From: Acidobacteriaceae bacterium
GTDB taxonomy: Bacteria; Acidobacteriota; Terriglobia; Terriglobales; Acidobacteriaceae
Assembly (NCBI GenBank): GCA_030039035.1
Contig: JASHQQ010000399.1
Location: 1-37,193, forward strand
Direction of reading: 5' to 3'
Length of the DNA stretch: 37,193 nt
In this document: positions 1-37,193 of the stretch, piece by piece
How positions within the stretch are numbered: the first letter of the stretch is position 1
Layout: each line of letters begins with the position of its first letter
The notes under the pieces: generated by a model
What the model was told of the DNA's origin: nothing
Seen by the model: the letters and a program-made list of their open reading frames with translations, nothing else
Databases searched by the model: none
Translations under genes and position numbers: made by a program

Positions 1-131
1 ATAAGCGGGAAGCACGCCCCAAGATGAGATCTCCCTGAAGGGCCCAGGAAGACCACCTGGTTGATAGGCTGGAGGTGAAAGCCCAGTAATGGGTGCAGCT
101 TACCAGTACTAATCGCCCGTTCGGCTTGTCC
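1..131 (+). rRNA. rrl: 23S ribosomal RNA, 3' end (partial)
   Basis: This is the last ~130 nt of a large-subunit rRNA gene. It is recognised by the conserved 3' segment around GGAAGACCACCTGGTTGATAG (near 47-67), followed by AGCTTACCAGTACTAAT and CGGCTTG just before the 3' end. The gene begins upstream of the window, and the exact 3' end is estimated to within a few bases from the usual position of the terminal helix. It lies upstream of 5S on the same strand, the standard rrn order. Confidence 0.95.
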
Positions 132-533
132 ATAGAATTAACTCCGCGCAGTTATGCTGCATAAGCGGACATTCTTCAAGCCTTGTAACCCGATCGGTTT
201 CGTTGTCGGCGCCCTCTTTTGAGGGCGCAAAGTTCTCAAGTTGTTGGCGCCAGATTGCAGCCGCGTTCCTGCCTTCTCCGGGAAAACATCCGGACCTTTC
301 GCAGATGTCGCGGCCGGCTGCGGGCAACCACCCGCCAAGCGCCTCCAAGATCAAAGGCGAACCGCAGATCCTTCGTCCGCCAGCGCGGACTCGGGATTTC
401 GGCTCAAGGCTCCCGGCGCCTCGCGCCTTACGCCTTGAAAACGCCTCGAGATCAAAGGCGAACCGCAGATCCTTCGCGCCAAGCGCCCAGGATTTCGGCT
501 GCGGGCTCAGACGCCCGCAAGACGCCTCAATTT
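132..533 (+). other. 23S-5S internal spacer with hairpin and ~101-bp imperfect tandem duplication
   Basis: The spacer is ~400 bp, long for a 23S-5S spacer, and I see no tRNA in it. A hairpin GCGCCCTC-TTTT-GAGGGCGC lies at 209-228. The segment ATCAAAGGCGAACCGCAGAT followed by CCTTCG occurs at 350-375 and again at 451-476, an offset of 101 bp. A second shared block, GGATTTCGGCT, is at 394-404 and 490-500 (offset 96), so the copies differ by a small indel. The role is unknown. Precursor processing by RNase III-type stems is possible but not shown by the sequence. Confidence 0.7.
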
Positions 534-649
<116 letters not shown>

Positions 650-660
650 TTATTTCGAAG

Positions 661-695
661 ACAAAAGCCATCCCATGCGGGATGGCTTTTGTGTT
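661..695 (+). terminator. rrn operon terminator
   Basis: A perfect 14-bp stem ACAAAAGCCATCCC / GGGATGGCTTTTGT (661-674 and 679-692) with loop ATGC starts 11 nt after the 5S 3' end. The stem itself supplies a TTTTGT 3' side, as expected for an intrinsic terminator of the rRNA operon. Confidence 0.9.
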
Positions 696-1028
696 CTTGC
701 TCCTCCTGCGACAGGCGCGCAGACTTTCGTGACGCAAATTGGGAAGGCGCAGACGAACGGCAGGCGTTCCAGGTTCCTTTCAATGTCCGCAAGCGTCCGA
801 GTCTGCGCGGACACAACCTGGCAGCCCTCGCGTGCGAATCGCCTGGCTGCGCCGGTCCCGATGCCGGGACCGGTGCTGAAACTCAGGAATGCGCTGATAT
901 CTTCAACTCACGCCTTGCGGGGCCGGCCGCCGTTCGAGGAAACTCGCCTCACGGGTTGAGAAGCCAAAGGGCCGGGCAGGCCGGGCGGAATGGCCTGTCG
1001 ACTGCGACAACTCGGGAGGATTTTCCAC
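696..1028. other. Intergenic stretch, nothing recognised
   Basis: About 330 bp between the rrn terminator and the next gene. Open frames here have no coding features I recognise. The only element assigned is a ribosome binding site GGAGGA at 1015-1020 for the gene starting at 1029. Confidence 0.5.
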
Positions 1029-1562
1029 ATGATACGCGCGGCAACCGCAACGATCGTACTGGCATTAGCTGCAATCCCGGCAGCTCAGGCGCAAACCAGG
1101 GCGGATGAAGAGGCAGTTCGCAACCTGCCACAGGCTTTCTCCGCGGCCTTTAACAAGCATGACGGCCACCAGCTGGCGCAGATCATGGCCGACGACATAG
1201 ATTTCGTGACGGTCGGCGCCATGTGGCTCCGCGGAAAGCCAGACTTTGAAAAGTATCACACGCGCATATTCAACGCGCGCTTCCACGGCATAAAGATCGA
1301 GGTGCTGCAGATTGCTGTGCGCTTTCTGCGACCGGACATCGCGATCGTTCACTGGAGCTGGACGATCACCGGAGACAAGAACGCCGACGGCACGGCGCGC
1401 AATCGACGGTACGGTATGATGACGATGGTCGCTGAAAAGCGGTCGGGCACCTGGCTTGTCGTGGCCTCACAGAATGACAACTCCGTCCCTGGCCCGGCGT
1501 CGGATGTCGAAGGGATCACCCTGCCGATGTCGATACCTGACCAACTCATCCCGGGTAAATGA
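1029..1562 (+). CDS. Secreted SnoaL-like / SgcJ-EcaC family protein (DUF4440 type)
   Basis: The 177-residue product has a signal peptide (MIRAATATIVLALAAIPAAQAQ), then a cystatin-like alpha+beta cone fold typical of SnoaL/DUF4440 proteins. The family signature is seen in 'AFNKHDGHQLAQIMADDIDF' near residues 40-59, then 'VAIVHW'-like strands (AIVHWSWTITG) and a C-terminal 'GTWLVVASQND' strand. The start at 1029 is preferred over an upstream in-frame ATG at 990 because GGAGGA (1015-1020) lies 8 nt before it and the signal peptide begins exactly there. Members are variously small enzymes or ligand-binding proteins, and the substrate cannot be told from sequence. The export signal points to the periplasm. 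It is a stand-alone gene after the rrn operon. Confidence 0.85.
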   Translation: MIRAATATIVLALAAIPAAQAQTRADEEAVRNLPQAFSAAFNKHDGHQLAQIMADDIDFVTVGAMWLRGKPDFEKYHTRIFNARFHGIKIEVLQIAVRFLRPDIAIVHWSWTITGDKNADGTARNRRYGMMTMVAEKRSGTWLVVASQNDNSVPGPASDVEGITLPMSIPDQLIPGK

Positions 1563-1673
1563 TATCGCGCGCGAGGAGCATCGACTTCGCCGGAAATCAT
1601 CGCGCTATTATCGGCCTGTTTCAGTGCGCCCGACACTTGCGAAGATCGGGTAAAGACGGCAAGAGAAGAAACG

Positions 1674-1838
1674 ATGACCATCGACGAACGGCCTGAGAAG
1701 CGAACCGGGCGCCACGAAGCCTTGGCGCGGACGATCGAACCCATGGCGGCCGGGAACCGTGCAGGATTTGTGAGACTCGAACGAGTGGAGCAAGCGTTGC
1801 AGCTCGCGCATGAATACCGCATGCGCGCGCTATCCTAG
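1674..1838 (+). CDS. Possible 54-aa small protein
   Basis: An ATG frame of 54 codons (MTIDERPEKRTGRHEALART...) ends in TAG five bases before the glycosidase ATG. A purine-rich AGAGAAGAA lies at 1662-1670, a weak ribosome binding site. The product is hydrophilic, rich in Arg and Glu, with no recognised motif. It could be a real small gene translated ahead of the glycosidase, or a chance frame in GC-rich DNA. Nothing else is seen in the 280-bp gap. Confidence 0.3.
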   Translation: MTIDERPEKRTGRHEALARTIEPMAAGNRAGFVRLERVEQALQLAHEYRMRALS

Positions 1839-1843
1839 CCTCG

Positions 1844-3151
1844 ATGCCGCCGCGAGCCTTAATCCCTGTTCTGCCGATGTGCTTCTTCGCCGCAGGGATC
1901 GGCTGCTTCGCGCAATCCTCTCCAACTCAGCCGACGGGTGACTCCGCGCTCCTCGCCGGCCTGAACTCCGACCTCGCCAGACTCGCGCCGCAAACCATCC
2001 GCCCGGCGCAAGGCAAGATTCTCTATCCGTATCTCATTCCCGCCGGCTACTACGACCAGATGTGGGACTGGGATGGGTTCTTCATCGGTTCGCACTGGGC
2101 CAACCAGGACGCGGCCGATGCGAAGTACCTGCGCGACTGGGTGCTGAGCTTTGCCGCTGCGGCCGACGCCTCCGGCTACGTCGCCGGCTGCCTCACTCCG
2201 CAAGGCCCGCGGCCGCTCTTCGGCAAATTCGCCATGAAGCCGTTTTTGGCGCAGGGCGCGCTGGTGGCTGCCGAGCAGCTACACGACTTTGCATGGCTTG
2301 CGCCCGCATGGCCGGCGATGCAGCGCATCCTCGACTACCGCAAGCGCACGCAATACGACGCGAAATGGGGCCTGTGGTTCTGGGACAACGCCATGCAATC
2401 CGGCGCCGACAACAATGCCGCGCTCTCGAACGATCCTGCCGACCGCAGCGCCATCCTCGCCGTCGACGCTTCGGTCTTCGCCATGCGCGAGTACGAGGCC
2501 ATGACGGTGCTCGCCCGCCGGCTGGGCCACGGCGGCGACGCGCGCCGCTACCGCGCCCAGGCCCAAGCCACGCGCGGGGCCATTCTGACGAAGCTGTGGA
2601 ACGCCGATCAGGCGCTCTTTCTCAATCGCCGGCGCGATAACGGCGACTGGATCAACGTCGAGAGCTGGACGAGTTTTGTGCCCCTCGCTGACGGCCTGCT
2701 GCCGCGGCGCGAGGGTCGCCGCATGATCAGCCTGCACCTGCTGAACCCGGCGGAGATGCGCTCGGATTACGGCTTTCGCAGCCTTTCCAGGAGTGATCCG
2801 GCGTACAACAACCAGGCCATCATCGATCCTTACTCCAACTGGCGCGGGCCCATCTGGATCAACGCCAACTATCTCGACTGGATCGCGCTGCGCTACTATG
2901 GGTTCCGCGAGGAGTCCCACTGGCTTGCCGCGAGTCTGGCGACCATGCTGCGCCGCGACATCGCCCAGTGGGGCTCGATGCACGAGGACTACAATGCCGA
3001 AACCGGCGACGGCCTCGCGCCCACGCCGGCGCAATCTCCCGGCGGCAAATTCGCCGGCTTCGTCGGCTGGAACCTGCTCGCCCAGGACATGCTCCAGTGC
3101 GAGGAGACTGGCGAGCATTGCATGACGATGGAGATCCGGGACGTTCAATAG
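1844..3151 (+). CDS. Secreted GH63/MGH1-like glycoside hydrolase (trehalase-like (alpha/alpha)6 fold)
   Basis: The 435-residue product has a signal peptide (residues 1-23, ending ...GIGCFAQ). Motifs of the trehalase/GH63 superfamily appear in order: YDQMWDWDGFFIGSHW (70-85), WFWDNAMQSGADNNAAL (178-194), NWRGPIWINANYLDW (332-346) and HEDYNAETGDG (380-390). By analogy with bacterial GH63 glucosidases and mannosylglycerate hydrolases, the Asp of SGADNN (D189) is the likely general acid and a Glu in HEDYNAETG (E381 or E386) the likely base. Length fits the compact bacterial members. The expected reaction is inverting hydrolysis of an alpha-glucoside or alpha-mannoside, probably in the periplasm; the substrate is not predictable. 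It has no polysaccharide-utilisation partners nearby and ends convergently 18 bp from the antitoxin gene. Confidence 0.82.
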   Translation: MPPRALIPVLPMCFFAAGIGCFAQSSPTQPTGDSALLAGLNSDLARLAPQTIRPAQGKILYPYLIPAGYYDQMWDWDGFFIGSHWANQDAADAKYLRDWVLSFAAAADASGYVAGCLTPQGPRPLFGKFAMKPFLAQGALVAAEQLHDFAWLAPAWPAMQRILDYRKRTQYDAKWGLWFWDNAMQSGADNNAALSNDPADRSAILAVDASVFAMREYEAMTVLARRLGHGGDARRYRAQAQATRGAILTKLWNADQALFLNRRRDNGDWINVESWTSFVPLADGLLPRREGRRMISLHLLNPAEMRSDYGFRSLSRSDPAYNNQAIIDPYSNWRGPIWINANYLDWIALRYYGFREESHWLAASLATMLRRDIAQWGSMHEDYNAETGDGLAPTPAQSPGGKFAGFVGWNLLAQDMLQCEETGEHCMTMEIRDVQ

Positions 3152-3169
3152 AAATCGACCAACGCACGG

Positions 3170-3502
3170 TCAGAGTATCGTTTCAAACCCCTTCCGCCGG
3201 ATCACATTGAGCAGCGCCAGCGCCGGGCCTTTGGGCTGCTTGGCGCCGCGCTCAAGCTGGGAGATGTAGCCCGGGGTGAGATTCAGGTAGCGGGCGAAGG
3301 CGGCCTGGCTGAGGTTGGCGCTCTCGCGCATTCTCTTGATCTCTCGCGCCCCGATCGGCTTCGCGGTCGAAATGGGCTTCACGCCGAGATGGCGGACCGT
3401 GATTCTTTCGTAGGCGGCATCGTCCATCACGCCGATGCGGTGCATATCCTCGGCCGTTTCGAGGATCGCTTCGGCCAACTTGCTCAACTTCTTCTTTGCC
3501 AT
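3170..3502 (-). CDS. HigA-like XRE-family antitoxin
   Basis: The 110-residue protein has a lysine-rich start MAKKKLSKLAEAILETAED and a C-terminal helix-turn-helix (about residues 55-105) reading REIKRMRESANLSQAAFARY then LNLTPGYISQLERGAKQPKG, typical of XRE antitoxins. It should neutralise the toxin encoded immediately upstream and repress the shared promoter. The ATG at 3502 is chosen over an in-frame upstream start because the conserved antitoxin N-terminus begins there. The ATG lies inside the toxin frame (coupled translation), with an unusually long overlap of 251 bp because the toxin frame does not stop nearby. Confidence 0.88.
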   Translation of the reverse strand: MAKKKLSKLAEAILETAEDMHRIGVMDDAAYERITVRHLGVKPISTAKPIGAREIKRMRESANLSQAAFARYLNLTPGYISQLERGAKQPKGPALALLNVIRRKGFETIL

Positions 3503-3866
3503 ACAACACCTCGATGAGCGATCCTTCGCGTATGCCGTGAGCAATCCGTTCTTTCTCGGCCGGAAGCAAGATGGCGGCGATCTCGCGCGCGGCTTCCAGT
3601 TCGTTCACTGCGAAGTTCTCCCGATCGCTCTTAGCCAATCCGAAGACGAACACTGCGCGGTGCTTCGTTCTGTAGGCAATCACCGTACGGTATCCGCCGG
3701 ATCTTCCTTGCCCCTTGCGCGCCACCCGCTGTTTGATGAGTCCCCCACCCAAATCGGCGTCGATGAGGCCCCTGTCTGCTCTCTTGACGGCCTCGATCAG
3801 ACTTCCGGCTTCGAGCCCCTCACGGCGCGCATATCGCGCAAACCACCTCGTCATGAAGACACGCAT
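3252..3866 (-). CDS. RelE/HigB-type toxin with an extended out-of-frame tail
   Basis: Residues 1-120 (MRVFMTRWFARYARREGLEA... GGLIKQRVARKGQGRSGGYR ... AVFVFGLAKSDRENF) match the RelE/ParE-superfamily subgroup in which 'GGLIKQRVAR' and 'GQGRSGGYRT' are hallmarks. The family is about 115-125 residues of ribosome-dependent mRNA interferase or related toxins. Here the frame continues for ~82 more codons across the antitoxin gene in another frame, ending at 3252. That tail is Arg/Pro-rich and unlike any toxin domain, so it probably reflects loss of the original stop. ATG 3866 is preferred over an in-frame GTG at 3881, because the likely -10 box is at 3887-3892. Whether the extended protein is active is unknown. 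Confidence 0.8.
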   Translation of the reverse strand: MRVFMTRWFARYARREGLEAGSLIEAVKRADRGLIDADLGGGLIKQRVARKGQGRSGGYRTVIAYRTKHRAVFVFGLAKSDRENFAVNELEAAREIAAILLPAEKERIAHGIREGSLIEVLYGKEEVEQVGRSDPRNGRGYAPHRRDGRCRLRKNHGPPSRREAHFDREADRGARDQENARERQPQPGRLRPLPESHPGLHLPA

Positions 3867-3874
3867 GCCGGAGC

Positions 3875-3906
3875 CTGACACTTTGAACTATAGCACATAT
3901 TGTCAG
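3875..3906 (-). promoter_or_regulatory. Candidate promoter and operator of the toxin-antitoxin pair
   Basis: Read on the minus strand, CTGACA and TGTCAG form an inverted repeat (3901-3906 and 3875-3880). They flank a good -10 hexamer TATAGT (3892-3887); a weak -35 (TCCAGA) lies 17 bp upstream of it. The -10 would start transcription ~14 nt before the ATG at 3866. A palindrome around the -10 fits autorepression by the XRE antitoxin, as is usual for such pairs. This is inference from position only. Confidence 0.45.
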
Positions 3907-3924
3907 GAATCTGGACGGATGTAT

Positions 3925-4647
3925 CTACTCCGTCTTGATCTCCGTCGCCCGGTTGTTGACATACGTGATCGTCCACTGCTTGCCGTTCTCGTCGTAGGTC
4001 ACGGTGCGGTCGCCCTCGGTCGGCCCGTCGGGGTGAAGCTTCTCGCCAATGGACATGCGCGTTTCGAGCTCGCTCATGCCTGGCTTTACCTGGTGCGCGT
4101 CGATCGTGGCCCAAACGTCTTTCGGCCAGTTCGAATAGATCTTGTGCGGATCGTCGTAGTAGAAAAGCAGGTCGGTGTAGTAGGCCTCGTCGTTGCCGTT
4201 GATATAGCCGATGGGCGTGGCGTAGAGGTCCTTGCCGCCGGGCAGCGCGAAGACGGCCAAGACCTGGCGGCCGTCGTGCTGCACGTTGTCGCTCACGCTC
4301 TCCGGAGCCGCCTGCTTCACGAACTTCTTCACGTCGAGTTGCTGCGCGGCCGGAATGAGGCCGATGCGCTTGCCGAACCCGACGCGGCCGCCCGCATAGG
4401 CAAAGTACGGCATGGTATAGCCATCCTTCATCCACACGCTGGTTCCTGCGAGCGGGGTCACATCGTCGAAGTGCGCAGGCGAGAGAATGCGGACGACGGC
4501 CACGTCGTCGAGGCTGCGCGGCTGCTCCGCATTTTGCTGGCCGATGACGCCGGGGTTCTGGCGATGCTTCCAGACGAAGAAAAGATAAATGCCGCTGACC
4601 AGCAGCACGATGACCGTGGGAATGATTGTTTTTTGCCAGGTTCGCAT
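3925..4647 (-). CDS. Membrane-anchored hypothetical protein with a BamE/SmpA-like C-terminus
   Basis: The 240-residue product starts MRTWQKTIIPTVIVLLVSGIYLFFVW, one N-terminal membrane segment (about 8-26), and the rest would lie outside the cytoplasm. The middle holds aromatic stretches (DEAYYTDLLFYYDDPHKIYS) without a recognised fold. The C-terminal ~50 residues, VKPGMSELETRMSIGEK then RTVTYDENGKQWTITYVNN, recall the BamE/SmpA small domain ('G.s..ev...G' then a Trp strand and a final strand). That resemblance is tentative. The ATG at 4647 is preceded by GAGGAGACAC on the minus strand, a good ribosome binding site. The function is unknown. It is a single gene upstream of the toxin gene on the same strand but separated by the TA promoter. 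Confidence 0.7.
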   Translation of the reverse strand: MRTWQKTIIPTVIVLLVSGIYLFFVWKHRQNPGVIGQQNAEQPRSLDDVAVVRILSPAHFDDVTPLAGTSVWMKDGYTMPYFAYAGGRVGFGKRIGLIPAAQQLDVKKFVKQAAPESVSDNVQHDGRQVLAVFALPGGKDLYATPIGYINGNDEAYYTDLLFYYDDPHKIYSNWPKDVWATIDAHQVKPGMSELETRMSIGEKLHPDGPTEGDRTVTYDENGKQWTITYVNNRATEIKTE

Positions 4648-4816
4648 GTGTCTCCTCGCGGATTGTCACATTTTTGATGCTGTCTGCGCGGCGCGAAGCA
4701 ATGACGACGCCTGCGATCCTGCAGCTTGGACGCCCATACAACGGGAAATCTTTGCGTGCGAGGGGCCAATTGCACCACCGCATGTGAAATCCACAGAATT
4801 GATGCTGGTTATTCAC

Positions 4817-4846
4817 TTGAATCCACAGATCGACTTCGCCTATTGT
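4817..4846 (+). promoter_or_regulatory. Promoter of intergenic RNA copy 1
   Basis: A -35 box TTGAAT (4817-4822) and -10 box TATTGT (4841-4846) are separated by 18 bp. The same arrangement, TTGCAT-18-TATTGT, is found upstream of copy 2 (8207-8236). A further conserved box TCCACAGAATT lies 27 bp upstream of the -35 (4790-4800). Confidence 0.6.
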
Positions 4847-4851
4847 CTCTT

Positions 4852-5179
4852 TCAGCAGGCAACCCCGTAGTGATCGGTGATTCATCGCTGGCTTGGCCAG
4901 AGGTGGAGATTCGAGAGCAGGCGGAGAGACACAGGCTGACTTGGGCCGCAAGGCAAAAGATCTGAGCCAGCGAGACGAACGCATCGGCGGCGCGAGTCGA
5001 AGGTGCACGAAACGAGCTGGTTTGGAGATTCACCGCAAGGTGAGGTTGGCAGGTGGAAAACCCGAATGAGATTGGAGATTCATCACCGGCTCCGAGCCGG
5101 AGGGTGACTGACCCGATCCTCCTATGAGATTGCCCATGAATACGCCAGAGGCCGAAAGGTCTCTGGCGTTTTCGTTTTT
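4852..5179 (+). ncRNA. Candidate structured non-coding RNA, copy 1 (~328 nt)
   Basis: A plus-strand unit runs from a sigma70-type promoter to an intrinsic terminator, with no convincing reading frame. It is homologous to 8242-8564: the same order CTATTGTCTCTTT, CCCGTA, GATCGG.GATTCATCGC and ending CGCCAGAGGCC-GAAA-GGTCTCTGGCG. Pairings visible: GGCAA (4858-4862) with TTGCC (5130-5134); GATCGG (4872-4877) with CCGATC (5113-5118); hairpin CATC-TGGC-TTG-GCCA-GGTG near 4883-4906; TCACC-GCAA-GGTGA (GNRA tetraloop) near 5030-5043; CCGGCT-CCG-AGCCGG near 5086-5100. The motif GGAGATT recurs inside it. It lies between two genes transcribed on the minus strand, so it is not a leader of either. I do not recognise the family; an existing Rfam family cannot be excluded. 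Confidence 0.7.
5143..5179 (+). terminator. Intrinsic terminator of RNA copy 1
   Basis: Stem CGCCAGAGGCC / GGTCTCTGGCG (one G.U pair) is closed by a GAAA tetraloop and followed by TTTTCGTTTTT. The stem-loop is identical to that at 8530-8555. Confidence 0.9.
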
Positions 5180-5229
5180 GCCGGAATCTTCGGCTCGGAT
5201 CAGCCGATCCGGGTTCGCCTCTTCCGGAA

Positions 5230-5296
5230 CAAAAAATCCCCGGCGAGGAGGGTTTGGAAAACCATCGCTGATTTTCCTCGACCTCCCCGCCGGGGG
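5230..5296 (-). terminator. Likely terminator of the TIGR03118-like gene
   Basis: On the minus strand CCCCGGCGGGGAGG (5295-5282) pairs with CCTCCTCGCCGGGG (with one G.U), followed by ATTTTTTG. The loop of ~30 nt is long, but the position just after the minus-strand stop codon at 5368 and the T run support a terminator. Confidence 0.65.
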
Positions 5297-5367
5297 CTCA
5301 GATTTGCGGTGCCTGTGCCGCGAAGAGCATTGCGATCGGACCCGATTCCTTCCCGGGCTCCGGCCTC

Positions 5368-7287
5368 TTACCAGCCTCCTCCGCCGCTGATGGTGTAGCT
5401 GGCTGTCGCTACCGTGCTTTGCGACCAGCCGGGCGCCACGGCGATGGCGTGGATGGTCATGCTGGTGGAAACCGATATCGCCGATTTGTAGACCGGGGAG
5501 CTCGTCGTGGGCGTCGAGCCGTCGACGGTGTAATAGATCACCGCTCCCGAGGTGCTGTCGGAGAGGGTCACATTCTGCGAAGACGAGTAACTTCCTCCCA
5601 CCGGCAGGAAGCTGGGTGTGGCTGTGGGGCTGGAACTGGCGTTGATGGTGTACGCGGCTTCGACGGTCGGGCTGGGCGCCATGCCGGACGCCGAGGCATA
5701 GGCCCAGAGAGTCGTAGTCTTCGCGACCGGGATCGGCTTTGAATAGACGGACCATTTCGATGCCGGCGTCGAACTGTCCAGCGTGTAGTAGATCGTGGCG
5801 TGCGGAGTAGTGTCGCTCAACATTACGTTTTGCGCCGTCGAGTAGGTTCCGACCGCAGGCGAGAAGGTTGGCGCCGCGGCGGTCGGGTTCTGGATCGTCT
5901 CGGTCAGGGATCCGGAACTCTTGCCGAAGTTTGCGTCTCCGGAATAGGCGGCGTCCACCGTGTGCTTGCCCACGGCAAGGCTGCTCACGCTCACGGTCGC
6001 ATGCGCTGTGCTGTCGACGGCGACGGGCGGGAGCTTGCTGCTGTCCACGGTGAAGGTCACATGGCCTTCGGGCTCGCCGAATCCGCTGTCAGGCTGCACC
6101 AGGGCCGTGAAGCTGATCTTTTCCCCCTTGCCTCCGGGGTTGGCGTCGGAAGCGACGGTCGTTTTGGTATTGGTGACCTTGGCCGAGGCCACCGTGATCG
6201 TCCCGAAGAGGCCGGCCGATCCATCGTTCAGGCCCGCGGCGAAGTAGAGCGTGCCGGGGTCGCCGACCAGACCTTTCTCGCCGAAGACGATCTCCCAAAG
6301 GCCGGGATTGGCGATCAGGTTGCCGCTGGGATCGGCGATCTGGCCTTCGTATTTGTACGGGGTGCTGCTCATGCTGTAGGCCGAAATGGTTCCGTCGGCA
6401 AAGTTGCCCACCAGCAGGTCGCCGCCGAACTCGCCGAAAGTCGCCGGAGCAATGGCCATTCCCCATGGGGCGTTGAGCCAATCGTCGACCGGGATGACGC
6501 GGCCGAGCAAGCTGCCGGTCTCGCTGAACTCGTCGACGAAGCCTTTGCCCGGCGCGTAATTCCGCGAGGGCGCATAGGTCACGTAGACGTTGCCGTTGAG
6601 CACGTGTACGCCGAAGGGCGCATACCCGGCCGGGAGATGCGGATCCTTGAACGCATCTGCCATGGTTTGCTTCCAGGTGCTGCTGTAGACCTCGACACCG
6701 GCTTTCGCGCCGGAGTTCGCCAGCAGGATGAAAGAGCCCTTTGCAGTGGTCATCAGGGCCATGCCGGTATAGGCCGCGCTGGCCTTATGGTTATTGACGG
6801 CAATGATGGCGTCGCCGCCCGAGGTCGTGGACCAGCCGGAAACCGTGCCGTCGATGGAGCAAAAGAGGAACAGCGGCGTGGACTTGTCAGGAAGCTCGAA
6901 GCTGCCCTTGGCGAGGCCGCCGGTGTAGACCGTGCCGGTGGGCGAGCCTTTGCCGCTGCCCGAGGCCGGAGGAATGGTCACCGTGAAGGTGATTGCGCCA
7001 TTGGCGCCGGCCACATAATCCAGGCCCGAGCCCGTGGTGTTGATCCAGAACGCCGGCCCGAGCGAGACGCCCCACGGGTCGATGAAATTCGAATCCGTCA
7101 CCTTTGCGTCCACCGAGCCATTCGAGATCAGGTTGGTTTGCAGGTAGCCCTTGGGCGCGGTGGCATGGGCCGGGCAGGCCAGGAAGGCAATACCCAGCGA
7201 AATGCCGGCAAGCGCGACGGCGAGCGAAGCGCGACGGCGGTTTTTTCCTTTGGGAATCGAACGGGCAGTGGGAGTGCGGTGCGGCAT
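5368..7287 (-). CDS. Secreted TIGR03118-family protein with Ig-like and two chitobiase-type C-terminal repeats
   Basis: The 639-residue product has an Arg-rich N-terminus and a signal peptide ending near CPAHA. Residues ~45-370 form a beta-propeller-like body of the TIGR03118 type (for example NFIDPWGVSLGPAFW, SSTWKQTMADAFKDPHLPAG, NGNVYVTYA, NAPWGMAIAP, GDLLVGNFADGTIS, LWEIVFGEKG). Residues ~373-469 look like a bacterial Ig-like repeat (TVDAAYSGDANF). Two CHB_HEX_C-type repeats follow, at ~470-550 and ~552-637, each with the signature TIYYTLDSSTP or VIYYTVDGSTP. The start at 7287 is chosen because AAAGAGGA lies 6 nt upstream; an ATG two codons earlier overlaps that site. The role is unknown; extracellular glycan or surface binding is a reasonable guess. 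No PEP-CTERM signal is seen at the C-terminus (ends SGGGGW). Confidence 0.85.
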   Translation of the reverse strand: MPHRTPTARSIPKGKNRRRASLAVALAGISLGIAFLACPAHATAPKGYLQTNLISNGSVDAKVTDSNFIDPWGVSLGPAFWINTTGSGLDYVAGANGAITFTVTIPPASGSGKGSPTGTVYTGGLAKGSFELPDKSTPLFLFCSIDGTVSGWSTTSGGDAIIAVNNHKASAAYTGMALMTTAKGSFILLANSGAKAGVEVYSSTWKQTMADAFKDPHLPAGYAPFGVHVLNGNVYVTYAPSRNYAPGKGFVDEFSETGSLLGRVIPVDDWLNAPWGMAIAPATFGEFGGDLLVGNFADGTISAYSMSSTPYKYEGQIADPSGNLIANPGLWEIVFGEKGLVGDPGTLYFAAGLNDGSAGLFGTITVASAKVTNTKTTVASDANPGGKGEKISFTALVQPDSGFGEPEGHVTFTVDSSKLPPVAVDSTAHATVSVSSLAVGKHTVDAAYSGDANFGKSSGSLTETIQNPTAAAPTFSPAVGTYSTAQNVMLSDTTPHATIYYTLDSSTPASKWSVYSKPIPVAKTTTLWAYASASGMAPSPTVEAAYTINASSSPTATPSFLPVGGSYSSSQNVTLSDSTSGAVIYYTVDGSTPTTSSPVYKSAISVSTSMTIHAIAVAPGWSQSTVATASYTISGGGGW

Positions 7288-7493
7288 GGACATTCCTCTT
7301 TCGCTTTCAGGTTCTGCGGCAGACAACGCGAGTCATCGCTGCAGAAGGTATCGAATCAGAATGTAGGGCAAACGAGGGACCAGGTTGTCCCCCAATTGTC
7401 ATTGTTTTGTAATAGGTGACCCGGGGAATCGTTTCGGGTATGGAACTGGAGAAAGGCTGGACGGGAGTCGGGGCTGCCGGCGCTCGTTAAGGG

Positions 7494-8087
7494 TCAATTG
7501 GCGCCAATGGCCGCAATCCACCCGGCGGCATTGGTTACGCTGGCCAGCCGGGGAAAGACCTTTTCGACAAGGCACGAATGAACCTCGGCGTCCTGGTCGA
7601 GGCAGGCATCCTTGACCACGATGACGCGGTAGTCGGCATCGATGGCGTGCAGCAGCGTGGCCAGAACCACGCCGCTGGTGGCGATGCCGACGAGCACGAG
7701 CGTGTCGATTTCGCCGGCGCGAAGGATCATCTCGAGATCGGTTCCGGCAAAGGCGCTGATGCGGTGCTTGGTGACGACGACTTCGTCGCCTTGCGGCGCT
7801 ACGTCGGGGTGAATCGCGCCGGAGGGACCCTGAAAGATCTGCTGCCATTGCGGCGAACTCCTGATGGCGGCGAAGAGGGCATTGCGCGCGCTGATCTCGG
7901 GCAAGCCGGGGCGAAATCCGACCTGGACGTGAAGGACCCGGATGCCGCGAGCGCGGGCGGCGGCAAGAACGCTTGCGACGCGAGGCACGAACTCGTCCTG
8001 ACCCTTGGCGTAGATTGACACAATAGCGGCCTGGAGGTCCATGCTGAGGACCGCGGTGCGGGCAGGATCGGGAATCAGGTTGGCCAT
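7494..8087 (-). CDS. Isochorismatase-family (cysteine hydrolase-like) protein lacking the catalytic Cys
   Basis: The 197-residue protein has the isochorismatase/nicotinamidase alpha/beta fold: catalytic-type Asp in VLSMDLQ (D17), Lys in VTKHRISAF (K107), and the 'GIATSGVVLATLLHAIDADY' segment (134-153) followed by CLDQDAEVHSCLVEKVFPR. In active hydrolases the seventh residue of GxATxxC is the Cys nucleophile; here it is Val (V140). This GIATSGVV form recurs in a known subgroup, so it is probably not a sequencing error, but the classical thioester chemistry would not be possible with it. Substrate unknown, cytoplasmic. It is transcribed away from RNA copy 2. Confidence 0.85.
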   Translation of the reverse strand: MANLIPDPARTAVLSMDLQAAIVSIYAKGQDEFVPRVASVLAAARARGIRVLHVQVGFRPGLPEISARNALFAAIRSSPQWQQIFQGPSGAIHPDVAPQGDEVVVTKHRISAFAGTDLEMILRAGEIDTLVLVGIATSGVVLATLLHAIDADYRVIVVKDACLDQDAEVHSCLVEKVFPRLASVTNAAGWIAAIGAN

Positions 8088-8206
8088 GGTTTCTTACCTT
8101 ACCCTAAGTGAGGCCTAAGTTGGGAACCTGGAGGGCCAGGTAGATAAGTCGGGAATCAATTTGCACCAGGACAGGTGATATCCACAGAATTCTTCGTTTT
8201 TTGCAC

Positions 8207-8236
8207 TTGCATTCACAGGCGTGAAATCCCTATTGT
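8207..8236 (+). promoter_or_regulatory. Promoter of intergenic RNA copy 2
   Basis: TTGCAT (8207-8212) and TATTGT (8231-8236) are spaced by 18 bp, matching copy 1. The upstream box TCCACAGAATT (8181-8191) and the run CAATTTGCACCA (8157-8168) also match the copy 1 upstream region. Confidence 0.6.
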
Positions 8237-8241
8237 CTCTT

Positions 8242-8564
8242 TAGCTGGTGAGCCCGTAAGAGATCGGAGATTCATCGCAGGCCAGAGCCGGTGATGCGAG
8301 ATTCGATTGAAGCCGGAAATTCGCCGCTGACCCGGAAAGAAGGTGCGGATTCGGGGGAACTCGAGGAATGCGTCGCCGGTGAAAGCCGGAGGAGCAGGAG
8401 ACGGGGGAAGCCGAAGAGGCATCGCCGGACTGGGCCGGAAGGCGCAGTCTCTGATTGACATTGGAGATTCATCGCTGGTATAGCCGGCGCGTGAAGTCTC
8501 CGATCCGACTGCGAGTTTACCCACGAAGGCGCCAGAGGCCGAAAGGTCTCTGGCGTTTTCGTTT
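8242..8564 (+). ncRNA. Candidate structured non-coding RNA, copy 2 (~323 nt)
   Basis: Homologue of 4852-5179 with the same promoter and terminator. Long-range pairings: GGTGA (8247-8251) with TTACC (8517-8521), the counterpart of GGCAA/TTGCC in copy 1, hence compensating changes; and GATCGGAGA (8262-8270) with TCTCCGATC (8497-8505), extended by TTCA/TGAA across a bulge. Local hairpins include CATCGC-GGC-CAGA-GCC-GTGATG near 8274-8296 and GCTGG-TATAG-CCGGC near 8474-8488. Several related modules with GCCGG stems lie between (for example near 8372-8392 and 8419-8440). GGAGATTCATCGC occurs at both ends of the interior. The terminator ends 70 bp before the TTG start of the VOC gene, so a separate RNA is more likely than a leader. 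Family not recognised. Confidence 0.7.
8530..8564 (+). terminator. Intrinsic terminator of RNA copy 2
   Basis: The same CGCCAGAGGCC-GAAA-GGTCTCTGGCG stem-loop as copy 1, followed by TTTTCGTTT. Confidence 0.9.
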
Positions 8565-8633
8565 CTGCATGAATATAAAATCCCGAAGGGAGCAGCGCGC
8601 CCGCGCATCGCATCGCCCCTGAGGAGGCGCCGG

Positions 8634-9059
8634 TTGCAAAACGGAGTTCCGGATGTCATTCCCATGCTGAGTTACGAGGACGGCATTCGCGCTCTCGAAT
8701 GGCTCGCCCACGCGTTCGGCTTTGTGGAAACGGCGCGCGTGGTGGGACCGGACGGGAGACTCGCCCACGGAGCGATGAAGGCGGGCAATGGCCTGATCAT
8801 GCTGGCGACTCCCACGGCCGATTACCAGAGCCCCAGGCGCCACCGCGAATCCTGCGAGGCCGCGTGGAAATGGTCGACGGTTCCGTGGGTGATCGACGGG
8901 GTCCTCGTTTATGTGCCGGACCTCGACGCGCATTTCGACCGCGCCAGGGGGGCGGGTGCCACCATTCTGACCGGAATCGAGGACGGCCCGCCGGGACGAC
9001 GCTACCGGGCCGAAGACTTCGAAGGACACCGCTGGTTCTTTTTCGAAAAAGAAAAGTGA
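8634..9059 (+). CDS. VOC (glyoxalase/bleomycin-resistance) family protein
   Basis: The 141-residue protein has the two beta-alpha-beta-beta-beta halves of VOC proteins: VIPMLSYEDGIRALEWLAHAFGF (8-30 region) with HGAMKAGNGLIML, then WVIDGVLVYVPDLDAHFDRARGAGA with the usual closing RYRAEDFEGHRWFF. The 'PxLsYeDgirAleWL..aFGF' opening is typical of the YycE/PhnB-like environmental group. The start is TTG at 8634, supported by GAGGAGG at 8621-8627 with a 6-nt spacing; no ATG is available upstream of the conserved fold. The substrate or reaction is not predictable. It lies downstream of RNA copy 2, separated by its terminator, and converges on the hydrolase gene at 9079. Confidence 0.85.
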   Translation: MQNGVPDVIPMLSYEDGIRALEWLAHAFGFVETARVVGPDGRLAHGAMKAGNGLIMLATPTADYQSPRRHRESCEAAWKWSTVPWVIDGVLVYVPDLDAHFDRARGAGATILTGIEDGPPGRRYRAEDFEGHRWFFFEKEK

Positions 9060-9078
9060 CGGGCGCCCGCCGGCGCAG

Positions 9079-10050
9079 CTACATTCCCGGCGACAGATAG
9101 CCCTGGGATGCAAGCCACGCATGCAGCAGATCGGGCCATGTATCGACAGGCAGGCCCTGCCTTCTGATTCCAAAACCGTGGCCGCCTTTGGCAAAGAGGT
9201 GCAACTCGGCCGCGGCGCCGGCAGCGCGCCATTCGGTGCAGATGCGCACGGCGTTCTCCGCCGGCGAAAGATTCGGATCGTCTTCCGCGGCGAGCAGAAA
9301 GAGCGGAATCTTTTCCGGGGGAGATGTGAGCGGATCGGGCGCCATCGGATACAGCGCGGCGACAAAGTTGGGCGCGGATTCGGCGTCGTGATGCAGCGCG
9401 ACATGCAAGGCCAGATACGCGCCGGCGGAAAATCCGATCATGCCGATGCGATCCGGGCGAAGGCCCCACTCTGCGGCATGAGAGCGAATCACGCGAATCG
9501 CCTGCTGGCCGTCGGCGAGGATGAGCGGAGTCATGGATTCAAGATCCGGCTCGAGCTCCCGGGGCCCGCGCAGGCGCTCAAGCAGCAACGCCATGAAGGC
9601 CGCGCTGGTCCGGGTGAGGCGATATCTGAGGACGAATGCGGTAATACCCTGCGCGTTCAGGTCGCGGGCGACATCGGCGCCTTCGCGGTCCAGGGTGAGC
9701 ATGCGGAATCCGCCGCCGGGGCAGACGACCATCGCCGTTCCGTTGACGTTGCCCGCGGGCGGAAAGTAAGCCGTGATGGTGGGGTCGACGACATTGCGGG
9801 CGTAGCGTTCGCCGTCGATCCCGATTTCGACTTCCCGCTGCGACCAGGATTCGGAGCCGGGCGCTTTCCCCGGCCAGAGGCGGATCACCTGCGGCGTGAT
9901 CGATGCGGACGAAACCGCGGCCGGAACGACGGCGACCGCAACTCCGAGGGGCGTTTCCCTCAGCCTGATCCACAGCGCGACAAACGCGACCGCCACGAGC
10001 AGAACGATCGCGGCCGCAATCCACGGAAGGTATCGGCCGCAGCACGCCAT
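9079..10050 (-). CDS. Membrane-anchored alpha/beta hydrolase (BD-FAE / acetyl-esterase-like)
   Basis: The 323-residue product has an N-terminal hydrophobic segment (about residues 8-28) and then an alpha/beta hydrolase domain. Residues seen: oxyanion-hole loop CPGGGFRMLTLDREG (110-124), nucleophile in GFSAGAYLA (S208), acid in LLAAEDDPN (D257 or D258) and His in GGHGFG (H291). The opening IRLWPGKAPGS (56-66) and the closing WPDLLHAWLASQG are typical of secreted xylan-deacetylase-like and BD-FAE esterases. The likely role is ester hydrolysis of plant or microbial carbohydrates in the periplasm; the substrate is inferred only from family. It is transcribed in the same direction as the efflux pump gene 64 bp upstream. 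Confidence 0.87.
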   Translation of the reverse strand: MACCGRYLPWIAAAIVLLVAVAFVALWIRLRETPLGVAVAVVPAAVSSASITPQVIRLWPGKAPGSESWSQREVEIGIDGERYARNVVDPTITAYFPPAGNVNGTAMVVCPGGGFRMLTLDREGADVARDLNAQGITAFVLRYRLTRTSAAFMALLLERLRGPRELEPDLESMTPLILADGQQAIRVIRSHAAEWGLRPDRIGMIGFSAGAYLALHVALHHDAESAPNFVAALYPMAPDPLTSPPEKIPLFLLAAEDDPNLSPAENAVRICTEWRAAGAAAELHLFAKGGHGFGIRRQGLPVDTWPDLLHAWLASQGYLSPGM

Positions 10051-10114
10051 TCTGCGATTTCTCCGGAAGCTGCATTGTACGGCTATGCGGCGCGCCTTCC
10101 CTCATCGATCCCGC

Positions 10115-11767
10115 TCAGTGCATGGCCGCGCCGCCGCCGGCGCCCTGGCCGGGCCGGTTCTTGCTGAGCAGGAATGCCGACAGGATAAGCACAACCGACA
10201 TCCACGACAGCTCCATATAGACGTCCTGGTATCCCTGCATCTGCGCCTGCTGGTTGAGCTGGTTGTAGATCGAGGCCAGCGCCAGCCCCGTTCCGTTCGC
10301 TCCGCCAAAGCTGTTGCCGAGAAAACCGGAAAGCGTGCTCAGGTGCTGCTGGTATCCGGGCGACAGCGGCGTCATGCTGCTTTGCAGGTGCTGCTGATGC
10401 CACAAGGAACGGCTGGTGACCTGCGCATTGGTGAGCGCAATAAGAATGCTTCCCCCGATGTTGCGCGCAAAGTTGATCAGTCCTGCGACCTGGTTGCTCT
10501 CTTCGCGCGGCATGCCGATGTAGGCGGCGTTGGTGATGGAAATGAAACAGAACGGAATGGGAATCATCTGCACCACGCGCAGAAACGACGCCTGGCCGAA
10601 GCTCATGGTGAGACTGGAGATGTCGGCAGCGAACCGGAAGGTGAAGACAAAGAGGGCGAAGCCGATGGCGGTGAGCGTGCGCGCCGACATCTTGCTGGTC
10701 GCGTAGCCGGCCAGGGGCATCACGACCACCAGGGCGATGCCGCCCGCGGTGAGCGCCAGACCGGCCGTGGTGGCCGTATATCCCAGCAGTTGCTGCAAAA
10801 AGAGCGGTTGCAGCACGGTGTTGGCGTTCAGCACGCCGCCCACCAGCATCATGAGAAAACAGCAGACGGCAAAGTTTCTGAAGCGGAAGAGCTTGAGATT
10901 GATAAGCGGGCGTTTGTGGTTCCACTCCCAGATCACAAGGCCGATCATGCCGACCACGAAGAGCACGGCAAAGAAGCGGATGAAGTCCGAGGCGAACCAG
11001 TCGTTCTCCTCGCCCTTGTCGAGCATGATCTGCATGCCGCCCATGGCGATGGTGAGAAAGCTCAGGCCCACATAGTCCATCTGGCGAATGCGCGAGGGAT
11101 CGGGCTTGATCCACGGCGGGTCCTCGACAAGGCGCGTCACGAGGAAGAAAGCGAGAAACCCGACGGGAATGTTGATGAAAAAGATCCAGCGCCAGGTGTA
11201 GTTGTCGGTGATCCATCCGCCCAGCGTGGGCCCGATCGACGGCGCCAGCACGGCGACGAGACCGTAGAGCGCGAACGCCTGGCCGCGCTTGTGCGGCTCG
11301 AACGAGTCGGCCATGATGGCCTGCGCCATGGGCTGCAGGCCGCCGCCGCCCGCGCCCTGCAGCACGCGGCAGACGAGCAGAATGGGCAGCGTTGGCGCCG
11401 CGCCGCACAGAAAGCTGGCGATCGTAAAGATGGTGATGCAGAAGACGAAGAAGTTGCGCCGGCCCATCAGGTTCGATGCCCAGCCGCCCAGCGGAAGCAC
11501 GATGGCATTCGAGACCAGGTAGCTGGTAAGCACCCACGTGCCCTGGTCGGTGCTGGCGCCCAGACTGCCGGCGATGTGCGGCAGCGCCACGTTGGCGATC
11601 GAAGTGTCGAGCACTTCCATGAACGCGGCCAGCGCCACGGTCATGGCGATCAGCCACGGGTTCGCGCGCGGCCGCCACTGCGCGTGGATCGCACTCGGAT
11701 TTTCCACCGCGCGCTGCGCCGTTGCGGCGGTGGGCCGATCCGGCAGTGCTGGCTGGGCTTCGGGCAA
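10115..11767 (-). CDS. DHA2-family multidrug efflux MFS transporter (EmrB/QacA type)
   Basis: The 550-residue protein has 14 predicted membrane helices. It has the DHA2 motif LDTSIANVALPHIAG (53-67), loop motif GGWASNLMGRRNFF (94-107), RVLQGAGGGGLQP (134-146), motif C GLVAVLAPSIGPTLGGW (169-185) and the helix RWIFFINIPVG. It should export drugs or toxic compounds with proton antiport. A TTG start at 11767 is taken because AGGAGAG lies 5 nt upstream on the minus strand. EmrB-type pumps often work with an EmrA membrane-fusion partner; none is present in this window. The C-terminus is Gly-rich (GQGAGGGAAMH). Confidence 0.9.
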   Translation of the reverse strand: MPEAQPALPDRPTAATAQRAVENPSAIHAQWRPRANPWLIAMTVALAAFMEVLDTSIANVALPHIAGSLGASTDQGTWVLTSYLVSNAIVLPLGGWASNLMGRRNFFVFCITIFTIASFLCGAAPTLPILLVCRVLQGAGGGGLQPMAQAIMADSFEPHKRGQAFALYGLVAVLAPSIGPTLGGWITDNYTWRWIFFINIPVGFLAFFLVTRLVEDPPWIKPDPSRIRQMDYVGLSFLTIAMGGMQIMLDKGEENDWFASDFIRFFAVLFVVGMIGLVIWEWNHKRPLINLKLFRFRNFAVCCFLMMLVGGVLNANTVLQPLFLQQLLGYTATTAGLALTAGGIALVVVMPLAGYATSKMSARTLTAIGFALFVFTFRFAADISSLTMSFGQASFLRVVQMIPIPFCFISITNAAYIGMPREESNQVAGLINFARNIGGSILIALTNAQVTSRSLWHQQHLQSSMTPLSPGYQQHLSTLSGFLGNSFGGANGTGLALASIYNQLNQQAQMQGYQDVYMELSWMSVVLILSAFLLSKNRPGQGAGGGAAMH

Positions 11768-11930
11768 AGGGGCTCTCCTGCAAGTTTTCCTTCATCCACC
11801 TGACATGATGGAGTGAGAGTGTAATCCGTTGGCGGTTGTGTAGACCTCGCGAAAGACGGATCGCCGCTTAAGGGTGCGCAGCCTGCTCTCTGAATAGATT
11901 CGGATTGGGCTGTGCGGGGTTCACCGATTG

Positions 11931-13220
11931 CTACACGGCGGATGCTTCAAGCGCCATCGCCCGCGCATACGTGTACGGCCCGTCGGGAATCAGCGCAACC
12001 CGCCCGTCCGCGGGCAGCCCTTCGAGCGCCGCCGCGACGGCTTCGTTCAATTCGCCGAACCATTGCGGTCCGAGGCTTCCGAGCTGCGAAGGCGAAACGC
12101 CCGGAGTGTAGAAAAGCAAACGGTGCTTCAGGCCGGCGAGCGCGAGTTTTTCCACCTGCCACTGGTCGATCTCGACCGGCGTGCCCTGGATCGAATCGAG
12201 AAACTCCCGATAGCCGCGAAACTCGGTGAGCATTCTTGCATACGCAGGCGAGCCGACGCCCTCGGCGCATTCGGCGACGAGCAGGATGGCGCCGCCGGGT
12301 TTGACGATGTGCTCGGCGGCAGTGATGCCCTTCGTCGCCTGGTAGAACGTGAGGTCGAGCGGGTAGCCGGCCGAGCTGGTGATGGCGACATCGACGGGCT
12401 CGGGCAGTCGCGCCAGCGACGACGACTCGAGAAACCCGACGCCGGCGGCGTGTGCTTTCACCGGGTGTCCGGCGAAGACGCCGGAGATCTCGCGCTCCTG
12501 GGTGAGCGTTACGTCGAGGACGAAGTCGTGGCGCGCCATCGCCGCGATCTCGAGAAACTCGTGGTGCAGCGGATTTTCGTCGATCGAGCCCTCGGTCGCC
12601 AGCGGCTCGCGATTGAAGCGCGGCGAATGAATCGTCTTGATCGTCTCCTGCCCCGCAAGGCCGGGGACGATGAGCTTGCGTCCGCCGGAGAAGCCCAGCA
12701 TCAGGTGCTGCTCGATGAAGCCGAGCGTGATGTGCAGGTCGGCATCGAGGAACCGCTTGTCAATGTATACCGGCGTGCCGCGCCGCGTCGCGCCCAGGGA
12801 ACGATGCTCATCCGCGTTCTTCGCGTCGTGGTTGAGAACGCGATATTTTGCGGCAATCTCCGGCCCCACAATCGTCCGGATCTCCTCGTCCGTCGCCCCG
12901 CGATGCAGCCCGGTGGCAATGAGGATCGTGACGCCCTCGACGGGAATGCCGGCGCGATGCAGCCGCTCCAGCAGCGGAGGCAGCGTGACGCGGTTCGGGG
13001 CGGGGCGCGTGATGTCGCAGACCGGGATGGCCGCGGTACGCTTGCCGGCCGCGAGCTCTTCAAGCGGCGCGCAGCCGATCGGCCGCTCGAGCGCCGCATC
13101 GAGCGCGGATGGCGCATCAGCCAGCGGCGCGGCCGAGCGGCAATGGACAATCTCCGCGCGAACCGGGTCCGGGATGGGAACATCGATGCCGTCTTTGCCG
13201 AATGCGAAGCGAACGTTCAT
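11931..13220 (-). CDS. larA: LarA-like nickel-pincer lactate racemase family protein
   Basis: The 429-residue protein has the LarA/DUF2088 architecture. Motifs: CDITRPAPN (68-76), ATGLHRGATDEE (102-113), HDAKNADEH (131-139), IEQHLMLGFSGGRKLIVPGL (169-188) and IKTIHSPRF (194-202). Residues H106, H172, K182 and H198 match the spacing of H108, H174, K184 and H200 of Lactobacillus LarA, which hold the nickel-pincer nucleotide cofactor and its nickel. The reaction would be racemisation or epimerisation of lactate or another 2-hydroxy acid in the cytoplasm. Larger LarA families use other 2-hydroxyacids, so the substrate is uncertain. The cofactor genes larB, larC and larE are not in the window. Confidence 0.9.
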   Translation of the reverse strand: MNVRFAFGKDGIDVPIPDPVRAEIVHCRSAAPLADAPSALDAALERPIGCAPLEELAAGKRTAAIPVCDITRPAPNRVTLPPLLERLHRAGIPVEGVTILIATGLHRGATDEEIRTIVGPEIAAKYRVLNHDAKNADEHRSLGATRRGTPVYIDKRFLDADLHITLGFIEQHLMLGFSGGRKLIVPGLAGQETIKTIHSPRFNREPLATEGSIDENPLHHEFLEIAAMARHDFVLDVTLTQEREISGVFAGHPVKAHAAGVGFLESSSLARLPEPVDVAITSSAGYPLDLTFYQATKGITAAEHIVKPGGAILLVAECAEGVGSPAYARMLTEFRGYREFLDSIQGTPVEIDQWQVEKLALAGLKHRLLFYTPGVSPSQLGSLGPQWFGELNEAVAAALEGLPADGRVALIPDGPYTYARAMALEASAV

Positions 13221-13372
13221 GGCGCGGGTAGAGAAGCTCCCTCACCCAAGTGTAGCGCGCGGTCGGTCCGAAACACTCGATTCGGCGGCCGGCCCCGGGG
13301 CAATCGCATGAAGGAGATTCATTGCTTCGGGAGGTTACAACTGTCCGCGCCGTAGGCGCAAAGTCGGTTAGC

Positions 13373-13392
13373 CCAGCGTTTCAACGCTGGGA
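13373..13392. repeat. Interspersed hairpin (REP-like)
   Basis: CCCAGCG-TTTCAA-CGCTGGG is a perfect 7-bp inverted repeat next to a second one, GCCCCGCAGGGGC (about 13419-13431). Such hairpin pairs without genes resemble interspersed repeats of Acidobacteriota intergenic DNA. No function is assigned. Confidence 0.5.
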
Positions 13393-13465
13393 GCCAGGAG
13401 CAAGCAATGCCCCGGAGCCCCGCAGGGGCGGAGCTGGAAACCACAATCGCCCGGCGAAATTCCAT

Positions 13466-13645
13466 TCATGCGACGGCCCTGATGGTCGTCTGTTTTGAAT
13501 CGGATTCTTTGGGAACAAGTACAAGAACTGGCAGAACGAATATTGCCGTAGTCAGGATCGCGAGCCACCAGGGGTGGAGGACAATTGGAAAGACAATTAC
13601 GAATACAGCGAGCACCATCCACCGCCATGTAGGTACTTCCGTCAT
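13466..13645 (-). CDS. Small two-helix membrane protein (59 aa)
   Basis: A 59-codon minus-strand frame reads MTEVPTWRWMVLAVFVIVFP, then a second hydrophobic run LAILTTAIFVLPVLVLVPKE and a polar tail ending TTIRAVA. Two hydrophobic segments (about 9-23 and 27-45) joined by a short LHPWW turn make chance unlikely in GC-rich non-coding DNA, and the local base composition is lower in GC than its neighbours. The ribosome binding site is weak (GGGAT about 9 nt upstream of the ATG). Family not recognised; likely an inner-membrane protein. It stands alone in the ~970-bp gap between larA and the DedA gene. Confidence 0.55.
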   Translation of the reverse strand: MTEVPTWRWMVLAVFVIVFPIVLHPWWLAILTTAIFVLPVLVLVPKESDSKQTTIRAVA

Positions 13646-13832
13646 CGGCCGATCCCGGGAAGGAGATTCCTCGCGTCGTCTTTACGGGACTCCGTCCTCA
13701 ACTGCGAAATCCCGGATCCCCGCGCTGAAGCACGGGGCTAACAAACACTGCGCCTGCGTGGACATTATTTTATGCAGGAATCGACAAGAGTCGGGGTTCT
13801 TTTTGGCCGAACGGCGTACGGGCAAAAGATTG

Positions 13833-14099
13833 TGCGCGAGAACTCGGTTGGGCAAGTCCTCGGTGTGCGAATTGGAGGGAGCAGCAGCCTTCAGGCTGCT
13901 GGTTTCGGCGCAAAACATCGACGTGGCTTTATAGCAAAACCAGAGATGCTGTGTACCGAAGCCAAGGCAATCAAGTCGCCGCGACCCCTGGGAGCGGCGA
14001 CACTGCAACACAGAAAACAGGCCATACCTTCTCTGGTTTTGCCGTAGCCATGGGTCCTTTGAAACCGGCTTTCTGGCCTTGGGCCCGGGTTCTCACGCA
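13833..14099 (+). mobile_element. Short terminal-inverted-repeat element, copy A (interrupted)
   Basis: Bounded by TGCGCGAGAAC (13833-13843) and GTTCTCACGCA (14089-14099), inverted repeats with one mismatch. The interior is ~95% identical by eye to 19400-19551, including hairpin CAGCAGCC-TTCA-GGCTGCTG. It is 115 bp longer than copy B because of an insertion at 13932-14046. There is no transposase; it looks like a non-autonomous MITE-like element. Confidence 0.65.
13932..14044. mobile_element. Nested 113-bp inverted-repeat insertion inside copy A
   Basis: Absent from the homologous site in copy B, where CTTTA runs straight into GCCATGGG. The ends are inverted repeats GCAAAACCAGAGA (13934-13946) and TCTCTGGTTTTGC (14030-14042), a perfect 13 bp. 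TA flanks both sides (13930-13931 and 14045-14046), as in Tc1/mariner-IS630 type insertions. It carries an internal 8-bp hairpin GTCGCCGC/GCGGCGAC (13975-14001) and no reading frame. Family not identified. Confidence 0.6.
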
Positions 14100-14193
14100 G
14101 ACACAAAAGCCCCTGCCCCTCACGCAGACTTGCTGCCGTCAATTCGATGGATGCCGCTAAATCGATCCGCCGACGTCATTTCTCTGGGCTCAA

Positions 14194-14880
14194 TCAGTCC
14201 GCGGCCGATTCGCGGGTCTCGTTGTCCGCCGCGGATGGCTTCGTCTGGCGCCGGGACCTCACGATGGAGACGATGATGCCCGCCGTCATCAGGACGAGAA
14301 ACGCCACCAGCAGGGGAGTCGACCACTGATCGAGCGTGTGCGACCACATATGAATCACATGTCGCCCATAGGTCGCGCCCAGCCACGCGACCAGCGAATA
14401 GCGGATGGCGCGCGCCGCCCCGAACGAGACCAAAAACCTTTTCTGCGGAACTCCGAGTGCCCCGGCCGCAAAGACAAATGGCGAAAGCGGCACTGGCGGG
14501 GGCAGAAGCGCAGGCAGAAACACGGCCAGAAACGGGTTGCCCCTGGCCCAGCGATTCAGGGGATCGAGCCTCCGCGCCGGCACGCGACGCTGGAGAGCCT
14601 CCTCACCGCCTTTGCGGCCGATGCGCCAACCCAGAAACCCGCCCAGCAGTCCTCCGGCAATGGCGCAGGCAGCCAGTTCCCACGGATTGTCTCCGTGCGA
14701 TGCGAGCCACAGGAGCAACAGGTCGGTGCAACCAGGCAACGGAAGTGGGACCGGCGAGGAATCGACGACCGCAACCCCGAAAAGTCCCGGCAGGCCCAGG
14801 CCAATCAGCCAATGCAGCGTGTGCGCACGCTTTGCGGCGAGGCTGGCGGATTTTGCCGTTTCGAGGGCCCAAAAGCTCAC
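14194..14880 (-). CDS. DedA/SNARE-associated (VTT-domain) membrane protein
   Basis: The 228-residue product (start uncertain) has the DedA/VTT pattern. An N-terminal hydrophobic helix (GLGLPGLFGVAVVDSSPVPLPLPG) precedes LLLLWLASHGDNP, the conserved glycine-rich GGLLGGFLGWRIGRKGG, then a hydrophobic LAVFLPALLPPPVPLSPFVF with FAAGALGVPQKRFLVSFGAARAIRYSLVAWLG, and a final C-terminal helix. DedA proteins act in membrane homeostasis, with undecaprenyl-phosphate recycling shown for some members. GTG 14880 is chosen as the latest start giving family length; no good ribosome binding site was found, so the true start may differ. It is divergent from the MFS gene starting 63 bp away. Confidence 0.75.
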   Translation of the reverse strand: MSFWALETAKSASLAAKRAHTLHWLIGLGLPGLFGVAVVDSSPVPLPLPGCTDLLLLWLASHGDNPWELAACAIAGGLLGGFLGWRIGRKGGEEALQRRVPARRLDPLNRWARGNPFLAVFLPALLPPPVPLSPFVFAAGALGVPQKRFLVSFGAARAIRYSLVAWLGATYGRHVIHMWSHTLDQWSTPLLVAFLVLMTAGIIVSIVRSRRQTKPSAADNETRESAAD

Positions 14881-14943
14881 CCATGCTTGGACGCGAAAAT
14901 ACGGCAGCGCGACGGTCCGCGGCGTATAACCTATGCAAAGGAC

Positions 14944-16263
14944 ATGGTTTTCAGCTCCCCCAGGCCGCCTCGGCGCGGCATTGAGGCCTTTGCCTCGCGC
15001 GACTTCAGGCGGTACCAACTGGCGCGCGTAACCGCCATTCTGGGGGCCGAGGCGCAGTCGGTCGCCGTCGCCTGGCAGGTCTATTCGATCACCCATCGCG
15101 CCATCGATCTGGGCTACACCGGCCTCGCGCTGTTTCTGCCTGGCCTGTTGTTTCTGCTCCCCGCCGGGCACGTCGCCGATCGCTTCGACCGGCGCCAGAT
15201 CATCCTCGTCTGCTACAGCCTGCAGGTGCTATGCACAGGCGCGCTGGTCCTGCTCACGCGCGCCGATATCCACACCGTGCTGCCCATCTATGCCGTTCTC
15301 TTCGCCATCGGCACGGGACGCGCGTTCTCCGGTCCGGCGAGCTCGGCGCTGATTCCCCACCTCGTCCCCGAGCACCACTTCGTCAATGCCGTCACCTGGG
15401 GCGGCGCCATCTTCCAGTTCGCCAACATCACCGGGCCGGCGCTGGGCGGACTGCTGTTCACCCTGCCGCTGACGCGTTTCATCCCCGACACGCACCTTCA
15501 GGGCGCGGGAATCGTCTATGTATTCAACCTGGGCGCGCTGGGCTGGTATCTGATTCTGGTGGCCAGCCTGCACGTGCGCCCGGGCCGCATGGAGAAGCGC
15601 GCCGCATCGCTGAAGGTGGTGCTTGCCGGGTTCCGCTATGTCGGCGCGCACTCCCTGCTCCTCGGATCGCTGTCGCTCGATCTGTTCGTGGTGCTGCTGG
15701 GTGGCGCCGTGGCTTTGATGCCGATCTTTGCCAGCGACGTGCTGCACACCGGACCTACGGGACTCGGCGTGCTTCGCGCCGCGCCGGCCGTGGGAGCGCT
15801 GGCCATGTCGCTCGTCCTCGCGCGTTTCCCCGTTCGCCGCCACGCAGGCGTGCGCCTGTTCGTCAGCGTCTCGATCTTCGGCGCGGCGACGGTGATCTTC
15901 GGGCTCTCCCGCGAACTTTGGGTTTCGCTCTTTGCGTTGGCCATCCTTGGCGCCGCGGACATGATCAGCGTCGTCATTCGCGGTTCGCTGCTGCAACTGG
16001 CCACGCCGCCCGGGATGCGCGGGCGCGTGAGCGCGGTCAATTCGCTCTTCGTTGGAGCGTCCAACGAGCTGGGCGAATTCGAGAGCGGCCTTACCGCGCA
16101 GTGGTGGGGCGCGGTGCGCGCCACGGTGATCGGCGGCATCGGATCGCTGGTGGTGGCAGGGTTGTGGGCGGTGTGGTTTCCCGGGCTGCGCAATGCCGAC
16201 GAATTGAGCTCCGCCGCGCTGCGCACGCCGCTGGTGGAGGATGCCGCGCGCGAGTCGGCGTAG
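14944..16263 (+). CDS. MFS transporter (EntS/MFS_3-like)
   Basis: The 439-residue product has 12 hydrophobic helices and the MFS_3 pattern: FRRYQLARVTAILGAEAQSVAVAWQVY near residue 23-49, the A-motif LPAGHVADRFDRRQIIL, FAIGTGRAFSGPASSALIPHLV and VTWGGAIFQFANITGPALGGLLF. The closing ANSLF-like segment is VSAVNSLFVGASNELGEFESG. EntS-type proteins export siderophores or small metabolites by proton antiport; the substrate is not known here. The ATG at 14944 has AAAGGA only 2 nt upstream, so translation initiation looks weak or unusual. Confidence 0.87.
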   Translation: MVFSSPRPPRRGIEAFASRDFRRYQLARVTAILGAEAQSVAVAWQVYSITHRAIDLGYTGLALFLPGLLFLLPAGHVADRFDRRQIILVCYSLQVLCTGALVLLTRADIHTVLPIYAVLFAIGTGRAFSGPASSALIPHLVPEHHFVNAVTWGGAIFQFANITGPALGGLLFTLPLTRFIPDTHLQGAGIVYVFNLGALGWYLILVASLHVRPGRMEKRAASLKVVLAGFRYVGAHSLLLGSLSLDLFVVLLGGAVALMPIFASDVLHTGPTGLGVLRAAPAVGALAMSLVLARFPVRRHAGVRLFVSVSIFGAATVIFGLSRELWVSLFALAILGAADMISVVIRGSLLQLATPPGMRGRVSAVNSLFVGASNELGEFESGLTAQWWGAVRATVIGGIGSLVVAGLWAVWFPGLRNADELSSAALRTPLVEDAARESA

Positions 16264-16374
16264 ATGCCCCGCCGCTTCGCGATCCGTTTCGCTGTCGTCC
16301 ATGAGCATCGGGCGCCGGGTGAACTCCCCCTGCGGGCTTGCGGGGGCGGAGTGTCACCGTGTAGCGTACGGCTC

Positions 16375-17775
16375 ATGCAATGGGCAACCCAGGAAGAGCG
16401 CCGCAAGCTGGGCCAGGCGCGGCGCAAGCAGGTGGGCCGGCACGAACACTGCGAACACCATCCCAAGGCGCGCCCGGCTTCGGCGCCGGAACTGGTCGAG
16501 CGCTCGATGAAAGGCCGCGTGCCGGCGCTCATTCAGCTCAAATACGAACTGATGGCGGAGTCGCCCTTCGGCTACTTTCGCGGCGCGGCGCCGGTCATGG
16601 CCGCCGATTTGTCCGTTCTTCCCAATGCCGGCATTCCCGCGCAGCTCTGCGGCGACGCACATGTCAGAAACCTCGGCGCCTTTGCCGCTCCCGACGGCCG
16701 CCTCGTCTTCGACATCAACGATTTCGACGAGACCATCCGCGGCCCCTTCGAGTGGGATCTGAAGCGCATGGCCGCTTCGCTGGTCCTCGCCGGTAGAGCC
16801 TCGGGTCATAAGGAGGCGGCCGCGCGCGCCGCCGTGGAGAAATGCATGCTGCGCTACTGCGCGCAGATGCGCGAATTCTCCGTGATGCCGCATCTCGAGG
16901 TCGGCCGGTTCCAGGTTCACCGGCTGGGACTGGTCGCGCCGGTGCACGAAGCGCTTTCGAAGGCCGAGCGGGCCACGCCGAAGCATACGCTGGATCAGCT
17001 CACCGTGCCGTCTTCCACGAAGCCGCATGCGCCGCGCCACTTCAAGGAGAACAAGCCGATGCTGACCCGCGTCACCAGCGCGCAGGCCGAGAAGGTGCTG
17101 GCGTCGCTGGCGACCTATCGCGAGGTGCTGGAGCCGCAGCGGCAGCATCTTCTCACCTTCTATCGCCCCGTCGATATCGCTTTCAAGGTGGTGGGCACGG
17201 GCTCGGTGGGCTGGCGCGACTACTGCATCTATTTCGAAGGCAACGGCCCGGAGGATCCGCTTTTTCTGCAGATCAAGGAAGAGCCGACGTCCTGTTATGC
17301 ACCCTATCTTCCCGAGGCGCACAACCATCACCACAATGGCAAGCGCGTCGCCGACGGCCAGCGCGCCATGCAGGTGCAGAGCGATCCGTTCCTGGGCTGG
17401 ACGCAGATGGGCGGTCGGCATTTTCTGGTGCGCCAGCTCAATGACCACAAGGGCTCGATCGACATCGGCGACCTGACCAGCGGCGCGCTCGAGGCCTATG
17501 GCGAAGTCTGCGGCGAATTGCTGGCGCGCGGGCATGCGCGGTCCAGCGATCCCATGGTGCTGGCGGGATATCTGGGATCGGGCGACCGGTTCGCCGAAGC
17601 GCTCGGCGAGTTCGGGTCCTGCTACGCCGACCAGACCGAGAAAGACTGGCAGGAATTGAAGAAGGCGCGCGGGGCCAGAGGCAAATCGAAGAAGACCGGC
17701 GGAAATCCCCCACGGCAGAGAATGGCCTCCGCCCATGGGTCACAGAGAAAGGCACGGAGAGATGATGGCGCATGA
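16375..17775 (+). CDS. DUF2252 family protein
   Basis: The 466-residue product matches DUF2252. The family's HRFLRG-like opening appears as SPFGYFRGAAPVMAADL (63-79), then CGDAHVRNLGAFA (92-104) and FDINDFDETIRGPFEWDLKR (112-131), a pair of motifs resembling the catalytic and metal loops of aminoglycoside-phosphotransferase-fold kinases. Later GTGSVGWRDY and FLVRQLNDHKGSID are also conserved. A kinase-like activity is inferred from fold only; the substrate is unknown. ATG 16375 gives family length; a further in-frame start upstream at 16264 would add 37 residues without family similarity. It overlaps the start of the next gene, indicating translational coupling. Confidence 0.85.
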   Translation: MQWATQEERRKLGQARRKQVGRHEHCEHHPKARPASAPELVERSMKGRVPALIQLKYELMAESPFGYFRGAAPVMAADLSVLPNAGIPAQLCGDAHVRNLGAFAAPDGRLVFDINDFDETIRGPFEWDLKRMAASLVLAGRASGHKEAAARAAVEKCMLRYCAQMREFSVMPHLEVGRFQVHRLGLVAPVHEALSKAERATPKHTLDQLTVPSSTKPHAPRHFKENKPMLTRVTSAQAEKVLASLATYREVLEPQRQHLLTFYRPVDIAFKVVGTGSVGWRDYCIYFEGNGPEDPLFLQIKEEPTSCYAPYLPEAHNHHHNGKRVADGQRAMQVQSDPFLGWTQMGGRHFLVRQLNDHKGSIDIGDLTSGALEAYGEVCGELLARGHARSSDPMVLAGYLGSGDRFAEALGEFGSCYADQTEKDWQELKKARGARGKSKKTGGNPPRQRMASAHGSQRKARRDDGA

Positions 17776-18181
17776 AGGCATCCACCAATTTCGAGGTGTG
17801 ATCCCGATGCTGGTTTGCGTCGATGCCGCAGCCGAGATCGGGTTCTGCAAATCAATCTTCGGCGCGGTGGAACTTTCGCGGCGATCGGATTCCTCTGGCG
17901 CGGTGGTCCACGCCGTTCTTGGAATCGGTGAGACGATGCTGATGGTCCACGAAGAATCGCCGCACCTCGCTAGCCGCGCTCCGCAGGCAGATGGCAGCTC
18001 GCCAGTGGTCACTTACGTTTATGTCGAATCCGTGGATCGCATCATCGAGAACGCCGTCGGCGAAGGTGCAAGAGTCCTGATGCCGGCCGTTGACGCGCCG
18101 TGGGGCGACCGCGTCGGCCGCGTTATCGATCCGTCGAGCCACGTGTGGAACGTGGCTGCCCGAATACATCAGAAGCCGTGA
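17765..18181 (+). CDS. VOC family protein (PhnB/glyoxalase-like)
   Basis: The 138-residue protein opens with RGVIPMLVCVDAAAEIGFCKSIFGAVELSR, the PhnB-like VOC start (consensus 'vtPyLvv.gaaaAieFYk.vFGA'). It continues with AVLGIGETMLMVHEE and closes with VDAPWGDRVGRVIDPSSHVWNVA (consensus 'fWGdRyG...DPfGh.W.i'). ATG 17765 has GGAG (17756-17759) 5 nt upstream; ATG 17762 is an alternative. The start lies inside the end of the DUF2252 gene. PhnB-like VOC proteins have no settled activity, so the function is unknown. Confidence 0.85.
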   Translation: MAHEGIHQFRGVIPMLVCVDAAAEIGFCKSIFGAVELSRRSDSSGAVVHAVLGIGETMLMVHEESPHLASRAPQADGSSPVVTYVYVESVDRIIENAVGEGARVLMPAVDAPWGDRVGRVIDPSSHVWNVAARIHQKP

Positions 18182-18235
18182 AACGCGCACATTGCGCCCA
18201 TTGAATCATCGTCGGAGAATACTCAAGGAGACTGT

Positions 18236-19156
18236 ATGAATCGCCGCACATTTACGCAAACGCTGGCCACTGCAGCACTGGGCGCTGCCGCGCCGAAGGT
18301 CCCGGCCGAAGCATTGAACCCCCTCGCGCTCGACCAGGCCGTGCAATCTTCCGCATTGCCCTTCTCGCTCAGCGTCATGCTCTGGACGGTCTTTCGCGAC
18401 CTGCCCTTCGGGCAGCGGCTGGAAAAAGTGGCCGAAGCCGGCTACACCAATGTGGAACTGGTCGGCGAGTACAGCAAATGGTCTGAGGCTGACTTTGCCA
18501 ATGCCAACGCCGCGCGCAAGCGGCTCGGCATTACGTTCGACGCGACGGCCGGCCTGCACCACAGCATGATCGATCCTGCCCAGCGCGAGGCGCTGATCGC
18601 CGAGTTTGGCGAAGCACTGAAGCCCATGGAGAGGCTGAGCTGCTCGGCGATGATCATGCTCACCGGCAACACCATGCCCGGCCTCTCGCACCAGGCGCAG
18701 CACGACAACGTCGTCGAGACGCTCAAGCGCGCCGCGGCGTCGATCGAGGGCAAGCAGATCGACGGCCAGCCGGTGCGCATCCTGCTCGAGTGCATCGATC
18801 CGGAGGAGAATCCGAAATATTTTCTTACCTCGGCCGCCGAAGGCATGGAGGTCGTGCGCCAGGTCAACCATCCCCAGGTGCAGTTTCTCTACGACATGTT
18901 CCACGAGCAGATCGGTCACGGCAATCTGATCGAGAAGCTCGAGAAGAACATCGATCTGGTGGCGCTGATCCACGTGGCCGACGTTCCCGGCCGGCACCAG
19001 CCCGGCACCGGCGAGATCGACTACGGCAATATCTTCAAAAAACTGGGCCAGTTGAACTACAAAAAAATGGTCGCCATGGAGTTCATGCCCATCGGCGACG
19101 AGGTGCTGGGACTGAAAGAGGCGAAGGCCCTGGTCATTCGTTCGGTGGCGGCGTAG
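18236..19156 (+). CDS. Hydroxypyruvate isomerase-like sugar isomerase/epimerase (TIM barrel, Tat-like leader)
   Basis: The 306-residue product has a twin-arginine-like start (NRRTFTQTLATAALGAAAPK), then an AP-endonuclease-2 TIM barrel. Likely metal and catalytic residues: E185 in LLECIDPEENP, D220 in FLYDMFHEQIGHG, H246 in LIHVADVPGRHQPGTGEIDY and E282 in AMEFMP. HVADVPGRHQPGTGEI is the hallmark of the Hyi branch. The expected reaction is isomerisation of a hydroxypyruvate or tartronate-semialdehyde type substrate, but secreted acidobacterial and planctomycete homologues may act on other sugars. AAGGAG 6 nt before the ATG supports the start. Confidence 0.87.
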   Translation: MNRRTFTQTLATAALGAAAPKVPAEALNPLALDQAVQSSALPFSLSVMLWTVFRDLPFGQRLEKVAEAGYTNVELVGEYSKWSEADFANANAARKRLGITFDATAGLHHSMIDPAQREALIAEFGEALKPMERLSCSAMIMLTGNTMPGLSHQAQHDNVVETLKRAAASIEGKQIDGQPVRILLECIDPEENPKYFLTSAAEGMEVVRQVNHPQVQFLYDMFHEQIGHGNLIEKLEKNIDLVALIHVADVPGRHQPGTGEIDYGNIFKKLGQLNYKKMVAMEFMPIGDEVLGLKEAKALVIRSVAA

Positions 19157-19283
19157 GGTTCGCCCGGTCGGAGCCGAAAGCCGGCCGGAGTGGATCGTTT
19201 GCTCCATTGCGAGGGCCTGTTTCAAAAACCGGCCATTTCGGCCCGAATGAACAGGCTGCGAAAAAACTCTCCGAGGCAGGGCT

Positions 19284-19304
19284 TTGTAACAGGGCATGAC
19301 TCGC
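19284..19304. repeat. Dispersed repeat TTTGTAACAGGGCA-type, copy 1, with following hairpin
   Basis: TTTGTAACAGGGCATGACTC (near 19283-19302) also occurs as TTTGTAACAGGGCACGACTC near 24265-24284. Just downstream is an 11-bp hairpin CCCCGACAAGC/GCTTGTTGGGG (19311-19321 and 19329-19339). The 550-bp gap to ispE holds this, mobile element copy B and no gene I can support. Confidence 0.5.
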
Positions 19305-19399
19305 CGGGGTCCCCGACAAGCCGGCTTTGCTTGTTGGGGTGGCTTCAGTCGAGCCGATCGAACTCCTTTATTGATAAATCCGGGCGGGCTTTAGAAGTG

Positions 19400-19551
19400 T
19401 GCGTGAGAACTCGTTTGGGCAAATCTTCGGGGTGCGAATTGGAGGGAGCAGCAGCCTTCAGGCTGCTGGTTTCGGCGCAAACCATCGACGTGGCTTTAGC
19501 CATGGGTCTTTTGAAACCGGCTTTATGGCCCTGGGCCCGGGTTCTCACGCA
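19400..19551 (+). mobile_element. Short terminal-inverted-repeat element, copy B (152 bp, uninterrupted)
   Basis: Ends TGCGTGAGAAC (19400-19410) and GTTCTCACGCA (19541-19551) are a perfect 11-bp inverted repeat. It carries the central hairpin CAGCAGCC-TTCA-GGCTGCTG and the block GGTTTCGGCGCAAA. Same orientation as copy A. Flanking TTTA on each side (near 19390 and 19557) could be a target duplication but is not certain. There is no coding capacity beyond short chance frames. Confidence 0.65.
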
Positions 19552-19709
19552 GTCACTTTAGCCACAGCGAGACGCCCAGCGACGCAATTCGTCTCGGCTT
19601 CGCCCTTTTTCCGCAGCCTCTGAAGTCGGACCCTTTCAAATCACCCTTTTTGAAACAAGCTCCAGGACAGCGGCGGCGCTGCGATCGACTCCACCTACAA
19701 TAAGTTGTC

Positions 19710-20738
19710 ATGCCCACAACCGTCCGCTCGCACGCAAAGATCAATCTCGGCTTGGGCATCGGCGCGCCGCGTACGGATGGTTTTCACTCGCTCGTCACCG
19801 TCTACCAGACGCTGGAGCTCCACGACCGGGTTACGGTAACGGCGCAACCGGCGGCTGAGACTTCGATTCGCCTGACCTCGAACGACGACCGCGTCCCCAC
19901 CGACAGCCGCAACACGGCGTGGAAGATGGTCGAGCTGGCGCTCGCGTCTCCGCGCCGAACGGCCGAAGTAGAAATCCGGATTGAAAAGCGGCTTCCGGTG
20001 CAGGGCGGTCTCGGCGCCGGGTCGGCAAATGCGATCGCGGCCCTGGTGGGCTTGCAGGCGGAGCTTGGGTGGTCGACCCACGCCCTGTTGAGCCATCGTC
20101 TGCAGCTCGCCGCCCAGGTCGGCTCCGACGTTCCGCTTTTCCTCATCGGAGGCACGGTTCTCGGGCTGGATCGCGGGCAGGAGGTGTATCCCCTGCCGGA
20201 TATCGAGCGCGCGTGGTGCGTGGTCGCGCTCCCTGAAGTGAGCGTGTCGACGCCGCAGGCCTTCCGCGACTGGGACGCGCTCTGCGCCGAACAGGGTTTG
20301 ACCCCGGAGGCAAGCGCCGGTAAACTAAAGGAGTTGAGCCGTGCCTATGCAAGCGCCTTTGCGGGAGGGTTTCCGCGGGGCGAACAGCGGGCGGGCTCCT
20401 CCGGTGTCCTCTCTGTGGGAGAGGACCTTGCCGGACCTCAAGAGTCTGCGCTTGTCCGCACCGGGATTCATGGCTGTTTGCAGAACGACTTCGAGCAGGT
20501 CGTCTTCCGCCAGCATCCTTCCCTTGTCGAGATCAAGCGCATCCTTGCGGCTTCGGACACTCCGGAGGCGGCCCTCCATGCTTCGCTTTCCGGTTCCGGC
20601 TCGGCGCTTTACGGGTTGTACCTGACCCGCAAGGATGCGGAATCCGCGCAGTCGCGTTTGAGCAGCGTGAATGTGCGGAGCGAGTTGACGCGCACGTTGC
20701 CTCGGGCTGCGTACTGGCGCGGAATGATTGTGGAATAA
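19710..20738 (+). CDS. ispE: 4-diphosphocytidyl-2-C-methyl-D-erythritol kinase
   Basis: The 342-residue GHMP kinase phosphorylates CDP-methylerythritol in the MEP isoprenoid pathway. Features: SHAKINLGLGIGAPRTDGFH (7-26, catalytic Lys K10), glycine-rich ATP loop LPVQGGLGAGSANA (95-108), catalytic Asp in GSDVPLFLIGG (D140) and the C-terminal LSGSGSALYGLY loop. It is longer than the usual ~280-300 residues because of an insertion at about residues 200-250 (PEASAGKLKELSRAYASAFA and following). The ATG at 19710 directly precedes the family N-terminus; no strong ribosome binding site is seen. First gene of the plus-strand housekeeping block. Confidence 0.93.
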   Translation: MPTTVRSHAKINLGLGIGAPRTDGFHSLVTVYQTLELHDRVTVTAQPAAETSIRLTSNDDRVPTDSRNTAWKMVELALASPRRTAEVEIRIEKRLPVQGGLGAGSANAIAALVGLQAELGWSTHALLSHRLQLAAQVGSDVPLFLIGGTVLGLDRGQEVYPLPDIERAWCVVALPEVSVSTPQAFRDWDALCAEQGLTPEASAGKLKELSRAYASAFAGGFPRGEQRAGSSGVLSVGEDLAGPQESALVRTGIHGCLQNDFEQVVFRQHPSLVEIKRILAASDTPEAALHASLSGSGSALYGLYLTRKDAESAQSRLSSVNVRSELTRTLPRAAYWRGMIVE

Positions 20739-20792
20739 CCGGGATTGACAGCCGGACGTTGTGCAGGCGAGACTCGCGGACGGCTGAAAGAT

Positions 20793-20822
20793 AGCGGCTC
20801 TCGACGATGAGTGGGAGCCGCT
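20793..20822 (+). repeat. Inverted repeat between ispE and tRNA-Gln
   Basis: AGCGGCTC (20793-20800) pairs with GAGCCGCT (20815-20822). There is no T run, so it is not a standard terminator; it could be a processing signal next to the tRNA 5' end (20828). Confidence 0.4.
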
Positions 20823-20827
20823 CCTGC

Positions 20828-20901
20828 TGGGCGATCGTTCAATGGTAGGACAGTGCCCTTTGGAGGCACTTATCCAGGTTCGAATCCTGGTCGCCCAGCC
20901 A
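20828..20901 (+). tRNA. tRNA-Gln (anticodon UUG)
   Basis: A complete cloverleaf. Acceptor TGGGCGA/TCGCCCA, anticodon stem GTGCC/GGCAC with loop CTTTGGA giving anticodon TTG, and T arm CCAGG-TTCGAAT-CCTGG. G is the discriminator and CCA is encoded (20899-20901). It reads CAA codons. It sits 46 bp before the prs start and may be co-transcribed with it. Confidence 0.96.
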
Positions 20902-20947
20902 GATTCAGGTACCAGCCAAAGCCAACCAGCTTGGAGGTGCACTTCAG

Positions 20948-22084
20948 ATGGATGCGGGAACTGTGATCGTCGCCGAAGAGAAGCAGCAGAGCGGATCCAA
21001 CAAGCCGGAAGACAGGCCCGAGGGTCTTCCCAACAAGCCCAGGGACGGCGGGCAGAGGGATGCCGGCCAAACCCCTGAGCCGGCCGCCAAAGGCAAGGAG
21101 GCCAAAGCCGCGCCGGAGCGCAAGCGAAGCCGCAACCTGAGCGAGGACAAGCGCTTCAAGCTTTTCTCGGGCACGGCCAACCCGGAACTGGCGAAAAAAA
21201 TCGCCCAGCACATCGGCGTCACGCTGGGCGAGGCCAAGCTGCAGCGGTTCGCCGACGGCGAAGTCTACTTCCAGTTGCTCGAGAACGTGCGCGGCGTCGA
21301 CGTATTCGTGGTGCAGCCGACGTGCTATCCGGTCGACCAGCACCTGGTGGAGCTGTTCATCATGATCGACGCGCTCAAGCGCGCCTCGGCTTCGCGGATC
21401 ACGGTGGTAGTGCCCTACTACGGCTACGCCCGCCAGGACCGCAAGGACCGGCCGCGCGTGGCCATCAGCGCCAAGCTCATCGCCGACCTGCTGACGACCG
21501 CCGGCGCGAACCGCGCGCTGTTTGTCGATCTGCACGCCGCGCAGATTCAGGGTTTCTTCGATATTCCCGTGGATCATCTCTTCGCCAGCCCGGTGCTGGT
21601 CAGCTATTTCCGCGAGCTGAACCTGCCCAATCTCACCGTGGTTTCGCCGGATGCCGGCGGCGTGGAGCGGGCCCGGTTCTTCGCGCAGAAGATGGGCGCG
21701 CCGCTGGCGATCGTCGACAAGCGCCGCACCGACATCAACGTGGCCGAGGTGATGAACGTGATCGGCGACGTGGAGGGCCAGACCTGCCTCATCATCGACG
21801 ACATCATCGACACGGCCGGGACGCTGGTGAAGACCGTCGATGCCCTCTATGCCGCGGGCGCGGGCAATGTCTATGCATGCGCCAGCCACGCGGTGCTTTC
21901 CGGCCCGGCCATCGACCGCATCGCCGGTTCGCGCCTTGAACAGGTGATCGTCACCGATACGATTCCGCTGCGCGAGGCGGCGCAGAAACTGCCCAAGATC
22001 AAGGTGCTCACGATCTCCGGCCTGCTGGGCGCGGCCATCGAGAGCATTCACATGGAGACGAGCGTGAGTTCGTTGTTCAACTAG
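20948..22084 (+). CDS. prs: Ribose-phosphate pyrophosphokinase (PRPP synthetase) with N-terminal extension
   Basis: The 378-residue product makes PRPP from ribose 5-phosphate and ATP. The catalytic domain starts near residue 68 (RFKLFSGTANPELAKKI). Class I motifs: RFADGEVYFQLLENVRG, YYGYARQDRKDRPRVAISAK (the flexible catalytic loop region), FVDLHAAQIQGFF, VVSPDAGGVERAR and the PRPP-binding loop LIIDDIIDTAGTL. Residues 1-67 are a charged, low-complexity leader rich in Lys, Gln, Pro and Gly that is not part of the family. The long form is supported by GGAGGT (20933-20938), 9 nt before the ATG. The function of the extension is unknown. Confidence 0.95.
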   Translation: MDAGTVIVAEEKQQSGSNKPEDRPEGLPNKPRDGGQRDAGQTPEPAAKGKEAKAAPERKRSRNLSEDKRFKLFSGTANPELAKKIAQHIGVTLGEAKLQRFADGEVYFQLLENVRGVDVFVVQPTCYPVDQHLVELFIMIDALKRASASRITVVVPYYGYARQDRKDRPRVAISAKLIADLLTTAGANRALFVDLHAAQIQGFFDIPVDHLFASPVLVSYFRELNLPNLTVVSPDAGGVERARFFAQKMGAPLAIVDKRRTDINVAEVMNVIGDVEGQTCLIIDDIIDTAGTLVKTVDALYAAGAGNVYACASHAVLSGPAIDRIAGSRLEQVIVTDTIPLREAAQKLPKIKVLTISGLLGAAIESIHMETSVSSLFN

Positions 22085-22264
22085 ACAGGTGTCAGGGATC
22101 AGGTTCCAGGGATCAGTGACATCGAGAAGGACACGTAAGCCAGTAATCGGAACCCGGTGCCAGGCGGATTCATTCTGACCCCTGACCCCTGATCTCTGAT
22201 CTCTGGCGACAACAAAGGGAGCGGGACTTCAACCACCCCGTGCCCGAGAGCGAAGGATAAAGGA
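22085..22264. repeat. Short degenerate repeats between prs and rplY
   Basis: The 180-bp gap contains repeats of the type CAGGGATCAG (22091-22122) and the inverted-sense series CTGACCCCTGACCCCTGATC followed by TCTGATCTCTGG (about 22177-22206). These halves are reverse-complementary in part. Similar strings recur at 23690-23715. Origin unknown. AAGGATAAAGGA at the right end is the rplY ribosome binding site. Confidence 0.5.
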
Positions 22265-22990
22265 ATGCCAGTCCAGGAAGTGGTAACCGCCAGGCCCCGC
22301 GAGGGCAAATTCAACAAGAACGCCGCGCGGCGCGTGCGCGCCGCCGGCAAGATTCCCGCCGTGCTGTACGGCCCGGGTCACGATCCCGTCGCCGTCGAAC
22401 TCGATCCCAGGCAGATTACGCGGATTCTGCACTCGGAATCCGGGCACAACACCATCATCGACGTCGAGGTGACCGGCCAGCCCGCAACCAAAGCGATGAT
22501 CGTCGACTGGCAGTACGAGCCCATCAACGATCGGCTGATCCACATCGATCTGAAGCGCATCGCGCTGGACAAGCTGCTTCACTTGCACGTTCGCGTCAAA
22601 CTGATGGGCATCCCGGTAGGCGTGAAGACGGAGGGCGGAATTCTCGACCAGGTCATGCGCGAGGTCGAAGTCGAGTGCCTGCCGGCCGATATTCCCAGCC
22701 ACATCGACGTGGATGTGAGCCACCTGGAGATGCACGGCGTGCTGCGTGTCAATGAGCTGCCGAAGCTGAGCAAGGTGAAATACCTGACCTCGGCCGATGC
22801 GACCGTGGCGCACGTGGTCGCCATCCGCGAAGAAGTGGCTCCGGCCGCGGCTGAAGCTGCGGTGGCGGAGGGCGAGGCTGCACCTGCAGCAGCGGCTCCA
22901 ACCGAACCGGAAGTGGCCAGGAAAGGCAAGGCAGAGCCGGAAGCTGCGCCCGCCGCCGGCAAGAAGCCCGAAGCGGGAGCGAAGAAGTAA
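22265..22990 (+). CDS. rplY: 50S ribosomal protein L25/TL5 (general stress protein Ctc type)
   Basis: The 241-residue two-domain L25 (Ctc/TL5 form) binds 5S rRNA. The N-terminal L25 domain (residues ~1-95) contains REGKFNKNAARRVRAAGKIP and AVLYGPGHDPVAVELD, and ends with DRLIHIDLKRI. The C-terminal TL5 domain (~100-195) includes GVKTEGGILDQVMREVEVEC and DIPSHIDVDVSHLEM. A 45-residue Ala/Pro/Glu/Lys-rich tail follows. It is 4 bp upstream of the pth start, so the two are almost certainly co-transcribed, an arrangement conserved in many bacteria. Confidence 0.95.
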   Translation: MPVQEVVTARPREGKFNKNAARRVRAAGKIPAVLYGPGHDPVAVELDPRQITRILHSESGHNTIIDVEVTGQPATKAMIVDWQYEPINDRLIHIDLKRIALDKLLHLHVRVKLMGIPVGVKTEGGILDQVMREVEVECLPADIPSHIDVDVSHLEMHGVLRVNELPKLSKVKYLTSADATVAHVVAIREEVAPAAAEAAVAEGEAAPAAAAPTEPEVARKGKAEPEAAPAAGKKPEAGAKK

Positions 22991-22993
22991 GCT

Positions 22994-23617
22994 TTGGCGG
23001 ACGAACACGAGTCCGGCAACCGGCAAAGCCCGTTCCTGGTGGTGGGCTTGGGCAATCCGGGACCCGATTACCTGTGGACCCCGCACAACGCGGGATTCAT
23101 GGCCATCGATCGCATCGCCCAACAGGAGGGCGTTGTGGTGCAAAACCGGCGCAGCCGGGCGGTGACCGCGACCTGCAGGATTGCTGGGCGCACTGTCATC
23201 CTGGCCAAGCCGGAGACGTTTATGAACCTGAGCGGCGTGGCCGTGGCCACGCTGCTCGAGGAGTTTGAACTGGACCCGGCCAGGGATCTGCTCGTGATTT
23301 ACGACGAGCTGGATCTCAAGCTGGGGACGATCAAGATCAGGGAACGCGGTTCCACAGCGGGCCACAACGGGGCCCGCAGCGTGACCGGCGCCCTGGGCGG
23401 TCAGGAGTGGCTGCGGCTGCGCATCGGCGTGAAACCCGATTTGCCAACCGAAGCCGCGGGAGGCCGGAGGCCGGGAAAGGATTATCTGTTGTCGCCGATG
23501 CGCAAGGCCGATCTCGCCGTTCTCGATGAAGTGCTCGACCGTGTGGCAACTGCGACAAGAAGAATCATCGGACAAGGATCGGGGCCGGCGATGAACGAAT
23601 TTAACCGGCGGGAATGA
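22994..23617 (+). CDS. pth: Peptidyl-tRNA hydrolase
   Basis: The 207-residue Pth releases peptidyl-tRNA drop-off products. Motifs: VVGLGNPGPDYLWTPHNAGF (catalytic His in PHNAG), LAKPETFMNLSGVAV, VIYDELDLKLGTIKIRERGS and AGHNGARSV. The final segment DYLLSPMRKADLAVLDEVLD is the usual lid and C-terminal helix. The start is a TTG at 22994 directly after the rplY stop (reads MADEHESGN); coupling with rplY would explain the weak initiation site. The conserved 'TRHN' appears as TPHN. Confidence 0.93.
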   Translation: MADEHESGNRQSPFLVVGLGNPGPDYLWTPHNAGFMAIDRIAQQEGVVVQNRRSRAVTATCRIAGRTVILAKPETFMNLSGVAVATLLEEFELDPARDLLVIYDELDLKLGTIKIRERGSTAGHNGARSVTGALGGQEWLRLRIGVKPDLPTEAAGGRRPGKDYLLSPMRKADLAVLDEVLDRVATATRRIIGQGSGPAMNEFNRRE

Positions 23618-23753
23618 AGGTAGGGACTATGGGACCAGGGACTAAGGGACTAGGGAATACGGGCTGAGGATTGGGGATTGGCAAGGCCAACTGACCCCTG
23701 ATCCCTGATCACTGTGAACTGCGAACTGCGAACTATGAACTGAGAGAACAACC
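23618..23753. repeat. Short tandem-like repeats between pth and rpsF
   Basis: The left part repeats GGGACTA with small variations (GGGACTAT, GGGACCA, GGGACTAA, GGGACTAG, GGGAATA) at 23625-23660. The right part has CTGACCCCTGATCCCTGATC and then GTGAACTGCGAACTGCGAAC, TATGAACTGAG (23690-23743). The rpsF ATG follows at 23754, so the 5' untranslated region of rpsF carries part of this repeat. Confidence 0.5.
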
Positions 23754-24164
23754 ATGTCGAGACTGTATGAAGTGATGTTCATTATTCGGCCCGATGTGGC
23801 CGACGAAGATGCCGACAAGCTGATTGCCGGCTTTACCGCGACCATTACCGGCGCCGGCGGCGCGGTAAAGAACTTGGAAAAGTTGGGCCGCCGCAAGCTC
23901 GCCTACACGGTGCGCAAATTCGACGACGGCAACTACGTGTTGCTGACAATCGAAGCGGGAGGGCCGGTGGTGCAGGAACTGGAGCGCCGCCTGCGCGTGA
24001 CCGAGCCGGTGATCAAGTTCATCACCGTGCGCATGGACGAGGAAGAGAAACGTCTGGCCAAGATCAAGGCGCTGCGCAACGCGCGCAGAAAACTGAGCGC
24101 CGAGCCGCCGGCTCCGCCTGCTGCGGCAGAGGCGCCGGCCGAGGCTGCGCACGCCGGCGCCTGA
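23754..24164 (+). CDS. rpsF: 30S ribosomal protein S6
   Basis: The 136-residue S6 binds central-domain 16S rRNA together with S18. It begins MSRLYEVMFIIRPDVADEDA and shows GAVKNLEKLGRRKLAYTVRK, NYVLLTIEAGGP and LRVTEPVIKFITVRMDEEEK. The C-terminus is an Ala/Pro/Glu tail. AGAGAACAACC before the ATG is a modest ribosome binding site. It normally precedes rpsR directly; here 369 bp separate them. Confidence 0.96.
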   Translation: MSRLYEVMFIIRPDVADEDADKLIAGFTATITGAGGAVKNLEKLGRRKLAYTVRKFDDGNYVLLTIEAGGPVVQELERRLRVTEPVIKFITVRMDEEEKRLAKIKALRNARRKLSAEPPAPPAAAEAPAEAAHAGA

Positions 24165-24533
24165 TCGGCGCCGGGATCGCCGCGGGCATGGCAATCGGCT
24201 GAAGGGTAGCGGATCGGTATCCACGAGGGGCCTGGCAGTGTCGGACGAATGCTTCATCGAAGGTTTTGTAACAGGGCACGACTCTAGTCGTGCCGAAAAG
24301 AGCCTGGAATGACGGGGCCTTAGCCCCTGAGGGACGCTCTTCGGGCCTGATCTGCGGCGTTTTCGATTCGTCAGAGATGGCCTGATCCCCGGGACGCCCC
24401 GGAGGCACATAACGTACGGGCCAAAGCCCGTACCCTCCAGGCCGACCCGCTACAGGCCGAAATGCGGCTCGACATACGCTTCCGCGAACCGTGCGGAAGC
24501 CAACAGGAAGGAAAGGGCAAAAGAGGAAACCCA
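24165..24533. repeat. Hairpin-repeat cluster between rpsF and rpsR
   Basis: The 369-bp gap has three near-perfect hairpins: GGCACGAC-TCTA-GTCGTGCC (24275-24294), GGGGC-CTTA-GCCCC (24314-24327) and GTACGGGC-CAAA-GCCCGTAC (24414-24433). TTTGTAACAGGGCACGACTC near 24265-24284 repeats the sequence near 19283. There is no gene. AGAGGAAACCC just before 24534 is the rpsR ribosome binding site. Confidence 0.6.
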
Positions 24534-24878
24534 ATGGCTGAAGAAAACCAGGCAAGAACAGGCGAAGCAGGCGCACCGGCGCCGCATCCGGCTCCAGGCG
24601 GTCCGGGCGGAGGTCCGCGCTCGGGCGGGCCGCGGCCGGGCGGTCCCGGCGGACGCGGGAAGTTCTTCCGGCGCAAAAAGGTGTGCAAGTTCTGCACCGA
24701 GAAGATCGACGCGATTCCCTACCGCGACGTGCGGCTGTTGCAGCAGTTTGTGGCCGAACGCGGAAAGATCGTGCCGCGGCGTCTCACCGGTGTGTGCACC
24801 ACGCACCAGCGGCGGCTGACCCGCGCCATCAAGCAGGCGCGCAACATCGCGTTGCTGCCGTTCGCCACGCAGCACTAA
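24534..24878 (+). CDS. rpsR: 30S ribosomal protein S18
   Basis: The 114-residue S18 has a Gly/Pro-rich N-terminal extension (~50 residues with [20 protein letters not shown]). The core S18 domain follows: [39 protein letters not shown] and [20 protein letters not shown]. The CxxC pair in KVCKFCTEK is present. ATG 24534 is supported by AGAGGA 8-13 nt upstream; longer in-frame starts reach into the repeat region. Binds S6 in the 30S platform. Confidence 0.96.
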
Positions 24879-24897
24879 CTGGAAATGCGCTTTTCTC

Positions 24898-24968
24898 GAC
24901 GCTGTCATCCTGAGCGGAGGCGGTTCGGCTTGCCGGGCGGCCGGAGTCGAAGGATCCCTGCTTCGAGG
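24898..24968. repeat. Dispersed repeat between rpsR and rplI
   Basis: TGTCATCCTGAGCGGAGGCG ... GGAGTCGAAGGATCCCTGC resembles the widely dispersed 'GTCATCCTGAGCG ... GTCGAAGGATC' repeats found in intergenic DNA of many soil bacteria. It occupies most of the 113-bp gap. Confidence 0.5.
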
Positions 24969-24991
24969 AGCGCAAAGTCGGAGATTGTGAA

Positions 24992-25483
24992 ATGGAAGTC
25001 ATTCTGAGAGAAGACGTGGCCAATCTCGGCCACCGCGGAGAAGTGGTGAGAGTGGCCGACGGATACGGCCGCAATTTTCTGCTGCCGCGCAAGCTGGCCA
25101 TGCAGGCCACTGAAGCCAACAAGGCCGTTATCGAGCAGATGAAGGCCGCCGCCGCGCGCCGCTCCGCCACCGAAAAGGCGCAGGCGCAGGAACTGGTCGC
25201 GAAGCTCGAGCCCATTGTGGTGAGCTTTACGCGCAAGTCCGGCGAGAGCGGTCATCTCTTCGGCTCGGTCACCGCGGCCGATATCGCCGCCGGGCTCGCC
25301 GGGCAGGGGTTCGAGGTCGATCGCCGCAAGATCCAGTTGTCGGAACCGCTGAAGAGCGTCGGCGATTATCACGTCGCCATCCGGCTGCACCGCGATGTCA
25401 CCGCGCACGTCACGGTAAAGGTTCAGGCCGAGGCGCAGGAAGCCACGGCCGGCGAGCCCGCCGCCGAAGCGGTCGCGGAGTAG
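24992..25483 (+). CDS. rplI: 50S ribosomal protein L9
   Basis: The 163-residue L9 starts MEVILREDVANLGHRGEVVR, then VADGYGRNFLLPRKLA (N-terminal 23S-binding domain) and a connecting helix (ATEANKAVIEQMKAAAARRS). The C-terminal domain includes GESGHLFGSVTAADIAAGLA and DVTAHVTVKVQAE. A short Ala/Glu tail follows. It completes the rpsF-rpsR-rplI order. A hairpin follows at 25500-25535 without a T run. Confidence 0.96.
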   Translation: MEVILREDVANLGHRGEVVRVADGYGRNFLLPRKLAMQATEANKAVIEQMKAAAARRSATEKAQAQELVAKLEPIVVSFTRKSGESGHLFGSVTAADIAAGLAGQGFEVDRRKIQLSEPLKSVGDYHVAIRLHRDVTAHVTVKVQAEAQEATAGEPAAEAVAE

Positions 25484-25499
25484 TCGCAATCACCCGGTG

Positions 25500-25535
25500 C
25501 CCCACCGTTTCCGCCTTCTGTGCGGAAGGGGTGGG
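25500..25535. repeat. Hairpin repeat downstream of rplI
   Basis: CCCACC-TTCCGC / GCGGAA-GGTGGG with a 7-nt loop forms a long interrupted stem. There is no T run on either side. It lies at the 3' end of the HicB-like remnant and supplies its aberrant last codons. Confidence 0.5.
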
Positions 25536-25553
25536 ATCGCGCCTTCGGCTCGC

Positions 25554-25726
25554 TCCGCGCAATCCATCTTTCCGGCGATCTTCAAGGATCAACTGAATCG
25601 CAGCGCCAAGGCTGGCTCGGCACTCTTCGATACTGTGCCCCTGCCCGTTTGCGCCCGGGATTTCGGGCGCCCCCCGATATACCAATCGCCATCCCGTTCG
25701 ATGATTGCGTTGAATTCATTGCGCAT
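25554..25726 (-). pseudogene. HicB-like antitoxin remnant (frameshifted)
   Basis: On the minus strand MRNEFNAIIERDGDWYIGG (from ATG 25726) joins, after a one-base shift in the GGGGGG run near 25667-25672, to APEIPGANGQGHSIEECRAS and LGAAIQLILEDRRKDGLRG. Together these give the complete HicB antitoxin core (consensus 'DGdWyia.aPEiPGanGQG.tieEa...L..Ai.liLEdRR.dglRG'). The frame break and the replacement of the last codons by a hairpin repeat suggest a decayed gene. A G6 homopolymer sequencing error cannot be excluded. No HicA partner is seen within 300 bp on either side. Confidence 0.65.
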
Positions 25727-26035
25727 GGAAACAGTTTAGACTTCTTTCCGCTGCAACCCGTTGCACTACAGCCAGAGGCTGCGCCCGGCCCGTTCGCGGC
25801 GTGGGCACTGCCGCCCGCAGGCTGCGCGTGCAATCGTGCTCGGGCGCGGTGAGCAGTCCGGCTGGAAGAGAATCCCTTTTGCTCGCTTGCAGGGCTGCCC
25901 GGTTCCGGCCTACTGAAGCAGAATCAGCCTTCGAAGGCAACGGATGCCGCCTTCGGCTCATCTGATTCGCGAGTGCGGGAGTCCGTTCGCCGAGGACTGC
26001 CGGGGAACTGTTCCGGATAGAAGGAGATATCGAAA
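25727..26035. other. Intergenic, nothing recognised except an RBS
   Basis: No gene or repeat I can support. AAGGAG, about 10 nt before 26036, is the ribosome binding site of the next gene. Confidence 0.5.
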
Positions 26036-26227
26036 ATGCCGTTGATCAATGTGGTGCTCACTCTGCTCGTCGTGGGGATTCTGCTTTGGCTGATCGACCG
26101 CTATGTGCCCATGCAGGGAACCATCAAGGGGATTCTCAACGCCGTCGTCGTCATCGCGGTCGTCGTCTGGATTGTGAATGTCTTTGGACTCATGCACTAC
26201 ATCACGCAGTTCAGGGTGGGTCACTGA
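26036..26227 (+). CDS. Small membrane protein, Thivi_2564 family type
   Basis: The 63-residue protein has two hydrophobic helices: MPLINVVLTLLVVGILLWLI (1-20) and LNAVVVIAVVVWIVNVFGLM. They are joined by DRYVPMQGTIKGI. This matches the small Thivi_2564-type family (consensus 'MPLinlv.tLivvGvLLwLin.yIPM...iK.iLNivVviav..wll..fG'). Function unknown. AGAAGGAGATATCGAAA before the ATG is a strong ribosome binding site. Confidence 0.82.
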   Translation: MPLINVVLTLLVVGILLWLIDRYVPMQGTIKGILNAVVVIAVVVWIVNVFGLMHYITQFRVGH

Positions 26228-26312
26228 CCCGCTTGCCGGCGCAAAATGCCGTTGCGAAAACGGCCGCGGAACCCGAATCGGCAGACCGGATTCTCGCTGG
26301 TCCGAATCCCCG

Positions 26313-27677
26313 TTACTTGCCCGGATCGACCAGAGCCTGATACACGAGCGAACGGCTCTGGTATTCGAGGTTCGGGCTGGCCGGTCCCAGCATGCGCTGG
26401 ATCATGCCGACAAACACGATGTCATTGGTCGGGTCTACCCAGAACCATGTTCCCGCGGCGCCGTCCCATAAGAAGCTGCCCTTGCCTTCGGGCAAGTTCG
26501 CCGCCGGCGGATCGAAGACCACCGCGCAGTTATAGCCGTAACCGAAACCCGCCCGCATCTGCTGCAGCCCGATTCCGAACTGCCCGGTCAGCAGGCTGGC
26601 CGGCAGATGATTCGACGTCATCAGCTTCACCGTAGCCGGGGCCAGAATCCTCGCCCCGTTCAGCTCGCCGCCGTTGGCGAGCATCTGCGCAAAGCGGTAG
26701 TAATCCTCCGCCGTGGAGACCATGCCGCCGCCGCCCGAGGGCATGGTCGGCTCAGCGACGTAGTCGCTTTGCGACCCGCCAGGTCCGCGGTGCGTAGCGA
26801 CGATCTCGCCCTTCGGCCCGGGCTCATTCTGATAAAGCGTCGCGAAGCGGTTGCGCTTTTCGGGGGGCACATAAAAGCCCGCATCTTTCATCCCCAGCGG
26901 CTGGAAGATACGCGTGCGATCGAACTCCGGCAGTGTGTGGCCCGATAACTTCTCGATGATATAGCCCTGGATGTCCATCGACAATGAGTAAGTCCATCCT
27001 TTGCCGGGCTGATAAAGCAGCGGAATGCCCGATAACTTGTCAATCATCTCCTTGAGGTTCTTCGATCCCGGCACCTGCCGGTCGCGGTAGATCTTGTCCA
27101 CGGGAGTTTCGCCGAAGAAGCCGTAAGTAAAGCCGGCGGTATGTGTCATCAGCTCGCCCATGGTGGGCGGGTGGTCCGGATCGGCAAGCATCATGTTTCC
27201 ATCCGGGTCGGTCCCCTTGTAGACCTTCAGGTGCGCAAACTCGGGAATGAATCTGGCGATCGGATCCGAAGGCAGCCACTTGCCTTCCTCGTACAGGATC
27301 ATCATGGCCGCGCCGGTGACCGGCTTGGTCATGGAAAAGTCGCGAAAGATGACGTCTTTCGTCATCGGCGCGCCGCTGGCCAGGTCGCGATCGCCATACG
27401 CGCGATAATCCACCACCTTGCCGTGTCGCGCGAGAATCGTCACGATGCCCGCGATCTGCTTCTGGTCCACTACCTGCTGCATCGCGGCGTGCAGCCGCTC
27501 GAGGCGTTGCGTAGAGAATCCCTCCGACTCGGGCCTTACGACGGCGAGTTCCGCGTCATGGCGCGCGCCCTGCGCGGCGGTCGCCGCTTTCTGTGCGTGC
27601 GCGATGGAAAGAGACAGCGCCAGCAACGCGGCCGGAACGTGCGCGCAAATCAGCCTCCCCGGCTTTTCAGGCATCAT
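26313..27677 (-). CDS. Secreted class C beta-lactamase-like serine hydrolase
   Basis: The 454-residue product has a signal peptide (LICAHVPAALLALSLSIAHA) and a beta-lactamase/EstB-type domain. The SxxK motif is in FRDFSMTKPVTGAAMMILYE, and the tyrosine motif in GKGWTYSLSMDIQGYIIEKL. The C-terminal GxxGT box is in LWDGAAGTWFWVDP. MTHTAGFTYGFFG is also typical. Such proteins are periplasmic esterases or peptidases as often as true beta-lactamases, so antibiotic resistance should not be assumed. ATG 27677 is preferred over a GTG four codons upstream because GAGGG lies 5 nt before it. It is downstream of the MFS gene on the same strand, 124 bp apart. Confidence 0.88.
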   Translation of the reverse strand: MMPEKPGRLICAHVPAALLALSLSIAHAQKAATAAQGARHDAELAVVRPESEGFSTQRLERLHAAMQQVVDQKQIAGIVTILARHGKVVDYRAYGDRDLASGAPMTKDVIFRDFSMTKPVTGAAMMILYEEGKWLPSDPIARFIPEFAHLKVYKGTDPDGNMMLADPDHPPTMGELMTHTAGFTYGFFGETPVDKIYRDRQVPGSKNLKEMIDKLSGIPLLYQPGKGWTYSLSMDIQGYIIEKLSGHTLPEFDRTRIFQPLGMKDAGFYVPPEKRNRFATLYQNEPGPKGEIVATHRGPGGSQSDYVAEPTMPSGGGGMVSTAEDYYRFAQMLANGGELNGARILAPATVKLMTSNHLPASLLTGQFGIGLQQMRAGFGYGYNCAVVFDPPAANLPEGKGSFLWDGAAGTWFWVDPTNDIVFVGMIQRMLGPASPNLEYQSRSLVYQALVDPGK

Positions 27678-27801
27678 GAGAACCCTCACGTCCTTTGCTT
27701 TGGAATGGGTCCGGAAATTGACGGACCCTTTATATCAAGGCGCACAACTCGCCGCAAAGCGAGCCGACGCGACTGCAATCCGTTACCCCCCAAATGCGTT
27801 C

Positions 27802-29127
27802 TCAGCCCGCAGGCGTCGCCGCTGCGCTCTTCGGCGTGCGCAGCAGCAACAGCAGAAAGACTGTCGCCAGCACGGGAAGCAATCCGGCTGCAAGAAACGC
27901 GGGCCTGTAGGAGATCCGGTCGACGAGGATTCCTGTGGCATACGTGAATCCCGCGCCCGCCAGCCCCGCCGCCAGGCCGCTGAGCCCGGTTACCGTAGCC
28001 ACCACGTCGTGTGGAAACAGGTCCGAGGGCAAGGTAAGCCCCATCGTCGACCAGCTCGCGTAACCCCACAGTGCGAAGCAGATCAGTCCCAGTGCCGCAT
28101 AAACGCTGTGCACGCCGGCCGCCGGAATCCCCGCAAGAATTGGCACGCAACTGAAAACGCAGACCCACGTCCGCGCCCTCACCACCGGGATGCCCCTGCG
28201 CACGCACCAGCCCGAGATCAGCCCGCCGGTGAAGTTGCCGATGTCGGCCGCGACAAAGGGCGTCCAGGCAAAGAAGGCGATTTTCTGCAGGCTGAATCCG
28301 CGCGCATCGCTGAGATACTGCGGCAGCCAGAAAACATAGAACCACCAGATCGGATCGGTGAGCGCGCGGCCCAGCACGATCGCCCAGACATTGCGGTCCC
28401 GCGCAAGGCCGAGCCATCGCCGCGCGCCGGCTTTGGCTGAGCTGGCCGGAGCTTCCTGACCCGCGCGAATCAGCGCCGTCTCTTCTCCGCGGACGCGCGG
28501 ATGGCGGCTGAGCGGATGATAAACGCGCAGCCAGACCAGCAGCCAGACAAACCCCAGCAATCCCGATGCGACAAAGGCCGCTCGCCAGCCCAGCGCCACC
28601 GCTATCAGCGGAAGCGTCAACGCGGCAATCGCGCCGCCCACGCTCGATCCGCTGTCGAAGATGGCGACGGCAAGGCTGCGTTCCCGGGCGGGGAACCATT
28701 CGGCCACCACCTTGCTCGCGCCGGGCCAGTTGAAGCCTTCGCCGATGCCCAGCAGAAACCGGAACGAGGCGAAACCGAAGAGCGAGTTGGCGAATCCGGT
28801 CAGGATGTTGACAACCGACCAGAAAACGACGGCCAGCGCCAGTCCCAGCCGCGTGCCGATCAGGTCAAGCAGAATGCCGCCGAGCAGCCAGGTGAGTGCA
28901 TACGAGAGCTGAAAGGCGCTGAGTATTTTTGCCAGATCGGTGTGCGTGAAATGGAACTCGGCGACGATGGCCGGAGACAGAACCGAAAACGTCTGGCGGC
29001 TGATGTAGTTGGTGACCGTCGAGAAGAAAAGCGTCCAGACGATCCACCATCGCACTCTGCCCGAACGCCTGTTTGGGGAGCCTTGGCCGATTCGCTCCCT
29101 GGCGGCTGAGACTTGATCGTCGGGCAT
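27802..29127 (-). CDS. MFS transporter, ACS (anion:cation symporter)-like
   Basis: The 441-residue product has 12 hydrophobic helices. It reads RWWIVWTLFFSTVTNYISRQTFSVLSPAI at the first helix, then GGILLDLIGTRLGLALAVVFWS, FRFLLGIGEGFNWPGASKVVAEWFPARERSLA and IFDSGSSVGGAIAALTLPLI, the signatures of the hexuronate/glucarate ACS group. It probably imports a sugar acid or amino sugar. ATG 29127 gives family length; its ribosome binding site is poor. It lies 43 bp after the NagB-like gene, so both are likely one transcript, which suggests the imported compound is related to an amino sugar. Confidence 0.85.
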   Translation of the reverse strand: MPDDQVSAARERIGQGSPNRRSGRVRWWIVWTLFFSTVTNYISRQTFSVLSPAIVAEFHFTHTDLAKILSAFQLSYALTWLLGGILLDLIGTRLGLALAVVFWSVVNILTGFANSLFGFASFRFLLGIGEGFNWPGASKVVAEWFPARERSLAVAIFDSGSSVGGAIAALTLPLIAVALGWRAAFVASGLLGFVWLLVWLRVYHPLSRHPRVRGEETALIRAGQEAPASSAKAGARRWLGLARDRNVWAIVLGRALTDPIWWFYVFWLPQYLSDARGFSLQKIAFFAWTPFVAADIGNFTGGLISGWCVRRGIPVVRARTWVCVFSCVPILAGIPAAGVHSVYAALGLICFALWGYASWSTMGLTLPSDLFPHDVVATVTGLSGLAAGLAGAGFTYATGILVDRISYRPAFLAAGLLPVLATVFLLLLLRTPKSAAATPAG

Positions 29128-29170
29128 GATTTCGGTCCGGGCTCGGTGGCGCGCTCCTCGAAGCGAGAGT

Positions 29171-29968
29171 CTACCCGGCCAGGGACGCGGTGTCCAACTC
29201 CGCCGCGGATTCCCGGTCGAGATAGATCGTCGCATCGGGATGCGTGCGCAGGATCGTCGCCGGGCACGCGGTGGAGACCGGCTCGGAAATCGTGCGGCGA
29301 ACCACGGCGGCCTTGCGGGCGCCGGGCACCGAGAGGATCAGCCTTGGCACGCGCAGCAGCGCGGGAATGGTGAGCGTGAGCGCCTGCCGTGGCACTTCCT
29401 CCACGCCTGCGAACCAGCCCTCCGCCACCTGTTGCCTGCGGCAGGCCTCGTCGAGCGTGACGACCTTCATCGCCTCCGGATCGTTGAAATCGGCCTCTGC
29501 GGGATCGTTGAAGGCGAGGTGGCCGTTTTCGCCGATGCCCAGAAGACACAGCGCCGGAGCGGCCTGATCCAGCGCGCGAATGTAATCCGCGGCGAATCGA
29601 TCGAGGTCCTCCATGTTGCCGTCGATCTCGTAAAAGCGCTTCATTGCCACCCGCTGCGTCAGCTTCTCGCGCAGATACCGGCGGAACGAGGCCGGGTGCG
29701 ACGCATCGAGTCCGATGTATTCGTCCATGTGGAACCCGGTTACGCGGCTCCACGGCAGGCCGGGGGTCGAGGTCAGCGCGTCCAGCATGGCGAGCTGGGA
29801 AGCGCCGGTGGCGAAGATCACCCCGATCTCATTGCCCGGCCGGTCGAGGTGTACCAGCTCCTCTGCGGCCGCGCCTGCGGCAGCCGCACCGGCCGCGGCT
29901 TTGTCGGGGTGAATTTCGAGCTTCAACCTGCCAATGGAGGCGCGCTTTGGTTCCTGGTTGGGTGGCAT
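29171..29968 (-). CDS. Glucosamine-6-phosphate deaminase-like protein (NagB family, variant active site)
   Basis: The 265-residue product has NagB/6-phosphogluconolactonase fold. Motifs: IFATGASQLAMLDAL (phosphate loop, 51-65), GFHMDEYIGLDASHPASFRRYL (D82 equals E. coli D72) and LLGIGENGHLAFNDP (142-156). H150 equals H143, but the usual Asp (D141) is Asn148 and E148 is Asp155. This 'GENGHxAFNDP' form occurs in a distinct NagB-like clade, so the reaction may be related but not identical to GlcN6P to Fru6P plus ammonia. The start ATG 29968 gives family length; longer in-frame starts reach into the promoter region. Divergent from a DeoR-family regulator. Confidence 0.85.
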   Translation of the reverse strand: MPPNQEPKRASIGRLKLEIHPDKAAAGAAAAGAAAEELVHLDRPGNEIGVIFATGASQLAMLDALTSTPGLPWSRVTGFHMDEYIGLDASHPASFRRYLREKLTQRVAMKRFYEIDGNMEDLDRFAADYIRALDQAAPALCLLGIGENGHLAFNDPAEADFNDPEAMKVVTLDEACRRQQVAEGWFAGVEEVPRQALTLTIPALLRVPRLILSVPGARKAAVVRRTISEPVSTACPATILRTHPDATIYLDRESAAELDTASLAG

Positions 29969-30117
29969 CCTGGTGATTTCCGTCGGGCAAACCCATTCTA
30001 GGGTAGTCGGCTGCCAGGCCGCCTCCATCTCTAGGCCGGCACGGTCCGCCTTCGGGCCGGAGCCGCCCAGGGTCTCCCTTGCGCGCCTGTCCGGTTCCTC
30101 AGACCCCGATCCGATCA

Positions 30118-30174
30118 CAAAAATGACTGAATTGGTAAGTGGGAGCGGTATTTTTGTCAAAAAATCTGATTTGG
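30118..30174 (+). promoter_or_regulatory. Candidate operator: direct repeats upstream of the DeoR-type gene
   Basis: CAAAAATGACTGAATTGG (30118-30135) and CAAAAAATCTGATTTGG (30158-30174) are similar AT-rich direct repeats 40 bp apart, about four helical turns. The second overlaps the near-palindrome ATTTTTGTCAAAAAAT (30150-30165). They lie between the divergent NagB-like and DeoR-like genes, where DeoR-family proteins usually bind. Inference from position and symmetry. Confidence 0.4.
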
Positions 30175-30217
30175 ACGTTGCTTTTTAGCCATAGGGGAAG
30201 GTTAGAATCGGTGCCGT

Positions 30218-31003
30218 ATGACGGAAGCCATCAATCGTCGCTCCGAAGCCATCATCAAATTCCTCCTGCGCACCGGAACCGCCAGCATCGAAGAGTTGCT
30301 GGCCGTCGCCGGCTCTTCGGCTCCCAGCATCCGGCGCGACCTGGCCCGGCTGGAGGGCCGCGGCCTGGTCCGCCGCACGCACGGCGGCGCCGAGCTGGTC
30401 GAGCCTCTTCTTTACGAGCCATTCCGCTACGACAGCTCGTTCTTGGCGCGCGAACAGCGTCATGCCCCCGACAAGCGCCGCATCGGCCTGGCCGCCGCCG
30501 AGCTGGTGCAGCCGGGCGAGACCATCGGCCTGACCGCAGGCACCACGACCACGCACATCGGCCGCAGCCTTCGCCATCGCAGCAAGATCCAGGTGGTGAC
30601 GAACGCCATCAACATCGGCATGGAACTGTGCAACCAGCCTGGCATTCGCACCTATGTTACAGGCGGCGTCGTCCCCTGGGCCTGGTCGTTCTCTCTCACC
30701 AGCAGCGCCACCCTCGCCTTCCTCGACGACGTTTACATGGACAAGGTCTTTCTCAGCGTCACCGGATTCGACGCGGAGCGGGGCGCCACGACCCTCGAAA
30801 CCGACGAGGCGATGGTCTACCGGAAGATGGTCCAGCGTTCCAAACAGGTAATTGTGGCCGCCGACTCGAGCAAGATCGGCAAGGTGAGCCCGGCTTTCAT
30901 CTGCCCCATCAGCAGCGTTCAGGTCTTCATTACCGATACCGGCGCCACCAGCGAGGCGCTTGCGCCCTTTGAGCGCCAGGGCATTCGGATCATTCGCGCC
31001 TGA
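30218..31003 (+). CDS. DeoR/GlpR-family transcriptional regulator
   Basis: The 261-residue product has an N-terminal DeoR helix-turn-helix (RRSEAIIKFLLRTGTASIEE and ELLAVAGSSAPSIRRDLARLEGRGLVRRTHGGAEL, residues 7-59). A C-terminal sugar-phosphate sensor domain follows: DKRRIGLAAAELVQPGETIG, LTAGTTTTHIGRSL, VVTNAINIGMELC, VFLSVTGFDAERGATT, VIVAADSSKIGKVSPAFICP. The sensor likely binds a phosphosugar, and the divergent nagB-like gene is the obvious target. The ATG at 30218 has no ribosome binding site. A -10-like TAGAAT ends about 9 nt before it, so the mRNA may be leaderless or nearly so. Confidence 0.88.
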   Translation: MTEAINRRSEAIIKFLLRTGTASIEELLAVAGSSAPSIRRDLARLEGRGLVRRTHGGAELVEPLLYEPFRYDSSFLAREQRHAPDKRRIGLAAAELVQPGETIGLTAGTTTTHIGRSLRHRSKIQVVTNAINIGMELCNQPGIRTYVTGGVVPWAWSFSLTSSATLAFLDDVYMDKVFLSVTGFDAERGATTLETDEAMVYRKMVQRSKQVIVAADSSKIGKVSPAFICPISSVQVFITDTGATSEALAPFERQGIRIIRA

Positions 31004-31180
31004 ACCGCAAGTAAAGGGATTTGCCCGAAGGAATCCCGCCGCGCCGCCTGCCCGCGTTTCCACCTGTCGATCTCCCTGGTTTGCATCGAAAGTAGTGCAT
31101 CCATTTCCAATGGAGAACCCGTTTCCATCCGAATTCTCCACAAAGATGATCATTTCCGGCGAAATATTTCAATTTTCCTC

Positions 31181-31209
31181 TTGATTTTTATGCGAGGCCA
31201 TCCTATCGT
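31181..31209 (+). promoter_or_regulatory. Candidate promoter of the TonB-dependent receptor
   Basis: TTGATT (31181-31186) and TATCGT (31204-31209) are spaced by 17 bp in an AT-richer stretch. The predicted start near 31216 would give a ~330-nt leader before ATG 31544. I see no recognised riboswitch in the leader. The 540-bp gap (31004-31543) holds no gene I can support. Confidence 0.4.
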
Positions 31210-31543
31210 CGTTCATCAAAGAAAGATTTCGTCGAAAATCGCCCGGAAAGGGCGTGGCAAGGACGACCGAAACGAATTCGACCGGCAAGGCAACCTGCCG
31301 TTCGGTGGCAATCGATCCGTTTTTTCGGGGGAAGGTGATGCTGGGAAATCCGGGCCTGTGTCGTAATACCGCCTCGCTTTGGTGGCTTTTGGCTGAGGGC
31401 GCGGCGCATCTCGATCGGTCCGGCCCGGTTCCGGTGTTGAAAGACCCCTCAACGACCCTCCCTCCCCGCATGCTCTGAACTTGCCTGTCGATTCGCGTCG
31501 GCACGGAGGCATTCACGCCGTTTCAAAGAAAGGTGCAAAACCC

Positions 31544-34500
31544 ATGATTTCCATGAGAGGCCTGTTCCAACGCATACGTCCATCCCGGACCGGCAACCTC
31601 GGCTCCGCCTCTGCTGCACCTGCCGGCAAGGCGGGAGTCTATGTGTTCCTGCTTGCGCTCGTGACGATGCTGTTCCTTGGATTCCCCGCGAACAGCCGCG
31701 GCCAGGAACTGGAGGGAACCCTTGGCGGCACCGTCACCGACGCCACGGGCGCCGTGATTCCCCATGCCACCATCACCATCACGCTGAATGGCGTGGGGGG
31801 AGAGTCGCGGGTGGTGCAGACTGACGCCGCCGGCAACTACATCGCGCCCAACCTGCCCGCCGGCACCTACACCATCACGATCACGGCGCCGGGGTTTGCC
31901 ACGGTCACGGAAAAGGATGTGATTCTCAACGTGTCGCAGAAGCGCTCGGTCAACGCGGAGCTGAAGCCCGGATCCGAGAGCCAGACCGTAGTGGTCCAGG
32001 AAAACCCGGTGGCCATCGACACCGAGAGCAGCGCGCAGGCGGGAACGATCTCCGGCACGCAGGCTCGCGAGCTGGAACTGATCAACCGCAACTTCCAGCA
32101 GCTTGTAACGTTGCAGCCCGGTGTCGTGAACAATCTCGGAGACGAGCCCGGCTTTGGCCTGAACAGTGTCACGTCGATCTCCGTCGACGGCGCGCGCGAG
32201 ACCGCCAACAACTGGTCGGTGGATGGCGCCGACATCAACGACAGCGGCTCCAATGCCACGTTGCTGAATATTCCTTCGGTGGATGCAATCCAGGAGTTCA
32301 CCCTCGAACGCAACTCCTACGACGCCACCTTCGGCCGCTCCGGCGGCGGGCAGGTGGTGGTGGCCACGCGCTCCGGCACCAGCGCCTTTCACGGTTCGGC
32401 GTACGAGTTCGTGCGCACCGAAAACAGCAACGCCAACCTCTATTTCAACAACCTTACGGGCCTGCCGCGCTCGCCCGATCACTACAACAACTTCGGCTTC
32501 ACGTTCGGGGGACCGATCTTCATCCCCCACCACTACAACGCCGACCGAAAGAAGACATTCTTCTTCTGGTCGGAGGAGTGGCGCAAGACGTCGCAGCCCA
32601 CGAGCAACGATGTTCCCGCCCCCACGCCGGCTGAACTGAACGGGACCTTTTTCACCAATCCGACGGACTACGCCAGTATCGTGGCGGCCTCGGGCGCAAG
32701 CTGCGTCAGCGCCTACACACAGCTTACGGCCGCGAGCAGTGCCGAAGGGGCCACGGGATACGCAACGGCGAATCCGTCCTGCTACAGCCAGAATTCCAAG
32801 GTTTATCTGACCCAGATCGTCAGCAAGTTCCCGGCGAACTTCACCTCTGCCAATCCCAGCGGGTTTCTCCTCGGCGATAACATTTCCGGCTACTCCACGC
32901 TCAACAATTTCCGCCAGGACCTGGTGCGCGTCGATCACTATTTCAACGACCGGGTGCACTTTTTCGCGCGCGGCATGCAGGACGATGTCCCCGAAAGCCT
33001 GCCTACCGGACTCTGGGGAGGCGCCAACTATCCGGGCGTAGTCGATGTCGCCATCAACGCCCCGGGAAAGAACGTGGTGGGCAACCTGACGTGGACGATT
33101 TCGCCCAGGCTGGTGAACGAGGTCGAGTTCGCCTACTCCCAGGGAACGATCAGCGGCGCGCTCTCCGGCCAGGCAAATTCCACGAGTGTGCTGGGCGCTT
33201 TGACCAACAAGACCGCCTACACGGATCCGTATGGCCGAATTCCCAGTGCGGCGATCACCGATGGAACAGTGACGGTGGTTTCGCAGGGCAGCGCTCCCTA
33301 CTTCGAGAGGAACCTCGACCGCAACATCTTCGACAATTTCACCAGGATTCTCGGCGAGCACACGCTGCGTGCGGGCTTTACCGCCCAGCAAATGCTCAAG
33401 ACCGAGGATGCCTCGGAGGGCAACCCGGGCTTCAATTTCGCCTCGTGGGGAGATTTCCTGCTCGGCGATACCTCCCAGTACAGTCAGGCCGATCGCGACA
33501 TCGTCCCTGATCTGCACTTCTGGAATACCGAGGCCTATGTGCAGGACGACTGGAAGGTGAACCATCGCCTTACCTTGAACTTCGGCGTGCGCTGGTCCCG
33601 GTTCCCCTCGCCCGGCGACGTGAAAAACACGCTCAACAACTTCGACCCGCTGCTTTACAAGGCGACAGAGGCTCCCGGACTCGACGCCAATGGCAACTTT
33701 GTTCCCGGCCAGGCGTATACTCCCGCGACCTACGCCAACGGCCTGATCTTCCCCAAAGGCGCTGCATGTGATCAGGCGCAGGCCGTCTCCGCGGAGGTGA
33801 CGTGCTCACCTTTTGGATCGTTGGTCAATCCCAACAACAACTGGAACTTCGGACCCCGCGTGGGCTTTGCCTGGTTGCCGCTGGCCAGCGGCAAGACGGT
33901 GCTGCGCGGCGGCTTCGGGGTCTTCTTCGACCGTACCCTCGACGGTATCTGGGAGCAGAATGCATTCGGCGATCCGCCGCTCGTACAGACCGTGACGATC
34001 GTGAATACGAAGTTCGATAATCCCGTGGGCTCAGGCAGCGCGGCCCCGCCCAACCTTGGCCCCGACGCGCTCACGACCACCGGGAACCCGACCTTCAAGG
34101 TTCCGTCCTACGCGGACTTCAACCTCTCCGGCGAGCAGCAGCTTGACCACAATACGACGCTTGAAGTCGCCTATGTCGGCTCGGAATCGAGGCATCTGCT
34201 CGGCGAAGTCGACCTCAACATGCCCACGCTGTCGACGCGCGCATCGAATTCCGCGTCGCCGCTGAACAACATCCGCGAATACCTTGGATACTCCGACTTT
34301 CACACGCGGGCTCCGTGGTTCACCTCGAACTACAACTCGCTGCAGGTGGCGCTCAACCGTCGCGCGCGCGACCTGACCCTCGGAGTCGCCTACACCTGGT
34401 CGAAGAACCTCACCGACCAGTACAACGATCGTGGCGTGGCCAACACCTACACCTGGGATCCGAAGCTCGACTACGGCAACTCGGGGTTGAACGAGCCGCA

Positions 34501-35077
34501 GATCTTCGTTGCCAATTTCGTCTACAAGGAGCCGTTCTTCGGCGAGCAGCACGGGCTCACCGGCCACCTGCTCGGCGGATGGGAATTGTCGGGCATTACG
34601 ACCTTTGAATCCGGAGGGTCGTTCAATGTATTCCAGTACCCCGATCCCTTCGGCTGCATTGCCGACACTTCCACCGCGAACGGCTGCGCGCCCGGCACCT
34701 ATCCGGGAGGCCTCGGCATCGATGGACCGAACTACGACATCGTGGCCCGTCCCAATGAGTCGGCGCCCGTGCATCTGCTCAAGAACGGCCTCGACTGGTT
34801 CAATACGTCCACCTTCTCGCCTGCCGTAGGCAGCTTCGGCAACGAGTCATCCGGCGATATTCTCGGGCCCGGTTATGAACGGGTCGACCTGGGACTGATG
34901 AAGAATTTCCAGTTCACCGAACGCATGACCCTGCAAATGCGCGCGGAAAGCTTCAACGTCTTCAATCACACCAGCTTCAATGGCGTCGACAATGGCCTGG
35001 GAGACGGAACCTTCGGACAGGTAACGAGCGCCCACGAGCCGCGCATCATGCAGTTCAGCAGCAAGTTTTACTTCTGA
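31544..35077 (+). CDS. Oar-like TonB-dependent receptor with carboxypeptidase-regulatory N-domain
   Basis: The 1177-residue outer-membrane protein has a signal segment (VYVFLLALVTMLFLGFPANS). A CarboxypepD_reg-like beta domain follows (~55-150: GTLGGTVTDATGAVIPHATI, PAGTYTITITAPGF). The plug comes next (SVDGARETANNWSVDGADIN, VDAIQEFTLERNSYDATFGR, SGGGQVVVATRSGTSAFHGS). The long barrel ends with aromatic QFSSKFYF, the usual BamA-recognised C-terminus. Barrel signatures include YVQDDWKVNHRLTLNFGVRW, and later VAYVGSESRHLLGEVDLN and MQMRAESFNVFNHTSFNGVD-like strands (LQMRAESFNVFNHTSF). Such receptors dominate Acidobacteriota genomes and import large oligosaccharides, peptides or other polymers; the ligand is not predictable. 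ATG 31544 has AAAGG 10 nt upstream. No susD-like or TonB gene is nearby. Confidence 0.92.
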   Translation: MISMRGLFQRIRPSRTGNLGSASAAPAGKAGVYVFLLALVTMLFLGFPANSRGQELEGTLGGTVTDATGAVIPHATITITLNGVGGESRVVQTDAAGNYIAPNLPAGTYTITITAPGFATVTEKDVILNVSQKRSVNAELKPGSESQTVVVQENPVAIDTESSAQAGTISGTQARELELINRNFQQLVTLQPGVVNNLGDEPGFGLNSVTSISVDGARETANNWSVDGADINDSGSNATLLNIPSVDAIQEFTLERNSYDATFGRSGGGQVVVATRSGTSAFHGSAYEFVRTENSNANLYFNNLTGLPRSPDHYNNFGFTFGGPIFIPHHYNADRKKTFFFWSEEWRKTSQPTSNDVPAPTPAELNGTFFTNPTDYASIVAASGASCVSAYTQLTAASSAEGATGYATANPSCYSQNSKVYLTQIVSKFPANFTSANPSGFLLGDNISGYSTLNNFRQDLVRVDHYFNDRVHFFARGMQDDVPESLPTGLWGGANYPGVVDVAINAPGKNVVGNLTWTISPRLVNEVEFAYSQGTISGALSGQANSTSVLGALTNKTAYTDPYGRIPSAAITDGTVTVVSQGSAPYFERNLDRNIFDNFTRILGEHTLRAGFTAQQMLKTEDASEGNPGFNFASWGDFLLGDTSQYSQADRDIVPDLHFWNTEAYVQDDWKVNHRLTLNFGVRWSRFPSPGDVKNTLNNFDPLLYKATEAPGLDANGNFVPGQAYTPATYANGLIFPKGAACDQAQAVSAEVTCSPFGSLVNPNNNWNFGPRVGFAWLPLASGKTVLRGGFGVFFDRTLDGIWEQNAFGDPPLVQTVTIVNTKFDNPVGSGSAAPPNLGPDALTTTGNPTFKVPSYADFNLSGEQQLDHNTTLEVAYVGSESRHLLGEVDLNMPTLSTRASNSASPLNNIREYLGYSDFHTRAPWFTSNYNSLQVALNRRARDLTLGVAYTWSKNLTDQYNDRGVANTYTWDPKLDYGNSGLNEPQIFVANFVYKEPFFGEQHGLTGHLLGGWELSGITTFESGGSFNVFQYPDPFGCIADTSTANGCAPGTYPGGLGIDGPNYDIVARPNESAPVHLLKNGLDWFNTSTFSPAVGSFGNESSGDILGPGYERVDLGLMKNFQFTERMTLQMRAESFNVFNHTSFNGVDNGLGDGTFGQVTSAHEPRIMQFSSKFYF

Positions 35078-35099
35078 TGCGGCGTTGCATCGAATCGCG

Positions 35100-35130
35100 A
35101 AGGCCGGAGCCGCCGTGCTCCGGCCTTTTA
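35100..35130 (+). terminator. Bidirectional terminator between the receptor and TPR genes
   Basis: AAGGCCGGAGC / GCTCCGGCCTT (35100-35110 and 35117-35127) is a perfect 11-bp stem with loop CGCCGT, followed by TTTA. The minus-strand TPR gene's stop codon lies at 35128-35130, so the same structure can serve both convergent transcripts. Confidence 0.85.
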
Positions 35131-36321
35131 CTTTGGCTGCGGAGCCGGCGCCGCGCCGTCGCCGGTAGCGGAATTCTTCGATTCGCGGGTGAGCACATCG
35201 ATCAGCGCCTCGTCGGCAGCCTTGTTCAGGCTGCTGGCGATGCCGAATTCGCGCCGCGCTTCGGCGTCATTGCCCATCGTGCGATAGAGCCGGCCCAGTC
35301 TCCAGTGAACGTCCACGTCGCCCGGCTTGAGCCCGGCGGCGATTTTCAGCTCGCGTAGCGCCTCCGTCCTGCGGCCGGTTTCGCTGTACACAATGCCCAG
35401 GTCGAGCCGCGCCATCTCGTTCGCCGGTTCGCTCTTCACCAGCTTCTCCAGGATCGCTCCCGCCTCGTCCATGCGGTTCAGTTGAATCTCGGAGTCGGCG
35501 AGGTAGAGCAGGGATTTGGCGTGACCGGGCGTGTTGGCCAGCTCCGCCTGGAACTCCTGCGCGGCTTCGGCGTATTGCTTCTGCGTCCACAGCAGATATC
35601 CGAGCCCGAAGTGGACGTCGGGTTCTTTCGGGTCGGCTTCGATCGCCGCGCGGAATTCGCGCACGGAGCCGGCCGGGTCCTTCATGGCGTCCAGCGCTTC
35701 GCCCACCAGCATGTCCGCCTCGGCCGAGTTGGCGTTCAGCGCCACCATGCGGTGAAATGCGTCGAGGACACATGGATATTGATGCGACAGCAGGCAGCTA
35801 TGCGCCAGATCGAGCAGCAGAGGCAGATTCGTCGCATCGTGCTCCGAGGCCTGCTTGAGGAATGGCGCGGCCGCGGCGTACTCGCCCAGTCCGTAATGCG
35901 ACATGCCGATCAGCACCGCGAGCCGCTGCGTTTCCGGCGAATCCGCGGGCTGCTGCTTGAGCAGCGGATCGAAGATGCGAATGGCCTCGCGATAATCGCC
36001 GTTCTTGAAATACGCGAGGCCCATGTTCAACTGCAGGCCGGGCATGGCGGGATTGAGCGCCGCCGCCTTGCGATAGGAACGGATCGCCTCGTCATAATGC
36101 TGCTGGCGAGCCTCGATCAGTCCGATATGCGCGAACGGCTCGGCATCCGTTGGATGCTCCCGCGCCAGCGTGCGCCATGCCGCTTCGGCTTCGGCGTTCC
36201 TGCCCTGCTTCTCGAGCTCGAATGCAGTGGCGCGCGGATCGTCCTGCGCGGGAGCGGCGGAAATGGCGCCCAGGGCGATGCAGGCAATGCACAACGCCCG
36301 GCGGAAGGCGATGACACCCAA
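35128..36321 (-). CDS. Secreted TPR-repeat protein
   Basis: The 397-residue product starts from TTG 36321 (AGGAG 6 nt upstream) and has a signal-like segment RRALCIACIALGAISAAPAQ. About nine TPR units follow: first EKQGRNAEAEAAWRTLAREH, then IEARQQHYDEAIRSYRKAAA, AYFKNGDYREAIRIFDPLLK, HYGLGEYAAAAPFLKQASEH, YLLWTQKQYAEAAQEFQAEL, and last YRTMGNDAEARREFGIASSL. TPR arrays mediate protein-protein contacts; here the location is probably periplasmic. It is 71 bp downstream of a VWA-domain gene on the same strand, an arrangement recalling VWA plus TPR (Bat-type) operons, but no direct Bat similarity is claimed. Confidence 0.85.
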   Translation of the reverse strand: MGVIAFRRALCIACIALGAISAAPAQDDPRATAFELEKQGRNAEAEAAWRTLAREHPTDAEPFAHIGLIEARQQHYDEAIRSYRKAAALNPAMPGLQLNMGLAYFKNGDYREAIRIFDPLLKQQPADSPETQRLAVLIGMSHYGLGEYAAAAPFLKQASEHDATNLPLLLDLAHSCLLSHQYPCVLDAFHRMVALNANSAEADMLVGEALDAMKDPAGSVREFRAAIEADPKEPDVHFGLGYLLWTQKQYAEAAQEFQAELANTPGHAKSLLYLADSEIQLNRMDEAGAILEKLVKSEPANEMARLDLGIVYSETGRRTEALRELKIAAGLKPGDVDVHWRLGRLYRTMGNDAEARREFGIASSLNKAADEALIDVLTRESKNSATGDGAAPAPQPK

Positions 36322-36392
36322 TTGGAGCTCCTGCCCGATTCTCGCTCCCAGGCCGGCAGGCTGCCAAGGATCGCCACACCGGCAAGGGCGAT

Positions 36393-37193
36393 TCAGTGAA
36401 TCGTCTTCGATTTGCGCTCCATATAATCCATCAGCAGATACTTGCCCAGCGTGTCCGGCGTGGTGAAGTAGGCCTTGCCGCGGCACATCTGCGAGACCTT
36501 GTGCACGAACTGGACGAGGCCGAAGTCGGAAGCCAGCATGAAGGTGTTGATCATCACGTTGGCGCGCTTGCAGCGCGAGACTTCCTCGAGCGTCTCGCTG
36601 ACCACCAGCGGATCGAGACCGTAGGCGTTCTTGTAGATGCGGCCGTCGGGGAGCGTCAGCGCCGAAGGCTTGCCGTCGGTGATCATCACGATCTGCTTCA
36701 TATCCTTGCGCTGGCGGGCGAGGATGCGCTGCGCCACGCGCAGACCCTCGCGCGTGTTGGTGTACCACGGGCCGACCTTGACCCGCGCCAGATGCGAGAC
36801 CGGCATCTCTTCGGCCGAGTCGTGAAAGAGCACCAGCGAGAGCGAGTCGCCCGGATATTGCGTGCGGATGAGGTGCGAGAGCGCCATGGCCACCCGCTTG
36901 GCCGGCGTGAACCGGTCTTCGCCGTAGAGGATCATCGAGTGCGAGCAATCGAGCATTACCACCGTGGCGCACGAGCTCTGGTAGTCGCACTGGTGCACGT
37001 GCAGATCGTCGTACTCCAGGTTGAGAGGCAGCCCCAGGCCTTCGCGCGAGATGGCCGAGCCCAGCGTTTCCGTCACGTCGAGATTCAGCATATCGCCGAA
37101 TTCGTATCGCCGCGATGCGCCGGTCGTTTCCACGCCCGTGGCCATGTGGCGCGTGTCGTGGCGCCCGTAGCTCGATTTGCCCAGCGAGCCGAG
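36393..37193 (-). CDS. VWA-domain protein (MoxR/Mg-chelatase-associated type), 5' end outside the window
   Basis: The 3' part is present, 267 codons, open to the window edge (...[20 protein letters not shown]). The MIDAS motif is [20 protein letters not shown] (DxSxS as DCSHS). It continues [20 protein letters not shown] and [11 protein letters not shown], then [20 protein letters not shown] and [20 protein letters not shown], the usual acidobacterial VWA form. An internal ATG at 37145 exists, but conserved residues upstream argue that the gene starts beyond the window. Such proteins pair with MoxR or magnesium-chelatase-like AAA+ ATPases; the partner would be upstream, outside the window. 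Confidence 0.88.

Follow-up and report, generated by a model that had tools for sequence, protein, structure and literature searches.

What are two similar intergenic units of unknown class doing in the genome of an Acidobacteriaceae bacterium? Both lie on the plus strand of a 37,193-nt stretch of contig JASHQQ010000399.1 (assembly GCA_030039035.1; hereafter the window), and the initial annotation took them for paralogous structured RNAs of about 325 nt. It is almost certain, in our view, that they belong to a family of long, stand-alone noncoding RNAs in Acidobacteriaceae that has its own promoter, an intrinsic terminator and a phased array of ~49-nt two-hairpin modules with purine-rich linkers; that the family is transcribed is an inference.

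The two copies are indeed paralogous: in a BLAST search of the whole genome, positions 4770-5187 and 8161-8574 share 68% identity over ~410 nt (E 2.4e-25), and no third copy was found. Their terminator 24-mer occurs at two sites only in the 5.9 Mb genome, those of copies 1 and 2, and its reversed control at none. Promoter, 5' end and terminator are present in both where they had first been read, with an 18-nt gap between the -35 and -10 elements (Table 1). The copies have in common an upstream ATCCACAGAATT, GAGATTCATC modules and an identical GCCAGAGGCCGAAAGGTCTCTGGCGTTTTCGTTT terminator. An upstream box had been singled out as a shared element; it exists, as ATCCACAGAATT, but is only part of a ~110-nt conserved region that comprises upstream and 5' sequence. 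Each copy folds better than all 100 of its shuffles. The lowest-energy fold of copy 1 is a long imperfect rod, not a string of beads, and only three modules are recognisable in it, the outer two 197 nt apart, that is 4 x 49. Copy 2 consists of five consecutive modules. On the minus strand, a gene for a RelE-family toxin-like protein (3252-3881) adjoins copy 1.

Table 1. Features of the two RNA units, in positions of the window.
Feature	Positions	Strand	Details
Copy 1 promoter region	4771-4852	+	TGCACCA; ATCCACA (4789-4795); TTATTCACT (4809-4817); -35 TTGAAT (4817-4822); ATCCACA (4821-4827); -10 TATTGT (4841-4846)
Copy 1 transcript unit, ~325 nt	4853-5177	+	Start (5' end) deduced from the position of the -10 box; fold z -5.85
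Copy 1 module 1	4864-4909	+	R2 covariance model, 17.5 bits
Copy 1 degenerate module	5004-5045	+	R2 covariance model, 9.1 bits
Copy 1 last module, four 49-nt periods (197 nt) past module 1	5061-5109	+	R2 covariance model, 17.5 bits
Copy 1 intrinsic terminator	5142-5177	+	Family-wide GCCAGAG..CTCTGGCGTTTTCGTTT
Copy 2 promoter region	8161-8242	+	TGCACCA; ATCCACA (8180-8186); TTTTGCACT; -35 TTGCAT (8207-8212); ATTCACA (8211-8217); -10 TATTGT (8231-8236)
Copy 2 transcript unit, ~322 nt	8243-8564	+	5' end inferred; fold z -6.42
Copy 2 module 1	8253-8299	+	R2 covariance model, 13.5 bits
Copy 2 module 2	8302-8348	+	R2 covariance model, 15.6 bits
Copy 2 module 3	8350-8397	+	R2 covariance model, 23.7 bits
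Copy 2 module 4	8400-8447	+	R2 covariance model, 21.0 bits
Copy 2 module 5	8450-8496	+	R2 covariance model, 9.1 bits
Copy 2 intrinsic terminator	8530-8564	+	GCCAGAGGCCGAAAGGTCTCTGGCGTTTTCGTTT, identical in copy 1

Homologues were searched for with a sequence profile, R1, and then with R3, to which other genera had been added. They occur in 43 of the 50 genomes sampled from the bacterium's own genus (the Terracidiphilus/Occallatibacter group; sequence profile) and, patchily, outside it, in 13 genomes of four other Acidobacteriaceae genera, one of them labelled Granulicella; two of these matches are weak (E 2e-4 and 9e-4). The profile search of 399 genomes of the class gave only one match outside the family, in G545; it lies on a short contig of a bin that is 85% complete and 5% contaminated, and probably reflects contamination. 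When 84,980 species were scanned with a promoter-core pattern, 52 stretches were returned, and all but two carry an Acidobacteriaceae or Acidobacteria label, among them stretches from Terracidiphilus gabretensis and Occallatibacter savannae; the two Bacillota matches (L112 and L123) lack the 5' motif and were taken as chance. A phage or plasmid origin was considered and rejected, the search having yielded no phage or plasmid match to the RNA. Among the genomes searched, the RNA is confined to the family Acidobacteriaceae, apart from the one probable contaminant. In one close relative the two copies are laid out as in the window, and at another locus (L083, G033:C66) two full-length copies of ~606 and 609 nt stand close together in tandem. 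Four nearly complete genomes of the same genus (G004, G011, G134 and G270) have no match to the promoter profile and are candidates for natural loss.

Against 60 relatives, BLAST of either unit gave two distinct matches, one at the promoter region and one at the terminator, with 400-1140 nt between them; family members therefore differ in length. All follow one plan: the promoter is followed by the sequence motif CARYTGRTGACCCNGTAGGG at the 5' end, then by a body whose length varies, and last by the terminator. The distance from promoter to terminator is 270-1160 nt in the family, and sixty complete units span 272-1156 nt. The window copies are thus short members of the family: the length of ~325 nt first assigned to these RNAs holds for them, but it is the short form, other members reaching ~1160 nt.

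The promoter region, conserved in 57 units (alignment A1), is the most conserved part of the family. Its elements are TGCACCA-N4-TGGTG (mainly in the same genus), WTNCACA, TTTTGCACTTG, a -35 sharing bases with a second WTNCACA, and a -10 that reads TAnnnT in most units. With zero mismatches allowed, the promoter core pattern was found only at the units in the four genomes scanned. The upstream WTNCACA (box 1) is present in 70/70 units, 30-32 bp from the downstream box; box 2, WTWTNCAC, is found in 66/70 and box 3, NNWTNCACA, in 62/70. In the window, three such DnaA-box-like sites are seen at 4771-4827 and again at 8161-8217, the outer two 30-32 bp apart, as in all 70 units. The promoter boxes resemble the DnaA box TTWTNCACA in the places where variation is tolerated (W at position 3, N at position 5), but boxes 1 and 3 deviate from it at positions 1-2. 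No DnaA-type boxes were found near dnaA, so that there is no comparison set for the promoter boxes. Through them the RNA may be linked to replication, or another regulator may bind there; control of the promoter by DnaA is no more than a lead.

At the 5' end, the motif CARYTGRTGACCCNGTAGGG shows no significant covariation among its pairing columns and is conserved as sequence. The terminator is Rho-independent, with a U-rich tail and the consensus GCGCCAGRGRC...GTCTCTGGCGTTTTCGTTT, in which GCCAGAG...CTCTGGC is common to all units.

Between these ends, the body is built on a strict metre. GNRA-capped hairpins number 646 in the 60 units, against 122.6 +/- 9.5 in dinucleotide shuffles, roughly a fivefold enrichment; strict hairpins with any tetraloop rise only from 650 (shuffled) to 827 (observed), and UNCG loops are hardly enriched. 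The spacing between GNRA hairpins peaks at ~49, 98, 147, 196, 245 and 294 nt, with a best period of 49.25. Whole-unit lengths are quantised too: of the periods scanned from 30 to 80, 49.0 nt fits best (Rayleigh p ~4e-9 on distinct lengths), and the lengths correspond to roughly 5-23 modules per RNA, varying between species. Each module comprises a first hairpin, H1, of six pairs closed by a GNRA loop (mostly GCAA, GCGA or GAAA), a GAUN linker, a triloop hairpin, H2, of the form CAUC-G-CCGGC-NNN-GCCGG-AA-GAUG, and a short purine linker. The short GCCGG-type hairpins noticed in the initial annotation are real, but they are portions of these 49-nt modules. Since 49 is not divisible by 3, no reading frame can run through the array, and a protein-coding array was rejected on this ground.

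Modules are 57.5% identical within a unit, 54.8% between units and 60.9% at the same offset across species. As likeness within a unit barely exceeds likeness between species, the modules must be old and not recently duplicated. Their spacing is mostly 47-51 nt. We infer that the array has tolerated substitutions more readily than insertions and deletions, and read this as selection on register, or pitch.

To examine the pairing, a covariance model (R2) was built from the module and used to scan 750 kb. It gave 273 matches at E<=0.1, and the best 150 of these 273 all fall inside units, on the correct strand. These 150 modules constitute alignment A3, which is fitted to the structure and partly holds the training modules, and is therefore biased in its favour. 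In A3, double changes occur in 14 of the 15 pairs, with 173 double-change cells against 66 +/- 8 after shuffling; the covariation score is 0.304 against 0.200 +/- 0.007, a value reached in 0 of 500 shuffles, and the score falls threefold when the partner is slid by one column. The exception is the central pair of H2, a near-fixed G-C (GC 125, GU 7) without double change; the other pairs covary. Further support comes from type A modules (ungapped, 49 nt), where the two top covarying column pairs are the outer H1 pairs, with scores of 39.5 and 38.5, where the null reached at most 21.8; these pairs had not been used in selecting the modules. Covariation is weaker in H2 than in H1, and RNAalifold recovered only H1 from modules of mixed lineages, because the register of H2 shifts between lineages; the covariance model resolves this.

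One could still read the locus as no functional RNA at all, merely a conserved DNA control region followed by a decaying tandem repeat, given that the promoter region is the best conserved part and the bodies diverge strongly. Against it stand the compensatory base changes, a conserved terminator sequence, a quantised length and modules that are not recently duplicated, and we regard this reading as very improbable. The covariation of both module hairpins, together with homologues across one bacterial family and the absence of either unit from Rfam at gathering or permissive thresholds, supports the proposal of an undescribed structured RNA of Acidobacteriota.

Does the RNA serve a neighbouring gene? 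In 15 loci the upstream neighbour is an aminotransferase gene, and in 25 the downstream one encodes an EmrB-type transporter, without a functional link to the RNA in either case; other neighbours vary, and among the loci examined no neighbour gene tracks the RNA. A role in trans is favoured for this reason. A riboswitch or other cis-regulatory leader was rejected: the terminator stands at the 3' end, downstream genes are variable and the commonest of them is on the strand opposite to the RNA unit. The units had been judged at the outset not to be gene leaders, and each does carry a terminator ahead of the next gene.

What we observe is an architecture, its phase and covariation, a conserved promoter and terminator, a non-coding character and a locus that is conserved in part and includes no partner gene. 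The best explanation overall, held with evenly balanced confidence, is a noncoding array RNA acting as a multivalent platform or sponge. The mechanism itself, in which an as yet unidentified partner is bound, and in which transcription, binding and the direction of effect are all inferred, we put forward with confidence just short of even. Many copies of one two-hairpin shape at fixed pitch would offer repeated binding sites for a single partner, most likely an RNA-binding protein, and each transcript would capture or assemble several partner molecules. Capacity would be set by the number of modules and of gene copies, and the timing of synthesis by the conserved upstream sites. Such a role fits because the shape is repeated, the pitch fixed and the number variable, and because the RNA has its own promoter and no linked gene.

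CsrB, CsrC and RsmX-Y-Z are the obvious reference, being stand-alone repeated-hairpin RNAs with fast-diverging bodies, a conserved upstream regulatory site and duplicates in some genomes. The array RNA resembles them in its multiple hairpins, in its duplicates and in having, at the sequence level, a promoter and terminator of its own, though no transcript has been shown. A sponge of this very type, titrating CsrA through GGA motifs, would account for the multi-hairpin layout, the abundant GGA, the conserved upstream site and the duplicate copies in some genomes. It is nonetheless largely refuted, and we give it hardly any credence: the CsrA domain (PF02599) is absent from 36 of 36 genomes of the genus, in a search that did find it in the control genomes and in three further genera of this class, and GGA, with 1630 occurrences in the units against 1429 expected, is barely enriched and sits at the ends of H1 and in linkers, not in hairpin loops as in CsrB and its kin. 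The element repeated in the array RNA is a different one, a hairpin with a GNRA cap followed by one with a triloop, and it recurs every 49 nt over up to ~1.16 kb.

Hfq is present in all genomes searched, and the Rho-independent terminator with its U-rich tail would suit an Hfq-dependent sRNA, or an Hfq sponge, that pairs with mRNAs through the recurrent GAUUCAUC, the array multiplying the target sites; AGATTCAT is observed 36 times against 0.6 expected. We think this unlikely, however: the CAUC of the GAUUCAUC segment is part of the H2 stem, linkers differ between lineages, and extra Hfq-like paralogues do not follow the RNA. G112 carries the RNA alongside a single Hfq, and G060, G064 and G065, with three Hfq each, gave no match to the RNA; the extra paralogues were accordingly rejected as partner. 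In G000 and 50 other genomes, we counted three Hfq-domain loci in many Acidobacteriaceae (one canonical, two divergent) and one in genera g19 and g24.

The main structural rival to the platform or sponge is packing by RNA alone. Each module would pack on its neighbours, its GNRA loop received by the conserved G-C pairs of an adjacent H2 helix, and the result would be a solenoid or filament, alone or as an oligomer. The 49-nt pitch kept strict despite sequence divergence, the GNRA loops as the most enriched element and a central H2 pair near-fixed as G-C, as a tertiary receptor would be, all agree with it, and the homo-oligomers formed by GOLLD, ROOL and OLE RNAs are a precedent (PMC12286853). 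There is, on the other hand, no three-dimensional evidence, the GNRA loops have no matched receptor shown, and the module count varies from ~5 to 23 between species; we consider such a particle a serious but improbable option. The boldest reading, and a rather doubtful one, is a solenoid RNA in which a variable number of 49-nt modules, stacked in register, would make a superhelical scaffold, an analogue of repeat proteins, under a replication-linked (DnaA-box-like) promoter.

Rfam 15 holds no relevant match over the units at gathering or permissive thresholds, its GOLLD, ROOL and OLE covariance models do not match them either, and no earlier description of the family was found in the open-access literature. 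The array RNA is like GOLLD, ROOL and OLE in being a large structured bacterial noncoding RNA with possible self-assembly (PMC12286853), and unlike them, whose architecture is fixed, in being a phased array of variable number without an Rfam match. With CRISPR arrays it shares tandem units of constant length within one (inferred) transcript, but its modules are only ~57% identical and it has neither identical repeats nor spacers. The architecture is new as far as we know and matches none of the kinds compared; taken most broadly, the RNA adds one member to the structured noncoding RNAs. We know of no counterpart, among bacterial noncoding RNAs, to an RNA that counts in 49-nt units and whose register outlasts its sequence.

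Within one lineage of soil bacteria that are abundant and hard to culture, a long bacterial RNA class absent from Rfam 15 is common; cultured carriers exist, making direct testing possible. If it is a platform, its partner would bring to light, in bacteria devoid of CsrA, a post-transcriptional or assembly system; if it acts as RNA alone, it would be a natural repeat-RNA scaffold.

Finally, the Rfam scan of the window located on the plus strand the end of a 23S rRNA (1-133), a 5S rRNA (534-649) and a tRNA (20828-20898), and on the minus strand, at 13346-13391, an Acido-Lenti-1 RNA (RF01687, 41.3 bits). The latter, whose function is to our knowledge not established, is also an RNA of Acidobacteria in the same window, but it is 46 nt long, lies on the other strand and is unrelated to the array RNA.

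Follow-up and report, generated by a model that had tools for sequence, protein, structure and literature searches.

A gene-less miniature element widespread in soil Acidobacteria, probably of IS630 type, inserted into an older dispersed repeat

The 113-bp insert at positions 13932-14044 of the window, that is, of the whole 37,193-nucleotide stretch from an Acidobacteriaceae bacterium analyzed here, belongs to a widespread family of gene-less miniature elements in soil Acidobacteria. It is very probably a non-autonomous MITE of IS630 (Tc1/mariner-like) type, dependent on an IS630 transposase supplied in trans. In the window, the element inserted at a TA within a dispersed repeat that was already in place.

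The insert proper is bounded by a TA at 13930-13931, the left copy of the duplicated target, and by the right copy of this TA at 14045-14046. Read on the plus strand, with the end resembling a transposase 3' end taken as left, it starts with TAGCAAAACCAGAGA and finishes with TCTCTGGTTTTGCCG, followed by TA. Its left terminal arm (P1), GCAAAACCAGAGA, occupies 13934-13946 on the plus strand and the exact inverse, the right arm, lies at 14030-14042 on the minus strand, forming a perfect 13-bp inverted repeat. We thus reproduced both the coordinates and the repeats of the first-pass annotation, which had described a 113-bp element with perfect 13-bp inverted repeats at a TA site (13930-14046). No further match to GCAAAACCAGAGA was found in the window with up to two mismatches, a tolerance at which 0.82 are expected by chance. 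In the family, arm pairing continues inward past the 13 bp through a second box (P2), TGTATCC facing GGACACA, which reads TGTGTAC (13950-13956) and GGCCATA (14020-14026) in the window copy, both on the plus strand. An apical hairpin (P3) has its arms at 13975-13982 and 13994-14001, also on the plus strand. Finally, a conserved subterminal block is found at 13948-13963 on the minus strand; the reverse complement of its family consensus encodes GFGIQ, from which the window copy has mutated away.

The insert interrupts a dispersed repeat (copy A, 13830-14104, plus strand, limits set by eye) whose ends resemble GTGTGCGTGAGAACTCG and its inverse. An uninterrupted copy of this repeat, copy B (19396-19557, plus strand, limits also set by eye), reads GGCTTTAGCC at the same place with a single, empty TA at 19497-19498, in agreement with the earlier statement that it lacks the insert; the repeat tool aligns it with the halves of copy A at 94% and 88% identity. 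Once joined, the flanks of copy A also match, exactly, two other uninterrupted copies: C215 over 62 bases (overlapping loci L049 and L057) and C213 over 54 bases (L060). The own genome holds 42 left-half and 37 right-half matches to the outer repeat. By script count, the left half runs straight into the right half in 31 of the 42 and C208 is a thirty-second contiguous copy, which the script paired at 230 bp but where another right half abuts; 9 of the 42 left halves have no right half, and the gap between the halves of the window copy is 115 bp. The insert is therefore not a fixed part of the outer repeat and the order of events put forward for the window copy, outer repeat first and inner element later, holds. 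The first-pass annotation had gone further and spoken of a MITE within a MITE. The outer repeat has inverted ends (AGTGTGCGTGAGAACTCG and its inverse) and is a putative MITE at most, so that we limit ourselves to a MITE within a dispersed repeat. Elsewhere, the element lies at the left edge of an outer-repeat copy (C57), and in a copy cut by a contig end (L023) the same element adjoins sequence resembling, by eye, the outer right half, which may be a second nested copy.

The outer repeat is itself a repeat family, with some 40 matches or more, and contains internal palindromes, GCAGCAGCCTTCAGGCTGCTG and GTGGCTTTAGCCAC; the insert sits in the loop of the latter, the second one. Other features were noted in the window. 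The contig begins inside a 23S rRNA gene followed by a 5S rRNA (1-649). Two diverged paired repeats (families D2 and D5), located at 4839-5187 and 8229-8574 with a spacing of 3.39 kb, each end in a strong hairpin, CGCCAGAGGCCGAAAGGTCTCTGGCG. A match to the Acido-Lenti-1 RNA (RF01687, 41.3 bits) lies on the minus strand at 13346-13391, about 540 bases upstream of the element.

The 117-bp stretch, searched as DNA against the own genome, gave 40 scored matches, 17 of them with at least 96% identity (two of these cut by contig ends), and the copies have unrelated flanks. The first-pass annotation had proposed to look for inverted pairs about 110 bp apart. Indeed, 28 of the 32 exact GCAAAACCAGAG sites of this genome fall into 14 pairs with the spacing of the element, and the four unpaired ones lie opposite a mutated arm (C149 and C334) or at a contig end (C258 and C358). 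With a covariance model, at least 61 relatives were found in the own genome, and the core pattern was found in at least 101 stretches of other genomes; those sharing this core belong to MAGs named as Acidobacteriaceae, Acidobacteriales, Terracidiphilus and Silvibacterium. Among 60 genomes, 36 had matches to the model, namely 34 of the 36 same-genus genomes (own included) and 2 of the 24 others. When 299 genomes of the class were drawn and 12 candidates per genome scored, matches were obtained in 29, of which 25 belong to the same family, in several genera. The plasmid and phage collections gave no match to the element. In the genome G019, the ten copies fetched are of two types, each represented by five identical copies, and have ten different flanks, so that movement there was recent. 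Altogether, the family consists of many copies at unrelated sites, each too short to hold a transposase gene.

The length of the element is nearly fixed. We scanned 895 kb of partly overlapping loci, in the main fetched for the element they contain, for TA-NN followed by a 13-bp stem with at most one mismatch, at 60-320 bp. All 81 distinct pairs with the strict core measure 115-119 bp; among the 25 pairs without it, 18 measure 116-119 bp and the other seven are six TAGCTTC-type arrays and one 139-bp element. A wider scan of 1.19 Mb of partly overlapping loci, allowing two mismatches over the same size range and excluding the TAGCTTC arrays, gave 155 distinct TA-stem pairs, 141 of them of 115-119 bp, in loci mostly fetched for holding the element, so that the scan is not independent of it, although the core was not used. 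Core-free scanning also revealed members whose apical hairpin differs. Arm pairing is perfect in 94 of these 141 copies, which display 23 different arm sequences, and 52 distinct left arms are found when mutated copies are counted. Only 6 of 126 distinct core matches situated away from locus ends lack GC-starting ends paired at 9 or more of the 13 positions; among 122 copies passing this end test, 86 are paired at 13 positions and 32 at 12. The family thus has the terminal inverted repeats of an IS630-type MITE.

Across 47 aligned members, pairing in the terminal stem amounts to 98%, a figure inflated by the choice of rows partly for paired ends, and both sides have changed in 11 of its 13 pairs. 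For the whole structure, the covariation score, the count of doubly changed cells and the paired percentage were all higher than in any of 500 shuffles; 5 shuffles equalled or exceeded the number of doubly changed pairs, and 100 that of further pair types. The apical hairpin exists as two classes in register, GTCGaCGCgaCC/GGgaGCGgCGAC and GTGGCTTTTTC/GAAAAAGCCAC, with both-side changes in 5 of its 11 pairs; three of the 11 pair in the second class only, and further versions occur in other genera. The class-1 core of the pattern-fetched loci is no evidence of conservation, since the search pattern demanded it. In three loci (L195, L196 and L197, from G000, G013 and G050), the apical loop holds about 42-45 extra bases with a GGGGTCCCC...GGGGTGG hairpin, as if a second small hairpin repeat preferred the apical loop of the element; a motif similar to this hairpin is also seen in the window near 19304-19342.

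The TA target is duplicated on insertion. Indeed, 95 of the 122 copies have TA at both ends with full 30-base flanks. When the joined flanks of 120 copies were queried against the fetched loci, 16 gave a match across the junction. At least eight of these are insertions with an uninterrupted counterpart carrying the junction TA (L001, L005, L021, L075, L083, L121, L125 and L161), some of the counterparts of these eight having lost it; the remaining eight matches are weak, without TA, or themselves element ends. Copies elsewhere in the family therefore carry the TA duplication proposed from the window copy. At 127 of 140 sites with distinct flanks, a set in which every copy was chosen for TA at both ends, the target reads YTAR, with Y before and R after the TA. 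At CTAA sites, the left end adjoins the C 60 times (C-TA-A) versus 24 times in the reverse orientation (T-TA-G), which suggests an orientation preference at the target, copies being counted irrespective of relatedness. Many insertion sites look palindromic, such as GGGGC TA AAGCCC, and 8-bp stems are found at two sites versus 0.36 expected with 7 or more; as a general rule, a hairpin target was nevertheless rejected, the mean flank stem over 95 sites being 2.26 versus 2.15 +/- 0.10 in shuffled flanks. Tandem elements sharing one TA were also observed (L159 and L016:1501-1731, the latter with a GCAGTTTAAGAAA copy followed by a GCAAAACCAGAGA copy), so that elements insert at each other's TA.

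The IS630 assignment comes from relatives. PF13358 (DDE_3), the catalytic domain of IS630 transposases, was found in 32 of the 60 genomes searched, and the same-genus elements around such genes end in TA-NN-GC-N11-NNN-TGTA, which is the register of the MITE. The last box varies, being TATA at the left end of L170 and in L226, and TGTG and TGTT in L224. Four IS630 elements are complete by their ends, L170 (1052 bp), L205 (1017 bp), L206 (1069 bp) and L224 (1025 bp), and further right ends were found in L207, L208, L209, L210, L213, L226, L228, L230 and L233. L205 has overlapping frames of 136 and 214 amino acids, with DDE_3 in the second and 34 residues from the second D to the E (DD34E). L170 is probably a dead copy, since its reading frames are interrupted. 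L223 was rejected as a complete IS of 1181 bp, one of its ends not being the end that adjoins its transposase gene. The left-end block of the MITE, GCTGTATCCCGAAGCC, read backwards, encodes GFGIQ, and the transposase of L170 ends in GYGIQQA at the same place; this likeness suggests that the MITE has, at its left end, the counterpart of an IS630 transposase gene's 3' end. The N11 matches between the element and the IS630 lineages are partial. In contrast to the arms of the MITE, the two ends of each of the four complete relatives match one another at only 9-10 of 13 positions. Two IS630 right ends of G019 share TTCTCC...TGTAGAGC with the element copies of that genome. The ends are hence shared with autonomous IS630 elements in their register and in a similar subterminal block, not as the exact 13-mer. 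Transposition of the Tc1/mariner-IS630 type, which the first-pass annotation had read from the TA flanks, is supported by the TA junctions and by these congeneric genes with the same end layout. The search that it proposed, for an IS630 transposase with these very ends, succeeded for the layout, in congeners, but the exact GCAAAACCAGAGA 13-mer was on no IS in the material searched and the own assembly yielded no IS630 transposase.

The number of element copies is not simply tied to the transposase. G019 has 19 DDE_3 matches and at least 150 matches to the model, while G024 has three DDE_3 matches and two element copies. G044, G004, G010, G022 and G050 gave no DDE_3 match despite 31 to 61 scored element copies; in such genomes, the mobiliser has either been lost or is missing from the assemblies. 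The own assembly (86% complete, 404 contigs) gave six DDE_3 candidates, none of which passed, and no L170-like protein. A mobiliser in the same genome is usual for an IS630-type MITE and is not required; for the present element, mobilisation in trans is what we infer from this incomplete assembly, where none was found. We also scanned 895 kb for longer elements, as exact 13-bp TA-NN-GC pairs at 40-4000 bp. Six pairs fell outside the element length: three join separate class-1 copies of one locus, that of L102 joins two other copies, that of L117 is the inner pair of neighbouring copies and that of L081 has one arm belonging to a 118-bp copy, so that none was taken for an autonomous element.

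Several explanations have to be weighed here. A terminal stem and an apical hairpin with pronounced matched changes, the nearly fixed length and the conserved mismatches of the class-1 hairpin (forced by the search pattern for most rows) could be those of a structured RNA gene or regulatory element, with stems kept by selection on host transcripts and a secondary mobility. Selection for RNA folding should make one-sided changes to G.U exceed those to A.C. In the arms, however, the 53 imperfect cells of 1833 comprise 19 of the G.U type and 19 of the A.C type (14 and 13 among the 36 of 1560 in an earlier set), which is the pattern of decay without RNA selection and argues against it there. The five pairs of the P2 box, with 20 G.U-type versus 10 A.C-type cells, depart mildly from this balance, so that some RNA folding at P2 is conceivable. 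Rfam 15 gave no match on the element, either in the gathering scan of the window or in an E<=1 scan of seven loci covering both hairpin classes. The TA duplication and identical copies at new sites mean DNA transposition, and together with the IS630 partner they make an RNA origin very improbable.

If the element is a MITE, another TA-targeting transposase could have moved it, as might be suggested by the own assembly and several element-rich genomes, where no IS630 transposase was found; the end register common to congeneric IS630 elements and the left block resembling a transposase gene tail speak against this, and we consider it very improbable. The hairpin architecture, the high copy number and the orientation bias at the target (60 versus 24) also recall REP-like single-strand hairpin elements moved by a REP-associated tyrosine transposase. 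The duplicated TA, the IS630-like ends and the negative palindromic-target test make this the least credible reading, one to which we give hardly any weight. The common end register and the GFGIQ block resembling a transposase tail thus support an IS630-type MITE. An IS630 transposase acting in trans would bind both ends, excise the element, insert it at a YTAR site and duplicate the TA. The element itself would have originated by internal deletion of an IS630 element, and the mobiliser would since have been lost from the lineage of the window.

One would also wonder how so many different arms came to match. Once a copy is inserted, its arms seem free to decay, the matching arising in the jumping lineages. 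It could stem from the use of one preferred end in two copies, from hairpin-templated conversion or from an intermediate that is folded or looped. A more speculative hypothesis, which we find rather unlikely, is that movement depends on the fold and not on a fixed end sequence, perfect arms, a centred hairpin and the 113-bp spacing favouring transposition. The transposase would then need few fixed letters (TA, GC and TGTA), an extruded cruciform or looped synapsis, for example, would help transposition, and the two arms of a pair would change jointly, whether through selection or hairpin-templated conversion. Such joint rewriting would explain the near-perfect arms of the MITE versus the imperfect ends of IS630 elements.

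A parallel can be drawn with known systems by their description. In the parts of the literature available to us, the closest described case is RUP of Streptococcus pneumoniae with IS630-Spn1. RUP is about 107 bp long, has 108-110 copies and no transposase gene, and targets TA (PMC2229807, PMC3049150, PMC10969869). It is proposed to be moved by IS630-Spn1 (PMC2229807, PMC3049150); its ends resemble those of the resident IS630 element and it has been found inserted in other repeats (PMC2229807, PMC3049150, PMC10969869). The present family resembles RUP in its small size, many copies, lack of genes, TA target, IS630-like ends and insertion into repeats. Unlike RUP, it spans several genera, with 23 perfectly matched arm versions and an internal hairpin held in position. 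ERIC of enterobacteria and Correia/NEMIS of Neisseria are likewise small, abundant repeats that have inverted ends and are flanked by TA. A difference is that one terminal-repeat length is listed for each of them, 7 bp for ERIC and 24 bp for Correia (table of PMC2229807). According to the relevant part of PMC10969869, a similarity of ends to an IS was either not sought or not found except for RUP. ISY100 is an IS630/Tc1/mariner IS tested in vitro, with a duplicated TA target, 24-bp imperfect ends and a single transposase, and a mini-transposon that keeps 30 bp from each end is active (PMC2170065). The TA duplication is common to both, whereas ISY100 is autonomous and cyanobacterial. Going by titles and the opening lines of abstracts, none of the papers listed deals with IS630-type MITEs of Acidobacteria; the text of PMC5900883 mentions IS elements and no IS630, miniature or inverted repeat, and the sole mention of MITEs in PMC8841776 is a reference title. 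On sequence grounds, the present family would pass as an IS630-type MITE.

These results identify a source of abundant small repeats in common soil bacteria, together with its likely mobiliser. Letter-identical copies mark recent bursts in some relatives, and nested copies give relative dates of insertion. Finally, with one architecture bearing at least 23 arm variants that match perfectly, the family offers a natural test series for end pairing, hairpin formation and fixed spacing, which could tell which of the three drives the amplification of MITEs.
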